Below, in pieces: positions 1 through 64,000 of a stretch of 64,000 nucleotides of DNA; the first letter of the stretch is position 1, and the number at the start of each line of letters is the position of its first letter. Position numbers and translations under genes: made by a program. The notes beneath the pieces were generated by a model. It did no database searches. It worked only from the letters and a program-made list of their open reading frames with translations, and was not told the origin of the DNA. The stretch lies in the NCBI RefSeq assembly GCF_014873145.1, contig NZ_JADBEK010000001.1, positions 4,030,001-4,094,000 of the forward strand, given 5' to 3'. The DNA comes from Nonomuraea angiospora. Its GTDB lineage: Bacteria; Actinomycetota; Actinomycetes; Streptosporangiales; Streptosporangiaceae.

Positions 1-8
1 TCCCAAGG

Positions 9-1130
9 TCAGAGACCCTCCGCGTCGATGTCGGCGAGCGTGCGGCGGGCCACCGCGAAGGCGGCGTTGGCGGCCGGAACCCCGCAGTAGACGGCCGTCT
101 GGAGCAGCACCTCCTTGATCTCCTCGCGCGTGAGCCCGTTCCGCAGAGCCGCGCGGACGTGCATGGCGAGCTCCTCCAGCTGCCCCCGGGCCACGAGCGC
201 GGTGAGCGTGACGCAGCTGCGGGCGCGCCGGTCCAGGCCGGGCCGGTTCCAGATCTCGTTCCAGGCGTAGCGGGTGATGAGCTCCTGGAAGTCGCGGGTG
301 AAGTCGGTGGTGGCGGCGACCGTCCGATCGACGTGCGCGTCCCCGAGCACCTCCCGCCTGGTGCGCATGCCCGCCGCCAGGGCGTCCTCGGCGGGCTCGG
401 CGCTCCGCAGGTGGCCCAGGAGGGCGGCCGTCACCGCGTCGGGGCGCTCCACGTTGGCCAGGTGCGAGGCCCTCGGCACCACCGTCAGGGAAGCGCCCGG
501 GATGTCGCCGGCCAGGGTGAGCGCGTGGTCGAGCGGCGTGGCCGGGTCCTCGGAGCCGGCGATCACCAGCGTGGGCGCGGCGATCTCCCCCAGGCGGCCG
601 GTCAGGTCGAAGGCGGCGAGGGCCTCGCAGCAGGCCGCGTACGACGTCGTGTCCACCTCCACGAACCGGTCGAACACCCACTGGCCGTCGAAACCGGGGG
701 TGAACCAGCGGGCCCTCAGCGCCGGCACGAGCTCCGCCATGCCCTTGCCGCGCACCAGCGCCGCCCGCTCCAGCCACGGTCCCGGCTCGCCGAACCTGGC
801 CGACGAGCAGCACAGCACCAGCCCGCGCACCCGGTGCCCGGCTTTGACGGCGATGGTGGCGGCGATCGCGCCGCCGAGGGAGACGCCGCCGACCGCGAAC
901 CGCTCGTCCTCGACCAGCTCCAGCACGGCCCCCGCCAGGTCGTCGACGGTGAACCCGGCCGCGGCCGGCGCCGAGCCGCCGTGGCCCGGCAGGTCGTACC
1001 TGAGGACCCGCCAGGACCCGGTGAGCGCGGGGAGCTGGGGCTGCCAGACCTCCATCGTGGTGCCGAGCGAGGGCCCGAGCACCAGCAGCGGCGCGCCGGC
1101 CGGGCCGTCGATGCGGTGGTGGAGTTTCAC
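9..1130 (-). CDS. pcaDC: 3-oxoadipate enol-lactonase / 4-carboxymuconolactone decarboxylase fusion (PcaDC, sometimes called PcaL)
   Basis: A 373-residue fusion that carries out two successive steps of the protocatechuate branch of the beta-ketoadipate pathway in the cytosol. Residues 1-245 are an alpha/beta hydrolase with nucleophile motif GGVSLGG (Ser84), acid loop AGSEDPATP and a late His in ASHLANVERP. Residues 250-373 are a carboxymuconolactone decarboxylase domain (HVRAALRNGL, YCGVPAANAAF). The GTG start at 1130 overlaps the pcaB stop as GTGA, so the two are translationally coupled. This fusion is known in other actinobacteria. Further pca genes (pcaHG, pcaIJ, pcaF) may lie beyond position 1, since the operon reads off the left edge. 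The stop is at 9-11, so the gene is complete. Confidence 0.95.
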   Translation of the reverse strand: MKLHHRIDGPAGAPLLVLGPSLGTTMEVWQPQLPALTGSWRVLRYDLPGHGGSAPAAAGFTVDDLAGAVLELVEDERFAVGGVSLGGAIAATIAVKAGHRVRGLVLCCSSARFGEPGPWLERAALVRGKGMAELVPALRARWFTPGFDGQWVFDRFVEVDTTSYAACCEALAAFDLTGRLGEIAAPTLVIAGSEDPATPLDHALTLAGDIPGASLTVVPRASHLANVERPDAVTAALLGHLRSAEPAEDALAAGMRTRREVLGDAHVDRTVAATTDFTRDFQELITRYAWNEIWNRPGLDRRARSCVTLTALVARGQLEELAMHVRAALRNGLTREEIKEVLLQTAVYCGVPAANAAFAVARRTLADIDAEGL

Positions 1131-2434
1131 GGTTGCTCCCGGTAGGTGGCGAGGATGCGATCGACGAGTTCGGGGGCCGCCCCCAGGTACGCCGCAGGAT
1201 CGAGCAGGTCGGCGCGGCCCTCCAGCGGGCCGCCCGCGGACAGGGCCGCTTCGAGCGCCTCGCGGTCGAGGTGGGCGGCCAGGCGCTCGGCGACCAGCCG
1301 GCCGCCGGTCAGCTCGGCGTTGGCCCGCATCCGGTCGGGGAACACCCGCAGCCCGGCCACCAGCTCGGCGGCGGTCTCGGCCGCGCCGCCCGTCAGGCGC
1401 AGCGCCTCGCGCAGGGGCAGCCACTCCGCCTGCCAGGCCCCCGCGGCCCGCTCGTGCTCGCCGATCTGCCCGAGGACCTGCGCGTACGCGGGCACCTGGA
1501 ACGCGGCCGACCGGACCAGGACGGACAGGGCGGGATTGCGTTTCTGCGGCATGGCCGACGAGGAGCCGGCCGACGACTCGGCCACCTCCCCCACCTCGGT
1601 CTGGGCCATGAGGACGATGTCGGTGGCCGGTTTGCCGAGCGCGCGGGCCGTGGCGGTGAGCGCCGCGCCGAGCTCGGTGACGGGAGAGCGCTCCGCGTGC
1701 CAGGGCATCAGGGGCGCCGCCAGCCCGATCTCCTCGGCGAACACCTCGGCCAGCAGCAGCGCGGTGCCCGGATCGACGCCACGCGTGCCCGACGGCGGGG
1801 AAGACGCGCCCGATGCCGGAACAGGGGCGCCCGCGAGCTCGGCGAACGCGGCCAGGGTGCCGGCCGCGCCGCCCAGCTGGGCCGGCAGGCGCAGCTCGCG
1901 GAGCCGGGCGCGGGCGCGCATGAGGCCGGCCAGCCACCCCGCCGCCTTCAGCCCGAACGTGGTCGGCACCGCCTGCTGCCCCAGCGTCCGCGCGGCCATC
2001 ACCGTGTCCCGGTGCCGCCCGGCCAGCTCGCCGAGATCCCGCATGGTCGCGCTCAGATCGCCCACGATGCCGCGGATCGCCCGCGTGGCCACCAGCATGG
2101 CGGCGCTGTCCAGGATGTCCTGGCTGGTCGCCCCCCGGTGCACGGACGACGCCGCGCCCGGCACGGCCCGCCGCAGGTCGGCCACCAGGGGCACGACCGG
2201 GTTGGCCGACTGGCGGGCCCGCCTGGCCAGGTCGGCCGGGTCGAGCACCAGCGCGGCGGCCGTCCTGTCGATGGCCGCGGCCGCCTCCGACGGGATGAGC
2301 TCCAGCCGCGCCTGGGCGCGGGCGAGCGCCGCCTCGGCCTCCAGCATGGCCCGCAGCCAGGCCGCGTCCGAGGTGATCTCCTCCGCTCGCGTCCCCGCCC
2401 AGACCGGGGCGAGCAAGCCGCCGTCAGAACCCAA
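1127..2434 (-). CDS. pcaB: 3-carboxy-cis,cis-muconate cycloisomerase
   Basis: A 435-residue member of the fumarase/aspartase superfamily that cyclises 3-carboxymuconate to 4-carboxymuconolactone, the substrate of the decarboxylase domain encoded next. The superfamily signature GSSAMPQKRNP is present (read as SGSSSAMPQKRNPA) at about residue 290, and an N-terminal AMLEAEAALARAQ helix is typical of PcaB. The chosen start is TTG at 2434, preceded by GAGGAGG with 9 bases of spacing; no ATG lies upstream in frame after the pobA stop. The gene sits between pobA (30 bp gap) and pcaDC (4-bp overlap), which supports a pob-pca operon. Confidence 0.93.
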   Translation of the reverse strand: MGSDGGLLAPVWAGTRAEEITSDAAWLRAMLEAEAALARAQARLELIPSEAAAAIDRTAAALVLDPADLARRARQSANPVVPLVADLRRAVPGAASSVHRGATSQDILDSAAMLVATRAIRGIVGDLSATMRDLGELAGRHRDTVMAARTLGQQAVPTTFGLKAAGWLAGLMRARARLRELRLPAQLGGAAGTLAAFAELAGAPVPASGASSPPSGTRGVDPGTALLLAEVFAEEIGLAAPLMPWHAERSPVTELGAALTATARALGKPATDIVLMAQTEVGEVAESSAGSSSAMPQKRNPALSVLVRSAAFQVPAYAQVLGQIGEHERAAGAWQAEWLPLREALRLTGGAAETAAELVAGLRVFPDRMRANAELTGGRLVAERLAAHLDREALEAALSAGGPLEGRADLLDPAAYLGAAPELVDRILATYREQP

Positions 2435-2464
2435 CGCGGTCCACCTCCTCAGTCATGCCATCAT

Positions 2465-3619
2465 TCACGGCAGGCCCACGTAGTTCTCGGCCAGGGTCGT
2501 CGCGGCGGCCTCCGACGAGGTCACGTAGTCCAGGTACGACAGCTGCAGCCGCCGCGCGTACGGGTCCTCGTCCTCGAACGTGTGCAGCAGCGTCGTCATC
2601 CACCACGAGAAGTGCTGGGCCCGCCACACCCGCTTCAGGCACGCCGCGGAGTAGCCGTCGAGCAGCCCGGTCGAGCCGTCGGCGAAGTACGCGGCCAGCG
2701 CCTCGGTCAGCACGCGGACGTCGGCCACGGCCAGGTTGAGCCCCTTGGCGCCGGTCGGCGGCACGATGTGGGCGGCGTCGCCGGCGAGGTAGAGCCGCCC
2801 GTACTGCATGGGCTCGGCCACGAACGCCCGCATCGGCGTGACGCCCTTCTCCATGATCTCGCCGGTCGTCAGCGTGAAGCCTGGCACGCTCTCCAGCCTG
2901 GCCTTCAGCTCGCCCCAGACGCGCTCGTCCGGCCAGTCCTCCACCCGCGCGTCCGCCGGCACCTGCAGGTAGAAGCGGCTGACGGTGGGCGAGCGCATGC
3001 TGTGCAGGGCGAAGCCGCGCTCGGTCCTGGTGTAGATCAGCTCTTCCGACGAGGGCGCCACCCTGGCCAGGATGCCCAGCCAGGCGAAGGGATAGTCCCG
3101 CTCGTAAACGCTCAGAACGCCCTCGGGGACGGCCGGCCTGGACACGCCGTGGAAGCCGTCGCACCCGGCGATCACGTCGCAGTCGAGCCGCTCGCCGCCG
3201 AAGGTCAGATAGGGCTCGGACTCCAGCGAGTGCGCCTCCACGTCCTCGACCTCGAACCTGATGTCGCCGCCCGCCGCCAGCCTGGCCGCGATCAGGTCCT
3301 TGACCACCTCCTGCTGCCCGTACACGGTGATGGACCTGCCCGGCACGAGCTTGTCGAACGCGATGCGGTGGCCCGCGCCCCCGTACCTGAGCTCGATGCC
3401 GTGGTGCGGCAGCCCCTCGCGCAGCAGGCGCTCGCCGACGCCCGCCTCGACCAGCGTGTCCACCGTGCCCTGCTCCAGCACCCCGGCCCGCACCCGCCGC
3501 TCGACGTAGTCGCGGCTGCGCTTCTCGAGCACCACGGAGGAGATGCCGCGCAGGTGGAGCAAGTGGGAAAGGAGCAGCCCGGCGGGGCCTGCCCCGATGA
3601 TCCCGACCTGAGTTCGCAT
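2465..3619 (-). CDS. pobA: 4-hydroxybenzoate 3-monooxygenase
   Basis: A 384-residue class A flavoprotein hydroxylase that turns 4-hydroxybenzoate into protocatechuate using NAD(P)H and O2, feeding the pca genes downstream. It has the FAD-binding GAGPAG at residues 9-14, the DG motif in GCDGFHG and the GD motif in LAGDAAHI, and its length is normal for PobA (about 390). The ATG at 3619 is the first gene of the operon and is divergent from an IclR regulator across a 68-bp gap that contains a perfect palindrome, so expression is probably effector-controlled. Confidence 0.95.
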   Translation of the reverse strand: MRTQVGIIGAGPAGLLLSHLLHLRGISSVVLEKRSRDYVERRVRAGVLEQGTVDTLVEAGVGERLLREGLPHHGIELRYGGAGHRIAFDKLVPGRSITVYGQQEVVKDLIAARLAAGGDIRFEVEDVEAHSLESEPYLTFGGERLDCDVIAGCDGFHGVSRPAVPEGVLSVYERDYPFAWLGILARVAPSSEELIYTRTERGFALHSMRSPTVSRFYLQVPADARVEDWPDERVWGELKARLESVPGFTLTTGEIMEKGVTPMRAFVAEPMQYGRLYLAGDAAHIVPPTGAKGLNLAVADVRVLTEALAAYFADGSTGLLDGYSAACLKRVWRAQHFSWWMTTLLHTFEDEDPYARRLQLSYLDYVTSSEAAATTLAENYVGLP

Positions 3620-3661
3620 GAGGGAAGCATGCTGCTTCGACCGAGATTGGCCGAGATCCTG

Positions 3662-3678
3662 CTTCCACTCAGTGGAAG
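3662..3678. promoter_or_regulatory. 17-bp perfect palindrome, candidate IclR operator
   Basis: CTTCCACT-C-AGTGGAAG: two 8-bp arms around a single central base. It lies in the 68-bp gap between pobA and the divergent IclR gene and ends 9 bases before the regulator's ATG. IclR-family sites are typically short palindromes of this TTCCA/TGGAA type, so autoregulation and control of pobA are likely. The binding itself is inferred. Confidence 0.7.
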
Positions 3679-3687
3679 AATGGCTCC

Positions 3688-4455
3688 ATGGCAGGCGGGG
3701 CCCGGGAGGGCGGGCGCTCGGTGACGTCCAAGGTGCTGGCCATCCTGGGCGCGTTCGACTCCGCGCATCCGCAGCTCACGCTGACCGACCTGGCCCGGCG
3801 CAGCGGGCTGCCGCTGAGCACGGCGCACCGGCTGGTCGCCGAGCTGGAGGGGTGGCAGGCGCTGAGCCGCGCGCCCGACGGGCGGCTGCGGGTCGGGCTG
3901 CGGCTGTGGGAGCTGGGCCAGCTCGCGCCCGGCCCGCTCCACGACCTGGCCCATCCGTGGTTGCAGGAGCTGTTCGCGACCACGCGCGAGAACGTGCACC
4001 TGGCCGTGCGCGACGGGCTCGAGGTGCTGTACGTGGACAAGGTGTACGGCCGGCGGGCGGTGCCGATCGTGTCGCGGACGGGCGGCCGGCTGCCGATGCA
4101 CCCGACGGGCGTGGGCAAGGCGCTGCTGGCGTACGAGCCGGACTGGTTCGTGAAGTCCTACCTGGCGCGCAAGCTGGAGCGGCCCACCCCGCACACGATC
4201 ACCGAGCCGGGCCGGCTGGCCAGGGAGCTGGGCGTCGTGCGGGCCCAGGGGTACGCGCTGACGTACGAGGAGATGACCCTGGGCACCTGCTCGGCGGCGG
4301 CACCGATCCTGGTGGACGGGCGGCCCGTGGCGGCCGTGGGCATCGTGCTGTCCTCGCGGCGCGCCCGCGAGCTGCCCCAGCTGATCGACCCCCTGCTGAG
4401 CAGCGCGGCGGCGATCGCGAGGGCTATTCCCCCAGCCGCTGGATCCGGTCCTTGA
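3688..4455 (+). CDS. IclR-family transcriptional regulator (PobR/PcaR-type)
   Basis: A 255-residue regulator with an N-terminal winged helix (TSKVLAILGAF, then LTDLARRSGLPLSTAHRLV) and a C-terminal IclR effector domain (from about residue 80, with PMHPTGVGKALLAY and the usual TYEEM segment). IclR proteins of this type control aromatic-acid operons. Here the gene is divergent from pobA, so it most likely senses 4-hydroxybenzoate or protocatechuate; which one cannot be read from sequence. Its 3' end overlaps the convergent TPP enzyme gene by 32 bp. Confidence 0.9.
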   Translation: MAGGAREGGRSVTSKVLAILGAFDSAHPQLTLTDLARRSGLPLSTAHRLVAELEGWQALSRAPDGRLRVGLRLWELGQLAPGPLHDLAHPWLQELFATTRENVHLAVRDGLEVLYVDKVYGRRAVPIVSRTGGRLPMHPTGVGKALLAYEPDWFVKSYLARKLERPTPHTITEPGRLARELGVVRAQGYALTYEEMTLGTCSAAAPILVDGRPVAAVGIVLSSRRARELPQLIDPLLSSAAAIARAIPPAAGSGP

Positions 4456-6184
4456 ACAGGGTCGTGGCGATGGCCGCCTTGTGCGGCTGCCCCTTGAGGA
4501 ACGCTTGCGCGAAGTTCTTGGCCTGCTCGTAGGTGACCTTGGCCGGCATGGGCGGCTCGTTCGGGTTCACGTCCACGTCCACCAGCGCCGGGCCGTCGTG
4601 GGCGAGCGCCTGCCCGATCGCCATGGCGACGTCCTCCGACTTGGTGACCTTGGCCCCGAACCCGCCGCACGACCTCGCCCAGGCCGAGAAGTCGGCCTCC
4701 GGCTCGGGGAAGCGCACCCCGTGCTCCGGGTAGCCGAGCACCATCTGCTCCCACAGGATCTGCCCGAGCGAGTTGTTGTTGTTGATGATCACCTTGACCG
4801 GCAGCCGCTGCTGGACCGCCGTCAGGAACTCGCCCATCAGCATCGTGAACCCGCCGTCGCCGACGTAGGCGATGACCTGCCGTCCCGGGTAGGCGTGCTG
4901 CATGGCGATGGCGTACGGCAGCCCGGGCGCCATCGTCGCCAGCGTCCCGGACAGGTAGAACCGGCGCTCGCCGCGGATCGTCCAGTGCCGGGCGGCCCAG
5001 GTGGCGATGGTGCCGCTGTCGCAGGTCATGATGGCGTCGTCGGTGGCGAGCTCGTCCACGATGGACACGACGTACTGCGGGGCGATGGGATCCCGGTCCG
5101 GGTTCTCCAGAGCGTCCATGTCGGCCCGCCACTTGTCCATCATCTCCTGATATTTCCGCAGGTGAGCGGTGCGGTCCCGGGCGTTGATCAGCGGCAGCAG
5201 CGCCCGCAGCCCCTCCTTCGCGTCGCACACCACGGGCACGTCGGTCGCGATCCGCGCCCCCGCCCTGGTCGGGTCCGCCTCGAACTGAACCACCCGCGCC
5301 TGCTCCGGCAGGAACTTGGAGTAGGGGAAGTTCGTGCCGACCATGAAGAGCACGTCGGCCTCGTCCATCAGCTCCTCGCTCGGCCGGGTGCCGAGCAGCC
5401 CGATCCCGCCGGTCGTGTACGGCGAGTCGTCCGGGATGACCGCCTTGCCGGGCAGCGTCTTGGCCACGGGCGCGCCGAGCGCCTCGGCCACGGCCAGCAC
5501 CTCCTCCCGGGCGTGCAGCGCTCCCTGCCCGACGAGCATGGCGGGGCGCCGGGAGTTGTTGAGCACCTCGGCCGCCCATTCGACGTCCTCCTGGCGCGGC
5601 AGGCCGGACGGCCGCAGGTAGACGGGCGCGGTCTCCGGCAGCCGCGCCGGGGCCACGGTCCGGTACGGCGCCGTCCCCGCCTCGGCCACCTGAAGGTCGT
5701 TGGGCAGCGTGAGATGGGCGACCCCGCGCCGCGCGTAGGCGGTCCTGATCGCCAGGTCCACCAGCGAGGGCAGCTGCGCCGGGTTGGTGATCATCATGTT
5801 GTACTCGGCCACGTCCTCGTACAGGCGGTCGAGGTGCACCTCCTGCTGGTAGCCGGTGCCCAGCACGGACGTCTCCTGCATGCCGGTGATCGCCAGCACG
5901 GGCACGTGGTCCAGCTTGGCGTCGTAGAGGCCGTTGAGCAGGTGGATGCCGCCGGGCCCCGAGGTGGCCAGGCACACGCCGATCCGGCCGGTGGCCTTGG
6001 CGTAGCCGGTGGCCATGAAGGCGGCCGCCTCCTCGTGGTGGACGAGGACGAAGCGCACCCGGTCGCGGTGGCGCCGCAGCCCTTCCATGATGCCGTTGAT
6101 GCCGTCGCCCGGCATGCCGAAGACGGTGTCGACACCCCACTCGGCAAGCCGCTCGACCAGGGATTCCGCTGCGATTCGAGCCAT
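4424..6184 (-). CDS. Thiamine pyrophosphate-dependent enzyme, pyruvate oxidase/acetolactate synthase-like
   Basis: A 586-residue protein with the three-domain POX/AHAS fold. The N-terminal PYR domain has the catalytic Glu in HHEEAAAF and the SGPGG loop; a central domain follows; the C-terminal PP domain carries GDGGFTMLMGE followed by INNNN, the Mg/TPP motif. It is closest in feel to pyruvate dehydrogenase (quinone)/pyruvate oxidase or to uncharacterised TPP-requiring proteins rather than biosynthetic acetolactate synthase, because no regulatory subunit gene is adjacent. The substrate is not determined. It is convergent with the IclR gene and divergent from the NmrA-like reductase. Confidence 0.85.
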   Translation of the reverse strand: MARIAAESLVERLAEWGVDTVFGMPGDGINGIMEGLRRHRDRVRFVLVHHEEAAAFMATGYAKATGRIGVCLATSGPGGIHLLNGLYDAKLDHVPVLAITGMQETSVLGTGYQQEVHLDRLYEDVAEYNMMITNPAQLPSLVDLAIRTAYARRGVAHLTLPNDLQVAEAGTAPYRTVAPARLPETAPVYLRPSGLPRQEDVEWAAEVLNNSRRPAMLVGQGALHAREEVLAVAEALGAPVAKTLPGKAVIPDDSPYTTGGIGLLGTRPSEELMDEADVLFMVGTNFPYSKFLPEQARVVQFEADPTRAGARIATDVPVVCDAKEGLRALLPLINARDRTAHLRKYQEMMDKWRADMDALENPDRDPIAPQYVVSIVDELATDDAIMTCDSGTIATWAARHWTIRGERRFYLSGTLATMAPGLPYAIAMQHAYPGRQVIAYVGDGGFTMLMGEFLTAVQQRLPVKVIINNNNSLGQILWEQMVLGYPEHGVRFPEPEADFSAWARSCGGFGAKVTKSEDVAMAIGQALAHDGPALVDVDVNPNEPPMPAKVTYEQAKNFAQAFLKGQPHKAAIATTLFKDRIQRLGE

Positions 6185-6270
6185 GGGGCCGCCCTACCCC
6201 GCTCCGCAGCTCGCAGACGCTTTTACCAGATTCCTTGTCATTTCTGGGCATTCGCGGGTAGTGGGGCGTC

Positions 6271-7164
6271 ATGCGCATTCTGGTCACGGGAGCAACGGGC
6301 ACGCTGGGCGGCGCCCTGGTGCCCGCGCTGCTCAGGTCGGGCCACCGGGTGCGGGCGCTGAGCCGTACCAAGCGCGAGAGCCGCGGGAACGTCGAGTGGA
6401 TGTGGGGCGACCTCGTCTCCGGCAACGGCCTCGCCGAGGCCGTGCGCGACGTGGACGTCATCGCGCACCTCGCCACCGGCGGCCGCAAGGGGCGCGGCGC
6501 CGTGGACGTGAGCGGGACGCGCAAGCTGGTCGCCGCCGCCCGCCAGGCCGGCTACCCGCACCTGCTGTACACCTCGTGCGTGGGGGCCGACAGCGTGGCC
6601 AGCGGCCACCTCCGGCACAAGCTGGAGGCGGAACGGCTGGTCTCGGAGAGCGAGCTGGGCTGGACGATCCTCCGCTCCACCCACTTCCACCAGGCGCTCG
6701 ACCGCCGGCTGAGCGACTTCGAGTCACTCCCCGTGCTCGCCGTGGACCGCTCGATACCCTGGCAGCCGGTCCACACGGGCGAGGTGGCGGCCCGCCTCAA
6801 CGAGCTGATCGCCGCGGGCCCCGCGATGGACGAGCTCGAGTACGGCGGCCCCCAGGTGCTCAACACGGAGGAACTGGTCAGGACCTGGCTGGAGGCCAGG
6901 GGCCTGCACCGCCCCTGCCTGCCCGTGCGCTTCCCCGGCAGCCTGTACGCGGCCCAGCGCTCCGGCGAGCTGCTGACCGACGCCGAGCCCAAGGGCCGGA
7001 TCACCTGGCACGACCACCTCTTCCCGCCGCCGGTCGAGATCTCCGACGACTTCGCCTCGGAGCACACCGCCTCGCCCACCAGCCCCGCCAACCAGCCCGA
7101 ACAGGACCCCGACCTGCACGTCTACGGGGGCGACGAGGGCTACGAGCGCCCCACCCGCGGCTGA
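6271..7164 (+). CDS. NAD(P)-binding atypical SDR / NmrA-like oxidoreductase
   Basis: A 297-residue protein with a Rossmann start (residues 1-15, GATGTLG) and an atypical-SDR layout: the catalytic Tyr-x-x-x-Lys is not evident, while the YTSCVGAD segment matches the NmrA/ComX-like group. Such proteins bind NAD(P)H and act as reductases or redox sensors. The last 30 residues are Pro/Asp-rich and probably disordered. It is monocistronic, divergent from the TPP enzyme across 86 bp. No partner or substrate can be assigned. Confidence 0.8.
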   Translation: MRILVTGATGTLGGALVPALLRSGHRVRALSRTKRESRGNVEWMWGDLVSGNGLAEAVRDVDVIAHLATGGRKGRGAVDVSGTRKLVAAARQAGYPHLLYTSCVGADSVASGHLRHKLEAERLVSESELGWTILRSTHFHQALDRRLSDFESLPVLAVDRSIPWQPVHTGEVAARLNELIAAGPAMDELEYGGPQVLNTEELVRTWLEARGLHRPCLPVRFPGSLYAAQRSGELLTDAEPKGRITWHDHLFPPPVEISDDFASEHTASPTSPANQPEQDPDLHVYGGDEGYERPTRG

Positions 7165-7277
7165 CTCCTTTTACGTAGTCGTTACGTAACTCCCCCTTGA
7201 TGGGCATTCGGCTACCTATGTACGGTCCTTTCATTGCCACTTAACAACTTGTTCAGTGCAGCCAATCGAGAGGTTCG

Positions 7278-7856
7278 ATGACGGAGTCGGAGAACGCCCG
7301 CTTGGGTGCGCGAATCCGCGCCTACCGCAACATGCGCCGCATGACCGTGCGCGCACTCGCGGCGGAGGCCAGGGCGAGCGCGAGCTTCATCAGCCAGCTG
7401 GAGCGCGGGCAGACCAGCTCCAGCATCGGGATGCTCAGGCGGATAGCCTCGGCTCTCGGTCTCACGGTCGCGGATCTGTTCAACGAGGAGGACGAGGTCG
7501 GCCACCGGGTGGTGCGCCGCGAAGCGCGTCCGGAGCTGCACACGGCTCCCGGCACGCGCAAGTTCCTGATCTCCCAGCGTCCGCTCCAGAACGTGGAGGT
7601 GTACGCCGGGGAATTCGATCCGGGCTCGTCCACCGGGGACGAACCGTACACCCACGGCGACTCCCAGGAGATCTTCCTGGTCATCCGCGGGCGGATCACT
7701 CTCTGGCTCGGCCCCAACGGCTCCGCCGCCGCACATGTGCTGGAGCCCGGGGACAGCGTGGAGTACCGCACGTCGGTCCCCCACCGGATCGTCAACGAGA
7801 GCGACGAGACCGCCGAGGTCCTCTGGGTGGTCGCCCCACCTACTACATCCTCCTGA
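7278..7856 (+). CDS. XRE-family regulator with C-terminal cupin (PuuR-like)
   Basis: A 192-residue protein. Residues 9-63 are a helix-turn-helix (TVRALAAEARASASFISQLE) and residues 110-185 a cupin_2 barrel (GDSQEIFLVIRG, LEPGDSVEY, VPHRIVNESD). This domain pair is typical of PuuR and related regulators of putrescine or amino-acid catabolism. It heads a run of five same-strand genes for a polyamine-type importer and an amine oxidase, starting 33 bp before the binding-protein gene, so local control of that operon is the simplest reading. The upstream gap holds TTACGTAGTCGTTACGTAA-type repeats near 7170-7190 that could be an operator. Confidence 0.88.
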   Translation: MTESENARLGARIRAYRNMRRMTVRALAAEARASASFISQLERGQTSSSIGMLRRIASALGLTVADLFNEEDEVGHRVVRREARPELHTAPGTRKFLISQRPLQNVEVYAGEFDPGSSTGDEPYTHGDSQEIFLVIRGRITLWLGPNGSAAAHVLEPGDSVEYRTSVPHRIVNESDETAEVLWVVAPPTTSS

Positions 7857-7889
7857 ACCCCAGCTATACCTGCAACAAGGGGGTAACCC

Positions 7890-9008
7890 ATGCCGAAGCA
7901 CCCAGCGCGACTGGCCGCCATGGCCGGCGTCGCGGCTTCGCTCCTGCTCGCGACCGCCTGCGGAGCCGGCTCGGCGGCGCCCGCCTCGATCGATCTCGGG
8001 TCGGGGCCCGCCAAGTCGGGCACGATCAAGAAGGACGCGCTGAGCGGCCTCAACATGACCTTCGTCTCCTACGGAGGCGTCTACCAGGAGGGCCAGCAGA
8101 AGGCGGCGGTGGACCCGTTCGCCCAGGAGTCGGGCGCCAAGATCCTCCAGGACGGCCCGACCGACTACGCCAAGATCAAGGCCCAGGTCGACTCCTCCAA
8201 CGTCACGTGGGACGTGATCGACGCCGACTCCATCTGGGCCGAGGCCCAGTGCGGCAAGCTGCTCCAGCCGCTGGACTACTCGATCATCGACAAGTCCAAG
8301 GTCCCCGAGGGCCTGTCCGGCCAGTGCACCGTCCCCGCGATGCAGTACGGCATGGTGCTCGTCTACAACAAGGACAAGTTCGGCGCCAACCCGCCCAAGG
8401 GCTGGAAGGACTTCTTCGACACGACGAAGTTCCCCGGCAAGCGCGCCATCTCCGGCAACCCCGGCGACTCGGCGCCCGGCCCGTTCGAGGGCGCGCTGAT
8501 CGCCGACGGCGTGGCCCCCGACCAGCTCTACCCGCTGGACGTCGACCGGGCGACCAAGAAGCTGCAGTCGGTCCGCTCCAACCTGGTCTTCTGGAAGACC
8601 GGCGCGGAGGCCCAGCAGCTGCTGGAGTCCGGCGAGGTGGACATGGGGATGGTCTGGAGCGGCCGGGCCTACGCCGCCGTCAAGAACGGCGCGCCGTTCC
8701 AGGTCGCCTGGGACCAGTGGATGCCGATCATGGACTCGCTGGCCGTGCCGAAGAACGCCAAGAACCCCAAGGCGTCGATGGCGCTGATCAACTACTACCT
8801 GGGCGCCCAGCAGCAGGCCAAGCTGACAGAGCTGACCTCGTACTCGCCGATCAACACCGATGCCAAGCCGAGCCTCGACCAGGCCGGCCAGGCGTTCCTG
8901 ACCACCGCTCCGGGCGTGCCGGAGAAGGCACTCAAGATCGACTCCAAGTGGTGGGCCGAACACCAGCCGGAGATGATCGAGAAGTGGTCGGCCTGGCTCG
9001 GCGGCTGA
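7890..9008 (+). CDS. ABC transporter substrate-binding lipoprotein, polyamine (PotD-like)
   Basis: A 372-residue extracellular solute-binding protein. It has a lipoprotein signal peptide with a lipobox ending in Cys at about residue 25 (LLATAC), then the SBP_bac family-1/8 fold with the LNMTFVSYGGVYQ and WDVIDADSIW segments seen in PotD-like spermidine/putrescine binders. It captures substrate outside the membrane for the two permeases and ATPase that follow. Polyamine specificity is inferred from the family and from the adjacent PuuR-like regulator and amine oxidase. Confidence 0.9.
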   Translation: MPKHPARLAAMAGVAASLLLATACGAGSAAPASIDLGSGPAKSGTIKKDALSGLNMTFVSYGGVYQEGQQKAAVDPFAQESGAKILQDGPTDYAKIKAQVDSSNVTWDVIDADSIWAEAQCGKLLQPLDYSIIDKSKVPEGLSGQCTVPAMQYGMVLVYNKDKFGANPPKGWKDFFDTTKFPGKRAISGNPGDSAPGPFEGALIADGVAPDQLYPLDVDRATKKLQSVRSNLVFWKTGAEAQQLLESGEVDMGMVWSGRAYAAVKNGAPFQVAWDQWMPIMDSLAVPKNAKNPKASMALINYYLGAQQQAKLTELTSYSPINTDAKPSLDQAGQAFLTTAPGVPEKALKIDSKWWAEHQPEMIEKWSAWLGG

Positions 9009-9014
9009 TCGCGC

Positions 9015-9890
9015 ATGGCCTCCACCCTGCAGGCGGTCGCCCCGCCCGCCGCCGCCAGGCAGCCGGCGGACCCTGAGCGCCGCCCGGCGCTCCTGGTCCT
9101 GCCGGCGCTGGTGGCGCTCGCCGTCTTCTTCCTGTTTCCGCTGATCTCGATGGTGATCAGCGCGTTCACCGATCCGGTGCCCGGTCTGGGCAACTTCACC
9201 TGGTTCTTCAGCGAGACCCAGAACCTGCGGGTGCTCGGCCGCACGTTCACCACCGCCCTGTGGGTGACGGTGGTCGCGCTGGTCCTGTCGTACCCGTACG
9301 CGTACGCCATGACGATCGCCGGCACCCGGGCCAGGGCCGTGCTGACGCTGCTGGTGCTGGTGCCGTTCTGGACCAGCCTGATGGTGCGGACCTTCGCGTG
9401 GGTGATCCTGCTGCAGGACACCGGCGTGGTGAACGACCTGCTCGGGACCATCGGGCTGGGTCCGTTCAGCCTGATCCGCACCCAGACGGGCGTCGTGATC
9501 GGGATGGTGCAGTTGCTGATGCCGTTCATGGTGCTGCCGCTCTACGCGGTGATGAGCGGGATCGACCGGCGGCTGCTCACCGCGGCCGGCAGCATGGGAG
9601 CGCGGCCCGTCAAGGCGTTCCTCGACGTCTACGTGCCGCTGTCGCTGCCCGGGGTGTCGGCGGGGTGCCTGACGGTGTTCATCAGCGCGCTCGGGTTCTA
9701 CGTCACGCCCGCGCTGCTCGGCTCCCCCACCGACGCGCTGCTCTCGCAGCAGATCTTCACGCAGGTCAACGGCCTGCTGAAATGGGGGCGCGGCGGCGCC
9801 ATGGGCGTGGTCCTGCTCGGGCTCACGCTGGCCATGATCGCGCTGCTGGCGGTCACGCTGCGCCGCGCCGGGAAGAAGGTGACCGGATGA
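9015..9890 (+). CDS. ABC transporter permease, PotB-like
   Basis: A 291-residue inner-membrane permease with six predicted membrane segments and an EAA loop (AAGSMGARPVKAFLDVYVPL) that docks on the ATPase. The first segment is at about residues 30-50. It lies 6 bp after the binding-protein gene and overlaps the next permease gene as ATGA, so both permease subunits are co-translated and probably form a heterodimeric channel. Confidence 0.92.
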   Translation: MASTLQAVAPPAAARQPADPERRPALLVLPALVALAVFFLFPLISMVISAFTDPVPGLGNFTWFFSETQNLRVLGRTFTTALWVTVVALVLSYPYAYAMTIAGTRARAVLTLLVLVPFWTSLMVRTFAWVILLQDTGVVNDLLGTIGLGPFSLIRTQTGVVIGMVQLLMPFMVLPLYAVMSGIDRRLLTAAGSMGARPVKAFLDVYVPLSLPGVSAGCLTVFISALGFYVTPALLGSPTDALLSQQIFTQVNGLLKWGRGGAMGVVLLGLTLAMIALLAVTLRRAGKKVTG

Positions 9891-10681
9891 GCGCCCGGGT
9901 GGGACGCGGGGCGCTGTGGGCGTTCTGCGCGCTGGTCGGCGTCTGGCTGGTGGCCCCCGCGCTGATCGTGGTGCCGCTCAGCTTCACCTCGAAGGCGTCG
10001 CTCAAGTTCCCGCCGGACGGCTGGTCCACCCGCTGGTACGAGCACTTCTTCGGCGACCCGGCCTGGATGTCGGCCCTGTGGACCTCGCTGGAGGTGGGCC
10101 TGCTGGTCACCGTCGTCGCCACCACGCTCGGCACGGCGGCGGCGCTCGGCCTGACCAGGGCCAGGATGCGCGGCCTCGCGCTGGTCCAGGGGTCGATGCT
10201 GGCCCCGATGATCGTGCCCGGGGTCGTGCTGGCCATCGGCGTCTACGCCGTGTTCCTGAAGCTGCAGCTCGTCGGGACGCTCATGGGCTTCGTCATGGCG
10301 CACACCGTGCTGGCGCTGCCGTTCGTGATGATCCCGGTGACGGCGTCGCTGAGCGGGTTCGACCGGCGGCTGGAGAGCGCGGCGGCCAGCCTGGGCGCGG
10401 GCCGCTGGACCACGTTCCGCACCGTGACGCTGCCGCTGGTCGCCCCCGGGGTGGCCGCGGGCGCGCTGTTCGCGTTCGTCACGAGCTTCGACGAGGTGGT
10501 CGTCTCGCTGTTCATCCAGAGCCCCTACCTGCAGACCCTGCCGGTGAAGATGTACGCGAGCGTCACCCGCGAGACCGACCCGACCATCGCCGCGGCGGCC
10601 ACGATGATCATCGTGCTGACCACGAGCCTCGTCCTGATCGCCACCTTCTTCGTCGCCAGGAGGTCACGTGCCCACCAGTAA
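9887..10681 (+). CDS. ABC transporter permease, PotC-like
   Basis: A 264-residue second permease with six membrane segments and the EAA loop AAASLGAGRWTTFRTVTLPL. The chosen ATG at 9887 overlaps the previous stop (ATGA); an open frame continues upstream but is antisense/out-of-frame noise over potB. The 3' end overlaps the ATPase gene by 14 bp. It is the usual PotC partner of PotB in spermidine/putrescine importers. Confidence 0.92.
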   Translation: MSARVGRGALWAFCALVGVWLVAPALIVVPLSFTSKASLKFPPDGWSTRWYEHFFGDPAWMSALWTSLEVGLLVTVVATTLGTAAALGLTRARMRGLALVQGSMLAPMIVPGVVLAIGVYAVFLKLQLVGTLMGFVMAHTVLALPFVMIPVTASLSGFDRRLESAAASLGAGRWTTFRTVTLPLVAPGVAAGALFAFVTSFDEVVVSLFIQSPYLQTLPVKMYASVTRETDPTIAAAATMIIVLTTSLVLIATFFVARRSRAHQ

Positions 10682-11777
10682 CGATCTCGCCGCCCGCGGC
10701 GCCGGCATCGAGCTGACCGGACTGACCAAGCGCTACGGCGACTTCGTCGCCGTGGACGACGTCTCGCTGTCGATCAAACCGGGCGAGTTCATCACGCTGC
10801 TCGGGCCGAGCGGCTCGGGCAAGACGACCACGCTGAACATCATCGCCGGCTTCGACCACCCCACCACCGGCGAGCTGACCGTGGACGGGACCGCCATCGC
10901 CGCGACGCCCGCCCACAAACGGGACATGGGCATGGTCTTCCAGCACTACGCCCTGTTCCCGCACATGACGGTCGCCGAGAACATCGCGTACCCGCTCAAG
11001 CAGCGCAAGGTGCCCAAGGGCCGCCGCGCCGAGCTGGTCGCGGCCGCGCTGGCCACCGTCCACCTCGGCGAGTACGGCCACCGCTACCCGCGCGAGCTGT
11101 CCGGCGGCCAGCAGCAGCGCGTGGCCGTGGCCCGCGCCATCGTCTACAGCCCGCGCGTGCTGCTGATGGACGAGCCGCTGGGCGCGCTGGACAAGAAGCT
11201 GCGCGACTGGCTCCAGCTCGAGATCAAGCGCATCCACGGCGAGCTCGGCACCACGTTCGTGTACGTCACGCACGACCAGGACGAGGCGCTGGTGCTGTCG
11301 GACCGGATCGCGGTCTTCAACCGCGGCCGCATCGAGCAGGTCGGGGCCGCCGAGGAGCTGTACGAGCGGCCCGCCACGCTGTTCGTGGCCCGCTTCCTCG
11401 GCGAGTCGACGATCCTGCGCGGCGACGTCACGCCGGACGGCATCGGCGTGTGCGCGCGGCTGCTGCGGGCGCCGGGCACCTTGGCCGACAAGGCGGGGGC
11501 GCTCGTCGTGCGCCCGGAGCGGCTGGCCGTGCGCGAGGCGGGTTTCTCCCCCGACCCGGAATGGAACGCCCTGCCGGCCACCGTCACCGGCGAGATTTAC
11601 CTGGGCTCCAGCAGGAAGCTGGAGCTGAGGCTGCCCGACGGCTCGTCCGCGCTGGTGCGCGAGCAGGCCGGCAGCCTCAGCGACGCCCGTGGCGGCGACG
11701 AGGTCACGCTGACGTGGCGCGTCGCCGACTCCGTCCTGCTGCCCGACTCGCCCGATGTGGAGGCTGTGCTCACGTGA
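10668..11777 (+). CDS. ABC transporter ATP-binding protein, PotA-like
   Basis: A 369-residue ATPase with Walker A GPSGSGKTT, signature LSGGQQQR, Walker B LLMDEPLGALD and the switch His in VTHDQDEA; the C-terminal third (from about residue 250) is a TOBE-type regulatory domain as in PotA. It energises the PotB/PotC-like permeases. The GTG start at 10668 follows AGGAGG and lies inside the end of the potC-like gene. The stop overlaps the FAD oxidoreductase start as GTGA. Confidence 0.93.
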   Translation: MPTSNDLAARGAGIELTGLTKRYGDFVAVDDVSLSIKPGEFITLLGPSGSGKTTTLNIIAGFDHPTTGELTVDGTAIAATPAHKRDMGMVFQHYALFPHMTVAENIAYPLKQRKVPKGRRAELVAAALATVHLGEYGHRYPRELSGGQQQRVAVARAIVYSPRVLLMDEPLGALDKKLRDWLQLEIKRIHGELGTTFVYVTHDQDEALVLSDRIAVFNRGRIEQVGAAEELYERPATLFVARFLGESTILRGDVTPDGIGVCARLLRAPGTLADKAGALVVRPERLAVREAGFSPDPEWNALPATVTGEIYLGSSRKLELRLPDGSSALVREQAGSLSDARGGDEVTLTWRVADSVLLPDSPDVEAVLT

Positions 11778-13192
11778 AAGGCATCCCGCTCACCAAGGAT
11801 TTCGCCAACGGCGGCGTCTCGTTCTGGTACCGGCAGATCGGCCTGCCGGACCGGCGTCCCCCGCTGCCGGGGCCGCGCTCGTACGACGTGGCCATCGTCG
11901 GCGGCGGCTACACCGGCCTGTGGACCGCGTACTACCTGAAGAAGGCCGAGCCGGGCCTGCGGATCGCGATCCTGGAGAAGGAGTTCGCCGGGTTCGGCGC
12001 GTCGGGGCGCAACGGCGGGTGGCTGTCGGCGGAGTTCGCCGGGTCGCGCAAGCGGCACGCCAAGGCGCGCGGGCGGCAGGCGATGATCGACCTGCAGCAC
12101 GCCATGTTCCACGCCGTGGACGAGGTCATCGAAGTGACCCGCGAGGAGGCCATCGACGCCGACATCCACAAGGGCGGCCTCATCCACGTCGCGACGAACC
12201 CGGCCCAGCGGCGCCGGCTGCGCGCGGAGCTCGACGACCTGCGCACCTGGGGGTACGGCGAGGGCGACCTGCGGCTGATGGACCGCGACGAGCAGCGCGA
12301 GCGCGTGCAGGTGGCGGGCACCCTGGAGGCCACCTACTCGCCGCACTGCGCCCGCATCCAGCCCGCCAAGCTGGCCGTCGGCCTGGCCGAGGCGGTCGCC
12401 CGGCTCGGGGTGGACATCTTCGAGGACACCACGGTCACGAAGATCATCCCGCGGCGGGACGGCAGCCAGGCGGCGGCGGTCACCACGCGCGGGGCGGTCA
12501 CGGCGGACTACGTCATCCGCGCCACCGAGGGCTTCACCGCCTCGCTGGCCGGGCAGCACCGGCAGTGGCTGCCGATGAACAGCTCCATGATCGTCACCGA
12601 GCCGCTGCCGCCCGAGGTGTGGAAGCACATCGGCTGGCAGGGCAACGAGCTGATCGGGGACGAGGCGCACGCCTACATCTACGCGCAGCGCACCGCCGAC
12701 GACCGCATCGCGATCGGCGGGCGGGGCGTCCCCTACCGGTACGGCTCGCGTACCGACGTGCGGGGCGCCACGCAGCCGCAGACGGTCGCGCTGCTGTGGC
12801 GGATGCTGGTCAAGCTCTTCCCCGCGGCGGCGGACGCGCGGATCCAGCACTCCTGGTGCGGCGTGCTGGGCGTGCCGCGCGACTGGTGCTCGACGGTGCA
12901 CCTGGACCACGCGAGCGGCCTCGGCTGGGCGGGCGGCTACGTGGGCAGCGGCGTCACCACCACGAACCTGGCCGGCCGCACCCTGCGCGACCTGGTGCTG
13001 CGCCAGGACACCGAGCTGACGTCCCTGCCCTGGGTGGGCCGCCAGGTGCGCCAGTGGGAGCCCGAGCCGCTGCGGTGGACGGGGGTGCAGCTCATCTACG
13101 CGCTCTTCCGCGCCGCCGACCGGCAGGAGAACGACCACGGCACCACGACGTCGCCGTTCGCGCGGCTGGCGAACCTGATCTCCGGCCGCTGA
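11774..13192 (+). CDS. FAD-dependent amine oxidoreductase (DadA/PuuB-like)
   Basis: A 472-residue DAO-family flavoenzyme: FAD-binding VAIVGGGYTG at about residues 40-49, the FGASGRNGGW segment typical of gamma-glutamylputrescine oxidases, and a C-terminal GGYVGSGVTTTNLAGR FAD contact. It probably oxidises a polyamine or gamma-glutamyl-polyamine brought in by the importer encoded just upstream. The GTG at 11774 overlaps the ATPase stop by four bases, so uptake and oxidation are translationally coupled. No gamma-glutamylputrescine synthetase (PuuA) is in the window, so the exact substrate is open. Confidence 0.88.
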   Translation: MKGIPLTKDFANGGVSFWYRQIGLPDRRPPLPGPRSYDVAIVGGGYTGLWTAYYLKKAEPGLRIAILEKEFAGFGASGRNGGWLSAEFAGSRKRHAKARGRQAMIDLQHAMFHAVDEVIEVTREEAIDADIHKGGLIHVATNPAQRRRLRAELDDLRTWGYGEGDLRLMDRDEQRERVQVAGTLEATYSPHCARIQPAKLAVGLAEAVARLGVDIFEDTTVTKIIPRRDGSQAAAVTTRGAVTADYVIRATEGFTASLAGQHRQWLPMNSSMIVTEPLPPEVWKHIGWQGNELIGDEAHAYIYAQRTADDRIAIGGRGVPYRYGSRTDVRGATQPQTVALLWRMLVKLFPAAADARIQHSWCGVLGVPRDWCSTVHLDHASGLGWAGGYVGSGVTTTNLAGRTLRDLVLRQDTELTSLPWVGRQVRQWEPEPLRWTGVQLIYALFRAADRQENDHGTTTSPFARLANLISGR

Positions 13193-13212
13193 CGCGCCTC
13201 CCCGGGGTGTGC

Positions 13213-14415
13213 TCAGCGCTCCGGGGGCCCGGCGCCGCGCCAGGGGTCGTAGTCGACCTCCAGCGGCTCCTGCGGAGGCCGCTCGGCCTCCGGCACGTGC
13301 TGGAGGTTGACCCGTATGCGATACCACACGCTGCTGCGCCCCCTCATGCCGTCGACCAGCACGTCGGCGGGCTCCAGCCGGTCGGCGACCGCCGGGTGGC
13401 GGACCTTCCACCGCTCGAACCCGGCCAGCGCCTCCTCCTTGTGCTCCGCCCGCGCGATCTCGATGACGGGCATCGTCTGCTGCCTGCGCCCGCTGCCCTT
13501 GGGCGGCTTGGGCGCCGGGCCGAGCTCCTCGGCCAGCTCCAGCAGCGAGTCGAGCGAGCCCGGGTGCAGGTCCATGTCCTCCCACGGGTCGCCGGCCTCG
13601 GCCAGCCGCTTGGGCACGGTGTCGATCGTGAACGCCTCGGGGCGGCAGCCGGGCACCTCGTCCCAGGTCAGCGGCGTCGAGACCCGGGCGTCGGGCACGG
13701 CCCGCACGGACCAGGCGGAGGCCACGGTGCGGTCGTAGGCGTTCTGGTTGAAGTCGACGAACACGCCGTGCCGCTCCTCCTTCCACCACCGGCTGGTGGC
13801 CAGCTCGGGCGCGCGCCGCTCGACCTCGCGGGCCACCGTCTCGGCCGCCCTGCGCACCTTGGCGAAGGGCCAGCGCCGCTCGATGCGGGCGTAGACGTGG
13901 AACCCTCGCGACCCGGACGTCTTGGGCCAGGCGACCAGCCCGTGGTCGGCCAGCACCTCGCGCGCCACCTGAGCGGTGGCCAGCACGTCGGCCCACTCGA
14001 CGCCCGGCACCGGGTCGAGGTCGATGCGCAGCTCGTCGGGCCTGGACAGGTCGTCGGCGCGCACCGGGTGGGGGTTGAGGTCGACGCACCCGAGGTTGAC
14101 CACCCACAGCAGCTGGGCCAGGTCGGTGCAGACGACCTCCTCCGCGCTCAGCCCCGAGCGGTATTTCAGCTCGGCCACCTCGATCCAGTCGGGCCGCTTG
14201 GCCGGGGCGCGCTTCTGGAAGAACGCCTCCTGCTCGATGCCGTGCACGAACCGCTTGAGCACCATCGGCCGCCCGTGGACGCCCCGCAGCGCCGCCTCGC
14301 CCACGGCCTGGTAGAAGCGGATCAGGTCGAGCTTGGTGTGGCCGGACTGCGGGAAGACCACCTTGTCGGGGCTGGTGATGCGGACCTCGTGACCCGCGAC
14401 CTCGATGTCAGGCAT
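13213..14415 (-). CDS. LigD-type DNA polymerase/primase domain protein (NHEJ)
   Basis: A 400-residue archaeo-eukaryotic-primase-type polymerase, the stand-alone version of the LigD polymerase domain used in bacterial non-homologous end joining. Catalytic acids are visible in RIDLDPVPG, and the nucleotide-binding SGSRGFHVY motif follows. It is about 100 residues longer than the minimal domain; the C-terminal extension after QQTMPVIEI has no recognised motif. The ATG at 14415 was chosen because MPDIEVAGHEVRIT matches the usual N terminus; the open frame upstream is composition-driven. No Ku or ligase gene is adjacent. Confidence 0.9.
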   Translation of the reverse strand: MPDIEVAGHEVRITSPDKVVFPQSGHTKLDLIRFYQAVGEAALRGVHGRPMVLKRFVHGIEQEAFFQKRAPAKRPDWIEVAELKYRSGLSAEEVVCTDLAQLLWVVNLGCVDLNPHPVRADDLSRPDELRIDLDPVPGVEWADVLATAQVAREVLADHGLVAWPKTSGSRGFHVYARIERRWPFAKVRRAAETVAREVERRAPELATSRWWKEERHGVFVDFNQNAYDRTVASAWSVRAVPDARVSTPLTWDEVPGCRPEAFTIDTVPKRLAEAGDPWEDMDLHPGSLDSLLELAEELGPAPKPPKGSGRRQQTMPVIEIARAEHKEEALAGFERWKVRHPAVADRLEPADVLVDGMRGRSSVWYRIRVNLQHVPEAERPPQEPLEVDYDPWRGAGPPER

Positions 14416-14507
14416 ACGGTCACGATACGCGGGGCCACCGACAAGGCTCGGGGCACCGGCTCGGCGGGCGTTCTCAGGCCATCGGCTCGGCACGACGGCG
14501 CGAGGGC

Positions 14508-17500
14508 TCAGGGTGCCAGCTCGGCGCGGCGGGCGCGGCTGCGCGACTCCAGGTAGGTCAGGCCGAGCCGCCGGTGCCGGGCGGCGGCCGCCCGGTTGTG
14601 CTCGAGCGCCTGCTCCGTACGCCCGAGCCGGAGCGCGAGCTCGGCCAGCACGTCGTGCACGCAGCCCAGGGCCGCGCTCCCCGTGCCCAGGACGATGGGC
14701 TGGTCGGCGATCGGCAGCAGCCGCTCGTACATCTCCCCGGGGTCGGGGGTGCCGAGCTGGGCGGCCACCAGGCCCCAGACCGGGAAGAAGAAGTCGGCCG
14801 ACCAGTCCTCCCGCAGGTCCACGCCCCACCGTTCGAGAAGCTCCCTCGCCTGTTCGGTGCGGCCCACGTCCAGGGAGGCCAGGATGGCGAGCGGGCGCAC
14901 CAGGCTCATGAGCGGGCGGTCGCCCGCTGCCACCAGCTCGTCCAGCAGCTCCGCCACCCGGCCCTGGCCGCGCCGGCAGGTGTAGAGGACGCCGAGGCGG
15001 CGGGCCTCCTGGCCCCACAGGCTCGCCCCGAAGGAGATCTTGGGGAAGCTCTCGGCCAGCGCCTCCGCCTCCGCCCACCGCCCGTGCAGGGCGTGGTCGG
15101 CGGTCTGCGCGACGCGGACCATGGCCTCCAGCTCGGGCCGGGCGACCTCGTGCAGGAGCTGCTCGCAGCGGGCCAGGTCCCTGCTCCACTCGGCCAGCTC
15201 GCCCGCGCGCAGCAGGCACGACATGCGCAGCACCCGCGCCACCAGCCTGGCCTCCCTGGGCAGGCCGGGGATGGCCAGCATCTCCTCGGCCGCCGCCAGC
15301 CGCTCGGGGTTGCGGCCGGGTACGAAGCTCGCGATCACGTAGTTGTTGAGCGCCCTGGCCAGCAGCATGGGGTCGCCCGAGCGGCGGGCCAGGCCGACCG
15401 CGTCGAACGCCAGCCGCTCGCCCTCGGCGCGCCGGGGGCCGTAGTGCAGCTCGATGCCGAGCGTGCCCAGGAGCGCGGCCCTGGACCGGTCGTCGAGGTC
15501 GCCCGCCAGGAGGTCCTCCAGGATCGCGACCATGTCCTCGTCCACGACGCCGTACGGGCGCCAGTTCCACACCGACAGGCCGCCGAAGACCGAGACCGCC
15601 GCCACCAGCGCGTCCCGGTCGCCGAGCCGCTGGGCCTGGGCGACGGCCTCGGTCAGGTCGCGGTAGGCGCCTTCGGCGTCGCCCGTGGTGCGCCGGGCCT
15701 GGCCCAGCTCGGTGAGCACGCGGCAGCGCTCGGGCGAGTCGCCGGGCGGCAGGTGGTCGAGCGCCAGCTCCCACAGCTGCACGGCCTCCTGGTAGCCGTG
15801 GCGCTCCGCGGCCTGCGCGGCGGCCCGGACGGCGTACGTGACGGCCTTGGGCGCGCCGCCCAGCCGGGCCCCGGCGGCGAAGTGGCCGGCCAGGATCGCC
15901 GGGTCGGCGCCGGGCAGGGTCTCCAGGTGCCCAGCGGCCCTCAGGTGCAGGCGGGCGCGCTCCAGCCGGGTGAGGCCCTGGTCGAGCGCCTGCCGTACGA
16001 GGGCGTGGGAGAAGCGGTAGTCGGCGGCCCCGGTCGGCGGCTGGGCCAGCAGCCCGGCGGCCAGCGCGGGCTCCAGCCGCGACATGACCTCCTCGACGGG
16101 GCGGTCCGCGAGGGCGGCCAGCAGGTCCAGCTCCACCTCCCGGCCCGCGACCGCGGCGGCTCCGAGCAGGTCCCGGGTGGGCTCGGGGAGGCGGGCCAGG
16201 CGGCGTTCGATGACGTCGCGGGCGCCGGGCGGGACGAGGTGGCGCTCGCGTTCGGGCAGGCGGAGCAGCTCGGTCAGGTAGAACGGGTTGCCGCCCGAGC
16301 GGTCGAGCAGCTCCTGGGGGTCGGCCGCCACGTCGCGCAGGCGCAGGTAGTCGCGCACGCCCGAGGCGTCGAACGGCGCCAGCGGCAGCCTGCGACCCTC
16401 CCTGGCCAGCGCGCCCAGGGTCTCGCGCAGCTGCTCGGGGTGGTCGCCCGGCTCGGGCCTGAGCGTGGCCACGACGAGCGCGGAGGTCCTGGCCAGCTCA
16501 CCGGCGACGTGGCCGAGCAGCTTCAGCGAGGAGGCGTCGGCCCAGTGCAGGTCCTCCAGCACCACGAGCAGGGGGCCGGTCCGCAGCTCCGCCAGCACGG
16601 CGTCGTACAGGTCGAACAGCTCGGCCTGCGGCGACGGCGGGATCAGGCCCGCGCGGGTCCACGGCCAGAACGCCGGGGCCGTGCCGCCGTCGAGGCAGCG
16701 GCCCCACTCCACCCGGAAGCCCCTGGCCGTGGCCACGTCGGCGACGGCCCTGGCCAGGCTCGTCTTCCCGATGCCCGCCTCGCCGGTGACCAGCGCCAGC
16801 CCGCCCCTGCCGTGCCTGGCCCGCGCCAGCAGCTCCTCCAGGACCCGCAGCTCGCCCTCCCTGGCCACGAGCCTGTCGGACCCCGGGCCCGCGGGGACGG
16901 GCGCGGGAACGGGATCAGAGGCGGGCGCCGGGTTGGGCTTGGGGCCCGGGTCGAGCTCGGGCGCCTGCTCGAACACCGCCTGCTCCAGCCGCCTCAGCTC
17001 CGGCCCCGGCTCGATCCCCAGCTCGCCCGCGAGCAGGGCGCGTACCTTGCGCAGCGCCGCGAGCGCGTCGGCCTGGCGGCCCGCCCGGTACAGCCCGAGC
17101 ACCAGCAGCCCCCACGCCCGCTCCCGGTAGGGGTGCGCCTCCGTCAGCGCCTCCAGGTCGGGCACGCTGGCCTCGCCGAGCGCCAGCCGGGCCTCCAGCC
17201 GGTCCTCCTCGGCCGCGAGCCGCAGCTCCTCCAGCCGCGCGGACGCCGCCGGCGCCAGATCGGGGAACTCCGCCAGCGGCTCCCCCCGCCACAGCGCGAG
17301 GGCCCGGTCGAGCGTCCGCGCGCCCTCCGCGTGCCGCCCCTGCCTGACCAGGCGCGCCCCGTCGGCGGCCCACGCGGCGAAGCGGCCCACGTCCGTCTGG
17401 GCGGGCGTGACGTCCAGCACGTAGCCGGGCTCGCGGGTCAGCAGCACCCGGGGCGGCGTGCGCGGCTTGCGGCCCGGCTCCAGCACCCGCCGCAGATGCG

Positions 17501-17702
17501 AGACGTACGCCTGCAGCGTCGCCGTGGCCTTGGCCGGCGCCTCCCCCGCCCACAGCTCCTCGATCAGCCGGTCGAGCGGCACGACGCGGCCGGGCTCGAG
17601 CGCCAGCCTGGCCAGGACCGCCCGCTGCTTGCGGGTGCCGAGGTCGAGCCGGTTGCCGTCGCCGTCGTCCACCTCAAGCGGACCGAACAGTCTGAACTCC
17701 AC
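14508..17702 (-). CDS. Large BTAD-domain transcriptional regulator with AAA ATPase and TPR-like region
   Basis: About 1064 residues. The order is OmpR-type winged helix (1-90), BTAD domain (95-240), a Pro-rich linker (about 255-280), an AAA/NACHT-like ATPase (Walker A GEAGIGKTS, Walker B LLVVLEDLHWAD) and a helical TPR-like C-terminal half. This matches large SARP/LAL-type regulators. The start is uncertain: GTG at 17702 begins VEFRLFGPLEV, the standard family N terminus; an in-frame ATG at 17747 would add 15 residues but leave only 9 bp to the divergent flavoenzyme gene. I prefer GTG. It is divergent from the BBE-type gene, a possible target. Confidence 0.9.
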   Translation of the reverse strand: MEFRLFGPLEVDDGDGNRLDLGTRKQRAVLARLALEPGRVVPLDRLIEELWAGEAPAKATATLQAYVSHLRRVLEPGRKPRTPPRVLLTREPGYVLDVTPAQTDVGRFAAWAADGARLVRQGRHAEGARTLDRALALWRGEPLAEFPDLAPAASARLEELRLAAEEDRLEARLALGEASVPDLEALTEAHPYRERAWGLLVLGLYRAGRQADALAALRKVRALLAGELGIEPGPELRRLEQAVFEQAPELDPGPKPNPAPASDPVPAPVPAGPGSDRLVAREGELRVLEELLARARHGRGGLALVTGEAGIGKTSLARAVADVATARGFRVEWGRCLDGGTAPAFWPWTRAGLIPPSPQAELFDLYDAVLAELRTGPLLVVLEDLHWADASSLKLLGHVAGELARTSALVVATLRPEPGDHPEQLRETLGALAREGRRLPLAPFDASGVRDYLRLRDVAADPQELLDRSGGNPFYLTELLRLPERERHLVPPGARDVIERRLARLPEPTRDLLGAAAVAGREVELDLLAALADRPVEEVMSRLEPALAAGLLAQPPTGAADYRFSHALVRQALDQGLTRLERARLHLRAAGHLETLPGADPAILAGHFAAGARLGGAPKAVTYAVRAAAQAAERHGYQEAVQLWELALDHLPPGDSPERCRVLTELGQARRTTGDAEGAYRDLTEAVAQAQRLGDRDALVAAVSVFGGLSVWNWRPYGVVDEDMVAILEDLLAGDLDDRSRAALLGTLGIELHYGPRRAEGERLAFDAVGLARRSGDPMLLARALNNYVIASFVPGRNPERLAAAEEMLAIPGLPREARLVARVLRMSCLLRAGELAEWSRDLARCEQLLHEVARPELEAMVRVAQTADHALHGRWAEAEALAESFPKISFGASLWGQEARRLGVLYTCRRGQGRVAELLDELVAAGDRPLMSLVRPLAILASLDVGRTEQARELLERWGVDLREDWSADFFFPVWGLVAAQLGTPDPGEMYERLLPIADQPIVLGTGSAALGCVHDVLAELALRLGRTEQALEHNRAAAARHRRLGLTYLESRSRARRAELAP

Positions 17703-17756
17703 GGACCCCAAGTCAACCTCAAATACATCCCAAGTGCCGAAACGCATGCTTGATCC

Positions 17757-19037
17757 ATGAACGAACTGAAGAACTTGACGACCGGCCGCGTCCTCCTCCC
17801 CGGCGACGAGGGTTTCGACGAGGCGCGCAGGCCCTGGAACCTGGCCGTCGACCAGCCGGTGCGCGCGGTCGTGGACGCCGCCGACGCCGACGACGTGGCG
17901 GCCACGATCGGCTACGCCCGCCTGAACGGGCTGTCGGTGACCGCGCAGCCGAGCGGCCACGGAGCCTCCGGCGACACCGAGGGCGCCATCCTGCTGCGGA
18001 CCGGCGGCCTGGGCGGAGTGGAGATCGACAACGGGGTGGCGCGCGTCGGCGCGGGCGTGAAGTGGGGCGAGGTGCTGGCGGCGGCGAGCCCGCTCGGGCT
18101 GACCGGCCTCGCGGGCAGCTCCCCCGTGGTCGGCGTGACCGGGTACACGCTGGGTGGCGGGCTGAGCTGGTTCAGCAGGAAGTACGGCTTCGCCGCCGAC
18201 GGCGTGCGGGCCTTCGACGCGGTGGACGCCGAGGGCCGGCGGATCCGGGTGACGGCCGAGCGGGACCCCGAGCTGTTCTGGGCGCTGCGGGGCGGCGGCG
18301 GTGACTTCGCGGTCGTGACGGCGATGGAGTTCGAGCTGCGGCCCGCCCCGTTCCTGTACGGCGGGCGGATCACGTGGCCGATCGAGCGGGCGCCCGAGGT
18401 GCTGGCCGCCTACCGCGAGGTCACCGCGACCGCGCCGGACGAGCTGACGGTCTGGTTCGACCTGCTGCAGATCCCCGGCGGGCCGGGGTTCGTCATGGTC
18501 GACAGCACGTACCTGGGCCGGGACCCGGGCGCGCTGCTGCGGCCCTTCGAGCTGATCGGCGGCGCGATCGGCGACAACCGGCGGCTGCTGCCGGTGGCCG
18601 AGCTGGGCTCCATCTGCGACGAACCCACCGACCCCCAGCCCGGCACCAGCCGGTGCGAGCTGCTGACCGGGCTCGACGACCAGGTGGCCGGCGTGCTGCT
18701 GGGCGAACCGATCGACCCGATGATCAGCCTGCAGATCCGGCACCTGGGCGGCGCGCTGTCCAGGCCCGCCGACGGGGGCGGCGCGGCGGGGCACCTGGAC
18801 GAGCCGTACCTGGTCTACGCGATCGGCCGGCCCACGGAGGCCACGGCCGAGCGGCTGGAGCGGCTGGGCAAGGCGCTGGTGCCGTTCAGCAGCGGGCGCA
18901 AGCCGTACACGATGCTGCACGGCGGCGAGCAGGCGGCGGCGGCGTTCCCGCGCGAGTCCCTGGCCAGGCTCCGCGACCTCAAGCGCTCCCGCGACCCGCA
19001 CGGCGTCATCCGCGCCAACTTCCCCGTGCTGGGGTAG
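17757..19037 (+). CDS. BBE-type FAD-binding oxidoreductase
   Basis: A 426-residue flavoprotein of the FAD_binding_4/berberine-bridge type. The His that binds FAD covalently is in GHGASGD (about residue 64). The second covalent Cys seen in bicovalent members is replaced: the loop reads AGSSPVVGVTGYTLGGG. It is therefore probably monocovalent. The family oxidises sugars or secondary metabolites; the substrate is unknown. It is divergent from the large BTAD regulator, which may control it. Confidence 0.85.
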   Translation: MNELKNLTTGRVLLPGDEGFDEARRPWNLAVDQPVRAVVDAADADDVAATIGYARLNGLSVTAQPSGHGASGDTEGAILLRTGGLGGVEIDNGVARVGAGVKWGEVLAAASPLGLTGLAGSSPVVGVTGYTLGGGLSWFSRKYGFAADGVRAFDAVDAEGRRIRVTAERDPELFWALRGGGGDFAVVTAMEFELRPAPFLYGGRITWPIERAPEVLAAYREVTATAPDELTVWFDLLQIPGGPGFVMVDSTYLGRDPGALLRPFELIGGAIGDNRRLLPVAELGSICDEPTDPQPGTSRCELLTGLDDQVAGVLLGEPIDPMISLQIRHLGGALSRPADGGGAAGHLDEPYLVYAIGRPTEATAERLERLGKALVPFSSGRKPYTMLHGGEQAAAAFPRESLARLRDLKRSRDPHGVIRANFPVLG

Positions 19038-19043
19038 CCCTTT

Positions 19044-19263
19044 TCACCCGATGACCCGGGCCAGGAAATCGCGGATCAAGGGGACGATCTCGCCGAGGCT
19101 GGTCTCCAGCGCCCAGTGGCCGGCGTCGAGCATGCGCAGCTCGGCGTCCGGCAGGTCGCGCAGGTACGCCCTGGCCGGCCTCGCGGTAGAAGACCTCGAT
19201 CCCGTCGACGTCGATCCTCCGATGCGCGACCACGGCCGGCGTGCCGTGTCGGTTTCCGGTCAT
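19044..19263 (-). pseudogene. Alpha/beta hydrolase remnant with internal deletion and frameshift
   Basis: The first 32 codons from the ATG at 19263 read like an alpha/beta hydrolase N terminus (RRIDVDGIEVFYREAG). At about 19165 the reading jumps frame and continues as a C terminus, LPDAELRMLDAGHWALET, then PLIRDFLARVIG and a stop at 19044-19046, including the His-loop typical of the family. Roughly 180-200 codons of the middle, with the nucleophile, are missing. The simplest reading is one internal deletion that joined the two ends out of frame. It sits convergent to the BBE-type gene, only 6 bp from its stop. Confidence 0.75.
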
Positions 19264-19311
19264 GGGACAAGGACCTACCCCGCAGGCCCCGGATGGTGTC
19301 CTGCGGAGTGC

Positions 19312-20061
19312 CTAAAGGTCGCCGAAGTCTCCGTGGCGGCCCGCGCCGGCGGCGAAGCGGGCGGCGCCGCCCACGGCGTCGGGCAGCGAGACGAGCCCGT
19401 GACGCAACTCGTTCCGCATCGCCTCCTCCTCGCCCAGCCCCTCCTGCTCCAGCGCCGACAGCCGGTCGCCGCGCAGGCAGGTCTGCGGGAAGCGCGCGAT
19501 CTCGCGGGCCAGCTCCTCGGCGTGCCGCCGGGCGGTGCCGTCGGGCACGAGCCGGTTGGCCAGCCCCCACTCGTACGCCTCCCGCCCGTCGACGGGCCGG
19601 CCGGTGAGGATCATGTCCATCGCCCGGGAGGCGCCGATGAGCCGGGGCAGCCGTACGGTGCCGCCGTCGATGAGCGGCACCCCCCACCTGCGGCAGAACA
19701 CCCCGAAGGCGGCCCCCTCCTCGGCCACCCGCAGGTCGCACCAGAGGGCCAGCTCCAGCCCGCCGGCGACGGCGTGCCCGGCCACGGCGGCGATGACCGG
19801 CTTGGACAGGCGCATCCTGGTCGGGCCCATCGGCCCGTCGCCGTCCTCGCCGACGTGGTTGTCGAGCGCCTTTAGATCGGCCCCGGCGCAGAACGTGCCG
19901 CCCTCGCCCCACAGCACCGCCACGGCGGCGTCGGAGCCCTCGAAGTCACGGAACGCGCCCGCCAGCGCGTCGGCCGTCTTGCGATCGACCGCGTTACGCG
20001 CCTCCGGCCTGCTGATCACCACGGTGGTGACCGGTCCCTCGCGCTCCACGCGTACGGTCAT
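19312..20061 (-). CDS. Enoyl-CoA hydratase/isomerase family protein
   Basis: A 249-residue crotonase-fold protein. The oxyanion-hole segments are CAGADLKAL (about residue 60) and AGHAVAGGLELAL (about 100), with the GGTVRLPRLIG motif at about 140. The glutamate of GGLELAL, equivalent to the first hydratase catalytic Glu, is kept; the second catalytic Glu position reads VPLIDGGT, so isomerase-like or altered chemistry is possible. It is monocistronic and not obviously tied to a pathway in this window. Confidence 0.88.
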   Translation of the reverse strand: MTVRVEREGPVTTVVISRPEARNAVDRKTADALAGAFRDFEGSDAAVAVLWGEGGTFCAGADLKALDNHVGEDGDGPMGPTRMRLSKPVIAAVAGHAVAGGLELALWCDLRVAEEGAAFGVFCRRWGVPLIDGGTVRLPRLIGASRAMDMILTGRPVDGREAYEWGLANRLVPDGTARRHAEELAREIARFPQTCLRGDRLSALEQEGLGEEEAMRNELRHGLVSLPDAVGGAARFAAGAGRHGDFGDL

Positions 20062-20264
20062 GCGGCCCTCCTCGGGCAGGTCCTCGGGGAACGGGGCGAG
20101 CGTACGTCCAAGCCGGGGTCCCCGGCCAGCAACTCACCGTCAGCCATTGCCGAGAAGCCGCCTCGAACCGGTCTGGCCGGGCTCCACTCGGCGCGGGCCG
20201 CCCTGGTTAATCCGTGCTCGTTGCTTGGCGGCGGTTGTCTAGCAACCGGGCAGTGGTCTGCCGA
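20062..20264. other. Non-coding gap with a weak hairpin
   Basis: A 203-bp stretch between the hydratase start and the end of the small-protein operon. The only structure seen is a short inverted repeat CGGTTG-N5-CAACCG at 20232-20248, which could be a weak terminator for the minus-strand operon that ends at 20265. No gene is apparent. Confidence 0.4.
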
Positions 20265-20546
20265 TCATCGGGCCTCTCCGCGCAGGATCTGCTGGAACAT
20301 GCGTCTGGCGGTCGCGGTCAACGTCCACGCGGTTTCGCGTACGGTCCGCTTCGCGCGGTCGGTACGGCGGACGAAGCCCTGGCCGGCGGCGGCGCACAGT
20401 TCGTACGTCGTCTCGCGGCATTCACAGGTGTGTGAGATCACCCGGATACGCGGCGCCCGAGGAGTGGGTTCGTACCATGACAGCTTGACGTGGCCGGACA
20501 GGGGCGGCTCGATGTGCGGGCCATGGAAGTCGGTGATCTTCGACAT
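20265..20546 (-). CDS. Small conserved-type protein of unknown function
   Basis: A 93-residue protein read from the ATG at 20546 (MSKITDFHGPHIEPP). It has a CECRETTYELC cysteine cluster in the middle and a basic C-terminal helix (KRTVRETAWTLTATARRMF). Translation starts 1 bp after the stop of the RsbW-like gene, so the two are coupled. I do not recognise the family. The coupling to an ATP-binding regulator and the neighbouring XRE/DUF397 pair point to a regulatory role, which is inference only. Confidence 0.6.
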   Translation of the reverse strand: MSKITDFHGPHIEPPLSGHVKLSWYEPTPRAPRIRVISHTCECRETTYELCAAAGQGFVRRTDRAKRTVRETAWTLTATARRMFQQILRGEAR

Positions 20547-20547
20547 G

Positions 20548-21063
20548 TCACGCGGTCCTTCCCTCAAGTTCTCGGCGAGGTTCCTGCACGTGATGCCGAT
20601 GCGGGACATCCGCGATGTCCACTGCGGCAGGGGCTTGGACAGACAGCTCGAACCAGACGGTTCGGCCGAACGAGCGCCTTCTGACTCCCCATTTCGTCGC
20701 CACGGCCGCCAAGATCTGAAGTCCTCGTCCGCCGGTCTCGAATGGGTCGTCACGGAGTCTCGGCCCCGACCACCATCCCTGGTCCATCACTTCGATACGG
20801 ATCCGATCGGCGCCGAGCCACAGGCGGACTCGAAATGACCCCCATTTCCAGCGACCGGACATGGTGTGCTTCATCGCGTTCGCGGCGAGCTCGGTGACCA
20901 GGAGCCGCAGATCCTCCAGAAGATTCTCATCATCGGCGGCCTCCGGCAGTGCCATAACGAGCCAATGAGCAGCATAAATCCGTACATCACGGATTACCTG
21001 AGGGCACCCAGGAAACCGCATTGAGCCGACGAGTTTCATTTCGCGTGAAGGCACATTTATCAC
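20548..21063 (-). CDS. RsbW-like ATP-binding protein (HATPase_c)
   Basis: A 171-residue GHKL-fold protein of the anti-sigma/RsbW type with N-box LVTELAANAMKHT (about residue 58), a G1-like MDQGWW and the G2-like FETGGRGLQILAAV. Stand-alone proteins like this are abundant in actinomycetes next to XRE/DUF5753 and DUF397 genes. The GTG start at 21063 has AGGGG six bases upstream. It is divergent from the XRE gene and coupled to a 93-residue protein gene downstream. Confidence 0.85.
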   Translation of the reverse strand: MINVPSREMKLVGSMRFPGCPQVIRDVRIYAAHWLVMALPEAADDENLLEDLRLLVTELAANAMKHTMSGRWKWGSFRVRLWLGADRIRIEVMDQGWWSGPRLRDDPFETGGRGLQILAAVATKWGVRRRSFGRTVWFELSVQAPAAVDIADVPHRHHVQEPRRELEGRTA

Positions 21064-21272
21064 CCATACCCCTATTAGCCCGGCATAACGATGCCATCAT
21101 TGGTCCTGCCGGGCTCTGTTATGAGCGCTTGCGAATCATCCATCTCCGCAAGCCCCTTTAAACAATGCCTGCGACGCGCTACATTGTCTTGCGAAACAAT
21201 CCCAGAGCGGTCCCAGACTTCAACTGGCAACAAACCAGAAGAGCTGGAATGGACGTGGTTACGGGAGGCGTG

Positions 21273-22097
21273 ATGCCAGCACCCAAGGAGCTCGACCCAA
21301 CCGCCAGCCCAGCGGCACATTTCGGTGCCGATCTACGCAAATACCGATATGCCGCTAAATGGACTCAGGAACAGCTCGCCGAGCGCATCGGCTACAGCAA
21401 GAGCCGTATCGGCAACGTAGAACGCGGAGAGGAGAACCCCACGCGCGAGTTGATCGAGCTCTGCGAAGAGGCACTTGGCCTCAACGGCCCCCTGCTCTCC
21501 CACTGGCCGGCCATCAGCGGCAACCGGATGCCCGATTGGTTCCGTCAGTGGCCGCCGATCGAGCGGAAAGCCGATCAGCTCCTCACCTGGGCCCCTCTCA
21601 TCGTGCCCGGACTGGTACAGACGGAGGAGTACGCGCGTGCGATCTTCGAGGGCGGGCCGCACGCGACCCCGCAGCAGGTTGACGAAGCGGCCGAGGCCCG
21701 AGTGGATCGACAATCCATATTCAATCGGCCGAATCCCCCTCAATTCCTTGCTGTGATAGACGAAGGCATCCTGTATCGTCCGATTGGAGACGAGTTCGTA
21801 ACCCACCGCCAGCTAGAACACCTGATCACTTTGGCCGAGAACAAGTGGTTCACAGTCCAACTACTCCCGTACGCAGCCCGGTGTACGGCAGTGCTGGTGG
21901 GCCCAGCTCTCTTGGCACAGCAGAACGGAGTGCCGATCGCCGCCTACGTCGAATCAGCCGTCCACGGTCGCGTCGTTGACTCCACCAGCGAGATCAAGCG
22001 ACTCGTGGACCGACTCGAACTCATACGCAGCGCGGCACTCCCTGAGTATCTGTCAGTGCAGCGGATCAAGGAGAGATTGCAGCGTGGAGTTGAATGA
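21273..22097 (+). CDS. XRE-family regulator with DUF5753 domain
   Basis: A 274-residue regulator from the ATG at 21273, which follows GGGAGG; an ATG 24 bases upstream (21249) is a second option. Residues 10-75 are a helix-turn-helix (WTQEQLAERIGYSKSRIGNVE) and the rest a DUF5753 effector region (APLIVPGLVQTEEYARAIF). The start of the DUF397 gene overlaps its stop by 14 bp, the classic actinobacterial pair in which the DUF397 protein works with the XRE partner in development or antibiotic control. Confidence 0.92.
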   Translation: MPAPKELDPTASPAAHFGADLRKYRYAAKWTQEQLAERIGYSKSRIGNVERGEENPTRELIELCEEALGLNGPLLSHWPAISGNRMPDWFRQWPPIERKADQLLTWAPLIVPGLVQTEEYARAIFEGGPHATPQQVDEAAEARVDRQSIFNRPNPPQFLAVIDEGILYRPIGDEFVTHRQLEHLITLAENKWFTVQLLPYAARCTAVLVGPALLAQQNGVPIAAYVESAVHGRVVDSTSEIKRLVDRLELIRSAALPEYLSVQRIKERLQRGVE

Positions 22098-22305
22098 GGA
22101 AGTCGCCAAGGAGATAGCAAGCCCGGCCGGATGGATCACCGCGTCAAGCGACCAGGGTGGCGACTGTCTGGAGGCCAAGCATCTGCCGGATGGCCGCATC
22201 GCGTTGCGCGACACCGAACAGCCGGATGCCGAGCCATGGGTGGTCCGCCGGGCCGTCTGGGACAAGTTCGTAGCAGGCGCAAAGAACGGCATATTCGACT
22301 TTTAG
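22084..22305 (+). CDS. DUF397 small regulatory protein
   Basis: A 73-residue protein from the GTG at 22084. It shows the DUF397 pattern, with a CLEAKHLPDGRIALRDTE core and the terminal WDKFVAGAKNGIFDF. It is translationally coupled to the XRE/DUF5753 gene. DUF397 proteins are believed to act as partners or antagonists of their XRE neighbour, in a toxin-antitoxin-like or anti-regulator relationship. Confidence 0.88.
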   Translation: MELNEEVAKEIASPAGWITASSDQGGDCLEAKHLPDGRIALRDTEQPDAEPWVVRRAVWDKFVAGAKNGIFDF

Positions 22306-22312
22306 TGTCATC

Positions 22313-22353
22313 AACGGTGCGGCCCCCGAAATCCGTCAGGGGGCCGCACCGTT
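22313..22353. terminator. Strong hairpin terminator between convergent genes
   Basis: A perfect 15-bp stem, AACGGTGCGGCCCCC and its exact complement, with an 11-base loop, in the 71-bp gap between the DUF397 gene and the convergent lipoprotein gene. No clear U-tract follows. It is probably used from both sides. Confidence 0.85.
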
Positions 22354-22376
22354 CCTGACCCTGTGATCCTGCAGCC

Positions 22377-22931
22377 TCACCGGGACTTGTCCAGCAGGAG
22401 GGGTTTGAGCTGGCGGAAGAACTCGGTTGCGTCCGCCAGAGAGTCCCGGCCTGGCGCCCCTTCCATGATGTTGACAGTGAGAAGGCGCTTATAGTCGGGG
22501 GTCCATCCGTAGACAAAGGCGATGGTCTCGTCCTGGGCGTTCTTTCTCCGCGCCGCGAAGCCCGGCCCGAGTTCGTCGGACAGGTCCTTCCCTCGAGTGG
22601 ACAACTTGGTGTTCTCCAAGTCTTCCGCGTCGTTTGGAGACGGATCGAAGACTTCGATCAAGAGGCCTTGGGTTTCTTTGGTGTCGGATTTCTCGCTCAC
22701 AGTGCACGACTCGAAACTTCGACCCATGTCCATCTTCGTCCCGAATGCCTTGTAGTCGTTGAGGCCGGTTGCGATCTTGATGGCATTTGCCGAGATCAGA
22801 TCGCACTCTCGCGGGGCGGCAATCACATTACCGAGTGGCCGGGTGTCCGGTGGCGGAGTGGGCGGAGATGTGCATCCCCCCGCCAAAACAAGGGCGGCAA
22901 GGATGGGGAACACTAGTGGCCTAAGTCTCAT
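22377..22931 (-). CDS. DUF3558-like lipoprotein
   Basis: A 184-residue protein with a lipoprotein signal (positive start, hydrophobic stretch, lipobox LAGGC with Cys20) and a mature domain holding the spaced cysteines in ECDLIS and SCTVSE, as in DUF3558 actinobacterial lipoproteins. It is anchored outside the membrane. Its ATG overlaps the stop of the 686-residue protein gene (ATGA), so it is the last gene of a three-gene operon. The function is unknown; DUF3558 lipoproteins often accompany secreted or WXG100-like proteins. Confidence 0.8.
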   Translation of the reverse strand: MRLRPLVFPILAALVLAGGCTSPPTPPPDTRPLGNVIAAPRECDLISANAIKIATGLNDYKAFGTKMDMGRSFESCTVSEKSDTKETQGLLIEVFDPSPNDAEDLENTKLSTRGKDLSDELGPGFAARRKNAQDETIAFVYGWTPDYKRLLTVNIMEGAPGRDSLADATEFFRQLKPLLLDKSR

Positions 22932-24988
22932 GAGCCATGTCCGGAATAGTATTTTTCTGCACTCCTGAAGCCGGCCTCGATGGATTCATCCGGACGACCG
23001 AAAACGCGACCCGTCTCGTTCAGATCCAACCACTCCTCGTAGGCCTCACGCTCGTCGGCATTCATATCGGCCCAGGGCTTGATCTCCCCATCCGCCAAGA
23101 AGTGACCTTTCGAGCCCGGAGCGAAATCCTTGTAGCGGTATGGGTGCGTCTTGGCGGGCACGGATCCGTCCCCGAACAGGCCATGGCGCATCATCGTGGC
23201 TGCCGTGAGATCGGTGAACATGTGCTTGGCCGCTCCCATCGCGGTGTCCGCGTCCTGGCGAGCCTGGTCCTCGTGGCCGGACTTGATCTTTCCGAAGATC
23301 GCGCTCTTGGCCTCGTCGACCAAGAGCCCGACGAACTTCCCCTGCGGCCCTGGAGCCAGGCCCACGACTTTCTCCGTCATCTCCTTGAAGGCGGCGACGC
23401 GTGCGTCGTTCTCCTTCGCCTCTCCGATCTTGGAGATATTGGCGGCATCGGTGATCACCCAGGTCGTCATGCCGAGGCCGCGCGTCGCCCGGGAGAATTC
23501 CGCGCCTCCGCTGCGGCTCATGCGCTCTTCGAGGATGTCCTGCCGTGCGGCGTCGAGTTGCTGCTTTGTGGCCTCCGGATGCGACTTCCGCCATGCCGCG
23601 AAATCGGCGTCGACCTCCTTCGCGACCTTGGCAGCCAGTTCGTCCAGCACCTTGGCGGAATACAGCCCGTGCGCGGCGGCCACGCTCTGAAACGCGTCGT
23701 CGTCTGCGAACGCCCATGTCATCGCCTTCTTGACCTCTGGCGCATTGAACTTGGCGCCGTAGGGTTCCGCGCCTAGCAGGTTCTTGTCCGAGTCCGCTTC
23801 TGTCACCACAGCCGGCGTTTTCTCGCTGAAGGATTGGAAGTCGCGGTGCAAATCCCCGGTGTATTGGGCCAAGATCTCGCCGAGGTTGGCGCGGGTATTG
23901 GGAAGATTCTTCTGGACCTTGGCATCGCTCCAGAAGTGGGCTGCCCACGAGGCGATCAGGGCGGACTTGTAGCCGCGGGAATTGCCAGGCGGCAGGCCGT
24001 GATCGCGGAATTCCGTGCTGGCCGCCTGGATGGCCCAGCCGAGATCCGCGTCGGCGTCGCCATCCCAGTGGTGCTGTCGCATCAGGTAGGCAAGTGGTTT
24101 GCGCTGCGGGTCGGTGAAGAAGTCCTGGGCGACGGCGGGATGGTGGGCGAGCGCGACCAGGGCCGTGCCCATGGGGCTGAGATCGCCGGGCGAGACGTCC
24201 TTGGGGCCGGGCATCGTCCACGGATCGCGTGGCCGGCTCGGGTCGGGTGGATGAGCCACGTCCTTGTCGTACAGCTTCCGGGCCACCGTGAGCAGGAACG
24301 TATGGTCGAACTCGCCGTCTTGGAGCAGCTTTTTCACCGCGAACGCGTCCTGCGGGTTCTCGACGTCGGCGACCAGTTGATCAGCGTAGTCGTCGGCCAG
24401 CTTCATCCGGCCCACTCCGCGCGAGGCCGTACCAAGGATCTTGCTCAGCATGGTGGCGAGCCTGTCCTGTGTCCTGACGTCGCGTTGGGATGGTCGGCCC
24501 GACTGCGGGAGGCCGGCTCCGTACAGCCTGTTGATCAGGGCTTTGAGCTCGCGCGGCGGTATTTCCTTGGCGAAGGCCACGGCGAAGTACGGATCGTTCT
24601 TGTGCCGCTCGATTTCGGCCACTGTCTCGGCGTCGAGGGAGTGACCCTTGACCTGGTCCCGCAACTTGGTGGCCAGAGCCTTGGCGGATGCCGCGCCCTC
24701 GGCGGGAGACTTCGACAGCCAGTCCGATTCGTTGGCCCAGAGAACGCCGCCCTTACCGGATTTGCGGTCCGGTTCGGCGAGGATGAGGTCGAGGCGGCCC
24801 TGGAGCGAAGGGATCTGCTCGCTCATCTGGCGGCCGATGGCATGGGCAGGGCCGTACAACTCGACGCCCAGCGAGGCCACAGCCCGTTCCACCTGGAGGC
24901 TGACGTCCGGGATCGTCCCGCTGACCCGCTTCATATTGTTGATCAGTTGCGTCATCAGCGTGGGGTTGATGCCGACCATCGGGCTCAT
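22928..24988 (-). CDS. Large mostly helical protein of unknown function (possible secreted WXG/LXG-like protein)
   Basis: 686 residues from the ATG at 24988, which overlaps the stop of the small upstream gene (ATGA). The first 80 residues (MSPMVGINPTLMTQLINN and on) look like a helical hairpin resembling those of type VII secretion substrates. The middle has ALVALAHHPAVAQDFF and LAYLMRQHHWDGDAD segments reminiscent of large DUF6571-type actinobacterial proteins; I recall that family only loosely. No signal peptide, membrane segment or nuclease motif is clear. The context is a small helical protein before it and a lipoprotein after it. Confidence 0.65.
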   Translation of the reverse strand: MSPMVGINPTLMTQLINNMKRVSGTIPDVSLQVERAVASLGVELYGPAHAIGRQMSEQIPSLQGRLDLILAEPDRKSGKGGVLWANESDWLSKSPAEGAASAKALATKLRDQVKGHSLDAETVAEIERHKNDPYFAVAFAKEIPPRELKALINRLYGAGLPQSGRPSQRDVRTQDRLATMLSKILGTASRGVGRMKLADDYADQLVADVENPQDAFAVKKLLQDGEFDHTFLLTVARKLYDKDVAHPPDPSRPRDPWTMPGPKDVSPGDLSPMGTALVALAHHPAVAQDFFTDPQRKPLAYLMRQHHWDGDADADLGWAIQAASTEFRDHGLPPGNSRGYKSALIASWAAHFWSDAKVQKNLPNTRANLGEILAQYTGDLHRDFQSFSEKTPAVVTEADSDKNLLGAEPYGAKFNAPEVKKAMTWAFADDDAFQSVAAAHGLYSAKVLDELAAKVAKEVDADFAAWRKSHPEATKQQLDAARQDILEERMSRSGGAEFSRATRGLGMTTWVITDAANISKIGEAKENDARVAAFKEMTEKVVGLAPGPQGKFVGLLVDEAKSAIFGKIKSGHEDQARQDADTAMGAAKHMFTDLTAATMMRHGLFGDGSVPAKTHPYRYKDFAPGSKGHFLADGEIKPWADMNADEREAYEEWLDLNETGRVFGRPDESIEAGFRSAEKYYSGHGS

Positions 24989-25239
24989 CGGGGGGCCGCC
25001 CCCTTGCCCGGCCCGGATGAGGGTAGGGAGTCCAGCAGGGACAAGGCACGGGTGAACAGGTCCTTGAAGCCCCGATCCCATGCGCGTATATCAGCGGCGA
25101 GCCTGTCTCCGGCCTCGCCTTTGAGCGCACCATCCTCGACCAGGCGTGCAAGCGCGATGACGTCATTCACATGCTCATCGCGTAATCGCTCGATGTTACG
25201 CCGGGCGGCGTCGATCTCTTCCTGCGTCGCCATCATCAC
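24985..25239 (-). CDS. Small helical protein, first gene of the three-gene operon
   Basis: About 84 residues, nearly all predicted alpha helix (EEIDAARRNIERLRDEHVND), with a Pro/Gly tail. The start is ambiguous among GTG 25239 and ATGs at 25236 and 25233. Size and helicity recall WXG100 or chaperone-like partners of larger secreted proteins, but there is no WXG motif. It is translationally coupled to the 686-residue gene. I do not recognise a family. Confidence 0.55.
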   Translation of the reverse strand: MMMATQEEIDAARRNIERLRDEHVNDVIALARLVEDGALKGEAGDRLAADIRAWDRGFKDLFTRALSLLDSLPSSGPGKGAAPR

Positions 25240-25597
25240 CCGATCTCGTGGAAGTGGGAGATACCGGGGTCGATGGCATGGTAACTACAGGGAACGTCGG
25301 GTTAAAGCGGAATGCCATATACCCAACGAGATAACTATGAATGGGTGCGTTCCCCGCGCATGCCTGCCGTGTTCTCCGCAATGCATCAGACAGCGGGGAC
25401 TCCATACCGGGCGCATGCGACTCGTCATCACTGATCGTGTTGATGATGTAACCATGAGCGCCACGCCGTCCCTCGACATGATGCCCTCGTCCAGATCATC
25501 CGCGACCGCCACCAGTTTGCGATGGAGATCCTGCGTGACCAGGCTGCCAGTAGCTGTGTGCATACCCCACATGCATGAAAAGCATTATGCTTACAGC
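25240..25597. other. Non-coding gap upstream of the toxin-antitoxin pair
   Basis: A 358-bp stretch, lower in GC than its surroundings, between divergent operons. It must hold promoters for both. Apart from the GCAT/ATGC-rich segment at 25571-25600 I see no gene or strong hairpin in it. Confidence 0.5.
25581..25591. promoter_or_regulatory. Short palindrome, candidate antitoxin operator
   Basis: AGCAT-T-ATGCT sits 6 bases before the antitoxin ATG, in a run of alternating GCAT/ATGC words (25571-25600). VapB/FitA antitoxins usually bind such inverted repeats to repress their own operon. The assignment is by position only. Confidence 0.4.
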
Positions 25598-25834
25598 ATG
25601 GATGCCACCTTGCAGGTCAGAGGGTTGGACGCGGAAGTGGTCGCAGAACTGAAGGCACGGGCCGCGCGTAAGCGGATGTCGCTTTCCGCGTATGTGGCCG
25701 TCATCCTTACCGAGGTCGCCGCCACTCCCGCCCCGGATACGATCAGAGAACGGCTGGAGGCGCTCCGGTCGCTCGGCGGCGGGGCGAGTCACGACGACGT
25801 CGTATCCGAGATACGGAAGATCCGCGAGTCGTGA
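25598..25834 (+). CDS. FitA/VapB-type antitoxin
   Basis: A 78-residue protein with a ribbon-helix-helix N terminus (LQVRGLDAEVVAELKARAA, then RMSLSAYVAVIL) and a C-terminal toxin-neutralising tail (HDDVVSEIRKIRES). The start is taken at the ATG at 25598; an in-frame ATG at 25571 would add 9 residues. The stop overlaps the toxin gene start as GTGA. It should repress the operon and block the PIN toxin. Confidence 0.85.
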   Translation: MDATLQVRGLDAEVVAELKARAARKRMSLSAYVAVILTEVAATPAPDTIRERLEALRSLGGGASHDDVVSEIRKIRES

Positions 25835-26217
25835 TCGTCATCGACAGCTCGGCGCTCGTCGAGGCCCTGGCCGGAGACGCCCCCGCAGACGAACTGCTCA
25901 CACGCGTCGCCGAGAACCGGCTCCACATCCCTTACCTGCTCGACTACGAGTTCCGCAATGCCATGCGCGGCCTGCTCCTCGGCGGGAAGATCAGCGAGGC
26001 GCGCGCCGAGGGAGCCCGGATCGTCAAGGCGGGTCTGCCCTTCACCCGTCACGCCGACGACGTGACCGCCGAGCGCGCCTGGGACCTGCGGGCCAACTTC
26101 AACGGTTACGACGCCACTTACGTCGCCCTCGCCGAAGCGCTGGACTGCACCCTGGTCACCACGGACGAGAAGATCTACAAGGTAGCCCGCAAGTACATCA
26201 ACATCGACCTCTGCTGA
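25831..26217 (+). CDS. PIN-domain ribonuclease toxin (VapC-like)
   Basis: A 128-residue PIN-domain protein. The four acidic positions of the Mg-dependent RNase site are visible: Asp5 in VIDSSA, Glu in DYEFRNA (about 41), Asp in NGYDATYVALAE (about 93) and Asp in TTDEKIY (about 111). It is complete and should be active if freed from the antitoxin. The GTG start overlaps the antitoxin stop. Confidence 0.9.
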   Translation: MIVIDSSALVEALAGDAPADELLTRVAENRLHIPYLLDYEFRNAMRGLLLGGKISEARAEGARIVKAGLPFTRHADDVTAERAWDLRANFNGYDATYVALAEALDCTLVTTDEKIYKVARKYINIDLC

Positions 26218-26448
26218 TCTCTCGATCGATCGCGAGTATCTGCCGTGAAGCTCGGACCTTTGGCCTCAATACTTCTGGCTGCCTTCCGGCCCGCCTGCCG
26301 GGCCCCATTGCCCAGTCCGGACGACTGGAGAGAGCCCGGCAGGCACGGGCGAACGGATCCTTGAAGCCTGATCCGACCCAGGTAGATCGGCAGTGAGCCT
26401 GTGCACAAAATCGCCACTTAGAGTGATGGCGCAGCTACGATTTGACCT

Positions 26449-26880
26449 GTGAGCAGCTACGTCCGAACCATTCGCGAGTACATGCGCCAGCAACCGCCCC
26501 CAACTTGGACAGAACTGCCGCTTGCGGGCGAACAACTCTCGGAGATCATCCTTTTTGGTCATGGGAAGGATGCCGATGTCATGGTGGAGCTGCTTGACGG
26601 GCGGCAGTTCGTCTTGGGTCTGGGCGGCACCCTACGAGTACACGGCTGCCCTGGGCTGGAAACCGAGGTAACCAGATGGGATGACCGTTCGCTGGTCATC
26701 CGGTATTTCGGCCAGAACCTGAAAGTGGCTGCTGTACGGCTTGGCGTTCCGGACCGGGCCGACGTGGAGGAGCTTGTCGCTGATGCTCACGAATGGCTGG
26801 CGACGGACGGTGTTGAGGACCTGCTTTGGGGCGTGTCTATCGAGATTGAGGTCGTGCCGATCCTCCAAGATGCCGATTGA
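26449..26880 (+). CDS. Hypothetical protein
   Basis: A 143-residue soluble acidic protein from a GTG start. It appears alpha/beta, with LDGRQFVLGLGGTLRVHG in the middle; no motif is recognised. It may be an immunity-like or accessory protein, given the accessory nature of this zone, but nothing in it proves that. The 230 bp before it hold no gene. Confidence 0.5.
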   Translation: MSSYVRTIREYMRQQPPPTWTELPLAGEQLSEIILFGHGKDADVMVELLDGRQFVLGLGGTLRVHGCPGLETEVTRWDDRSLVIRYFGQNLKVAAVRLGVPDRADVEELVADAHEWLATDGVEDLLWGVSIEIEVVPILQDAD

Positions 26881-27212
26881 GGGTCAGCGGACCGTCACAA
26901 GCGAAGCGGCGCCGTTGCCGCGGGCACCAAGCGCCTGGACGTGCTGGTCCGCTGGCCCTACACCGGTCCGGAGGGCGAACGGCTGATGCAGCGGGAGGCG
27001 ATGGAGCTGAAGGTCTGGCGGACGGGCGGGGACGACCGTACTGCGTGTGTGACGGGTTGCCCTCCTGAACCCGCTCGAACACAGGCGCGACAGAGGCGGG
27101 AAAGCGATACGACAGCCCTCCTTGATTGGCTCGATGCGTCGCGCCGTTTCTCGCTCAAAAGGCGGGTTCGTACGGCGTCGGTTCCGCGATCAGCAGGAAG
27201 GACAGACATCGC
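26881..27212. other. Gap holding a degraded coding remnant
   Basis: 332 bp without an intact gene. The first half encodes the fragment described as a pseudogene at 26896-27045; the second half carries the promoter and ribosome-binding site (AGGAAGGA) of the secreted-protein gene. No other structure is seen. Confidence 0.5.
26896..27045 (+). pseudogene. Fragment of an AAA-ATPase/nuclease-like gene
   Basis: One frame reads TKRLDVLVRWPYTGPEG, then QREAMELKVWRTGG before running into unrelated sequence. This block, with a charged strand followed by a xExKVWR strand, resembles the PD-(D/E)xK-like C-terminal part of some AAA-ATPase proteins. There is no start codon with a ribosome-binding site, and both ends are missing. 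It is probably a leftover of a lost accessory gene. Confidence 0.4.
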
Positions 27213-27689
27213 ATGCTTACCCGAATCCGCCGTCGAGGGCTGGTTCTCGCACTCGCCACGGGACTGCTCACCACCCAGGTGGTGGCCGCCGGGGCGTCCC
27301 CCGCCGCCGCGTCGCCGCAGGACTGCGAGGGGGGCGCCAACGGCTTCCGCGACATTCCCGACACCCTGCGGGGCACGCAGGCGCCGGTGGCACCGGTCGG
27401 CATCTTCGGACGGACCGCCACCCTCTACTACGGCCAGGTCGGCGGTGTCACCCGCGGTTGGGCTCACCTGGGTGGGGACACGCTGTCGGGTGACAGCGTG
27501 TGGATGGACTGGACCAAGGACGGCGGCAACACCTGGCTCCAGTGCGGTCCGTTCGAGGTGACCTCCGGCGGGCAGACCAAGACCAGCGCGGCACAGCGCA
27601 CCAGCTCCGACGCCAACTGGCGATTCCGGGCGTGCCTGAGGTGGGGTCGTCACGAGCCGCCGCACGTTCGCTGCACCGCTTGGTGGTGA
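27213..27689 (+). CDS. Secreted protein of unknown function
   Basis: A 158-residue protein from the ATG at 27213, which follows AGGAAGGA. The N terminus is a classical signal peptide (RIRRRG, hydrophobic LVLALATGLLTTQVVAAG, cleavage near SPAAASP). The mature 120-residue part has four or so cysteines (DCEGG, QCGPFEV, ACLRWG, RCTAW) that could pair outside the cell. No family is recognised. Confidence 0.75.
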   Translation: MLTRIRRRGLVLALATGLLTTQVVAAGASPAAASPQDCEGGANGFRDIPDTLRGTQAPVAPVGIFGRTATLYYGQVGGVTRGWAHLGGDTLSGDSVWMDWTKDGGNTWLQCGPFEVTSGGQTKTSAAQRTSSDANWRFRACLRWGRHEPPHVRCTAWW

Positions 27690-27705
27690 TCGCCGGCTGG
27701 AAACG

Positions 27706-27732
27706 CTGGGGTGAGCGGATCGCTCACCCCAG
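27706..27732. terminator. Bidirectional hairpin terminator
   Basis: A perfect 12-bp stem CTGGGGTGAGCG with loop GAT, placed between the convergent secreted-protein and acyl-CoA dehydrogenase genes (48-bp gap). It is probably used by both transcripts. Confidence 0.85.
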
Positions 27733-27737
27733 GTTCG

Positions 27738-29402
27738 TCAGAGCGCGACAGCCCCTGAAAGGAGGTCGTCGAACAGCTCCTGGCCCTCCGCCGGGCGGTC
27801 GATCCCGCGCAGCGGGCCGTGCTCCACGAGGTGGGCCTCGGCGTAGAGCCGGGCCACCAGCGCCTTGCGGCCGTCGTCGAGCCCCCAGGTGGCCTGGTCC
27901 TCCAGCAGGGCGGCGGCGTACACGTCGGCCATGAACTGCGCCAGCGGATACAGCCGCTCCTCCGCCACCGAGGGCTCCAGCGCGGCCCACGCCGTGACGG
28001 CCTTGGCGAGGTCGTCGATGCGGGCGTGCAGCAGGCCGGAGGTGGCCAGGTCGCGCAGGCGGTCGAGGAAGGGCAGGTGGGCCTGCTCCTTCACCATGGC
28101 CCGCCGCACGTCGAGGCAGAGGATGTTGTCGCCGCCCTCCCAGATCGGGTTGACCTGGGCGTCGCGCAGGAGGCGGGCCACCGGCCACTGCTCGATGTAG
28201 CCGTTGCCTCCGTGCACCTCGATCGCGTCGCTCGCCGCCGTCACGCCGAGGCGGGCGGCGCGCAGCTTGATCAGGGCGGGGGTGATGCGCAGGCGGGGGC
28301 CGGCGAGGCCGTCGAAGGCGAGCGCCTGGGCGGCCTCGACCTCGACGATCAGCTCGCTCAGCTTGCGGCGCATGAGCGGCTGGTCGATGAGCGGCCGGCC
28401 GAACGCCTCGCGGGCCCGGGCGTAGCAGATCGACTCCACGAGCGCGCGCCTGGCCACGCCGACGCCCATCATGGCCACGCCGAGCCTGGAGGCGTTGGTG
28501 AGCTTCATCATGGTCCCGAGCCCGGAGCCGGTGGTGCCCTCTCCGAAAAGAGGGAACGCCTCCGCGTCGCTGAACTCGACCTCCGCCGAGGCGACCGAAC
28601 GGGTGCCGAGCTTGTCCTTGAGCCTCCGGATCCGCAGGCCGTTGCGGCTTCCGTCCCGCCGCTCCCACAGCACGAGGAACGGCGACACGTTCCCGTCAGG
28701 GCGCCTGGCCAGCACCACGAACGCGGAGCCGTTGGCGTTGGACGCGAACCACTTGAAGCCGGTCAGCAGCCACGCGTCGCCGGCGGGCTCCGCCGTGGCC
28801 TCCAGCGCGGCCAGGTCCGAGCCGCCCGTCCGCTCGGTGAACATCTGAGCGGCTTCGCCGGAGTAGTAGCCGTTGGCGAAGATCTCCCGCACCCGATCGC
28901 GTACGTCCTCGGGCGCGTACTTGTCGGCGAGGGAGACCACCATGTCCCCGCCGGTACCGAGCGCACAGCCCATCCCGATGTCGGCCTGATCGAGCAGGTA
29001 CGTCCAGGCGGCGCCGAGCGCGGCCGGATCAGCCCCGTGCGCCCGGGCCTCGGCGGCGAAGGACGGCGAGGTGAAGTTGTCCTCCATGAGCGCCTGCCGG
29101 GCCGTGTGAAAGGACGGCGGCATGACGACCTCGCTGACGTCCCTGCCCCACTTGTCGTACTTCTCCAGCCGCGGCGGGTTGCGGTCGGTCTCCTCCGCGG
29201 ACTCGGCCACGAGCCCGCCCATCAGCGCGCCCAGCCGGTCCAGGCGCGGCTCCGCCCAGGCGAAGCCCTCGCCCAGGTGGCGCCGCATGAGCAGGCGCAG
29301 CGTGGGATCGCAGGTCCACCAGTTGCGCCCGGCGGCGCCCTGGTAGCGCTCGGTGGCGTAACGGTCGCTGCGGTCGAAAGGTTCGATGAGATAGCGCCCC
29401 AT
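27738..29402 (-). CDS. Acyl-CoA dehydrogenase family protein
   Basis: A 554-residue flavoenzyme of the long (AidB-like) acyl-CoA dehydrogenase branch. The FAD/substrate motifs AAQMFTERTGGSD and GLGTMMKLTNASR are present, as is IEVHGGNGYIEQW near the C terminus. It should oxidise an acyl-CoA or act in stress protection like AidB. The ATG at 29402 was chosen because MGRYLIEPFDRSDRYA matches the family start. It is divergent from a PaaX-type regulator across 31 bp, which suggests PaaX control of acyl-CoA metabolism. Confidence 0.9.
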   Translation of the reverse strand: MGRYLIEPFDRSDRYATERYQGAAGRNWWTCDPTLRLLMRRHLGEGFAWAEPRLDRLGALMGGLVAESAEETDRNPPRLEKYDKWGRDVSEVVMPPSFHTARQALMEDNFTSPSFAAEARAHGADPAALGAAWTYLLDQADIGMGCALGTGGDMVVSLADKYAPEDVRDRVREIFANGYYSGEAAQMFTERTGGSDLAALEATAEPAGDAWLLTGFKWFASNANGSAFVVLARRPDGNVSPFLVLWERRDGSRNGLRIRRLKDKLGTRSVASAEVEFSDAEAFPLFGEGTTGSGLGTMMKLTNASRLGVAMMGVGVARRALVESICYARAREAFGRPLIDQPLMRRKLSELIVEVEAAQALAFDGLAGPRLRITPALIKLRAARLGVTAASDAIEVHGGNGYIEQWPVARLLRDAQVNPIWEGGDNILCLDVRRAMVKEQAHLPFLDRLRDLATSGLLHARIDDLAKAVTAWAALEPSVAEERLYPLAQFMADVYAAALLEDQATWGLDDGRKALVARLYAEAHLVEHGPLRGIDRPAEGQELFDDLLSGAVAL

Positions 29403-29450
29403 ACTCGCGAGTGTTACATATACTCGACACGCGATGGAAGAGCGTAACAC
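29401..29450. promoter_or_regulatory. Repeats in the PaaX/acyl-CoA dehydrogenase divergent promoter
   Basis: In the 31-bp gap there is a direct repeat ATACTCG (29401-29407 and 29420-29426), a dyad CGAGT-N9-ACTCG (29408-29426), and an inverted pair GTGTTAC (29411-29417) / GTAACAC (29444-29450). These are plausible PaaX binding sites that would control both genes. The AT-rich TTACATATA core may overlap the promoters. Confidence 0.5.
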
Positions 29451-30162
29451 CCTGAGCGCCAGATCGGCCGTGCTGAGCGCGCTGCTGGGCAGCCACCCGC
29501 CGCGGCTGCCCGCCCGGCAGCTGGTGCGCATCGGCGCGCTGTTCGGCATCGCCGAGGGCACCGTACGGGTGGCGCTGTCGCGCATGGTCGCGGCCGGCGA
29601 CCTCCTCCAGGACGGTCGCTTCTACACGCTGTCGGAGCGGCTCGCCGAGCGCCAGGCCAGGCAGGACGAGAGCCGCGACCCGCACACCAGGCCGTGGGAC
29701 GGCACCTGGGAGATCGCCGTGGTGACGGCGGAGCGGCGCGCGCCCGCCGACCGGGCCGCCTTCCGGGCCACGATGACCGCGCTGCGCCTGGCCGAGCTGC
29801 GCGAGGGCACCTGGATGCGGCCCGCCAACCTGGTGCGCGCGTGGCCGGAGGCCGTCACGGCGCAGTGCACGCTGATCGACGGCCGCCCGCACGACGACCC
29901 CACTCCCCTGCTGTGGGACCTGGACGGCTGGGCGGCCGAGGCCCACCGGCTGGAGCGGGCCCTCGACCGATCCCTCGACCGGGCCGGCGGCCTGGCCGAG
30001 GGCTTCCTGGTCTCGGCCGCCGTGCTGCGCCATCTCCTGGCCGACCCGCTGCTCCCGAGGGAGCTGCTGCCGGCCGGCTGGCCGGGCGCGGAGCTGCGCG
30101 CCCGCTACGACGACTTCGACCGCCACTACCGCGAGGTGCTGTACGAGCACCTCAAGGGCTGA
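29434..30162 (+). CDS. PaaX-family transcriptional regulator
   Basis: A 242-residue regulator with the PaaX N-terminal winged helix (RLPARQLVRIGALFGIAEGTVRVALSRM) and the C-terminal PaaX_C part (FDRHYREVLYEHL). PaaX proteins repress phenylacetyl-CoA or related acyl-CoA pathways and are released by the CoA ester. Here the only neighbour target is the divergent acyl-CoA dehydrogenase; no paa catabolic genes are in the window, so the ligand is unknown. Confidence 0.9.
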   Translation: MEERNTLSARSAVLSALLGSHPPRLPARQLVRIGALFGIAEGTVRVALSRMVAAGDLLQDGRFYTLSERLAERQARQDESRDPHTRPWDGTWEIAVVTAERRAPADRAAFRATMTALRLAELREGTWMRPANLVRAWPEAVTAQCTLIDGRPHDDPTPLLWDLDGWAAEAHRLERALDRSLDRAGGLAEGFLVSAAVLRHLLADPLLPRELLPAGWPGAELRARYDDFDRHYREVLYEHLKG

Positions 30163-30168
30163 AGGCCC

Positions 30169-31197
30169 CTAGAGGGGCACGCCGAAGATGATCCGGCGGT
30201 TCCTGAACTCGGTGACGCTCCACAGCTTGCCGCCCTGCACCGTCAGGTCCTCCGGCCCGATGGGGAAGCCCCGCGTCTGCAGCCTGCCGTCGGCCTGGAC
30301 GAGCAGCTTGCCGTTGGCGTTCGCGCCGGCCGCCTGGCTCAGGTACCACTTGCCGCCCCACGAGACGGCCCCCTGGATCTTGGGCTGTCCCATCACGTAG
30401 GCGTCCTCGGGCTCGCCGCCGGACAGGCCCAGGGGCCAGCGGCCCACCCAGCCGCCCGGGTCGTCCTCCCGGTACTCGCCGGTGACCAGCCGCGGCGTGC
30501 CGCCGCTGCGGTCGATCGAGACGAACGAGAAGAGCGGCCCCGGCTTGGCGACCTTCCAGAAGTCGGTCTGGGGGATCACGTACCGGTAGCCGAAGGCGTG
30601 GAACTTGCCGCCGTGCCGCCCGACCTGCTTGGGGTCGCCCAGGTCGCTCTGGGCGGTACGCAGGTCGAGCACGTGCTTGAGGTCGAAGACGCGCAGCCCC
30701 CGCTTGGTGTCGGCGATGTAGAGCAGGTCGCCGTCGCACGCGACGCCGCCCGCGTGGATGTTGATCGGCCCGTACGAACCATCCGGCTTCGCCTCGACCA
30801 GCAGCGCATGCTGATATTTCAGGGTTTTGGGGCTGAGAAAGGACAGCCTGATGCCCCGCTCGCCCACCTCCGGCTTGAAGTACCAGGTCGCCAGGAACGC
30901 CGGCACCCCGATGGAGCCCGACTCGTCCGAGCAGGTCAGCCCCTGCGGGTACCAGTCGACCGTGTCCTGGTCCTTGACGTCGAAGGCGTACCACTCGGCC
31001 GGTTTCGGGCTCATCGCCCCGAGCGCGCCCGATGCCCCCTTGCGGGTCGCCACCCGGTTCGCCTGCGCCAGCACCGCCTCGACACCGGCGCTGCCGATCT
31101 CCCCCGCCAGCTTCGCCGCCCCTTCGGCCAGGTCGCCCGTTTCCCGGCGCAAGGCGAAGGGTGCCTTGTTCGTGGGTACCATCCCCGTTGCCGCCAT
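30169..31197 (-). CDS. Hypothetical protein, beta-propeller-like
   Basis: A 342-residue protein. After an Ala-rich helical N terminus (1-60) the sequence is strand-rich with repeated segments (NIHAGGVACDGDLLYIADT, GGKFHAFGYRYV, SWGGKWYLSQ) typical of blade repeats. No signal peptide is clear, so it may be cytoplasmic. No enzymatic motif is recognised. It is convergent with the PaaX gene and monocistronic. Confidence 0.65.
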   Translation of the reverse strand: MAATGMVPTNKAPFALRRETGDLAEGAAKLAGEIGSAGVEAVLAQANRVATRKGASGALGAMSPKPAEWYAFDVKDQDTVDWYPQGLTCSDESGSIGVPAFLATWYFKPEVGERGIRLSFLSPKTLKYQHALLVEAKPDGSYGPINIHAGGVACDGDLLYIADTKRGLRVFDLKHVLDLRTAQSDLGDPKQVGRHGGKFHAFGYRYVIPQTDFWKVAKPGPLFSFVSIDRSGGTPRLVTGEYREDDPGGWVGRWPLGLSGGEPEDAYVMGQPKIQGAVSWGGKWYLSQAAGANANGKLLVQADGRLQTRGFPIGPEDLTVQGGKLWSVTEFRNRRIIFGVPL

Positions 31198-31260
31198 AAC
31201 TTCCTCGCTTTGCCGTCCCTTGACCTAGTTTGACGGACGGAGTGCGATAGAAGTTTGCGT

Positions 31261-32661
31261 TCAGGGCCACAAATGCACCGGAAGCCCCGACAGTGACAGC
31301 TCGCGGTAACGCTGGACGAGCCGTTCCCTGTCGCCCTCGAAACGCTCCAGAGCCTCCCGCTGCCAGACCGCGCCCGTGCGGCGCAGCCGGGTGCGCTGCG
31401 CGATCACGTCCAGCGCGCCGTCGGCGTCAGACGGCGTCACCCCCGCCGCGAGCAGCCCTTCCCGCGCCTCGGGCAGCAGGCGGAGCACCAGGTCGGCGGC
31501 CTCGAATTCGGCGTCGGAGCCGGGCCAGGAGAGCTTGGCGTCCAGCCCGTGCATGGCGGCGCGGTAGAAGTTCTGGTACGCCTCCCCGAACCGGAAGCCG
31601 GTCAGGTCCCGCTCCGCCTGCGACAGCGTGAGCCCCAGCAGGAACGCCGTGTTGGCCGCCATGTCCGCGCACGAGGGCCCCGCCGGCAGCGCCCGCATCT
31701 CGATCCGCAGGTGGCCGCCGTCGGCCGGGTCGTACACGGGCCGGTTCCACTGCCAGATCGTGCCCTGGTGCAGCCGCAACTCCGGCACCTCGTACGGCTC
31801 CGCGTCGTCCCGCAGATCGGGCAGCACGGGATCGTAGTCCCGCACGTACCGCTCGAACAGCTCGTACGCCCCCTCGCGCACCCAGTCGGAGCCGAACGTG
31901 ACCCGCCCGTCCCTGCGCTCGCGCCGCTGCACGTCCCGGTCGTCGGCGGCCTCCTCCATCAGCGCGATGCGCGTCTCCTCCCACAGCCGCCTGCCCAGGA
32001 AGAACGGCGAGTTCCCGCAGGCGGCCAGCACCGGGCCGATGGCGAGCTGGGCGGCGTTGAACAGCCGCGCGAAGCGCTCGGGCGGCGTGCGCATGTGCAC
32101 CTGCCAGGAGGTGTTGGCGCTCTCGAGGATCACGTCCTCCACCGACAGCTCCAAATCGTCGATCTTGACCAGGAACGGCTCCAGCCGCAACCGCCTGATG
32201 CCCCTGCTCATGGCCCGGTAGCGGTTCTGGTCGCTCATCGCGCCGACCGTGAAGTCCTCGGCGTCGAGCGTGGGCAGGATGCCGATGGGCAGCGCGCCCC
32301 CGCCCTCCACGGCCCCGTCCACCTTGACGACCGTCTCCTGCACCTCGCCGCTCAGCCGCTCGAAGGGCCGCCCGGCCAGCGGGGTGGGGGTCAGGTTCAC
32401 TTCAATGTTGTAGCGGCCCAGCTCCAGCACCACGCGGGGGTCACCGAGGGCTTCGAGCACCTGGCTGTTGCGGGGCAGCGGCCGGCCCCGCTCGTCGACC
32501 AGGAACAGCTCCAGCTCGGCCCCGATCGTGGCCGGGCCCTCGCCGAAGCCGGGGGTGGCGAGCAGCTCGCGCAGGACCCCGAGCTGCTCCCGGATCCGCT
32601 CCCCGAAGGCGGCGTACTCCGCCTCGGTGAACCGCTCCTTATCTAGATCTCGTCCCATCAC
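31261..32661 (-). CDS. Glutamate-cysteine ligase family protein (GCS2)
   Basis: A 466-residue GCS2-family enzyme: ATIGAELELFLVDE, GRYNIEVNLTP, NTSWQVHM and GHLRIEMRALPAGPS are the ATP/glutamate-site segments. Family members make gamma-glutamylcysteine or related gamma-glutamyl amides; actinobacteria use one (EgtA) for ergothioneine, but no egtB-D genes are adjacent, so the product is open. The start is GTG 32661 or the next codon, ATG 32658, after AGGGGG. Confidence 0.85.
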   Translation of the reverse strand: MMGRDLDKERFTEAEYAAFGERIREQLGVLRELLATPGFGEGPATIGAELELFLVDERGRPLPRNSQVLEALGDPRVVLELGRYNIEVNLTPTPLAGRPFERLSGEVQETVVKVDGAVEGGGALPIGILPTLDAEDFTVGAMSDQNRYRAMSRGIRRLRLEPFLVKIDDLELSVEDVILESANTSWQVHMRTPPERFARLFNAAQLAIGPVLAACGNSPFFLGRRLWEETRIALMEEAADDRDVQRRERRDGRVTFGSDWVREGAYELFERYVRDYDPVLPDLRDDAEPYEVPELRLHQGTIWQWNRPVYDPADGGHLRIEMRALPAGPSCADMAANTAFLLGLTLSQAERDLTGFRFGEAYQNFYRAAMHGLDAKLSWPGSDAEFEAADLVLRLLPEAREGLLAAGVTPSDADGALDVIAQRTRLRRTGAVWQREALERFEGDRERLVQRYRELSLSGLPVHLWP

Positions 32662-32693
32662 CCCCTTCTGTCCTATTCACCAGGCTTGACACC

Positions 32694-33404
32694 TCACCAA
32701 TTGACAGATCCGCGGTCTTCCAGGAACGCCCCGGTAGGGCCGTCCGCGTCGAGGGTGGCGAGCCGCACGGCGATGGCCGCGCCCTGCTCGGCCGTCCGGA
32801 ACCCGCTGTGCCCGTTGAGGTCGGTGGCGCAGTAGCCGGGGTTGGCCGCGTTCACCTTGATCGGGGTGTCGATCAGCTCCTTGGCGTAGCTGACGGTGAC
32901 CATGTTGAGCGCCGTCTTCGAGGAGTTGTAGGGCATGATGTTGACGTCCCAGTAGGGGCTCTCCCGGTCCATCGCCATGGTCAGCGAGCCCAGCTCGCTC
33001 GTCATGTTCACGATCCGCCCGGCCTCCGACTCCCGCAGCAGCGGCAGCATCGCGTTGATGACCGTCACCACGCCGAAGACGTTCGTCTCGTAGACCTCCC
33101 TGAGCACCCCGGCGGGGGTGGCGCTGGGGCGCGGGTCCATGAAGCCGCCGGTGATCCCGGCGTTGTTGACCAGGATGTCCAGCCGGCCGTACTCCTGCTC
33201 GATCCACTTGGCGGCGGCGGCCACGCTCGCCTCGTCGGTCACGTCGAGCCGCACGTACGGCTGCCCCAGCCGCTGCGCGGCGGCCCTCCCGCGTTCCTCG
33301 TCGCGCGCCCCCACGATCGTGGTGACACCCTGCTCGGCCAGCAGCCGCGCGATCTCGTAGCCGATTCCCTTGTTGGCGCCCGTGATGAGGGCGATCGTCG
33401 TCAT
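32694..33404 (-). CDS. Short-chain dehydrogenase/reductase
   Basis: A 236-residue classical SDR: cofactor motif TGANKGIG, NNAG at about residue 84, the catalytic Ser in NMTSELG and the Tyr/Lys pair in YNSSK. It is probably NADP-dependent, with a carbonyl-reductase-like SDR build. The ATG at 33404 gives the correct N terminus MTTIALITGANKG. It is divergent from an XRE regulator that likely controls it. Confidence 0.92.
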   Translation of the reverse strand: MTTIALITGANKGIGYEIARLLAEQGVTTIVGARDEERGRAAAQRLGQPYVRLDVTDEASVAAAAKWIEQEYGRLDILVNNAGITGGFMDPRPSATPAGVLREVYETNVFGVVTVINAMLPLLRESEAGRIVNMTSELGSLTMAMDRESPYWDVNIMPYNSSKTALNMVTVSYAKELIDTPIKVNAANPGYCATDLNGHSGFRTAEQGAAIAVRLATLDADGPTGAFLEDRGSVNW

Positions 33405-33455
33405 GCCTCCACGTTCGCGCAGGTCACAGCCGGTCCGGGAGAGGTCTGGGGAGGC

Positions 33456-33472
33456 TGGTATCAGCGGTACCA
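33456..33472. promoter_or_regulatory. Dyad in the SDR/XRE divergent promoter
   Basis: TGGTA-TCAGCGG-TACCA, 5-bp arms, centred 44 bases before the XRE-family start, in the 103-bp gap between two divergent genes. It is a candidate operator for the XRE/MmyB-like regulator, judged by symmetry and position only. Confidence 0.45.
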
Positions 33473-33507
33473 CCCACGCGCGGCCGGACATCCCTGAGGA
33501 TGGAGGC

Positions 33508-34338
33508 ATGAACCGCGACGAACTCGCCGACTTCCTTCGCGTCAGGCGCTCCCGTGTCACCCCCGCCGAGGTCGGCCTGCCGGGCGGCGAGCGGCGCCGC
33601 ACGCCGGGCCTGCGCAGGCAGGAGGTCGCGCAGCTCGCGGGCATGTCGATCGACTACTACATCCGCCTGGAGCAGGGCCGGGGCCCGCACCCGTCCCGGC
33701 AGGTGCTCAACGCGCTGGCCCGGGCGCTCATGCTGAGCGGCGACGAGCGCACCCACCTGCTCCACCTGGCCGGGCACGCGGTGGAGACGCCCCGGATCAG
33801 GGAGGACGTGCCCCAGAGCCTGCTGCACCTGCTCGAGTTCATGGAGGAGGTCCCCGCGTACGTGCTGGACGCCCGGTACGACATCCGCGCCTGGAACCCC
33901 CTGGCCAACGTGCTCATGGGCGGCCTCGACACCGTGGCCCCGGACGACCGCAACGTCATCCGCTGGGTCTTCATGTCCCCCCACATCGCCGAATACCTCA
34001 GCGACGAGGAGAAGGGCCGCTTCGCCCGCTCCTCCGTCGCCGACCTGCGCGCCGCCGCGGGCCGCTACCCCGACGACCGCAAGATCCAGGCGCTGGTCGC
34101 CGAGATGCTGGCGCTCAGCCCGCACTTCGCCGAGCTGTGGGCCAGGTACGAGGTCGAGATCCGCAGGGAGCAGCGCAAACAGGTCACGCATCCGCTGGTC
34201 GGCACCATCGACGCGATCTGCCAGGTCATGCCCGTGCCCGACCGCGAGGACCTCCGCCTCGTCCTCTACACCACCGAACCCGGTTCGCCCTCCCACCAGG
34301 CCTTGCGCGACCTGCGGCAACTGACCCTAAGCTCATGA
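33508..34338 (+). CDS. XRE-family regulator with MmyB-like ligand domain
   Basis: A 276-residue protein: N-terminal helix-turn-helix ([25 protein letters not shown]) and a C-terminal MmyB-like PAS domain ([21 protein letters not shown], then WVFMSPHI). This family senses a small hydrophobic ligand and regulates a divergent oxidoreductase, which fits the divergent SDR here. The start is the ATG at 33508 after GGAGG. The alcohol dehydrogenase gene starts 1 bp after its stop. Confidence 0.92.
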
Positions 34339-34339
34339 G

Positions 34340-35377
34340 ATGCGAGCCGTTGCGTTTGACATCTTCGGTGGTGAGCTCGACGTGCGCGAGCTGCCCGACC
34401 CGTCCCCCGCCCCGCACGGAGCGGTGATCAGGGTCGAGGCGACGGGGCTGTGCCGGTCCGACTGGCACGGCTGGCAGGGGCACGACCCCGACATCAAGGT
34501 CCTGCCCCACGTGCCGGGCCACGAGCTGGCGGGCGTCGTCGAGGCGGTGGGCTCCGACGTGCGCGGCTGGCGGCCGGGGGCGCGGGTGACGGTCCCCTTC
34601 ATCTGCGCCTGCGGCTCGTGCCCGTCCTGCGCGACCGGCGACCAGCAGGTGTGCGAGCGGCAGACGCAGCCCGGCTTCACCCACTGGGGCTCGTTCGCCG
34701 AGTACGTGGCCATCGACCACGCGGACGTCAACCTGATCGCGATCCCCGAGGACATGGACTACGCCACCGCGGCCGGGCTCGGCTGCCGCTTCGCCACCGC
34801 CTTCCGCGCCGTGGCGCAAGTGGGCGAGGTGCGGCCGGGCGAGTGGGTGGCGGTGCACGGGTGCGGCGGCGTGGGCCTGTCGGCCGTGATGATCGCGACG
34901 GCGGCCGGGGCCCGCGTGGTGGCCGTGGACATCAGCACCGACGCCCTGCACCTGGCGGAGCGGGCGGGCGCCACGCACTTCGTCAACGGTTCGGCCGGGG
35001 ACGTGGCGGCCCAGGTCAGGGAGCTGACCAGGGGCGGCGCCCACGTGTCGATCGACGCGCTGGGCAGCCCGCAGACCTGCGCCGCCTCCATCGAGAGCCT
35101 GCGCCGCAAGGGCCGCCACGTTCAGGTGGGGCTGCTGCCGGGAGGGCCGACGCCGCTGCCGATGGCCCGCGTGGTCGGCCATGAGCTGCGGCTGCTGGGC
35201 AGCCACGGCATGGCCGCGCACGCGTACCCGCCGATGCTGGAGATGATCAGGGCCGGGATCCTCCATCCCGACCAGCTCGTCACCCGCACGATCGGGCTGG
35301 CCGACGCCGGCAAGGCGCTGGCCTCGATCGGCTCGGTGCCGGGCGTCACGATGATCACTCCTCGAGTTCCACTCTGA
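34340..35377 (+). CDS. Zinc-dependent alcohol dehydrogenase
   Basis: A 345-residue medium-chain dehydrogenase. The catalytic zinc Cys is in [10 protein letters not shown], the structural-zinc cysteines are in CACGSCPSC plus a fourth Cys in QQVCERQ, and the cofactor motif is GCGGVGLS. It oxidises or reduces an alcohol/aldehyde pair; the substrate is unknown. It is cotranscribed with the XRE regulator and its 3' end overlaps the convergent CMD-like gene by 23 bp. Confidence 0.92.
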
Positions 35378-35870
35378 GGGTCCTGAGCACGAGCGCCAGC
35401 ATGGTGTAGTGGGCCACCAGCACGACCAGCTCGATCCTGCCGGGCTCGTCGTAGCGGTCGCAGAGCGCCGTCCAGGTGGCGTCGGTCAGGTCGCCGGCGT
35501 AGTGGAGGTCGTCGGCGACCTGGAGCACGAGCTGGTCCTCGACCGGCCAGAGGGCGTCCGGGTGGCTCACCGAGGCAATCTCCTGGTCCGTGAGCCCGGC
35601 CTCGCGGCCCAGGCGCGCGTGGTGGGCCCAGACGTAGGGGCTGCCGGCGTGGTAGGCGGTGCGCAGGATGGCCAGCTCCCGGTCGCGGGCGGGCAGCGTG
35701 CCGTTGAGCAGCACGCCACCGAATCCCAGCCACTCCTTGTAGAGGGCGGGGTGGCGGGCCAGCGTGGTGAACACGTTCTGCGGATTGGCCTTCGTGAAAT
35801 CGTCCCATTCCTCGGGCGGGAGGGGGCGAACGCGTGGTTCCATGTCGGTGTCCATTCCCCAAAAGCGCAT
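35355..35870 (-). CDS. Carboxymuconolactone decarboxylase-like family protein
   Basis: A 171-residue all-helical protein with the CMD-like core segment [27 protein letters not shown]. The redox CxxC of AhpD is absent, so it is closer to the non-redox members of unknown role. Starts at 35870, 35855 or 35843 are all possible; the first was kept. It is not linked to the pca operon at the window start. Confidence 0.8.
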
Positions 35871-35971
35871 GTTTGGTCTGACGGTTATTTGGCAGGACTT
35901 TTCACACCCAGGTCAATAAGTCAGGATTAGGGCACTCCCAGACGTTGCAAGCCGGCCGACCGCAAGGACGC

Positions 35972-36580
35972 ATGGTGATTCGAACGTTGCTCGCTGAGGA
36001 CATGAACCTGGTACGCGGGGCGCTCGTGGCGCTGCTGGCTTATGAGGAGGACATCGAGGTCGTGGCCGAGGTCGCCCGGGGAGATCGCATCCTGGCCGCG
36101 GCCAGGGCCTGCCGCCCGGACGTCGCCGTGATCGACATCGCGTTGCCCGGCAAGGACGGGCTCGCCGCCGCCGGCGAGCTGCACGCGAAGCTGCCCGAGT
36201 GCGGGGTGCTCATCCTGACCGGCGTGGGCACGCCGGGCCTGCTCAAGCGGGCGCTCGACGTGCACGTACGGGGCTTCATGGCCAAGGACGCCCCGCCGGA
36301 CCGGCTGGCGGACGGGATCCGCCGGGTGGCCGAGGGAGAGCGGGTCATCGACTCGGAACTGGCCATCGCGGCCATGCGGCCGCCCGAGGCGCCGCTGACG
36401 CCGCGCGAGCTGGACGTGATCGGGGCCGCGGCGGACGGGGCGTCGATCGGGGAGATCGCAGCGTCGCTGTACCTGTCGGAGGGCACGGTGCGCAACTACC
36501 TGTCCAAGACGACGGCCAAGCTGGGCGCCCGGGGCAGGATCGACGCCATCCGCATCGCCAGGGAGTCAGGCTGGATCTAG
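35972..36580 (+). CDS. LuxR/NarL-family response regulator of the lanthipeptide locus (RamR-like position)
   Basis: A 202-residue regulator. The receiver domain is complete (acidic pair in LLAEDMN, phospho-Asp in VIDIALPG at about residue 52, Thr in LILTGVG, Lys in GFMAKDAP) and the C-terminal LuxR helix-turn-helix is LTPRELDVIGAAADGASIGE, then EGTVRNYLSKTTAKLGA. The ATG at 35972 follows AAGGA. It is convergent with the prolyl oligopeptidase gene at the end of the lan operon; the orphan sensor kinase at the other end is the likely partner. RamR plays the same role for SapB, so it probably activates lanKC. Confidence 0.88.
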   Translation: MVIRTLLAEDMNLVRGALVALLAYEEDIEVVAEVARGDRILAAARACRPDVAVIDIALPGKDGLAAAGELHAKLPECGVLILTGVGTPGLLKRALDVHVRGFMAKDAPPDRLADGIRRVAEGERVIDSELAIAAMRPPEAPLTPRELDVIGAAADGASIGEIAASLYLSEGTVRNYLSKTTAKLGARGRIDAIRIARESGWI

Positions 36581-38527
36581 TCAGGCTGGATCCAGGCCCG
36601 TGTGGGCGGCCAGGAAGGCGAGGGCGTCCGCCGCCAGCGCGACCGACCTGCTGGCCGCCCGCGCGCCGTGGCCCACGTCCGGCTCGTGCCGGAGCAGGAT
36701 CGGCCGGTCCCCGCCGGCCGCCCACTGCAGGGCGGCGCACATCTTGCGCGCGTGCATCGGATCGACCCGCGTGTCTCCCGCCGAGACCGTGAACAGCGTC
36801 GCCGGGTAGTCCGTCCCCTTCCTGACGTGGTGGTAGGGCGAGTAGGCGAGCAGCCAGGCGAGCTGCTCGGGGTCGTCGGGGTCTCCGTACTCGCCGGTCC
36901 AGGAGGGGCCGAGGCCGCCGAGGTGGTAGCGGGCCATGTCGAGCAGGCCCGCCGAGCACACCGCCGCCGCGAACAGGCCGGGCCGCTGGGTGAGGGCCGC
37001 GCCGACGAGGAGGCCGCCGTTCGACTCGCCCCAGATGCCGAGCTGCCCGGGGGTCGTCCAGCCGCCGTCGATGAGCTTGCCGGCGGCGGCCGCGAAGTCG
37101 TCGAAGACGTTCTGCTTGCGCTCCAGCATGCCGTCCCGGTGCCATTCCTCGCCCTCCTCGCCGCCGCCTCTGAGGTTGGCGACGGCCAGCACGCCGCCCG
37201 CCTCGACCCAGGCCAGGGAGTCGGCGGCGTAGCCGGGCCGCAGGGGGATGCCGAAGCCGCCGTACCCGGTGAGGATCGTGGGACGGGGGCCACCCGCCGA
37301 GGGGCCCGCCACCACGACCATGCGGACGCGGGTGCCGTCGGCGGAGGCGTACTCGAGGTGGTGGCTGCGCACGGCGGGCCGGCTCACGCGGCCCGGCGGG
37401 GCCGACCAGAGGGTGGTCTCGCCGGTGCGGACGTCGTGCCGCCAGACCTCGGGCGGCGTGACGGCGTCGGTGTAGGCGAACCACGCCTCGGAGCCGCCGC
37501 CGGGGCGCGAGGTCAGCGAGGCGATCGTGCCGCTGCCGGGCAGCGGCACGGAGCCCAGCCGCTCCCCCGTGCGGGCGTGGTGGACGGCGATCTCCCCCAC
37601 GGCGTGGCGGGTCCGGGCGACGAGCAGCCGGTCGCCGTCGAGCACGGTGAACGCGCCCAGCACCGCCTGCGGGTCCTCGGGGACCAGCTCCCGCCACGCG
37701 GCGGGCTCGGCCGGATCGGCCACGCAGAGCCTGCGCCGCGGCGCGTCCCGGTCGGTGACCAGGTAGAGGCGGCCGTCGCAGGCCACCGCGGCCGCCAGGG
37801 CGTCCGGTACGGGGCGGGGCTCGCCCCGGCCGCCCGGCTCGGCGAGCCAGAGCGAGCCGCCCGCCGAGATCGTCAGCCAGCGGCCGTCGGCGCTGATCTG
37901 CACGCCGTACCGGAGCGGCCCTCGCGTGAAGACGGGGACGTCCGCCGCGTCGCCGATCGTGTGCAGGTAGACGCCCTCGTGGAAGCGCACGTAGTAGAAG
38001 GCCGCGCCGCCCGGCAGCCAGGCGACCGCGGAGTAGCGGCAGCCGCCGATGGGCCCGTCCACGACGGCCCCGGTGTCGACGTCCCTGACGTACAGGTCCG
38101 CCTTCTCGTCGCCCCGGCGGGAGATCTGGTACGCCAGGAGGCGCCCTTCCGGGTCGGGCTGCCAGTCGTCCAGCGTCGTGAGCCCCGTGGGGTCGAGGTC
38201 CATGGGGTCGAGGACGACGCGGTCGCCGCAGTGGAGGACCGGATGCTCCTGGGAGGTGGTCTGGCGCAGGTGGAAGCTCCGCTCGCCGCGCCAGAGCGGC
38301 GGGGTGACCAGGCCCGTCTCCCTGAGCTCGGTGAGCCGGGCGAGGAACCGCTCGCGCTGGGGCAGCCGGGCGGCGTGGTCGCGCCACAGGCGGTCCTGCC
38401 CGGCCAGCCAGGTCTTGGTGCCGGGGTCGTCGGGGTCTTCGAGCCAGAGGTACGGGTCGTCGAGGTCGCTCGGTGCCGAGCTGCCGGGGAGGCGCTCAGC
38501 GCGCGGATATTTGTCCAGAAATTTCAT
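36581..38527 (-). CDS. Prolyl oligopeptidase (S9A), likely lanthipeptide leader peptidase (FlaP-like)
   Basis: A 648-residue serine peptidase: N-terminal DPYLWLED typical of prolyl oligopeptidases, a seven-bladed propeller (about 70-370) and a C-terminal hydrolase with nucleophile GESNGG (Ser502), Asp in SAGDTRVDP and His in DVGHGAR. It overlaps the second ABC gene as ATGA, the last gene of the lan operon. Prolyl oligopeptidases are known to remove the leader of some class III lanthipeptides (flavipeptin FlaP), cutting after Pro; the precursor here has Pro12 in its leader. No signal peptide is present, so it acts in the cytosol. Confidence 0.92.
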   Translation of the reverse strand: MKFLDKYPRAERLPGSSAPSDLDDPYLWLEDPDDPGTKTWLAGQDRLWRDHAARLPQRERFLARLTELRETGLVTPPLWRGERSFHLRQTTSQEHPVLHCGDRVVLDPMDLDPTGLTTLDDWQPDPEGRLLAYQISRRGDEKADLYVRDVDTGAVVDGPIGGCRYSAVAWLPGGAAFYYVRFHEGVYLHTIGDAADVPVFTRGPLRYGVQISADGRWLTISAGGSLWLAEPGGRGEPRPVPDALAAAVACDGRLYLVTDRDAPRRRLCVADPAEPAAWRELVPEDPQAVLGAFTVLDGDRLLVARTRHAVGEIAVHHARTGERLGSVPLPGSGTIASLTSRPGGGSEAWFAYTDAVTPPEVWRHDVRTGETTLWSAPPGRVSRPAVRSHHLEYASADGTRVRMVVVAGPSAGGPRPTILTGYGGFGIPLRPGYAADSLAWVEAGGVLAVANLRGGGEEGEEWHRDGMLERKQNVFDDFAAAAGKLIDGGWTTPGQLGIWGESNGGLLVGAALTQRPGLFAAAVCSAGLLDMARYHLGGLGPSWTGEYGDPDDPEQLAWLLAYSPYHHVRKGTDYPATLFTVSAGDTRVDPMHARKMCAALQWAAGGDRPILLRHEPDVGHGARAASRSVALAADALAFLAAHTGLDPA

Positions 38528-40236
38528 GACACGGGCTCCGGGTGCCAGTGGCCGGCCAGGTCGGCGTAGAGGGCAGAGGTACTGATCAGCTCGTCGTGGG
38601 TGCCGATGCTCACCCGGGTTCCGTCCATGAGGAGGATGCGGCGGGCGCGCAGCGCGGAGGTGAGGCGGTGCGCGACGACGACGAGCGTGCCGCCGCGCCG
38701 CGCGAACGCGGTCTCCGCACGTGCCTCGGCTGCGGGGTCGAGGTGGCAGGTGGCCTCGTCGAGGATCACCAGGGGCGCGGGGGTGAGGTAGGCGCGGACG
38801 AGCGCGATGAGCTGGCGCTGCCCGGCCGACAGCGCCGCCGGGTCGAGCCGCGCCCCGTAGCCGCCCAGCTCGTCCACCAGCTCCCGGGCGCCGACGGCCG
38901 CGACGGCCTCGTCCAGCCTCGCCGGGCCGTCCGGCGTGCCGAGGGCGGTGAGGTTCTCCATGAGGGTGCCGCGGAAGACGTACGCCTCCTGGGGGATCAG
39001 TACGCGGACGGCGGGGTCGAGCCGGTCGGCGGGGACGCCGCCGACCAGCGCCTCGCCGCTGCCGGGCAGGAGCATGCCGCTGACCAGGGCCGCGAGCGTG
39101 GACTTGCCGGCGCCGCTGGGCCCCACGACCGCGAGGTGGTCGCCCTCGGGGATGGCGAGGTCCAGGCGGTCGACGACGGGGGCCGAGTGCGGGCCGTACG
39201 CGAAGGTGACGGCGGACAGCCGCACGTCGCAGGCGCCGGGGCGGATCCTGGGCCGGGGCGGCCCGATGGACGGCCCGGCGGGCGGGGCGGAGGCGGCGAT
39301 GCGGCCGAGCGTGGCGGCCAGCCGGATGCCGCTGACCCCGAGGCCCTGCACGAGGCCGCCGAGCGCGGGGGCCAGGGACTGCGTGACGTACGCGAGCGTG
39401 CCGGCGATCACGCCGGGGCCGAGGTCGCCGTCCAGCAGCCGTGGGGTGCCGGCCAGCACGAGGACGACCGGCAGCCAGCCGCCCACGGCCAGGGCGGCGG
39501 TGCGGGCGGCGGTCACCCCGGCGAGCGCGCGGGCGGCGGCGGCCTGCGCGCGGACCTGGCGATCCAGCCGCTCGGCCACGGGTTCGCGCAGGCCGCACGC
39601 CTCGATGTCGCGCAGCCCGCCGACCGTGGCCGTCATCTCGTCGGCCAGCCGTTCGTCGGCCAGCAGGAACGCCCGCTGCCTGCGCGCGAGGGCCGGCAAC
39701 GAGGCCAGGAACAGCCCGAGCCCGGCCGCGAACGGCGGCAGCACGAGGGCGAGCGCCTGCGGGGCCAGCGCCGCCAGGCCCAGCACCACGCCGGCCACCG
39801 TGAACACGAACCCCCGCACAGTGGTGACGACGGCCGCGAAGGCGTCCCTGGCCAGCTCGACCTGGAGCGTCGCCCTGGCCACCGCGGCGCTGTCGCGGCT
39901 CGCGCCCCGGGTCAGGGTCCCCTCGACGACGTGCGTCAGGAGGTCGTCCCTGAACGGCTCCGCCACCGCCGCGACGCCCAGCACGACCTGCCGCGCGGCC
40001 ACCGCCCCGACCAGCCACGCGACGCCGAGGGCGGCCAGCCACGCCAGCCCGGTCGCGGGTTCGGCTTTGGCGAACCCGTCCTCGATGGCCCGGGCGACGG
40101 CGTACCCGATGAGGAACGCGGGCGCCGCCTCCAGCACGGACCAGAACCCGATCGAGGCCAGCCGCCGCGGCTCCCGCCCCAGCGCCCGCCAGAACATCGC
40201 CCCCGCTGGTCGCCGCCGTCGAAGGGGGCGCTTCAT
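38524..40236 (-). CDS. ABC exporter half-transporter, lanthipeptide locus (RamB-like)
   Basis: 570 residues: a six-helix membrane domain (about 30-310) and a C-terminal ATPase with Walker A GPSGAGKST, signature LSAGQRQL, Walker B LVILDEAT and switch His in VVAHRLTSA. Its ATPase site is consensus in Walker B (DE). It overlaps both neighbours as ATGA, so it is coupled to the first exporter gene and to the peptidase. With its partner it probably forms a heterodimeric exporter for the lanthipeptide, as RamA/RamB does for SapB. Confidence 0.92.
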   Translation of the reverse strand: MKRPLRRRRPAGAMFWRALGREPRRLASIGFWSVLEAAPAFLIGYAVARAIEDGFAKAEPATGLAWLAALGVAWLVGAVAARQVVLGVAAVAEPFRDDLLTHVVEGTLTRGASRDSAAVARATLQVELARDAFAAVVTTVRGFVFTVAGVVLGLAALAPQALALVLPPFAAGLGLFLASLPALARRQRAFLLADERLADEMTATVGGLRDIEACGLREPVAERLDRQVRAQAAAARALAGVTAARTAALAVGGWLPVVLVLAGTPRLLDGDLGPGVIAGTLAYVTQSLAPALGGLVQGLGVSGIRLAATLGRIAASAPPAGPSIGPPRPRIRPGACDVRLSAVTFAYGPHSAPVVDRLDLAIPEGDHLAVVGPSGAGKSTLAALVSGMLLPGSGEALVGGVPADRLDPAVRVLIPQEAYVFRGTLMENLTALGTPDGPARLDEAVAAVGARELVDELGGYGARLDPAALSAGQRQLIALVRAYLTPAPLVILDEATCHLDPAAEARAETAFARRGGTLVVVAHRLTSALRARRILLMDGTRVSIGTHDELISTSALYADLAGHWHPEPVS

Positions 40237-41906
40237 GGCGTGGCTCCCTGGAAGACGGCCCGGTAGGCAGGGTCCCGCCACAGCACGTCGTGCGGCCCCC
40301 GGCCGCGCACCCTCCCGCCCTCCAGCCAGACGACCTGGTCGGCGCGGGCGGCGGTGGCGAGCCGGTGGGCCGCGATCAGGCGGGTGCGGCCCCGCCGGTC
40401 GGTGGTGAGCGCCCGGCCGACCTCGCGCTCGGTCACGGTGTCGAGGCTGGAGGTGGCGTCGTCGAGCACCAGCAGCCGCTCCCCCTGCGCGAACGCCCTG
40501 GCCAGGCCGATCCGCTGCCGCTCGCCACCGGACATCGGGGCCTCGCGCAGCGGGGTGCCGTAGCCGAGCGGCAGCCGCCGGACGAACGCGTCGGCGCACG
40601 CCGCCTTCGCCGCCTCGACGGCAGGGGGCCCGGCGGCCGTCGTGATGGCCTCCGCCACGGTCTCGCCCACCAGGACCGGGCGTTCGAAGGCGTACCCGAT
40701 GGCCCTGCGCAGCTCCTCGCGCGACAGCTCCCGCAGCGGGACCCCGTCGAGCAGGACCGCGCCCCGCTCCGGGTCGGCCAGGCGGCCCGCCAGGGCGGCC
40801 AGCAGCGACTTGCCCGCGCCGGACCGTCCCACCACGGCGGTCACCGAGCCTCCGGGCAGCGTGAGGTCGCCGACGGTCAGGCCGTCCACCGCCACGTCGC
40901 GGAACTCGACCGTGCCCGGCCCGGGAGGGAGCGTCCGCGTGCCGTGCTCGACGGGGGCGAGGTCGAAGATCTCGGCCACCCGCCCGGCGGCCGCCCGTGC
41001 CCGGGCCAGCCCGCCGACATGGCCCAGGGCGGTGCTCAGGGACGCCCCGAGCACGGCGTAGCGGGCGGCGGCGTACAGTTCCCCGACCGTCAGCCGGCCG
41101 GAGGCGAGCATGAATCCCCCGACGATCAGCACCGCGACCTCCAGCAGCGGCACCACGAGCCCCGACTGGACCGCGGCCCCGGCGTTGGCCCGCCACAGTG
41201 ACATGCCGTGGGCCCGCAGCCGGGGCAGCGGCTCCAGCACGCGCCGCGCCTCCCGGGCCGCGGTCCCCGCCGCGGCGATCGTGCGCGCCCCCTCCATGGC
41301 GTCCACGAGCCGCGCGGCGATCTCCCCCTGCACCTCCTGGTACCCGCCCGAGATCACCGTCGTCGCGCGGAGGAAGGCGCGCAGCACGAGCAGGATGGCG
41401 ACGATGCCCACCCCGAGCGTCAGCGTCAGGACGGGCGCGATGAGCGTGAGCGCGACGAGCGCGCCCGCCGTGGGCACGAGCAGCGCGAGCGCGCCGGTCA
41501 CCGTCTCCGGGGCCCGGCCCGCCTCCTCGGCGTTCAGCCCGGCCCGGGTGACCAGCTCGCCTTCCGGGAACCGCCGGGTGGCCGCCGGCCCGGCGCCGAG
41601 CACGTGACGCAGGACCCCCAGCCGCAGCCTGGCCGCGGCGAACGCGCCGCAGGCGCCGCGGGCCCAGACGCCGAGGCTCTCGCAGAGCACGACGGCGGCG
41701 ACGGCGCAGGCGCAGAGCGCCAGCCAGGACGAGCCGTCCGGCCGGCGCAGGACGAAGGCGTCCACGGTGCGCCCGACGAGGTACGGGACCGCCAGCTCAC
41801 CGGCCGCGCCCACGAGCGCCGTGACGGCCAGGACGGCGGGCCAGGGGCCGCTGCGCCGTACCGTGCCGACCACCAGCCGATCACCAGCGCGGTCTCCCGC
41901 TCGCAC
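40233..41906 (-). CDS. ABC exporter half-transporter, lanthipeptide locus (RamA-like)
   Basis: 557 residues, a fused membrane and ATPase half-exporter: Walker A VGRSGAGKS, signature MSGGERQR, switch His in IAAHRLAT. Walker B reads LLVLDDATSSLD, with Asp where the catalytic Glu normally stands, so one of the two ATP sites of the heterodimer is probably degenerate, as in other heterodimeric exporters. The GTG start at 41906 follows AGGAGGT. It lies 63 bp after the precursor gene in the same operon. Confidence 0.92.
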   Translation of the reverse strand: MRAGDRAGDRLVVGTVRRSGPWPAVLAVTALVGAAGELAVPYLVGRTVDAFVLRRPDGSSWLALCACAVAAVVLCESLGVWARGACGAFAAARLRLGVLRHVLGAGPAATRRFPEGELVTRAGLNAEEAGRAPETVTGALALLVPTAGALVALTLIAPVLTLTLGVGIVAILLVLRAFLRATTVISGGYQEVQGEIAARLVDAMEGARTIAAAGTAAREARRVLEPLPRLRAHGMSLWRANAGAAVQSGLVVPLLEVAVLIVGGFMLASGRLTVGELYAAARYAVLGASLSTALGHVGGLARARAAAGRVAEIFDLAPVEHGTRTLPPGPGTVEFRDVAVDGLTVGDLTLPGGSVTAVVGRSGAGKSLLAALAGRLADPERGAVLLDGVPLRELSREELRRAIGYAFERPVLVGETVAEAITTAAGPPAVEAAKAACADAFVRRLPLGYGTPLREAPMSGGERQRIGLARAFAQGERLLVLDDATSSLDTVTEREVGRALTTDRRGRTRLIAAHRLATAARADQVVWLEGGRVRGRGPHDVLWRDPAYRAVFQGATP

Positions 41907-41969
41907 CCGATACCTCCTGAGAGTCGGCGTCCCCGCGCCGTGGCACGGCGCGGGGACTGATATGGCGGA

Positions 41970-42101
41970 TCAGTGGCAAAGTGCGACACTGAGGTTGCTG
42001 GGCTTGCCAGAGTGACACGAGAGAACCGTCAGCGTGCTGCCACCACTGGCGACGTCGCTGGCCGCGGGCGCCTCGAGACCCTGCAGGTCGAGAAGAACCA
42101 T
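41970..42101 (-). CDS. Class III lanthipeptide precursor (RamS/LabA-like)
   Basis: A 43-residue peptide too short for routine gene calling. Leader: MVLLDLQGLEAP, with the LLDLQ-type motif that LanKC enzymes recognise (RamS has LFDLQ). Core: two ring motifs, S22-x-x-T25-x-x-x-C29 and S35-x-x-S38-x-x-x-C42, then a terminal His, matching the two SxxSxxxC rings of SapB. The ATG at 42101 has AAGGAGGT upstream, encoded within the last codons of lanKC, whose stop is 5 bp away. Ring 2 fits a labionin or lanthionine. Ring 1 has Thr at the second position. Pro12 is a likely peptidase site; Gly20-Gly21 precede the core. Confidence 0.9.
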   Translation of the reverse strand: MVLLDLQGLEAPAASDVASGGSTLTVLSCHSGKPSNLSVALCH

Positions 42102-42106
42102 CCTTG

Positions 42107-44632
42107 TTACACCTCCTTCCAGGACTCGTCGGGGGCGAGCCGCCCGGGAGCGGCCGCCAGGAACGGCAGGTGGCCAGGCTGGTCGCCCAGAGCCGTGCCG
42201 AGGGCGAAGAGCACGCCCGCCGTCCCGGTCGCGAAATCCATGGAGAGGCGCAGCAGCTGGTCGCCGGGGAACGCCAGTCCCCCGCCGTACGGCAGCGCGT
42301 GCCATCTCAGGCCCTTGATGTGCTCGCGCGGGTCGCCCGCGCGGGCCGCGAGCATGCCCGCGCGGCCGGTGAACAGCCCCGACTGGACGAAGAAGCCCGC
42401 GTGCCCGGCCAGCCGCAGCTCGGCCAGCGCCGTCGCGAGCTCCTCGTCGTGGTGGTGCGCGAGGTAGCGCTCCAGCACGAGGGCGATGCCGGCCGACCCC
42501 TCGTCCAGGTACGGCAGCAGCCGCCAGCCCTGGTTCACCTGGAGCGAGCCGTCCACCGAGTGCCGGCAGCGCCGCAGGTCCTGCCGGAGCGCGGTGGCCG
42601 CCAGGTCGAGCAGGGCCCGGTCGCCGGTGTGCTCGTACGCGTGCAGGAACAGCAGCGCGGGCCCCGACGAGCCGAACATGAGCCCGGCCCTCGGGTGGGA
42701 GCCGCCGCTGAGCTCGGGGACGGGTTCGGCGAGCCGCTCGGCGCAGATGTCCACGGCGCGCAGGGCGAGGTCGGTGCGGCCGAAGCCGAGGAGGTTCAGC
42801 CCGATGCCGGACAGGCCGGAGAACAGCGCCGACTCCATCCGCTCCCATTTCTCGCGCAGGCAGACGTCGACCAGCTCCTGCGCGTGCTCGTGGTGTCCGA
42901 GCAGGCCGAGGACGTGCGCGATGCCGTGCAGCCCGTCGTACAGGCCGAGCCCGGAGCCCTGGACGGGGCGCAGCGCCCGGTCGCGTAGCCAGCGCTCGTA
43001 CTCGGGGAACGGCCCGAGTCCCGCGCGGTCGAGCGCGAAGAGCACGCCGGCCGCGCCGTAGGCCAGGTTGAGCCCGCCGCCCGGCCGGAACTGGGCCACG
43101 TCGCCGGGGAAGAGCCGGTCGTCGCGCGCGGGCGTGGCGCTGGCCACGATGGCCCGGCACATCGCGTCGCGCAGCTCGGGCCAGGTCTCCGGCATGGTCA
43201 CGGGCTCGCCGCGGTCGGAAACGGGCCCGCTGATGGCCGCGACGGCGGCGTCCACCGTCGCCTCCTGCACGGGGAACGTCTCCTTGACGATCTCCCCCAG
43301 CTGGGCCGCCTTCGCCCGGTATAGCGGCAGCATGATCGTGCACTGCGGCGCGAACAGGCCGAGCCCCAGGCAGGCCAGCGCGTAGCGGTCCACGTCCACG
43401 CCCTGGCGGTCGGGGGGCGCGATGAAGGCGGGGTGGGCCAGCGCGGCGCGGGCCCCGTCCGCGACGAGGGTGGCGACCTCGTAGTCGATCAGCGCCACCC
43501 GGCCCTCGGCGGTCAGCAGGATGTTGTCCGGGTGCAGGTCGCCGAAGACGACCCCGCGCTCGTGCAGCGACTCGACGGCCCGCTCCACGTTCCGCAGCGT
43601 CTCGACCGCCCAGGCCGTGTAGTCGGCCAGGTCCGGCTCGGTGCGGTCGGCGCGGGTCAGCGGGTAGCGCTGCACGAGCCGGCGCTGCAGCGGCGTCCCG
43701 TCCACGAACTCCTGCACGAGGAACTCGTGCTCGCCCAGGGCGAAGTAGCCGCGCAGCGCGGGCGCGGCGGGCAGGCCCTCCAGGCGCCGCAGGATGTCGC
43801 GTTCGTGGCGGAGGCGGGTGACGGCGTCGCGGCCGGCCGCGTCCAGCCCGGCGTGCGGCCTGGCCTCCTTGAGCACGACCCGCTCGTCCGTACGCGTGTC
43901 CCGGGCGAGGTAGACGCCGCCGCCGTTGGAGAAGTGCAGCACGCTCTCGACCCGGTACGGCAGCCCGGTCGTCGTCACGGCGTTGCGCGCGGCCAGATGC
44001 GGCTCCAGGAACCCGGGCAGCGTCGTCCACGGCGGCACCGAGAACGTCGCGCCGCGCACGTCGGGCACCAGCCGCCCGTCGCCGTCCTCGACGGCCAGCA
44101 CGCGCTCGCCGGAGCCGGACAGGCAGTGCCGCTCGGCGAACCCGCCGTACCTGACGAACAGCGGGCCGTCGCCGTAGCGCAGGTCGCTGAGGATGTACGG
44201 GCCTTCGACGCCGCGCAGCAGCTCGTCGAGCTCCTTCAGGACCAGCTCCAGCTGGCCCTCGTCCCTCGGGTAGACGGTGATCAGCTTGCCGCTGGACGCC
44301 CGGGAGGCGGCCTTCGAGTTGACCATGACGAGCACGGGGGTGCCGCGCAGGAACTTGAACGCGATCCGGCGCGCCAGGCAGTAGTCCCACACGGCGGCGA
44401 TGGCCCGCTCGGCGTCCTCCACGCGGGCGGACACGTGGATCTTCCAGCCCTGGGCGGGCAGGGGCGGCTCGTTGTCGGGGGCGAAATAGCACCACGTGCC
44501 GGTCAGGGCGGTGGACCAACCGTCGGGCAGGGGTTCACGCAGAAGGGGAAAGTCGGCGTCTTCGGCCGTGCCGTGTTCGAGCGAGTCGTAGAAACGCGGA
44601 TCCACCAGGCAGTACAGCTCGTACTTGTCCAT
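42107..44632 (-). CDS. Class III lanthipeptide synthetase (LanKC)
   Basis: An 841-residue three-domain enzyme, the normal LanKC length. The N-terminal lyase region (about 1-210) holds WKIHVSA and FKFLRG. A Ser/Thr kinase-like domain (about 220-520) has VVLKEARP, the catalytic loop FGDLHPDNIL near residue 362 and LIDYEVA. The C-terminal LanC-like cyclase (about 540-841) keeps SGIGLNLLG and GSSGPALLF but shows no Cys/Cys-His zinc ligands, which is typical of class III rather than class IV. It phosphorylates and dehydrates Ser/Thr of the precursor and forms (methyl)lanthionine or labionin. It is the first gene of the operon. Confidence 0.95.
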   Translation of the reverse strand: MDKYELYCLVDPRFYDSLEHGTAEDADFPLLREPLPDGWSTALTGTWCYFAPDNEPPLPAQGWKIHVSARVEDAERAIAAVWDYCLARRIAFKFLRGTPVLVMVNSKAASRASSGKLITVYPRDEGQLELVLKELDELLRGVEGPYILSDLRYGDGPLFVRYGGFAERHCLSGSGERVLAVEDGDGRLVPDVRGATFSVPPWTTLPGFLEPHLAARNAVTTTGLPYRVESVLHFSNGGGVYLARDTRTDERVVLKEARPHAGLDAAGRDAVTRLRHERDILRRLEGLPAAPALRGYFALGEHEFLVQEFVDGTPLQRRLVQRYPLTRADRTEPDLADYTAWAVETLRNVERAVESLHERGVVFGDLHPDNILLTAEGRVALIDYEVATLVADGARAALAHPAFIAPPDRQGVDVDRYALACLGLGLFAPQCTIMLPLYRAKAAQLGEIVKETFPVQEATVDAAVAAISGPVSDRGEPVTMPETWPELRDAMCRAIVASATPARDDRLFPGDVAQFRPGGGLNLAYGAAGVLFALDRAGLGPFPEYERWLRDRALRPVQGSGLGLYDGLHGIAHVLGLLGHHEHAQELVDVCLREKWERMESALFSGLSGIGLNLLGFGRTDLALRAVDICAERLAEPVPELSGGSHPRAGLMFGSSGPALLFLHAYEHTGDRALLDLAATALRQDLRRCRHSVDGSLQVNQGWRLLPYLDEGSAGIALVLERYLAHHHDEELATALAELRLAGHAGFFVQSGLFTGRAGMLAARAGDPREHIKGLRWHALPYGGGLAFPGDQLLRLSMDFATGTAGVLFALGTALGDQPGHLPFLAAAPGRLAPDESWKEV
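42111..42118 (-). promoter_or_regulatory. Ribosome-binding site of the lanthipeptide precursor gene
   Basis: AAGGAGGT, a near-perfect Shine-Dalgarno sequence formed by the last sense codons of lanKC (Lys-Glu-Val), 9-10 bases before the precursor ATG. It fixes the start of the 43-residue gene and should give strong translation relative to lanKC. Confidence 0.8.
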
Positions 44633-44757
44633 CTGGCGCCGACCTCCAAGGCGTTGTCCCTTAGAGATTGCCGTCGATGGCGGGATTCGGTCTAGTTACA
44701 CGTAACAACACCGAAATATGGTTATTGAAATTGCATTTGTGTGTTTTTCATAATTGG
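44633..44757. promoter_or_regulatory. AT-rich promoter region of the lan operon with a GTTAC/GTAAC dyad
   Basis: A 125-bp gap between the kinase-gene stop and the lanKC start, much more AT-rich than its surroundings from 44690 on. It contains GTTAC-AC-GTAAC (44695-44706) about 63 bases before the lanKC ATG. This is the most likely promoter and response-regulator site of the lan operon; the exact -35/-10 cannot be fixed by eye. Confidence 0.5.
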
Positions 44758-45879
44758 CTATTTCTTTCGTGGGACGTACGCGCTGAAGGTGAACTGCCCG
44801 GTCCTGGAGGACGTGGCCTCCAGCCAGCCGCCCAGGCAGGAGACGCGTTCGGCCAGGTTGAGCAGGCCCTGTCCGGTGTCTTCCGGGCGGCGCGGCGGGC
44901 GCACGCCGTCGTTCCTGATCGTCAGGCGGACGAGCTGGTCGCGTTCGAGGAGCTGGATCGAGCACTGCCGGGCCTCGGCGTGCCTGAGGACGTTCGTCAC
45001 GCCTTCGCGCAGGGCGTGCGTGAGCGCCTCCTCCACATCGCCGGGGAGGTCGGGGCAGGACATCTTGACCTGGCAGCGGACCCGTACCGACTCCAGGAGC
45101 GAGCGCGCCGAGCCCAGCTCCGCCGCCAGGGAGGAGCTGCGCAGGCCGTGGGCGACGGCCCGGACGTCGGCGGACAGGCTGCGCAGCAGCTCCACCGTCT
45201 CGGACGCCTCGCCCCGCGCCCGCTTGTCGCCCTCGGCCACGAGCCGCTCCAGGAGCTGCGCCTTCAGCACCAGGACGGTGAGCCGGTGGCCGACCAGGTC
45301 GTGCAGGTCACGGGTGAAGCGGCGGCGCTCCAGGGCGACGGCCTCGCGCATGACCTCGGTACGCGCCTTCGTCAGCCGCGTGACCCGCCCGCCCAGCGTC
45401 ACCAGCGCGTACTCGACGGCGCCGAGCACCGGGCCGGCCAGCGCCCAGGCGGGATGGATCATCGCCGGGTCCGGCGCGGCCAGCATCACCGGGCCGCACG
45501 CCAGGGCCAGCGCCACCAGCACGACCGAGCGGATCCGGCCCGCCGTCACCAGCAGCGCGCCCGTCAGCAGGGCGGACACCGGGGTCCACGCCGCGCCGAA
45601 CACCGTCAGCGGCAGGTACGTCAGCCAGGCCTGCACGGCCACGATCCACCACGAGCCCGCCCGCCGTATCGGGGTCTCCATGATGAACCTGACGTGCAGC
45701 GTCAGCAGGACGAACAGCGTCACCCCGCCCGCGATCCCCATCCCCGACCGCACCAGCCCGAGCAGGACCGGCACCGTCACGCCGAACAGCCCCGCCGCCA
45801 GCCCGAGGCCGCCCAGCCAGCCGGGGTTCTTCAGTTTGGAACGTGCCCACGACAGGAGTGCACGGTGTGCGCCTTCCAC
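44758..45879 (-). CDS. Sensor histidine kinase, DesK/NarL-type, of the lanthipeptide locus
   Basis: About 373 residues from the GTG at 45879 (VEGAHRALLSWAR), chosen because it follows GGGGGTGAG; longer starts are possible. Four to six membrane segments (about 20-160) precede a HisKA_3 box with the phospho-His in RRFTRDLHDLVGH and a HATPase with GVTNVLRHAEA and DTGQGLLNLAERV. It lies on the same strand just upstream of lanKC and has no adjacent regulator, so its partner is probably the LuxR-type regulator at 35972. The input signal is unknown. Confidence 0.88.
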   Translation of the reverse strand: MEGAHRALLSWARSKLKNPGWLGGLGLAAGLFGVTVPVLLGLVRSGMGIAGGVTLFVLLTLHVRFIMETPIRRAGSWWIVAVQAWLTYLPLTVFGAAWTPVSALLTGALLVTAGRIRSVVLVALALACGPVMLAAPDPAMIHPAWALAGPVLGAVEYALVTLGGRVTRLTKARTEVMREAVALERRRFTRDLHDLVGHRLTVLVLKAQLLERLVAEGDKRARGEASETVELLRSLSADVRAVAHGLRSSSLAAELGSARSLLESVRVRCQVKMSCPDLPGDVEEALTHALREGVTNVLRHAEARQCSIQLLERDQLVRLTIRNDGVRPPRRPEDTGQGLLNLAERVSCLGGWLEATSSRTGQFTFSAYVPRKK

Positions 45880-46104
45880 CTCACCCCCGGTATGCGGTTG
45901 GATCGCCGGTTCCGGCCGTGTCGCGAGAGCCCGCCCGCCGTTGTCTCGCTTCCCCCTAATCGACCCGATCGGGCTCGTCCCTGTAAAGGTCGTTGCCGCT
46001 TTTGGACACCCCTGACTTCCCGTCGGGCCGCCGGTTAACCAGACCAATCCGTTCCCTCCCAGGGGGGCGACGAACCACCACAAAGCCCACCCTAGGGTTG
46101 GCAT

Positions 46105-47073
46105 ATGGAATACACCCGACTTGGCACCACCGGTTTGAAGGTCTCGAAGATCTGCCTGGGCATGATGAGCTACGGCGACCCCGCCAGGCAGGAGTGGGCC
46201 CTGGCGCTCGACGAGGCCGAGCCGATCATCCGCAGGGCCGCCGACGCGGGCGTGACCTTCTTCGACACGGCGGACGTCTACAGCCAGGGCGCCAGTGAGA
46301 CCGTGACCGGCGAGGCGCTGCGCGCGATCTTCCCCCGGCGCGAGGACTACGTACTGGCCACCAAGGTCTACTTCCCCATGGGCAGGGGCGTCAACGACCG
46401 GGGGCTGTCGCGCAAGCACGTCCACGCGGCCGTGGACGCCTCGCTCCAGCGGCTCGGCACCGACTACGTGGACCTGTACCAGATCCACCGGTGGGACGAC
46501 GAGACGCCCATCGAGGAGACCATGGAGGCGCTGCACGACGTGGTCAGGGCGGGCAAGGCCCGCTACATCGGCGCGTCGAGCATGTGGGCCTGGCAGTTCT
46601 CCAAGGCGCAGCACGTGGCCGAGAAGAACGGCTGGACGAAGTTCGTCTCGATGCAGAACCACTACAACCTCCTCTACCGGGAGGAGGAGCGGGAGATGCT
46701 GCCGCTCTGCGCCGACCAGGGCGTGGGCGTGATCCCGTGGAGCCCGCTGGCGCGCGGCGTGCTGGCCAGGGCCGGCTCGGCCGCGACGACCGCGCGGACC
46801 GGGTCGGACGAGCGCATCGACTTCCTGTACGACCCGGAAAACGACAAGGCGATCCTCGACCGGGTGGCGCGCGTGGCCGCCGAGCGCGATCTGCCGGCCG
46901 CCCAGGTGGCGCTGGCCTGGCTGCTCCACCAGCCGGCCGTGTCCGCGCCCATCGTGGGGGCCACGAAGGATCGGCACGTGGACGACGCGGTGGCGGCCGT
47001 GTCGGTGTCGCTCTCGGAGTCGGAGCTGGCCTTTCTCGGCGAGCCGTACCGTCCCCGTGAGGTGCGCTTCTGA
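46105..47073 (+). CDS. Aldo/keto reductase
   Basis: A 322-residue AKR of the YajO/DkgA-like type with the catalytic Asp/Tyr in FFDTADVYSQG, Lys in LATKVYF and His in LYQIHRWDDE. It uses NADPH to reduce carbonyls; the substrate is unknown. It is divergent from the lan-locus sensor kinase across 225 bp and 39 bp before polX. It could belong to either unit but is more likely general metabolism. Confidence 0.92.
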   Translation: MEYTRLGTTGLKVSKICLGMMSYGDPARQEWALALDEAEPIIRRAADAGVTFFDTADVYSQGASETVTGEALRAIFPRREDYVLATKVYFPMGRGVNDRGLSRKHVHAAVDASLQRLGTDYVDLYQIHRWDDETPIEETMEALHDVVRAGKARYIGASSMWAWQFSKAQHVAEKNGWTKFVSMQNHYNLLYREEEREMLPLCADQGVGVIPWSPLARGVLARAGSAATTARTGSDERIDFLYDPENDKAILDRVARVAAERDLPAAQVALAWLLHQPAVSAPIVGATKDRHVDDAVAAVSVSLSESELAFLGEPYRPREVRF

Positions 47074-47112
47074 CGGTCCTGGATTGTCGGGGCCGACCTT
47101 TAGGGTTGTGCC

Positions 47113-48792
47113 ATGCGGGCAAATGAGGAGGCGGCGTCGGCGCTGCAGGAGTACGCGGAGCTGTTCGCGCTCTGCGGCGGCGACGCCTTCCGAGTGCGGA
47201 GCTACCAGAAGGCGGCCAAGGCCATCGCGGGGTTCCCCGAGGACATCTCGGTGGTCGACGTGCGCAGCGTCCCCGGGGTGGGCGAGGCGATCGCCAAGAA
47301 GATGGAGGAGTTCCTGCAGCGCGGGAGCTTCCGGCAGCTCGACGACCTGCGCGGCCGGGTGCCCGAGGGCGTGCGCGCGCTGACGAAGGTGCCGACGCTG
47401 GGGCCCAAGACGGCGATCATGCTGTTCGAGGACTACGGCATCGACTCCACGGCGGCCCTGCGCGAGGCGATCACCTCCGGCCGCCTCGACGGCGTCAAGG
47501 GCCTCGGCCCCAAGACGCTGGCAAACCTGCTCAAGGGCATCGATCAGCTCGAGCAGTCCGGCCGCCGCGTCCACGTCGGGGTCGCCATGTCGCTGGCCGA
47601 GCAGGTGATGGCCTCGCTGGAGGCCGAGCGCATCGCGTACGCGGGCTCGCTGCGGCGGATGAAGGACACCATCGGCGACATCGACATCCTGGCGGTCGCG
47701 CCCGAGTCCATCATGACCGCCTTCCGCGCCCAGCCCTACGTCGCCGAGATCATCGCGGCGGGCGACAAGAAGACCTCGATCCGCACGACGTCCGGCATCC
47801 AGGTCGACCTGCGGGTGGTGCCCGCCGAGTCGTGGGGCGCCGCGATGCAGTACTTCACGGGTTCCAAGGAGCACAACGTCGCCATCCGGGAGATGGCGGT
47901 GAAGAAGGGCTGGAAGCTGTCGGAGTACGGGCTGTTCGAGGGCGAGCGGGTGATCGCCGCCGCCTCGGAGGAGGACATCTACGCCGCGCTCGGCATGCAG
48001 TACGTGCCGCCGCCCATGCGCGAGGACGGCGGCGAGGTCAAGGCGGCCCTGCGGGGCGAGCTGCCGGAGCCGGTGGAGCTGGGCGACCTGAAGGGCGACC
48101 TGCACACCCACACCAACCTGACCGACGGCATCGCCTCGCTGGAGGACATGGTGGCGGCCGGGCACGCGCGCGGCTACGCCTACTACGCGGTCACCGACCA
48201 CGCCCCCGACCTGGCGATGCAGCGGATGACGCTGGACAAGGCGCTGGAGCAGCGGGGGCAGGTGGCCGAGCTCCAACGGAAATATCCCGACATGCGCATC
48301 CTGCACGGCACGGAGCTCAACATCGCGCCGGACGGGTCGGTCGACTGGCCCGGTGAGGTGCTGGCCGGGTTCGACGTGTGCGTGGCCTCGGTGCACTCGC
48401 ACTTCGGGATGTCACGCGACGAGATGACCCGGCGTTTCATCGCCGCCTGCGAAAACCCGTACGTGGACATCATCGGGCACCCGACGACCCGCAAGATCGG
48501 CAAGCGCCCGCCCGTGGACGCCGACTGGGACGCGATCTTCCGGGTGGCCGCCCGCACCGGGACCGCCATGGAGATCGACTCCTTCCCCGACCGCTCCGAC
48601 CTGCCGTCCGACCTGGTGCGGCTGGCCAAGCACCACGGGGTGAAGTTCTCGATCGACAGCGACTCGCACGCGATCCCGCACCTGGCCAACCAGCGGTTCG
48701 GGGTGGGGCTCGCCCAGCGGGCCTGGCTGACCACGGACGACGTCATCAACACCTGGCCCCTGGACCGACTCCTCAAATTCCTGGGCCGCTGA
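47113..48792 (+). CDS. polX: DNA polymerase X family protein with PHP domain (PolX)
   Basis: A 559-residue repair polymerase: helix-hairpin-helix N-terminal domain (VPGVGEAIAKKMEEF), nucleotidyltransferase core with GSLRRMKDTIGDIDIL, and a C-terminal PHP phosphoesterase with the metal ligands GDLHTHTNLTDG, VTDHAPD, GTELNI, SVHSHFG, IGHPT and DSDSHA all present. It fills gaps in base-excision repair and can trim 3' ends. Length and domains match bacterial PolX (about 570). Confidence 0.95.
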   Translation: MRANEEAASALQEYAELFALCGGDAFRVRSYQKAAKAIAGFPEDISVVDVRSVPGVGEAIAKKMEEFLQRGSFRQLDDLRGRVPEGVRALTKVPTLGPKTAIMLFEDYGIDSTAALREAITSGRLDGVKGLGPKTLANLLKGIDQLEQSGRRVHVGVAMSLAEQVMASLEAERIAYAGSLRRMKDTIGDIDILAVAPESIMTAFRAQPYVAEIIAAGDKKTSIRTTSGIQVDLRVVPAESWGAAMQYFTGSKEHNVAIREMAVKKGWKLSEYGLFEGERVIAAASEEDIYAALGMQYVPPPMREDGGEVKAALRGELPEPVELGDLKGDLHTHTNLTDGIASLEDMVAAGHARGYAYYAVTDHAPDLAMQRMTLDKALEQRGQVAELQRKYPDMRILHGTELNIAPDGSVDWPGEVLAGFDVCVASVHSHFGMSRDEMTRRFIAACENPYVDIIGHPTTRKIGKRPPVDADWDAIFRVAARTGTAMEIDSFPDRSDLPSDLVRLAKHHGVKFSIDSDSHAIPHLANQRFGVGLAQRAWLTTDDVINTWPLDRLLKFLGR

Positions 48793-48954
48793 CCACCACC
48801 GCCACCCGAGCGGCCGAGCGGCCGAGCGTGGGCGGCGTTACGGTGCGGGGGGTTGCGGCGCGGACGGCTTTCCGGCCCGGACAGCATCGCGGCCCAGACG
48901 GCGTTGCGGCTTCCGGCGTGGGCGGGATCGCGGCTTGCGGTGCGGATGACTTGC

Positions 48955-49099
48955 GACCTTGTGGTTCAGGGGGACACTCGCTCAGGCCGGTGAGCCGGAC
49001 CAGTACGGCCAGCCCGTCCGCGCTGCCCGGCCAATGCCGCTCCACCGCCCGCCACCTCAGCCCGGCGCACGACCGCCCGCGAGGCGGCAGCGACGATGA
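48955..49099 (-). pseudogene. Decayed duplicate of the 3' end of the YkvA-like gene
   Basis: About 145 bp that aligns without gaps to 49215-49359, the last 45 codons and trailer of the YkvA-like gene (shared word CTGCCCGGCCAATGCCGCTCC). The copy has lost the reading frame context: no start, no conserved membrane part. It reads as a tandem duplication of a 260-bp unit whose first copy was later eroded. Confidence 0.65.
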
Positions 49100-49106
49100 G
49101 GCGTCG

Positions 49107-49157
49107 CGACGCGGACGGGATGGCGACGCGGACGGGATGGCGACGCGGACGGGATGC
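49107..49157. repeat. 17-bp tandem repeat, three copies
   Basis: CGACGCGGACGGGATGG repeated three times head to tail, the third copy differing in its last base. It lies just after the duplicated segment, in non-coding sequence, and probably arose by slippage. Confidence 0.85.
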
Positions 49158-49225
49158 GGCATTCCCGCGCGGCGGCGTTGTGGCGGGGGCGGCCACAACG
49201 CCGCCCGTCATCGGGACCTTGCGGT

Positions 49226-49648
49226 TCAGCCGGAGCGGCCGCTCAAGCCGGTGAGCCGGACGAGCGCCGCGAACCCGTCCTCGCTGCCCGGCCAATGCCG
49301 CTCCACCGCCGCCATCCCGGCCCGGCGGACGACCGACCGTAGAACGGCGGCGACGATGATGGCGTCGTCGGCGTACCCCAGCACGGGGATGAAGTCAGGG
49401 ATGAGGTCCAGCGGGAAGGCCAGGTAGGCCAGCAGCAGGCCGAGCCGGATCCGTACGCCGCGCGGCAGGGTCCGGTCGGCGGCCAGTCGCCGTACGAGCC
49501 GCAACATGTCCGGCAGGAGCCGCAGCGACTCGCGCAGCAGCCCGCCACGCGGACGGACCACGGCCAGCGCGACCACCAGCGCCAGCCACGACACCGCCAG
49601 CGCGACCACCAGACCGATCACCAGGTCCCACCACCACGTACCGGTCAC
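49226..49648 (-). CDS. YkvA-like membrane protein (DUF1232)
   Basis: A 140-residue protein with an N-terminal membrane helix (WWWDLVIGLVVALAVSWLAL) and the DUF1232 core LLLAYLAFPLDLIPDFIPVL with the following YADDAIIV. The family is widespread and of unknown function. The 3' end is partly duplicated about 260 bp downstream. Confidence 0.88.
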   Translation of the reverse strand: MTGTWWWDLVIGLVVALAVSWLALVVALAVVRPRGGLLRESLRLLPDMLRLVRRLAADRTLPRGVRIRLGLLLAYLAFPLDLIPDFIPVLGYADDAIIVAAVLRSVVRRAGMAAVERHWPGSEDGFAALVRLTGLSGRSG

Positions 49649-49733
49649 GACCCCTCACCTTCCCCGGCGGAAACGGTCACGAAACACCCGCCGCCCTACA
49701 AAGGATCCCGCACCTCACGAAGGGATCATCACC

Positions 49734-50849
49734 ATGAACCACGCCATTGCGGCACGCCTCACCGGCCTGGCCTGCGCGATGCTGACGCTGGCCGCCGCCA
49801 CCACCACGCCCGCGACCGCCACCACCCCGGAGGTTGCCAATGTGCAGCAGGCCCTGGACGCACTCGCCCGGACCAGCGGGGTGGTGGGGACGATCGGGGA
49901 GGTGTACGTGGACGGGAAGCGCGTCGGCCAGGGCTCGGCGGGTTCGCGGCTCCTGGGCGGCAAGGGCGGACGCATCCCCGTCGGCTCCCGCTACCGGATC
50001 GGGTCGCAGACCAAGCTGCTGACGGGAACGGTGGCGCTCCAACTCGTCAAGGAGGGCAAGCTGGGGCTGGAGGACAAGCTGAGCGACCTCCTGCCGGAGG
50101 TGGCGAGCCAGGACATCGTGGAGCGGGCCGACGAGATCACGGTACGGCAGCTGCTCCGGCACACATCCGGCATCCCGAACTGGTTCACTCCCGATCTGGT
50201 CGACATCTACGACTTCACCACCTATTACCCGCCGATCGACCTGGTGAAGAAGTCACGCAGCCAGCCGCGTACCGGGGAGCCGGGCGAGAAGTTCTCGTAC
50301 TCCAACACCAACTACACGCTGCTCGGCATGATCATCGAGAAGGTGACCGGCCGCTCACTGGCCTCCGAGTTCGACCGCCGGCTCTTCGTCCCGCTCGGGA
50401 TGAGCCGTACGTACCTGGCGGTCAGGCCGCCGCAGGGCATCAAGGGCCCGCACGGGCACGGATACAGCACCGACGACCAAGGCCAGGCGCACGACATGGA
50501 CCGGCTCAACGCCAGCTACGGGAACGGCTCCGGGGGCGTGATCTCCACCTCGCGCGACATCAGCGCGTTCTACCGCGCGTTCGGCCAGGGCAAACTCCTC
50601 CCGCCGGCCCTGCAGAAGCTGCTCACCGACCCGCCGGAGAACGCCCCTTCCCAGCCGCCCCTGTGCGGCGGCGAGCCGCAGCTGCGGGTGATCGCGGGCG
50701 GCACCGCCAGCTTCACCTCCGTCACCTTCAGCTCTCCTGACGGCCGCATCCAGTTCGCGACGTCCACCACGACGAACACCCCGGACCCGGCCGCCATCGG
50801 CCGCGCCATCAACCAGACGGCGAAGGCCGTCCTCTGCCCGGGCAAGTAA
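49734..50849 (+). CDS. Secreted serine hydrolase, beta-lactamase/DD-peptidase fold
   Basis: A 371-residue protein with a signal peptide (residues 1-30, cleavage near TATTPEV) and a class C beta-lactamase-like domain: nucleophile SxxK in GSQTKLL (about residue 92) and YSN in SYSNTNYT. Such proteins are D-alanyl-D-alanine carboxypeptidases, esterases or penicillin-binding-like proteins acting outside the cell. The ATG at 49734 was chosen for the signal peptide. It is followed by a 0.9-kb repeat region, not an operon partner. Confidence 0.9.
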   Translation: MNHAIAARLTGLACAMLTLAAATTTPATATTPEVANVQQALDALARTSGVVGTIGEVYVDGKRVGQGSAGSRLLGGKGGRIPVGSRYRIGSQTKLLTGTVALQLVKEGKLGLEDKLSDLLPEVASQDIVERADEITVRQLLRHTSGIPNWFTPDLVDIYDFTTYYPPIDLVKKSRSQPRTGEPGEKFSYSNTNYTLLGMIIEKVTGRSLASEFDRRLFVPLGMSRTYLAVRPPQGIKGPHGHGYSTDDQGQAHDMDRLNASYGNGSGGVISTSRDISAFYRAFGQGKLLPPALQKLLTDPPENAPSQPPLCGGEPQLRVIAGGTASFTSVTFSSPDGRIQFATSTTTNTPDPAAIGRAINQTAKAVLCPGK

Positions 50850-50853
50850 GACG

Positions 50854-51560
50854 GACGCGAGCTGACCGCACACGCGGCGGCGGACGCGTGTGCTGGAAGC
50901 GGCCCCGGACCGGCCGAACACGGGCGGCCGGACACGGGCGGCGAACGCGAGGCGGGGCGGGTGCGGCGGCGGGTGCCCGTGTGGCGGCAGGCGCAGGTGC
51001 GGGACGGCGCGGGACGGGCGCGGGCGCGAGTGCCGGTGGAACGGGCCCGGCTTGAGGCACCGTCGACCGATCCCCGCCTCGCACCTCGCCGCCTCCCGCC
51101 GGTGAGCCAGCCAGACGCGGGCTGACCCGACGAGGAGCGGCGGACGCGTGTGCTGGGGGCGGCCGGACACGGGGCGGCCGGACACGGGGCGGCCGGACAC
51201 GGGGCGGCCGGACACGGGGCGGCCGGACACGGGGCGGCCGGACACGGGGCGGCCGGACACGGGGCGGCCGGACACGGGCGGCGGACGCGGGTGCGGCGGC
51301 GGGCGCGGGTGCCGTGGAACGGGCCCGGCTTGCGACACCGCCGACCGTGCCGACCGATCCCCCCCTCTCGCACCTCGCAGCCTCCCGCCCCCGGCGAGCC
51401 AGCCGGACGCGGGCTGACCCAACGCGCAGCGGCTGACGCGTGTGTTGGTTGAAGCGTCCCTGGGGCGGCCGGACACAGGGCCGCCGGACACGGGCGGCGG
51501 ACACGGGCGGCGGAGGCGCGTGTTGGGAGCGGCTTCGGGGTCGGCCGGACATGGGGCGGC
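50854..51560. repeat. Large imperfect tandem repeats (about 260-290 bp units)
   Basis: Three head-to-tail units begin with GACGCGGGCTGACC-type words at 50854, 51114 and 51406. Each holds GCGTGTGCTGG-type, GGCCGGACAC-type, GAACGGGCCCGGCTTG and CGACCGATCCCC landmarks in the same order. Unit 1 is 260 bp, unit 2 is 292 bp, being longer by the inner 15-bp array, and unit 3 is truncated at about 51560. Confidence 0.75.
51161..51279. repeat. 15-bp minisatellite, about eight copies
   Basis: GGCCGGACACGGGGC repeated seven times perfectly from 51161 to 51265, with a further partial copy. It lies inside the second large repeat, where units 1 and 3 have only one or two copies of the same word, so it looks like a recent local expansion. 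There are no spacers, so it is not a CRISPR array. Confidence 0.92.
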
Positions 51561-51770
51561 GGATGCGGGCCTGCGGACCTCCGGCGCGGTGCTGGTGGGA
51601 GCGGTTTCAGGGCTGTTGTGGGGGCGGCGGCTGTGGGTAAGGGGCGGGGTGGAGGTGTGGAACGTTCCTGTACTGGTCGGACAGAATTCGGCAACGAGGG
51701 ACGCCATAGGGCAGCGCGAAGGGATTAAATGGTTTACAGGTAGGAAATAGCTCTTACGGAGGCGGTGTCC

Positions 51771-52817
51771 ATGAAGCAAGCACTGGCGACGATCGTGAAG
51801 CCGCTGCCCGACCACCTGTTCAGGGTGCACGGCGCGAGCGCGGAGATGCGCTGGGAGGCCATGTCGGGGCAGGGATACCACACTCCGAACGACCGCTTCT
51901 TCGTCCGCAACCACACCGCCACGCCGATCATCGACCTCACCACCTGGCGGCTCCTGGTGCACGGGGCGGGCGTTCGATGTCCGCGCGAGTTCGGCTACGA
52001 CGAGCTGCGGGCCATGCCGTCCCGCACGCTCGACGTGGCGATCGAGTGCGCCGGGAACGGGCGGCGCTTCTACGGCACGCAGCAGCACGAGGCCGCGCCC
52101 GGCACGCAGTGGGGGCTCGGGGCGATCGGCGTCGCGCGGTGGCGCGGGGTGCCGTTGAAGTACCTGCTCAAGCAGGCCGGCGTGCTGCCGGGCGCGGTGG
52201 ACGTGCTGCCCACGGGGCTGGACGCGCCGTTCGAGGGGTACGGGCACGTACGCCGGCCGCTGCCGATCGACAAGGCCATGGACGACGTCCTCGTCGCCTA
52301 TGAAATGAACGGCGAGCGGCTGCCGCCGGACCACGGATTTCCGGTGCGGCTGGTGGTGCCGGGATGGGTGGGAATAGCGTCGATCAAATGGCTGGGTGAA
52401 ATAGAAGTTTCAACGAAAGAACTCTTCACGCCGTGGAACACGGTCTTTTACCCGAATGTCGCGACGCAGCCGGTGAAGAGCGCGTTCGAACTCGCCTGGA
52501 ATGCGCGCCTGCCTCGCTCCGGCCCGCACATCGTGCGCGGACGGTCATGGTCGGGGCAGGGCAGGATCGTCCGGGTGGAGGTCAGCTTCGACGGCGGGCT
52601 GAGCTGGCGTACGGCCGATCACCACGGACAGCACCTGGTCAGCGCCTGGCTGCCCTGGCACATTTCATGGGCCCCCCGGCGCACGGGGGGACACGTGCTC
52701 ATGGCGCGCGCCACCGACGAGACCGGGGCCACCCAGCCGCTGGTCACGCCGCGTCATCCGTTCGGGTACCACTTCGACGCGGTCGTACGGCATCCCGTCG
52801 ACGTGGTCATCGGATAG
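51771..52817 (+). CDS. Sulfite oxidase-family molybdenum cofactor enzyme
   Basis: A 348-residue Mo-cofactor oxidoreductase. The molybdenum-ligand Cys93 is in AIECAGNGR, the N-terminal PNDRFFVRNH segment is conserved, and a C-terminal dimerisation domain of the Mo-co type begins at about 235 (VRVEVSFDGGLSW). No heme or Tat signal is visible, so it is a cytoplasmic or reductase-like member; the substrate (sulfite or another) is unknown. The ATG at 51771 follows GGAGG; no molybdopterin genes are adjacent. Confidence 0.9.
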   Translation: MKQALATIVKPLPDHLFRVHGASAEMRWEAMSGQGYHTPNDRFFVRNHTATPIIDLTTWRLLVHGAGVRCPREFGYDELRAMPSRTLDVAIECAGNGRRFYGTQQHEAAPGTQWGLGAIGVARWRGVPLKYLLKQAGVLPGAVDVLPTGLDAPFEGYGHVRRPLPIDKAMDDVLVAYEMNGERLPPDHGFPVRLVVPGWVGIASIKWLGEIEVSTKELFTPWNTVFYPNVATQPVKSAFELAWNARLPRSGPHIVRGRSWSGQGRIVRVEVSFDGGLSWRTADHHGQHLVSAWLPWHISWAPRRTGGHVLMARATDETGATQPLVTPRHPFGYHFDAVVRHPVDVVIG

Positions 52818-52959
52818 GTAATTGTCACCGGCCGAGGCTGGGCTGGACATTCGCTAAAAGCTGGTACGGCGCACCTGAATTCATCTGAAAGACTCTCGCG
52901 GAAACCTTCCGGAAATCCCGTCGTGCGACGCTGCACAGATCACGGGAAAAGGAGAGCAG

Positions 52960-54699
52960 ATGCGCCAGCTGACCGCACTCGACGCCCAGTTCCTCAATGT
53001 CGAGACCGCGACCACCGCCGCTCACGTGGCCGGGCTGGCGATCCTCGACCCGGCCGACGGCGCGGTCAACAGGGCCGCGCTGGCCGAGCTCCTCCTCGAA
53101 CGCCTGCACCTGTCGCCCGCGCTCAGCCTCCGGCTCGCCGCGGTGCCGCTCGGCCTGGACCATCCGTACTGGGCTGAGGACCCCGGCTTCGACCTCGGCA
53201 ACCACCTGTTCGAGCTGACGCTGCCCGCTCCGGGGGACGACTGGCAGCTCGCGGACGCGGTGGCGGAGATCCACGCGCGGCGGCTGGACCGGGCGCACCC
53301 GCTCTGGGAGATGCACCTGATCAACGGGCTGGTGGACGGCCGGGTGGCCGTCTACACCAAGGTCCACCACGCCGCCATCGACGGCGTCTCGGGCGCGGAG
53401 ACGCTCGCCACCCTGCTCGACCTCACCCCGGACGGGCACCTCAAGAGGCGCGACATCCCGACTGCGAGCGCCGACCGCCTCCGCCGCTCCGGCCCGGCCG
53501 CCCCCATCCACCTCGCGAACCACAGCCGCCCCACAACCGCCCCCACCCACGCCGCCAAGGGTCCTCGCCCGACGACCGCCTCCGTCCACGCCGCCAAGGG
53601 CCCTCGTCCGACGACCGCCCCCGTCGGCGTCCCGAACGACACGCGTGTCCCGAACGACACCCTCGTCCCGAAGGGCACCGTCGCCCCGAAGGGCACCCGC
53701 GCCCCGGAGGGCGTTCCCGGGCTGGCCGCGCAGGACGTTCCCGGGCTGGCCGCGATGCTGGCCGGGGCGGTCATGCGGACGGCGACCCACCCCGTGCGGG
53801 CCGTCCAGTCGGTCGTCAGGGCGGCCGAGGACCTCGACGCCATCCCGCTGGCGGCGGGCCTCCCAGGCGCGAAGCTGATCGCCAAGGCCGCGCGGCTGGT
53901 CGCCCGTGACCGGCACGAGCGCCCCGAGCTGCCCAGCCTCGCCGTCCCGCGCACCCCGTTCAACGGCCCGATCAGCGCCCGCCGCCACCTCTCGTTCGGC
54001 TCGCTGCCGCTCAAGGACGTCAAGAACGTCGCCAAGGCCCACGGCATGAGCGTCAACGACGTCGTCATGGGCCTGTGCGCCTCGGCCCTGCGGTCGTGGC
54101 TGCGCGAGCGCGACGCGCTGCCGGAGACGCCGCTGATCGTCGCCGTCCCCGTGGCGGTCCGTACGGCCGGGGCCAAGGACCTGGTCGGCAACCAGATCTC
54201 CGCCATGGTCGCCCCCATGCCCACGAACGTCCCCGACCCCGAGGAGCGCCTGCGGGCCGTCGGCTCCGTCATGGGCCGGGCCAAGCGGCGGTTCGCGCTG
54301 GCCCCGGCGACCTGGCTGAGTGAGCTGTGCTCGGTGCTGCCCGCCCCGCTCACCAGTCTGGCCACCCCGGCGGTCTTCCGGCTGGCGGGCATGGCGTTCC
54401 CGCCCATCAATCTCATCATCAGCAACGTGCCGGGCCCGCAGTTCCCGCTGTATCTGTGCGGCGGGCGGGTGCTGTCGTACTACCCGCTGTCCGTGCTGAC
54501 CGACGTGAGCGGCGGCCTCAACATCACCTGCTTCTCCTACGACGGCATGCTCGACTTCGGCATCGTGGCCTGCCCCGAACGGATGGACGACGTGTGGGGC
54601 CTGCTCGGCCACCTGCGTACGGCGCTGGATGAGTTGCTAGATGAGCGAGTGGGCGATGAGTTCCGCGACGGCGTCGGGATCGATCTGGTGGCCGGTTAG
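52960..54699 (+). CDS. Wax ester synthase/diacylglycerol acyltransferase (WS/DGAT)
   Basis: A 579-residue acyltransferase for triacylglycerol or wax ester storage lipid. The active motif HHAAIDG is at residues 136-142, and the C terminus has NLIISNVPGPQFPLYLCG. It is about 100 residues longer than the usual 460-480 because of a low-complexity insert at about 187-262 (repeats of AAKGPRPTTA and VPNDT/APKGT). AGGAGAGC precedes the ATG. The 3' end overlaps the convergent TetR gene by 63 bp. Confidence 0.92.
   Translation: MRQLTALDAQFLNVETATTAAHVAGLAILDPADGAVNRAALAELLLERLHLSPALSLRLAAVPLGLDHPYWAEDPGFDLGNHLFELTLPAPGDDWQLADAVAEIHARRLDRAHPLWEMHLINGLVDGRVAVYTKVHHAAIDGVSGAETLATLLDLTPDGHLKRRDIPTASADRLRRSGPAAPIHLANHSRPTTAPTHAAKGPRPTTASVHAAKGPRPTTAPVGVPNDTRVPNDTLVPKGTVAPKGTRAPEGVPGLAAQDVPGLAAMLAGAVMRTATHPVRAVQSVVRAAEDLDAIPLAAGLPGAKLIAKAARLVARDRHERPELPSLAVPRTPFNGPISARRHLSFGSLPLKDVKNVAKAHGMSVNDVVMGLCASALRSWLRERDALPETPLIVAVPVAVRTAGAKDLVGNQISAMVAPMPTNVPDPEERLRAVGSVMGRAKRRFALAPATWLSELCSVLPAPLTSLATPAVFRLAGMAFPPINLIISNVPGPQFPLYLCGGRVLSYYPLSVLTDVSGGLNITCFSYDGMLDFGIVACPERMDDVWGLLGHLRTALDELLDERVGDEFRDGVGIDLVAG
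53519..53745 (+). repeat. In-frame tandem repeats inside the WS/DGAT gene
   Basis: The segment encodes three imperfect copies of a 14-15 residue word around AAKGPRPTTA, then short VPNDT, APKGT and PGLAA repeats. It falls between the N-terminal acyltransferase half (HHxxxDG) and the C-terminal half, in a surface linker position, so it probably does not destroy activity. Confidence 0.75.
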
Positions 54700-55194
54700 C
54701 TGGCAGAGGTTTTCCTGGTAGAGCAGGACGGCGGCGAACGTGGCAGCCGCCACCTCCAGCCTGGCCGCGTCCCCGCGCGCCCCGGGCAGCGCCAGCTCCA
54801 GCGCGAACCTGGAGCGCCTGATCAGCTCGCCGTTCAGCCGCCCGAGCCGTTCCTTGACCGAGCCGTGCGTGTCGGCCTCCCTGAACAGGATGCGCCGCAT
54901 CGCCGGCGAGGCCCGCAGCGGCAGGCCGCGGGCGAGCTTGGACAGGGTGCGCGCCGGATCGCCCGGCACGGCGTCGACCTCTCGCCCCTCCTCGACCAGC
55001 GTGCGCTCGTCGACCAGGGCCACCAGGACGTCGATCTTGCGCGGGAAGTAGTGGAAGATCAGCCCTTTGGGCACTTGCGCGAGCCGCGCGATGACCGCGG
55101 TCGGGGTGGCCTCGTAGCCGCCGCCCGCGAAGAGCTCCTCGGCCGCGTCCAGGATGCGCGTGCGCGCGTCACCGATCACCACAGCTCGCACCAT
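54637..55194 (-). CDS. TetR-family transcriptional regulator
   Basis: A 185-residue regulator with the TetR helix-turn-helix (ILDAAEELFAGGGYEATPTAVIARLAQVPKGLIFHYF). The ligand domain is not recognisable. It is convergent with and overlaps the WS/DGAT gene by 63 bp and is divergent from the second aldo/keto reductase, which it may control. Alternative start: the internal GTG before IGDARTR. Confidence 0.9.
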   Translation of the reverse strand: MVRAVVIGDARTRILDAAEELFAGGGYEATPTAVIARLAQVPKGLIFHYFPRKIDVLVALVDERTLVEEGREVDAVPGDPARTLSKLARGLPLRASPAMRRILFREADTHGSVKERLGRLNGELIRRSRFALELALPGARGDAARLEVAAATFAAVLLYQENLCQLTGHQIDPDAVAELIAHSLI

Positions 55195-55308
55195 AGCGTC
55201 AGCCGCGATCGCCCCGCCATCCCGCGGAAGCGAGAGCCCCGTGTCCGCCCGCCGCCGTTCGAGGGGGTGCCATCGGGCCTGCTCAGGGGAGGTGCGGATA
55301 ATGGCGGA

Positions 55309-56238
55309 ATGAGATCGATAGGCACCACGGAGCTGTCCGTTTTCCCGATATCGCTCGGTACGAATGTCTTCGGCTGGACCGCCGACAAGGAGTCCTCCTT
55401 CGCCGTCCTGGACGCGTACGTCGAGGGCGGCGGCAACTTCATCGACACCGCCGACGTCTACCCGTACTGGGCGACCGGCGAGTCCACGTCAGAAATGATC
55501 ATCGGCGAGTGGATGCACCTGCGCCGCAACCGCGACTCGCTCGTGCTCGCCACCAAGGTCGGCATGCTGGAGGGCCTGACCGGCCTGTCCCCTGCGACGA
55601 TCCGGACGGCGGTCGAGGACTCGCTGCGCCGGCTGCGCACCGACTACATCGACCTCTACTGGGCCCATGTGGACGATCATGACACGCCTCTGGTGGAGTC
55701 GCTGGCGACGTTCGACGCGCTGGTCCACGAGGGCAAGGTCCGGTACGTCGGCGCGTCCAACTACGGCGCGGACCGGCTGGCCGAGGCCCTCAAGACCTCC
55801 AGCGACGAGGGGCTGACCCGGTACGTGGCGCTGCAGCAGCAGTACAACCTGGTCGAACGCGGCTACGAGAGCGAGCTGCGGGACGTGGTGGCCCAGGAGG
55901 GGCTGTCCAGCACGCCGTACTTCGGGCTGGCGCGCGGCTTCCTGACCGGCAAGTACGCGCCCGGGGTGACGGTCGACAGCCCGCGGGCCGGGATGGCGGC
56001 GGAATACCTGCAGAAGGAGCACGGGCGCCGGGCGCTGGAGGCGCTGCTCAAGGTGGCGGCCGAGCAGGAGGTGGCCCCGGCCACGGTGGCGCTGGCCTGG
56101 CTCGCCGCCCAGCCGACGATCGCGGCCCCGATCGCCAGCGCCAGGGACGTGACGCAGCTCCAGCCACTGCTGGCCGCCGCCGAGCTGACCCTGACGGAGG
56201 AGGAGCTCGCCCTCCTGGACGAGGCCTCCCGAGCCTGA
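55309..56238 (+). CDS. Aldo/keto reductase
   Basis: A 309-residue AKR with the catalytic Asp/Tyr in FIDTADVYPYW, Lys in LATKVGM and His in LYWAHVDDHD. The ATG at 55309 matches the usual N terminus (MRSIGTTELSVFPI). It is divergent from the TetR gene and ends before a hairpin at 56260. It is next to the terpene cluster but on the far side of a terminator and convergent to it, so membership is unlikely. Confidence 0.92.
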   Translation: MRSIGTTELSVFPISLGTNVFGWTADKESSFAVLDAYVEGGGNFIDTADVYPYWATGESTSEMIIGEWMHLRRNRDSLVLATKVGMLEGLTGLSPATIRTAVEDSLRRLRTDYIDLYWAHVDDHDTPLVESLATFDALVHEGKVRYVGASNYGADRLAEALKTSSDEGLTRYVALQQQYNLVERGYESELRDVVAQEGLSSTPYFGLARGFLTGKYAPGVTVDSPRAGMAAEYLQKEHGRRALEALLKVAAEQEVAPATVALAWLAAQPTIAAPIASARDVTQLQPLLAAAELTLTEEELALLDEASRA

Positions 56239-56259
56239 CACATAGGACGGGCCGCGCCC

Positions 56260-56280
56260 GCGCGCCCGCAACGGGCGCGC
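56260..56280. terminator. Hairpin between the aldo/keto reductase and prenyl synthase genes
   Basis: GCGCGCCCG-CAA-CGGGCGCGC: perfect 9-bp GC stem with a 3-base loop, 21 bases after the reductase stop. It probably terminates the reductase transcript and marks the left edge of the terpene cluster. Confidence 0.7.
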
Positions 56281-56303
56281 GTGGTCCACGTGCGGGCGCA
56301 GTC

Positions 56304-56366
56304 CGGGCGCGGGTCTTCAGCGGGCGCGGGTCTTCAGCGGGCGCGGGTCTTTAGCGGGCGCGGTCC
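56304..56366. repeat. 17-bp tandem repeat at the 3' end of the prenyl synthase gene
   Basis: CGGGCGCGGGTCTTCAG occurs three times from 56304 to 56354, with a partial fourth. In the third copy C is replaced by T (TCTTTAG), and that change creates the TAA stop of the minus-strand prenyl synthase; the other copies would read through in that frame. Confidence 0.85.
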
Positions 56367-57361
56367 GCCAGGGAGACGCACAGGGCGCGCAGGTCGGCGG
56401 CGTCCGGCAGGTGCTCGTCCATCACCGCCACCGCCGCCGCGACGTACCGCTCCGCCAGCCCCTGCGCGGCGGCCCGGCCGCCGGCCTCCTCGACGAGGCG
56501 GGCGGCGTGGTGGACGGAGTCCTCGTCCGAGACCCCCTCCGCGAGGAGGTCGGAGAGCTCGCGGGCGGCGGGGTGGTCGGCGGCGAGGGCCGCGAGGACG
56601 GGAAACGTCTTCTTGTCGCGCCGCAGGTCGGAGTAGACGGGCTTGCCCGTGACGCGCGGCTCGCCCCAGATGCCCAGCATGTCGTCGACGATCTGGAACG
56701 CCACCCCCAGATCGCGCCCGGTCTCCCACATGAGGTCGCCGAGCTCGGGGGCGCCGCCCAGGGCCACCCCCGCCGCCGCGGCGGCCGCCAGCAGGCCGCC
56801 CGTCTTGCCCGCGACCATCTCGGTGTATTCGGCGATCGTGACCGCGTTGGGCCCGCGCCACGGCCGGTTCTCGAAGGCCATGTCCGCGGTCTGCCCATTG
56901 ACGAGCTCGATCAGCGCTCTCGACAGGTACGTCATCGCCTCGGGCCGTCCGGCGAGCTGGTTGACGGCCAGGGCCAGGAGGGCGTCGCCGGTCAGGAGCG
57001 CCGGGCCGACCCCGTACGCCTTCCAGAGCGCCTCCCGGTGCCGCCGCCGCTCGTCGTGGTCGATGATGTCGTCGTGCGCCAGCGAGAAGGCGTGCACCAG
57101 CTCCACCGCCACCGCCGCCGGGAGAGCCGACTCGGCGGTGCCGCCCACGGCCTCGGCGCTGAGCATCGCGATGGCGGGCCGCACGCCCTTGCCACCGTCG
57201 CCCTGGTGCGGCCTCCCGTCGGCATCCGACCAGCCCAGCGCGAACGCGGCCATCCGGGCACCCCACGGATGCAGGACCGAGACAGCCTCGCGGAGAGCCG
57301 GTTCGAGCAGACCCCGGCAACGGGCCACAGCGCCGCCGCCCGAGGGATGGCTGAGATTCAA
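56351..57361 (-). CDS. Polyprenyl (probably geranylgeranyl) diphosphate synthase
   Basis: A 336-residue trans-isoprenyl diphosphate synthase with the first Asp-rich motif HDDIIDHD and the second VDDMLGIWG (DDxxG in place of DDxxD, usual in this actinobacterial subgroup), plus GKGVRPA. In a four-gene terpene cluster it most likely supplies GGPP. The chain-length residues before the first motif are AFSLA, which does not settle C15 versus C20. The start is TTG at 57361 after TAGGAG. It is divergent from the P450 gene. Confidence 0.9.
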   Translation of the reverse strand: MNLSHPSGGGAVARCRGLLEPALREAVSVLHPWGARMAAFALGWSDADGRPHQGDGGKGVRPAIAMLSAEAVGGTAESALPAAVAVELVHAFSLAHDDIIDHDERRRHREALWKAYGVGPALLTGDALLALAVNQLAGRPEAMTYLSRALIELVNGQTADMAFENRPWRGPNAVTIAEYTEMVAGKTGGLLAAAAAAGVALGGAPELGDLMWETGRDLGVAFQIVDDMLGIWGEPRVTGKPVYSDLRRDKKTFPVLAALAADHPAARELSDLLAEGVSDEDSVHHAARLVEEAGGRAAAQGLAERYVAAAVAVMDEHLPDAADLRALCVSLADRAR

Positions 57362-57641
57362 ACGGTGCTCCTACCCCGGTACGATCTTGAATCTACATGC
57401 ACGAGCATGTGATAATCCACCCATCGATTGACATTTGTCAGGAAATGTCCACGGCGTGAGACGGACACGGTACGCGATGGAGGAAGCACTCGTGGCAATG
57501 GATGCCACCCCCTTCGGCACAGAAGGACCGCAGCCACTCCTCCCAAAATACGACAAAGCGGACAAAATCCTAGTAATCGCGATAAATAGCCGTCTAGCCG
57601 GCTCTTAGTCGTCTCTCGCAATTGGATCGAGGATCGCCGCC
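57362..57641. promoter_or_regulatory. Divergent promoter region of the terpene cluster with a GACATTT/AAATGTC dyad
   Basis: A 280-bp, relatively AT-rich gap between the prenyl synthase and P450 genes. It contains GACATTT-GTCAGG-AAATGTC (57430-57449), perfect 7-bp arms, and AT-rich segments around 57390-57435 and 57545-57590 that may hold the promoters. No gene is visible. The dyad is the best candidate operator of the cluster; no cluster-linked repressor is in the window, unless control comes from the adjacent conservon. Confidence 0.6.
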
Positions 57642-59021
57642 ATGTCGTACGCCACGGAAACCTCAGTGACCACTCCTCAAGTCGTCCCCTTTCATCAAGC
57701 CATCCGCCGGTTGGTGAAAGACCCGGTCGCCGAACTGGCCAGGATGGGCACCGAGGCCGCGGGACAGGTCGTCCGGGTCGACCTCGGCCCCTTCCGTCCC
57801 TATCTGGTGTCACATCCGGACCATGTCCAGCAGGTACTCACGGCACAGTGGAGCAATTTCACCCGCGACGGCATGTTCTGGCGGCCGGTACGGCGCGTGA
57901 CCGGCCGGGGCATCCTGCGCGAGGGCGACGAGTGGGTGACCGCCAGAAAGATCCTCCAGCCGCTCTTCACCGCCAGGTACACGGCCAATCTGGCCGAGGA
58001 CATGGCCGACGCCATCGCCGAGCGCGTCCACGGGCTCGAGGTTCACGCGCAAACGGGCGAGCCGATCGACGCCGCCGACCAGATGACGGCGATCATCAAC
58101 CAGGCCGTGGTCAAGGTCCTCTTCGGCGGCCGCATCTCGCGTGACACCGCCGAGCGGTTGGCGCCCGAGTTCGCCACCTGTGCCACGTCGATCGCCTTCC
58201 GGCTGCTTTTTCCGTTCGTGCCGTACTCGATCAAGGTTCCCGGCGATCGCGCGTACCTGAGAGCCATGAACAACATCGACGAGATCGTCTACCCCCTCAT
58301 CGAGCAGGCGCGCCGCGAGGGCGCGAGCGAGGGGAAGACCGACCTGATCTCGGTGCTGCTCGCGGCCAGGCTGGGGCCGGACGGCAGAGGCGATATGCGG
58401 CAGGTCCGCGACGACCTGGTGAGCATGTACGCCACGGCGACGGAGACCACGGCGACGTCGCTGACCTGGCTGTGGGCTGTGCTGCACGAACATCCCGACG
58501 TCAGTGCCCGGCTCCACGAGGAGATCGGCCGCGTGGTGGGGCATGACCCGGCACGGCCGGAGCACGTACCCCGGCTCACCTATCTCAACATGGTCCTGCA
58601 GGAGCTGTTACGGCTGTATCCGGCGGGCTGGCTCATCCCCCGCCAGGCGGTGTCGGACACGAAGATCGGCGGCGTCCCGATCAAGGCCGGATCGCAGGTT
58701 CTGATCAGCCCGTTCACCACCCACCGTCTGGCGGAGTTCTGGGACCGGCCTCTGGAGTTCGACCCCGGGCGCTGGACCGGTGACGGCGCCACGCCCAGGC
58801 ACCGCTACGCATTCTTCCCCTTCGGCGCCGGACCCCACTCGTGCCTCGGCCAGAACCTGTTCCGCATCGAGGCCCCGCTGGTCATCGCCAGCCTGCTGAG
58901 CAGGTACCGGTTGACGGTGACCAATCCCCAGCCGCTCACCGCCCTGCCGGGAGCCTCGGCGCGGCCGAAAGAACAGATCATGCTGCGGCTGGTGCCGATC
59001 GAGCGGAGCACACGGTCATGA
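57642..59021 (+). CDS. Cytochrome P450, diterpenoid cluster
   Basis: A 459-residue P450. I-helix oxygen motif ATETT (in YATATETTATSLTW), ExxR in LQELLRLYP and heme loop FPFGAGPHSCLG with the axial Cys at about 405. There is no membrane anchor, so it is soluble like other bacterial P450s. It overlaps the class II cyclase gene as ATGA, so it most likely oxidises the diterpene made by the cluster. No ferredoxin gene is adjacent. Confidence 0.95.
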   Translation: MSYATETSVTTPQVVPFHQAIRRLVKDPVAELARMGTEAAGQVVRVDLGPFRPYLVSHPDHVQQVLTAQWSNFTRDGMFWRPVRRVTGRGILREGDEWVTARKILQPLFTARYTANLAEDMADAIAERVHGLEVHAQTGEPIDAADQMTAIINQAVVKVLFGGRISRDTAERLAPEFATCATSIAFRLLFPFVPYSIKVPGDRAYLRAMNNIDEIVYPLIEQARREGASEGKTDLISVLLAARLGPDGRGDMRQVRDDLVSMYATATETTATSLTWLWAVLHEHPDVSARLHEEIGRVVGHDPARPEHVPRLTYLNMVLQELLRLYPAGWLIPRQAVSDTKIGGVPIKAGSQVLISPFTTHRLAEFWDRPLEFDPGRWTGDGATPRHRYAFFPFGAGPHSCLGQNLFRIEAPLVIASLLSRYRLTVTNPQPLTALPGASARPKEQIMLRLVPIERSTRS

Positions 59022-60583
59022 GCAACGGAAGCGTCGCCGCCGACGCGACGACGGACGCCGCCGCTCTCGCCTCCGAACTGATCGACAGCCTGATGCTCAG
59101 GCCGTGGGGGCAGGTCTCGCCGTCGGTCTACGAGACCGGCCGGGTGGTCGCGCTGGCCCCCTGGCTGACAGGTCACCGGGAGCGGATCGAATACCTGACC
59201 GGCACCCAGCGCCAGGACGGGGCATGGGGCGCGCCCGACGGGTACGGTCTCGTGCCGACCTTGAGCGCCACCGAGGCGATCCTCACCGCGCTGGCGCGCC
59301 AGGACCCGGACACGGACCCCGATCGCCTCACCCAGGCGGCGGAGCGGGGCCTGCGTCTGCTCGCCACCTGGCTGCGCGAGCCGGTCGACCTGCCCGACAT
59401 GCCGGCGATCGAGCACATCGTGCCGTCGTTGGTGGCCCTCATCAACCGGCACCTCCAGAACCTGCCGGGCCACGCGCCGCTGCCGCTGCCCGGGGGAATG
59501 AGCTACGACGGCCTCCAACGGGTCGTGTCGTGGATCGGATCGGGGAACGAGATCCCGGAGAAGCTGCTCCACGCCCTGGAGGTCGCGGGCGACCACGCCG
59601 GCGGGGCGCCCAGCGTCCGTCCGGCGGCCATCGGGACCATCGGGGCGTCACCGGCGGCCACCGCGGCCTGGCTGGGCGGGCGGGAGGCGGACGGGCCGGC
59701 CCGCGATCATCTGGAGGCGGTCGTCCGGCGCCATGGCGGCCCCGTGCCCGTCGGGCTCCCCATCACCGTGTTCGAACGGAGCTGGGTGCTGAGCTGGCTC
59801 GTCCGCGCGGGCGTGCCCGTCGAGGTGCCGCCGGAGATGGTGGCGGACCTCAGGGCGGCGATCGGACCCGCCGGGACGCCCGCAGGGCCGGGGCTGCCCG
59901 CCGACGCCGACACAACCTCCGTGGCGCTGTACGCGCTGGCGCTGCTGGAGGCGCCGTGCGAGCCGGAAAGCCTGTGGCGGTTCCGCTCCGGTGCCCACTT
60001 CTCCACCTGGCCGGCGGAGCAGGGCGTCTCCGTCAGCGTCAACGCGCACGTGCTGGACGCTTTCGGCCAGTACGTGGCCTGCAGGCCCGCAGCCGCGCCG
60101 CTCTACGAGCAGACGATCCGCGAGGTGTCCGCCTGGGTCCGCGAGCAGCAGCGGGCGGACGGGAGCTGGATGGACAGATGGCACGCCTCGCCCTATTACG
60201 CCACGGCCAGCTGCGCCCTGGCACTCGGCTCCTTCGGGGGGGACGCGTCGGACGAGCCGGTGCGCGCCGCGGTCGAGTGGGTGCTGGACACCCAACGGCC
60301 GGACGGATCCTGGGGCCGCTGGGACGGCACCGCCGAGGAGACCGCGTACGCGATGCAGTCTCTGCTGCTGACCGCGGGCCGAACGGATCCGCGGCGCCTG
60401 CGCGCCGCGGCGGCGGGTGAGGAATACCTGATGCGCTCGGCCGGCAGGGAGCATCCTCCGCTCTGGCACGACAAGGATCTCTACGCGCCGCTCGCCATCA
60501 CCCGCGCCGCGGTGATCGCCGCAGTGCACCTCAGCCGGCGGGCGCGAGGACGTCCCTGGCCGCCGGGCGGTGCGCCGTTTTAG
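59018..60583 (+). CDS. Class II (protonation-type) terpene cyclase with DADTT motif
   Basis: A 521-residue beta-gamma-type cyclase with alpha/alpha-barrel repeat motifs (QDGAWGAPDGYG, ADGSWMDRWHAS, PDGSWGRWDGT, the QW-like repeats). The acid motif that starts cyclisation is normally DxDD; here residues 296-300 read D-A-D-T-T. Most labdane-type bacterial cyclases have DxDD, but DxDTT variants occur in some class II cyclases, so the enzyme may well be active. It has no DDxxD of its own and would pass a bicyclic diphosphate to the class I synthase. It is coupled to the P450 gene by a 4-bp overlap. Confidence 0.88.
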   Translation: MSNGSVAADATTDAAALASELIDSLMLRPWGQVSPSVYETGRVVALAPWLTGHRERIEYLTGTQRQDGAWGAPDGYGLVPTLSATEAILTALARQDPDTDPDRLTQAAERGLRLLATWLREPVDLPDMPAIEHIVPSLVALINRHLQNLPGHAPLPLPGGMSYDGLQRVVSWIGSGNEIPEKLLHALEVAGDHAGGAPSVRPAAIGTIGASPAATAAWLGGREADGPARDHLEAVVRRHGGPVPVGLPITVFERSWVLSWLVRAGVPVEVPPEMVADLRAAIGPAGTPAGPGLPADADTTSVALYALALLEAPCEPESLWRFRSGAHFSTWPAEQGVSVSVNAHVLDAFGQYVACRPAAAPLYEQTIREVSAWVREQQRADGSWMDRWHASPYYATASCALALGSFGGDASDEPVRAAVEWVLDTQRPDGSWGRWDGTAEETAYAMQSLLLTAGRTDPRRLRAAAAGEEYLMRSAGREHPPLWHDKDLYAPLAITRAAVIAAVHLSRRARGRPWPPGGAPF

Positions 60584-61614
60584 TCCTTGTACGCGTCCAC
60601 GTCCCTGGCCAGCTCCTGAACGGTGTACGCATGCGTGTCTCTGGCCATGTACCAGCCGCCGTTGAACGCGACGTTCCTGCGCTGGCCCTCCGCGATGCCC
60701 GCCAGCGGTTCGGGCAGCGACGCGAGAGCGGCCAGGAATGCCGCATGGAGCTCCGCGTAGTGCGCGAAGACCCGCTCGACGGCCGCCTTCGTGGGCAGGC
60801 CCGCACGCTCCAGGATGAGGACGGAGCTCGGCTTGCCCTCGCGCCTCTCCCGTTCGAATGTCCTGATGTCGTTGACGAGCCGCATGCATGCCGCGCCGAG
60901 GGAGGTGACCCGGGCGATCGAGTCCCAGTGCCCGGCGTCGGCGGGAGCGGGGCCGCAGATCGCCAGGGCGGCGGCCCACCAGGTGGGGTAGAGGATGGTG
61001 AGGCTGCCGTTGGACACGTACTCGTCGTATGTCGGCCAGGGTTCCTCTCCCGCCGCCCACCTGCGCTCACGCATCATGGCGGCGCCGGCCAGCTCGAGCT
61101 GCTCCCGCAGATTCGCCGCGTGCGCCGCGGCACCCTCGTGCCCGCGGAAGCGGGCGCACCACGCCTGCCAGACGCGCAGGCCCTGCCCGAGGGCGTCCTC
61201 CTCGCCCGGCCGCGCCGGTGCGCCGGAAACCATCGCGCGAAGCTGCTCGAAGAAAGCAGTGATGTCGTGATGAGACCATTGGCCCGCGATGTTGTCGGCG
61301 ATGTCGTCGAAGGCGAACAAGATCGTGATCATCGTCCCGAGATCGGCGATCTGGTCCGGGCGTGCCCGTGGGAACGTCGCCGCCGCGGACAAGCAACTGA
61401 AGGCCAGCCGACTGGCGGCGCTGTCACCGTCGGCGAGCAGGGCCGGGTACGGGCGCACCAGCCCCGCGGCCTCCGGCACCGCGTCGAGCGCGGTCCGGAG
61501 CACGCCGCTCCGGTCGTCGTCGGGGACGCCGGCGAGTTGGTGCGATCCGTGGAGCAGACGATCCACGAGATCGTTACTGATAGTGAAGTAGGCAGGCGGG
61601 ACAGGGTCGCTCAC
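60580..61614 (-). CDS. Class I terpene synthase
   Basis: A 344-residue ionisation-type synthase from the GTG at 61614. The metal-binding motifs are intact: DDIAD at residues 103-107 (FAFDDIADN) and NSE motif NDIRTFERE at 248-256. The C-terminal Arg-Tyr pair region reads GGWYMARDTHAYT. The length fits bacterial mono-domain synthases. In this setting it probably ionises the diphosphate made by the class II cyclase. It is convergent with that gene by 4 bp and divergent from the conservon kinase. Confidence 0.93.
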   Translation of the reverse strand: MSDPVPPAYFTISNDLVDRLLHGSHQLAGVPDDDRSGVLRTALDAVPEAAGLVRPYPALLADGDSAASRLAFSCLSAAATFPRARPDQIADLGTMITILFAFDDIADNIAGQWSHHDITAFFEQLRAMVSGAPARPGEEDALGQGLRVWQAWCARFRGHEGAAAHAANLREQLELAGAAMMRERRWAAGEEPWPTYDEYVSNGSLTILYPTWWAAALAICGPAPADAGHWDSIARVTSLGAACMRLVNDIRTFERERREGKPSSVLILERAGLPTKAAVERVFAHYAELHAAFLAALASLPEPLAGIAEGQRRNVAFNGGWYMARDTHAYTVQELARDVDAYKD

Positions 61615-61803
61615 GTTGGAAGGATATCTACTTTGCGTACATTTGACTAATGTTGTCAAAAACGGGATATTTGTTGGCAAAGTGAATGCTGTTGCTTGAG
61701 GGGCACTCTGAGCTGCGCTAAGGTTCCTTGATCGACGGCGCCCGGTATGCCACTGCATGTCCCGGTGGTCAGCACACGAAATGACTTTCACAGGGTAGGT
61801 ACA
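61615..61803. promoter_or_regulatory. Divergent promoter region between terpene synthase and conservon kinase
   Basis: 189 bp, AT-richer than average near 61620-61690 (TTTGACTAATGTTGTC, ATATTTGTTGGC), holding promoters for the minus-strand terpene synthase and the plus-strand kinase. No gene or clear dyad is seen. Confidence 0.55.
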
Positions 61804-64000
61804 ATGGGTTTCCGCAATACACGACTGCGGACCAAAGTCACGGCTCTGCTTGTCTCGCTCGCGGCGCTGTGGGCCTTCGCTGCGTGGGTCACCCTTCGCG
61901 AGGGCGTCAACCTGCTCTGGGTCTCCCAGCTCGACTCGAGCATCATCTCGCCCAGCGAGCCACTTCTGGTCGAGCTCCAGAAAGAGCGCCGGATCTCGGT
62001 CGTCAAGCTGAGCAGCACGGGCCTGCGGTCCCGCAAGGATCTGGAAAGCCAGCGCAAGCAGACGGACCGTCTGCTCGCCACCTTCAAGGAGTCGGCGGCC
62101 TCCGGCACAGTCGACCTCGCCCTGGACGACGAGGGAGCCAAGCGGCTCGCCGACGTGCTCCAGAAGCTCACCACTCTGAAGCAGACCCGGCAGGCCATCG
62201 ACTCGGGCCAGATGAACCGGATCCAGGCGACCGCCACCTATGGCGAGATCATCGACTCCGTCTACAGCCTTTACGGTTCGCTGGCGACTCTCGACGACAA
62301 GACCCTCGCCAAGGACATCCGTACGCTCCTCTCCCTGAGCCGGGCGCGCGAGGTGATCACCAGGGAGGACGCGCTCGTCGCCGGCGCACTCGCCGAAGGC
62401 CGGCTGACCTCCACGGAACACTCGCAGTTCACGCAGACCGTGGGAGCCTGGCGCGTCCTCGCCGACCAGGCCGCGGCCGAACTCCCCGCCACGGAGAAGG
62501 CCGCTTACGACAAGGTGGCCAACGGCCAGTCGTTCACCCGTCTCAGGAGCCTGGAAACCTTGCTGTCTGAGCAGGACCCGAGCACCGAGACCCTGCCGTT
62601 CGGCGCCGACCAGTGGAAGACGACCGCCGACCGGGCCTTGAACGACTTCAACAACCTGGTGCTCACCGCGGGCGACCGCCTGGTCGAGCGGGCCACCCCT
62701 GTCGCCGTCAACGTGATCATCCGGCTGGTCCTGGCCGGCGGTCTCGGGCTCATCGCGGTCATCGCCTCGGTCATTCTGTCCATCACCACGGCCCGTTCCC
62801 TGTTCGCCCAGCTGCAGAAGCTGCGCGACGCCGCGCACGAGCTGTCCGACGACCGGCTGCCCGGCGTCGTCGAGCGCATCGGCCGCGGCGAGGACGTCGA
62901 CCTGGCCAAGGAGGTGCCCGCGCTGGACTTCGGCGACGACGAGATCGGGCAGGTGGGCCAGGCGTTCAACACCGTCCAGCACACCGCCGTCAGCGTCGCC
63001 GCCGAGCAGGCCGAGCTGCGCCGCAGCATCCGCGACATCCTGCTGAGCCTGGCCCGCAGGACGCAGGGCCTGGTCCACCGGCAGCTCACCGTGCTCGACG
63101 TCATGGAGCGCCGCGAGACCGACCCCGAGGAGCTGAAGGAGCTCTTCCGGCTCGACCACCTGGCCATCCGCATGCGCCGCAACGCCGAGAACCTGATCGT
63201 CCTGTCCGGCTCTGCCCCCGCCCGAACGTGGCGCCGCTCGGTCCCCATGGTGGACGTCGTCCGCGGCGCGCTGGCCGAGGTCGAGGACTACACCCGCGTC
63301 ACGCTCATGCCCATGGGCGACGTCGTGCTCGTCGGCCGCGCCGTCGGTGACGTCATCCACCTGCTCGCCGAGCTGATCGAGAACGCCGTGTCGTTCTCGC
63401 CCCCTTACACGAACGTGCAGGTCAGCGGCCAGCTCGTGGCCAACGGGTACGTGATCGAGATCGAGGACCGGGGCCTGGGCATGAAGCCCGAGGACCTGGA
63501 CGCCGCGAACGAGCGCATCGCGGACCCGCCCGAGTTCCGCATCACCGGCACCGCCCGGCTGGGCCTGTACGTGGTCAGCCAGCTGGCCAAGCGCCACGAG
63601 ATCCAGGTGGTGCTCAAGGCGTCGCCGTACGGCGGGACGACGGTCGTGGTGCTGCTGCCGCAGGAGCTCGTACAGCTCGATCCCACGCCCGAGCCGCAGG
63701 ACGGCGGGCGGCGCGAGCGGCTGCCGCGCAGGACGACGGCGGTGGCCGCGGCGGCCACCGGGGCGTCCACCGCTTCGCGGGCGGCGGCCACCGGGGAGAA
63801 CGTGCGCGCGCTCAAGCCCACGCGCCCGACCCCCGTCCCGGCCCCGGTCCCCGCGCCGGTCCCCCAGCCTTCCCGCCCGATCACCGCCGTGGAGACACAA
63901 CCCGAAACGCCGGCCGAACCGGAGCAGAAGCCTGTGACCGAGTTCACGTCGAACGGGCTGCCCCTCCGGGTGCCCCAAGCCAACCTGGCGCCAGCGCTGC
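61804..64000 (+). CDS. Conservon-type sensor histidine kinase with nitrate/nitrite-sensing domain (CvnA-like), partial at right edge
   Basis: At least 732 residues, running off the window. Membrane segment 1 at about 10-30, an extracellular NIT-type helical sensing domain (about 45-290), membrane segment 2 at about 300-325, HAMP-like linker, a kinase domain with N-box ELIENAVSFSPP and G1 EDRGLGM plus TARLGLYVVSQLAKRHE, and a long Pro-rich C-terminal tail. This is the CvnA layout of actinobacterial conservons; cvnB (roadblock), cvnC and cvnD (GTPase) should follow beyond 64000. Such systems are often next to P450 or terpene genes. Confidence 0.92.
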   Translation, partial: MGFRNTRLRTKVTALLVSLAALWAFAAWVTLREGVNLLWVSQLDSSIISPSEPLLVELQKERRISVVKLSSTGLRSRKDLESQRKQTDRLLATFKESAASGTVDLALDDEGAKRLADVLQKLTTLKQTRQAIDSGQMNRIQATATYGEIIDSVYSLYGSLATLDDKTLAKDIRTLLSLSRAREVITREDALVAGALAEGRLTSTEHSQFTQTVGAWRVLADQAAAELPATEKAAYDKVANGQSFTRLRSLETLLSEQDPSTETLPFGADQWKTTADRALNDFNNLVLTAGDRLVERATPVAVNVIIRLVLAGGLGLIAVIASVILSITTARSLFAQLQKLRDAAHELSDDRLPGVVERIGRGEDVDLAKEVPALDFGDDEIGQVGQAFNTVQHTAVSVAAEQAELRRSIRDILLSLARRTQGLVHRQLTVLDVMERRETDPEELKELFRLDHLAIRMRRNAENLIVLSGSAPARTWRRSVPMVDVVRGALAEVEDYTRVTLMPMGDVVLVGRAVGDVIHLLAELIENAVSFSPPYTNVQVSGQLVANGYVIEIEDRGLGMKPEDLDAANERIADPPEFRITGTARLGLYVVSQLAKRHEIQVVLKASPYGGTTVVVLLPQELVQLDPTPEPQDGGRRERLPRRTTAVAAAATGASTASRAAATGENVRALKPTRPTPVPAPVPAPVPQPSRPITAVETQPETPAEPEQKPVTEFTSNGLPLRVPQANLAPAL

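Follow-up and report, generated by a model that had tools for sequence, protein, structure and literature searches.

The ram genes of Streptomyces coelicolor are arranged in the order ramCSAB-ramR, and in class III LanKC enzymes the cyclase domain lacks the zinc ligands found in LanC, LanM and LanL. The ram gene order is also named in the accessible part of PMC13380574. According to the available text of PMC7268733, class III clusters of Actinobacteria are usually without a protease. A clustered prolyl oligopeptidase (POP) is described for the flavipeptin cluster of Kribbella flavida, where FlaP cuts the cyclised precursor FlaA efficiently only after Pro(–12), as far as the accessible text of PMC10885120 goes. 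A rule linking POP to a leader Pro is not universal, since only one of six precursors from Brevibacterium clusters with POP-like genes has a leader Pro (available part of PMC5719810). In Streptococcus, class III clusters also hold a protease of the prolyl oligopeptidase family, the Pro-type leader protease LanPB; compared by description, in the accessible part of PMC7268733, they differ from the present locus in being of Firmicutes, in their precursor family and in an additional CAAX protease.

Here we analysed a 64,000-nt stretch of the Nonomuraea angiospora genome (the window), for which a preliminary description had claimed a class III lanthipeptide gene set. Kinase, LanKC, 43-residue precursor, two half ABC exporters and POP were all borne out (Table 1), and the locus is very probably a class III lanthipeptide operon with a precursor of the SapB/AmfS family, in a POP-bearing, flavipeptin-like branch. 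The system belongs to a known kind, and the details of how protease and peptide pair are informative. Added here are the association of POP with core type, a conserved hairpin and a genome-unique motif, along with gene content, family membership and conservation.

Table 1. Features of the lanthipeptide locus, in window coordinates
Feature	Position	Strand	Evidence
Sensor histidine kinase, 373 aa, GTG start	44758..45879	-	PF07730 HisKA_3 54.7 bits, PF02518 28.8 bits
Two conserved islands 5' of lanKC (TG-N8-CA-like block and GTGTNACTAG), likely promoter/operator	44692..44750	-	19-locus alignment
LanKC, class III lanthionine synthetase, 841 aa	42107..44632	-	NF038151 1050.5 bits, PF25816, PF00069, PF05147, PDB LanKC relatives
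Precursor peptide, 43 aa, two predicted rings	41970..42101	-	PF19402 47.5 bits, NF033212 51.1 bits
Hairpin, 13-bp stem, precursor/ABC1 gap	41929..41957	-	Folding energy and conservation
Half ABC exporter 1 (ABC1), 557 aa, GTG start	40233..41906	-	PF00005 79.9 bits, PF00664 59.2 bits
Half ABC exporter 2 (ABC2), 570 aa	38524..40236	-	PF00005 71.2 bits
Prolyl oligopeptidase (POP), 648 aa	36581..38527	-	PF02897 169.5 bits, PF00326 168.9 bits
NarL/LuxR-type response regulator, 202 aa	35972..36580	+	PF00072 61.6 bits, PF00196 49.1 bits

LanKC matches the class III model NF038151 over its full length (positions 1–833 of 833, cut-off 575 bits), whereas against the class IV model NF038150 it reaches 363.3 bits, under the cut-off of 650. 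A scan of the LanKC protein for the motif itself found no CHG, and a Pfam search gave no PF00664 match for ABC2 at E ≤ 0.001. The precursor's earlier label of unlisted fails for its family, as the peptide passes the curated cut-offs of both PF19402 (Pfam RamS, 24.3 bits) and NF033212 (NCBIfam SapB/AmfS, 25 bits); its assignment to the SapB/AmfS family of class III lanthipeptides is well supported. The homologue search returned 168 sequences at E ≤ 0.01, and among the 120 listed several public entries of 86–88% identity are named SapB/AmfS family lanthipeptide; in N. jabiensis, locus L010 has a precursor that is identical to the one in the window. The leader of the window precursor is of the LxLQ type (LLDLQ), followed by two S-x-x-[S/T]-x-x-x-C motifs (S22/T25/C29 and S35/S38/C42), which suggest lanthionine or labionin rings. 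In 54 genomes of the same genus, all 39 PF19402 matches lie at most 1 kb downstream of a LanKC gene on the same strand, which argues that the precursor call is not due to chance. A precursor with two such ring motifs stands beside 37 of the 37 best-scoring same-genus LanKCs.

Compared through their descriptions rather than their loci, SapB of S. coelicolor and AmfS of S. griseus share with the window the precursor family PF19402/NF033212, a LanKC, a pair of ABC half transporters and a regulator gene of the LuxR type. The window differs in its extra POP and upstream kinase, in having Thr as the second residue of the first ring, and in a linker that ends in Pro-Ser. The ram-like order claimed earlier extends to lanKC, the precursor, both ABC genes and a regulator gene at the end, but not to the POP and the adjacent upstream kinase, which were not found in the six scored Micromonospora loci. 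The precursor core of these six is SRASLLLCGDSSLSVTTCN or a close variant, which we take to resemble that of SapB. Because of its clustered POP, the flavipeptin cluster is the closer studied relative, which the locus resembles more than it does the SapB locus (accessible part of PMC5719810, among other sources); both combine a class III synthetase with a clustered POP and a leader Pro.

Two peptide patterns brought up 534 relatives; the best 80 of these, a set biased to near kin, gave 81 loci together with the window. The profile used to look for their precursors was derived from the homologue-search matches and can miss distant ones. Twelve Kribbella loci (K. flavida not among them) share with the window a POP and the same core type, for example GGSTLTVLGCASQTPSNLSLLLCH. 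Their POP gene comes straight after the precursor gene, that of the window after the second ABC gene, and an upstream kinase, present in the window, is absent from the nine Kribbella loci judged.

The POP finds its best PDB match in the prolyl endopeptidase 2bkl (E 2.8e-117), and its likely triad is Ser502, Asp589 and His620, placed by motifs that we presume to mark these residues. For the POP count, seven loci with short downstream sequence (L006, L018, L022, L041, L077, L081 and L083) and two without a recognised precursor (L082 and L084) were left out, leaving 72; among the seven, L006, L018 and L022 have a PSxLS core and two have no recognised core. A POP lies downstream in 55 of the 72 loci, and the PSxLS core, with its inter-ring Pro-Ser, is present in all 55 and in none of the 17 others. 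All 48 distinct precursors of the POP-bearing loci, which span seven families of Actinomycetota, have GG, S-x-x-T-x-x-x-C, a linker of five residues of which the last is Pro, S-x-x-S-x-x-x-C and His as the closing residue. The core type is unchanged in 16 loci where the POP directly follows the precursor. On the LanKC tree (quick method, SH-aLRT only, midpoint root for drawing, seven long branches flagged), two changes suffice to account for POP presence, so that the association rests on few independent events.

A same-genus set took in 40 of 57 LanKC matches from the 54 genomes, the 17 left out including the window's own. The PSxLS core was found in 18 of 18 loci with a downstream POP (eight repeating the first set, ten new) and in 0 of 22 without one; twelve of these 22 have an LxLQ-type precursor candidate and ten have no accepted one. 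The precursor pattern match of L130 looks like chance, and the downstream sequence extends for 2.4 kb in L133 and for 4.9 kb in L122. In L132 a POP-like match lies on the upstream side of LanKC. As a mark of POP loci, leader Pro12 was ruled out, since 11 of the 17 loci without a POP have it too. The window precursor does have this Pro for cleavage, at –10 rather than –12 if its core begins at Ser22; in six of the 12 Kribbella loci, Pro12 stands exactly 12 residues ahead of the Ser after GG.

These features enable us to propose a putative route to the mature peptide. The LLDLQ leader would be bound by LanKC, which would phosphorylate Ser/Thr residues, eliminate the phosphate and close two rings, S22-x-x-T25-x-x-x-C29 and S35-x-x-S38-x-x-x-C42. 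The two half ABC transporters would assemble into one exporter. The POP would cut the leader, most likely after Pro12 and with a preference for the cyclised peptide as for FlaP, and a host aminopeptidase would then trim to the Gly-Gly/Ser22 boundary. At least four water losses would be expected; with four, the calculated monoisotopic mass is 2181.08 Da for a core from Ser22 and 2896.40 Da for one from Ala13. Alternatively, the POP might be a passenger, with leader removal left to an M1 metalloprotease of the AplP kind or to some other host protease whose gene lies elsewhere. Extra-cluster proteases of the AplP-like M1 kind process several class III leaders, including that of the flavipeptin precursor (accessible parts of PMC10885120 and PMC12328550), the window's genome has three M1 matches, and Pro12 is kept in most loci without a POP (11/17). 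We nevertheless consider a passenger role improbable, given that the POP is retained in all 55 loci with a PSxLS core across two gene orders and that its start overlaps the ABC2 stop codon in the window. It also seems highly improbable that the POP cuts, solely or additionally, after the inter-ring Pro34, parting the rings or destroying uncyclised precursors instead of removing the leader. POP loci are indeed set apart by the inter-ring Pro-Ser (48/48 precursors) and not by the leader Pro; however, this association may reflect common descent through the two changes, and efficient cleavage of cyclised FlaA by FlaP is reported, in the available text of PMC10885120, only after the leader Pro(–12).

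Transcription would start from the region between the kinase gene and lanKC. The upstream kinase of the preliminary description is present; 125 nt (44633–44757) with the conserved motif part it from lanKC, and it may or may not be co-transcribed. In 29 of 73 loci, with four not judged, a relative of this kinase stands immediately before LanKC. The LanKC stop codon is followed by the precursor ATG at a distance of 5 nt. Coupled starts hold for ABC1/ABC2 and ABC2/POP, each with a 4-nt overlap (ATGA), but not for ABC1, whose start lies 63 nt past the precursor stop codon, beyond the hairpin and without overlap. At the far end the LuxR-type regulator gene is present as claimed, but on the plus strand and tail to tail with the POP gene, which places it outside the operon; a convergent relative lies downstream in 56 of 73 loci, 17 have none found, and it is co-directional in none. 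The hairpin-bearing segment 41907–41972 folds at –34.9 kcal/mol (z –3.50), and in 69 of 74 loci the precursor is followed by a stem of 9 bp or longer, versus 15% of shuffles. No intrinsic terminator with a T tract was found in 41850–45000, so the hairpin is not a classical terminator; none of 4227 Rfam families matched over 35000–47000 at gathering score, and the open-access literature yielded nothing on a stem-loop linked to RamS and SapB. The hairpin may raise precursor mRNA above exporter mRNA.

In the 81 loci GTGTNACTAG occurs 16 times on the coding strand, each time no more than 160 nt upstream of LanKC, and twice on the other strand. GTGTNACTAGNC has a single match in the 13.09-Mb genome, as against 15 for the same pattern read backwards; this uniqueness is partly owed to CTAG, which is rare in genomes of such kind. 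Looser TGTGA-type patterns were discarded as unspecific (14 coding-strand matches, seven of them upstream of LanKC, and 14 on the other strand). Upstream of the response-regulator gene, the lanKC promoter motif was not seen in 19 aligned, though poorly aligning, regions. The likely phospho-acceptor of the kinase is His193 in DLHDLVGH, which we read as the acceptor motif; the regulator, its acceptor residues presumed likewise from motifs, has Glu9, Asp55, Thr83 and Lys105 in place, with Asp55 the likely phosphorylation site. The locus thereby offers the acceptor His and acceptor Asp of a two-component system, and the two proteins may be dedicated partners that act at the element preceding lanKC. 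Beyond leader removal by the POP, protease and core might evolve as one specificity unit, a tentative proposal with a rather small chance of being right: the POP would sense the two rings of the cyclised core and the Pro-Ser turn between them, checking for completion before it cuts the leader, and in Nonomuraea and its kin the neighbouring kinase and regulator, together with their genome-unique promoter element, would make the peptide a private autoinducing signal.

The mature peptide might also be a SapB-like surfactant needed for aerial hyphae, a role suggested earlier that is compatible with a flavipeptin-like operon and that we regard as possible but somewhat doubtful. The precursor shares PF19402 and NF033212 with SapB, the gene order with its terminal regulator is ram-like, and chaplin-family proteins are encoded in the same genome. 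However, a class III synthetase over the cut-off is missing from 14 of the 54 same-genus genomes (13 of the 41 good-quality ones), although aerial mycelium is described for the genus, the window core is unlike the SapB-type core of the Micromonospora loci, and the lanKC promoter motif, being single in the genome, marks no chaplin gene. Some Streptomyces form aerial hyphae in response to class III peptides; in the accessible part of PMC13380574, durhapeptin S26T induces them in four strains but is without effect in its own source strain.

The clustered POP is a candidate for the enzyme that removes the leader from SapB-family peptides in Nonomuraea and its kin, and since POP presence tracks core sequence, these loci offer a natural substrate series on how a FlaP-type POP senses ring formation. 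A second POP, 61% identical, is encoded elsewhere in the genome and could replace the clustered one.

The genes of a complete class III lanthipeptide locus, as proposed in the preliminary description, were found at 35972–45879. The response regulator, previously placed at the far end of the operon, is encoded on the other (plus) strand, and the precursor, previously called unlisted, exceeds the cut-offs of two listed profiles. Both the peptide family and the system are already known, and this locus adds one member; a role of the peptide in aerial growth goes beyond the evidence. The host genome is a single contig of 13.09 Mb. The lanthionine synthetase LanKC shares 95% identity with that of Nonomuraea jabiensis, which points to a Nonomuraea or a near relative as the source; it also has relatives in the PDB, the best of them (E 1.5e-76) entered as class III lanthionine synthetase LanKC. 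The prolyl oligopeptidase (POP) matches prolyl endopeptidases in the PDB (best E 2.8e-117), with Ser502, Asp589 and His620 in motifs that we take to be those of the catalytic triad.

Features of the lanthipeptide locus, in order along the minus strand
Feature	Position	Strand	Remarks
Histidine kinase	44758–45879	minus	first in order
Gap, 125 nt	between histidine kinase and LanKC genes	minus-strand locus	
LanKC	42107–44632	minus	NF038151 1050.5 bits, cut-off 575
Precursor, 43 aa	41970–42101	minus	exceeds PF19402 (RamS) and NF033212 (SapB/AmfS) cut-offs
Hairpin	between precursor and first half ABC exporter gene	minus	
Half ABC exporter 1	40233–41906	minus	
Half ABC exporter 2	38524–40236	minus	
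POP	36581–38527	minus	last in order
NarL/LuxR-type response regulator	35972–36580	plus	stop codon abuts POP stop codon

Profile searches covered 54 genomes of the genus, with that of the window among them; they found a LanKC over the cut-off in 40 and none in the other 14, and 39 PF19402 precursors in 34. Each of the 39 precursors is encoded downstream of a LanKC at a distance of no more than 1 kb, and all 37 LanKCs scoring at least 1009 bits have such a precursor. The case that the preliminary description named as a refutation, a precursor missing beside this lanKC in other genomes, thus does not arise. Alignment of 12 homologues, a selection out of the 120 listed homologue matches and the window precursor, revealed invariant predicted ring residues S22, T25, C29, S35, S38 and C42; P12, G20, G21, P34 and H43 are likewise invariant. 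Streptosporangium subroseum has four precursors in tandem, all with the same core behind a Gly-rich leader (L017:12586–13310), and one genome of the genus (L117) has five different LxLQ-type precursor candidates downstream of a single class III synthetase.

Together with the window, the best 80 of 534 relatives gave 81 loci, and 72 of these could be scored. A downstream POP is present in 55, and every one of the 55 has the leader proline P12 and the core with the inter-ring Pro-Ser (PSxLS); their 48 distinct precursors all read GG, S-x-x-T-x-x-x-C, five residues ending in Pro, and S-x-x-S-x-x-x-C-H. Among the 17 loci without POP, the PSxLS core occurs in none and P12 in 11. A further 40 loci were drawn from within the genus: the 18 with downstream POP (8 repeated from the first set) all have this core; it was not seen in the other 22, of which 12 have an accepted precursor candidate. 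Both kinds of PF19402 precursor coexist in genomes G025 (L150 with POP, L151 without), G051 (L137, L138) and G040 (L136, L135). Two changes suffice to explain where POP is present on the LanKC tree, and branches with good support allow no fewer. The POP clade has one member that lacks POP, Planomonospora sp. ID67723; it groups with the two other Planomonospora (SH-aLRT 94), and its core is changed too. The association of POP with the core is consistent, but independent events are few, and a Brevibacterium survey describes POP-like genes adjoining other precursors (PMC5719810). POP starts 236–545 nt after LanKC, directly behind the precursor, in 16 loci forming one clade (12 Kribbella, Jiangella, Labedaea, Nocardioides, Microlunatus), and 3.5–4.3 kb after it, behind the ABC genes, in the remaining 39.

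A review reports, for the peptidase FlaP, efficient cleavage of cyclised FlaA only after Pro(-12), with trimming likely finished by metalloproteases having endo- and aminopeptidase activity (PMC10885120). Among the 12 Kribbella loci, 6 have Pro12 at a distance of exactly 12 residues from the Ser that follows GG; in the window precursor it stands 10 residues before Ser22. The window POP would cut the leader after Pro12, and an aminopeptidase, perhaps one of the three M1 peptidases encoded elsewhere in the genome, might trim the remainder. Another POP, about 60% identical, is encoded elsewhere in this genome, as in all four searched Streptosporangiaceae genomes whose cluster is without POP; two searched Micromonospora genomes gave matches of only 31–32% identity.

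A convergent response-regulator gene follows the cluster in 56 of 73 loci and was not found downstream in 17; in none does it run in the operon's direction. Of the 73 loci, 29 have a kinase gene immediately before LanKC, and 4 could not be judged. At the POP–regulator junction (36564–36592), GATCCAGCCTGACT is tandemly duplicated, with both stop codons inside. Upstream of lanKC, 19 aligned loci share two conserved islands. All 16 coding-strand matches of GTGTNACTAG in the 81 loci lie at most 160 nt upstream of LanKC, vs 2 matches on the other strand; GTGTNACTAGNC has a single match in the whole genome, upstream of the window lanKC, vs 15 for the pattern read backwards. The hairpin behind the precursor has a 13-bp stem (66-nt stretch, -34.9 kcal/mol, z -3.50). 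In the 60 nt that follow the stop codon of the last precursor, 69 of 74 loci have an uninterrupted stem of at least 9 bp, vs 15% of composition shuffles, and z is below -2 in 63 of 74 (75 nt, dinucleotide shuffles); stem sequences vary from genus to genus. Since a search of 41850–45000 for intrinsic terminators found no T tract after it, the hairpin may be a stabiliser or partial attenuator.

Elsewhere in the genome, a 718-aa frame on the minus strand (C1:7556567–7558723; L116:1568–3724) encodes a single chain with eight ChpA-C (chaplin) domains, and a ninth ChpA-C match lies at C1:7492736. A second lanthipeptide synthetase, a class IV LanL, is encoded at C1:10940739–10943555 (L115:5740–8556, minus; NF038150 751.5 bits, cut-off 650). 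Within the window, a Trans_reg_C match (17415–17636, minus, 49.9 bits) lies in a 1511-codon frame, presumably an AfsR/SARP-like regulator.
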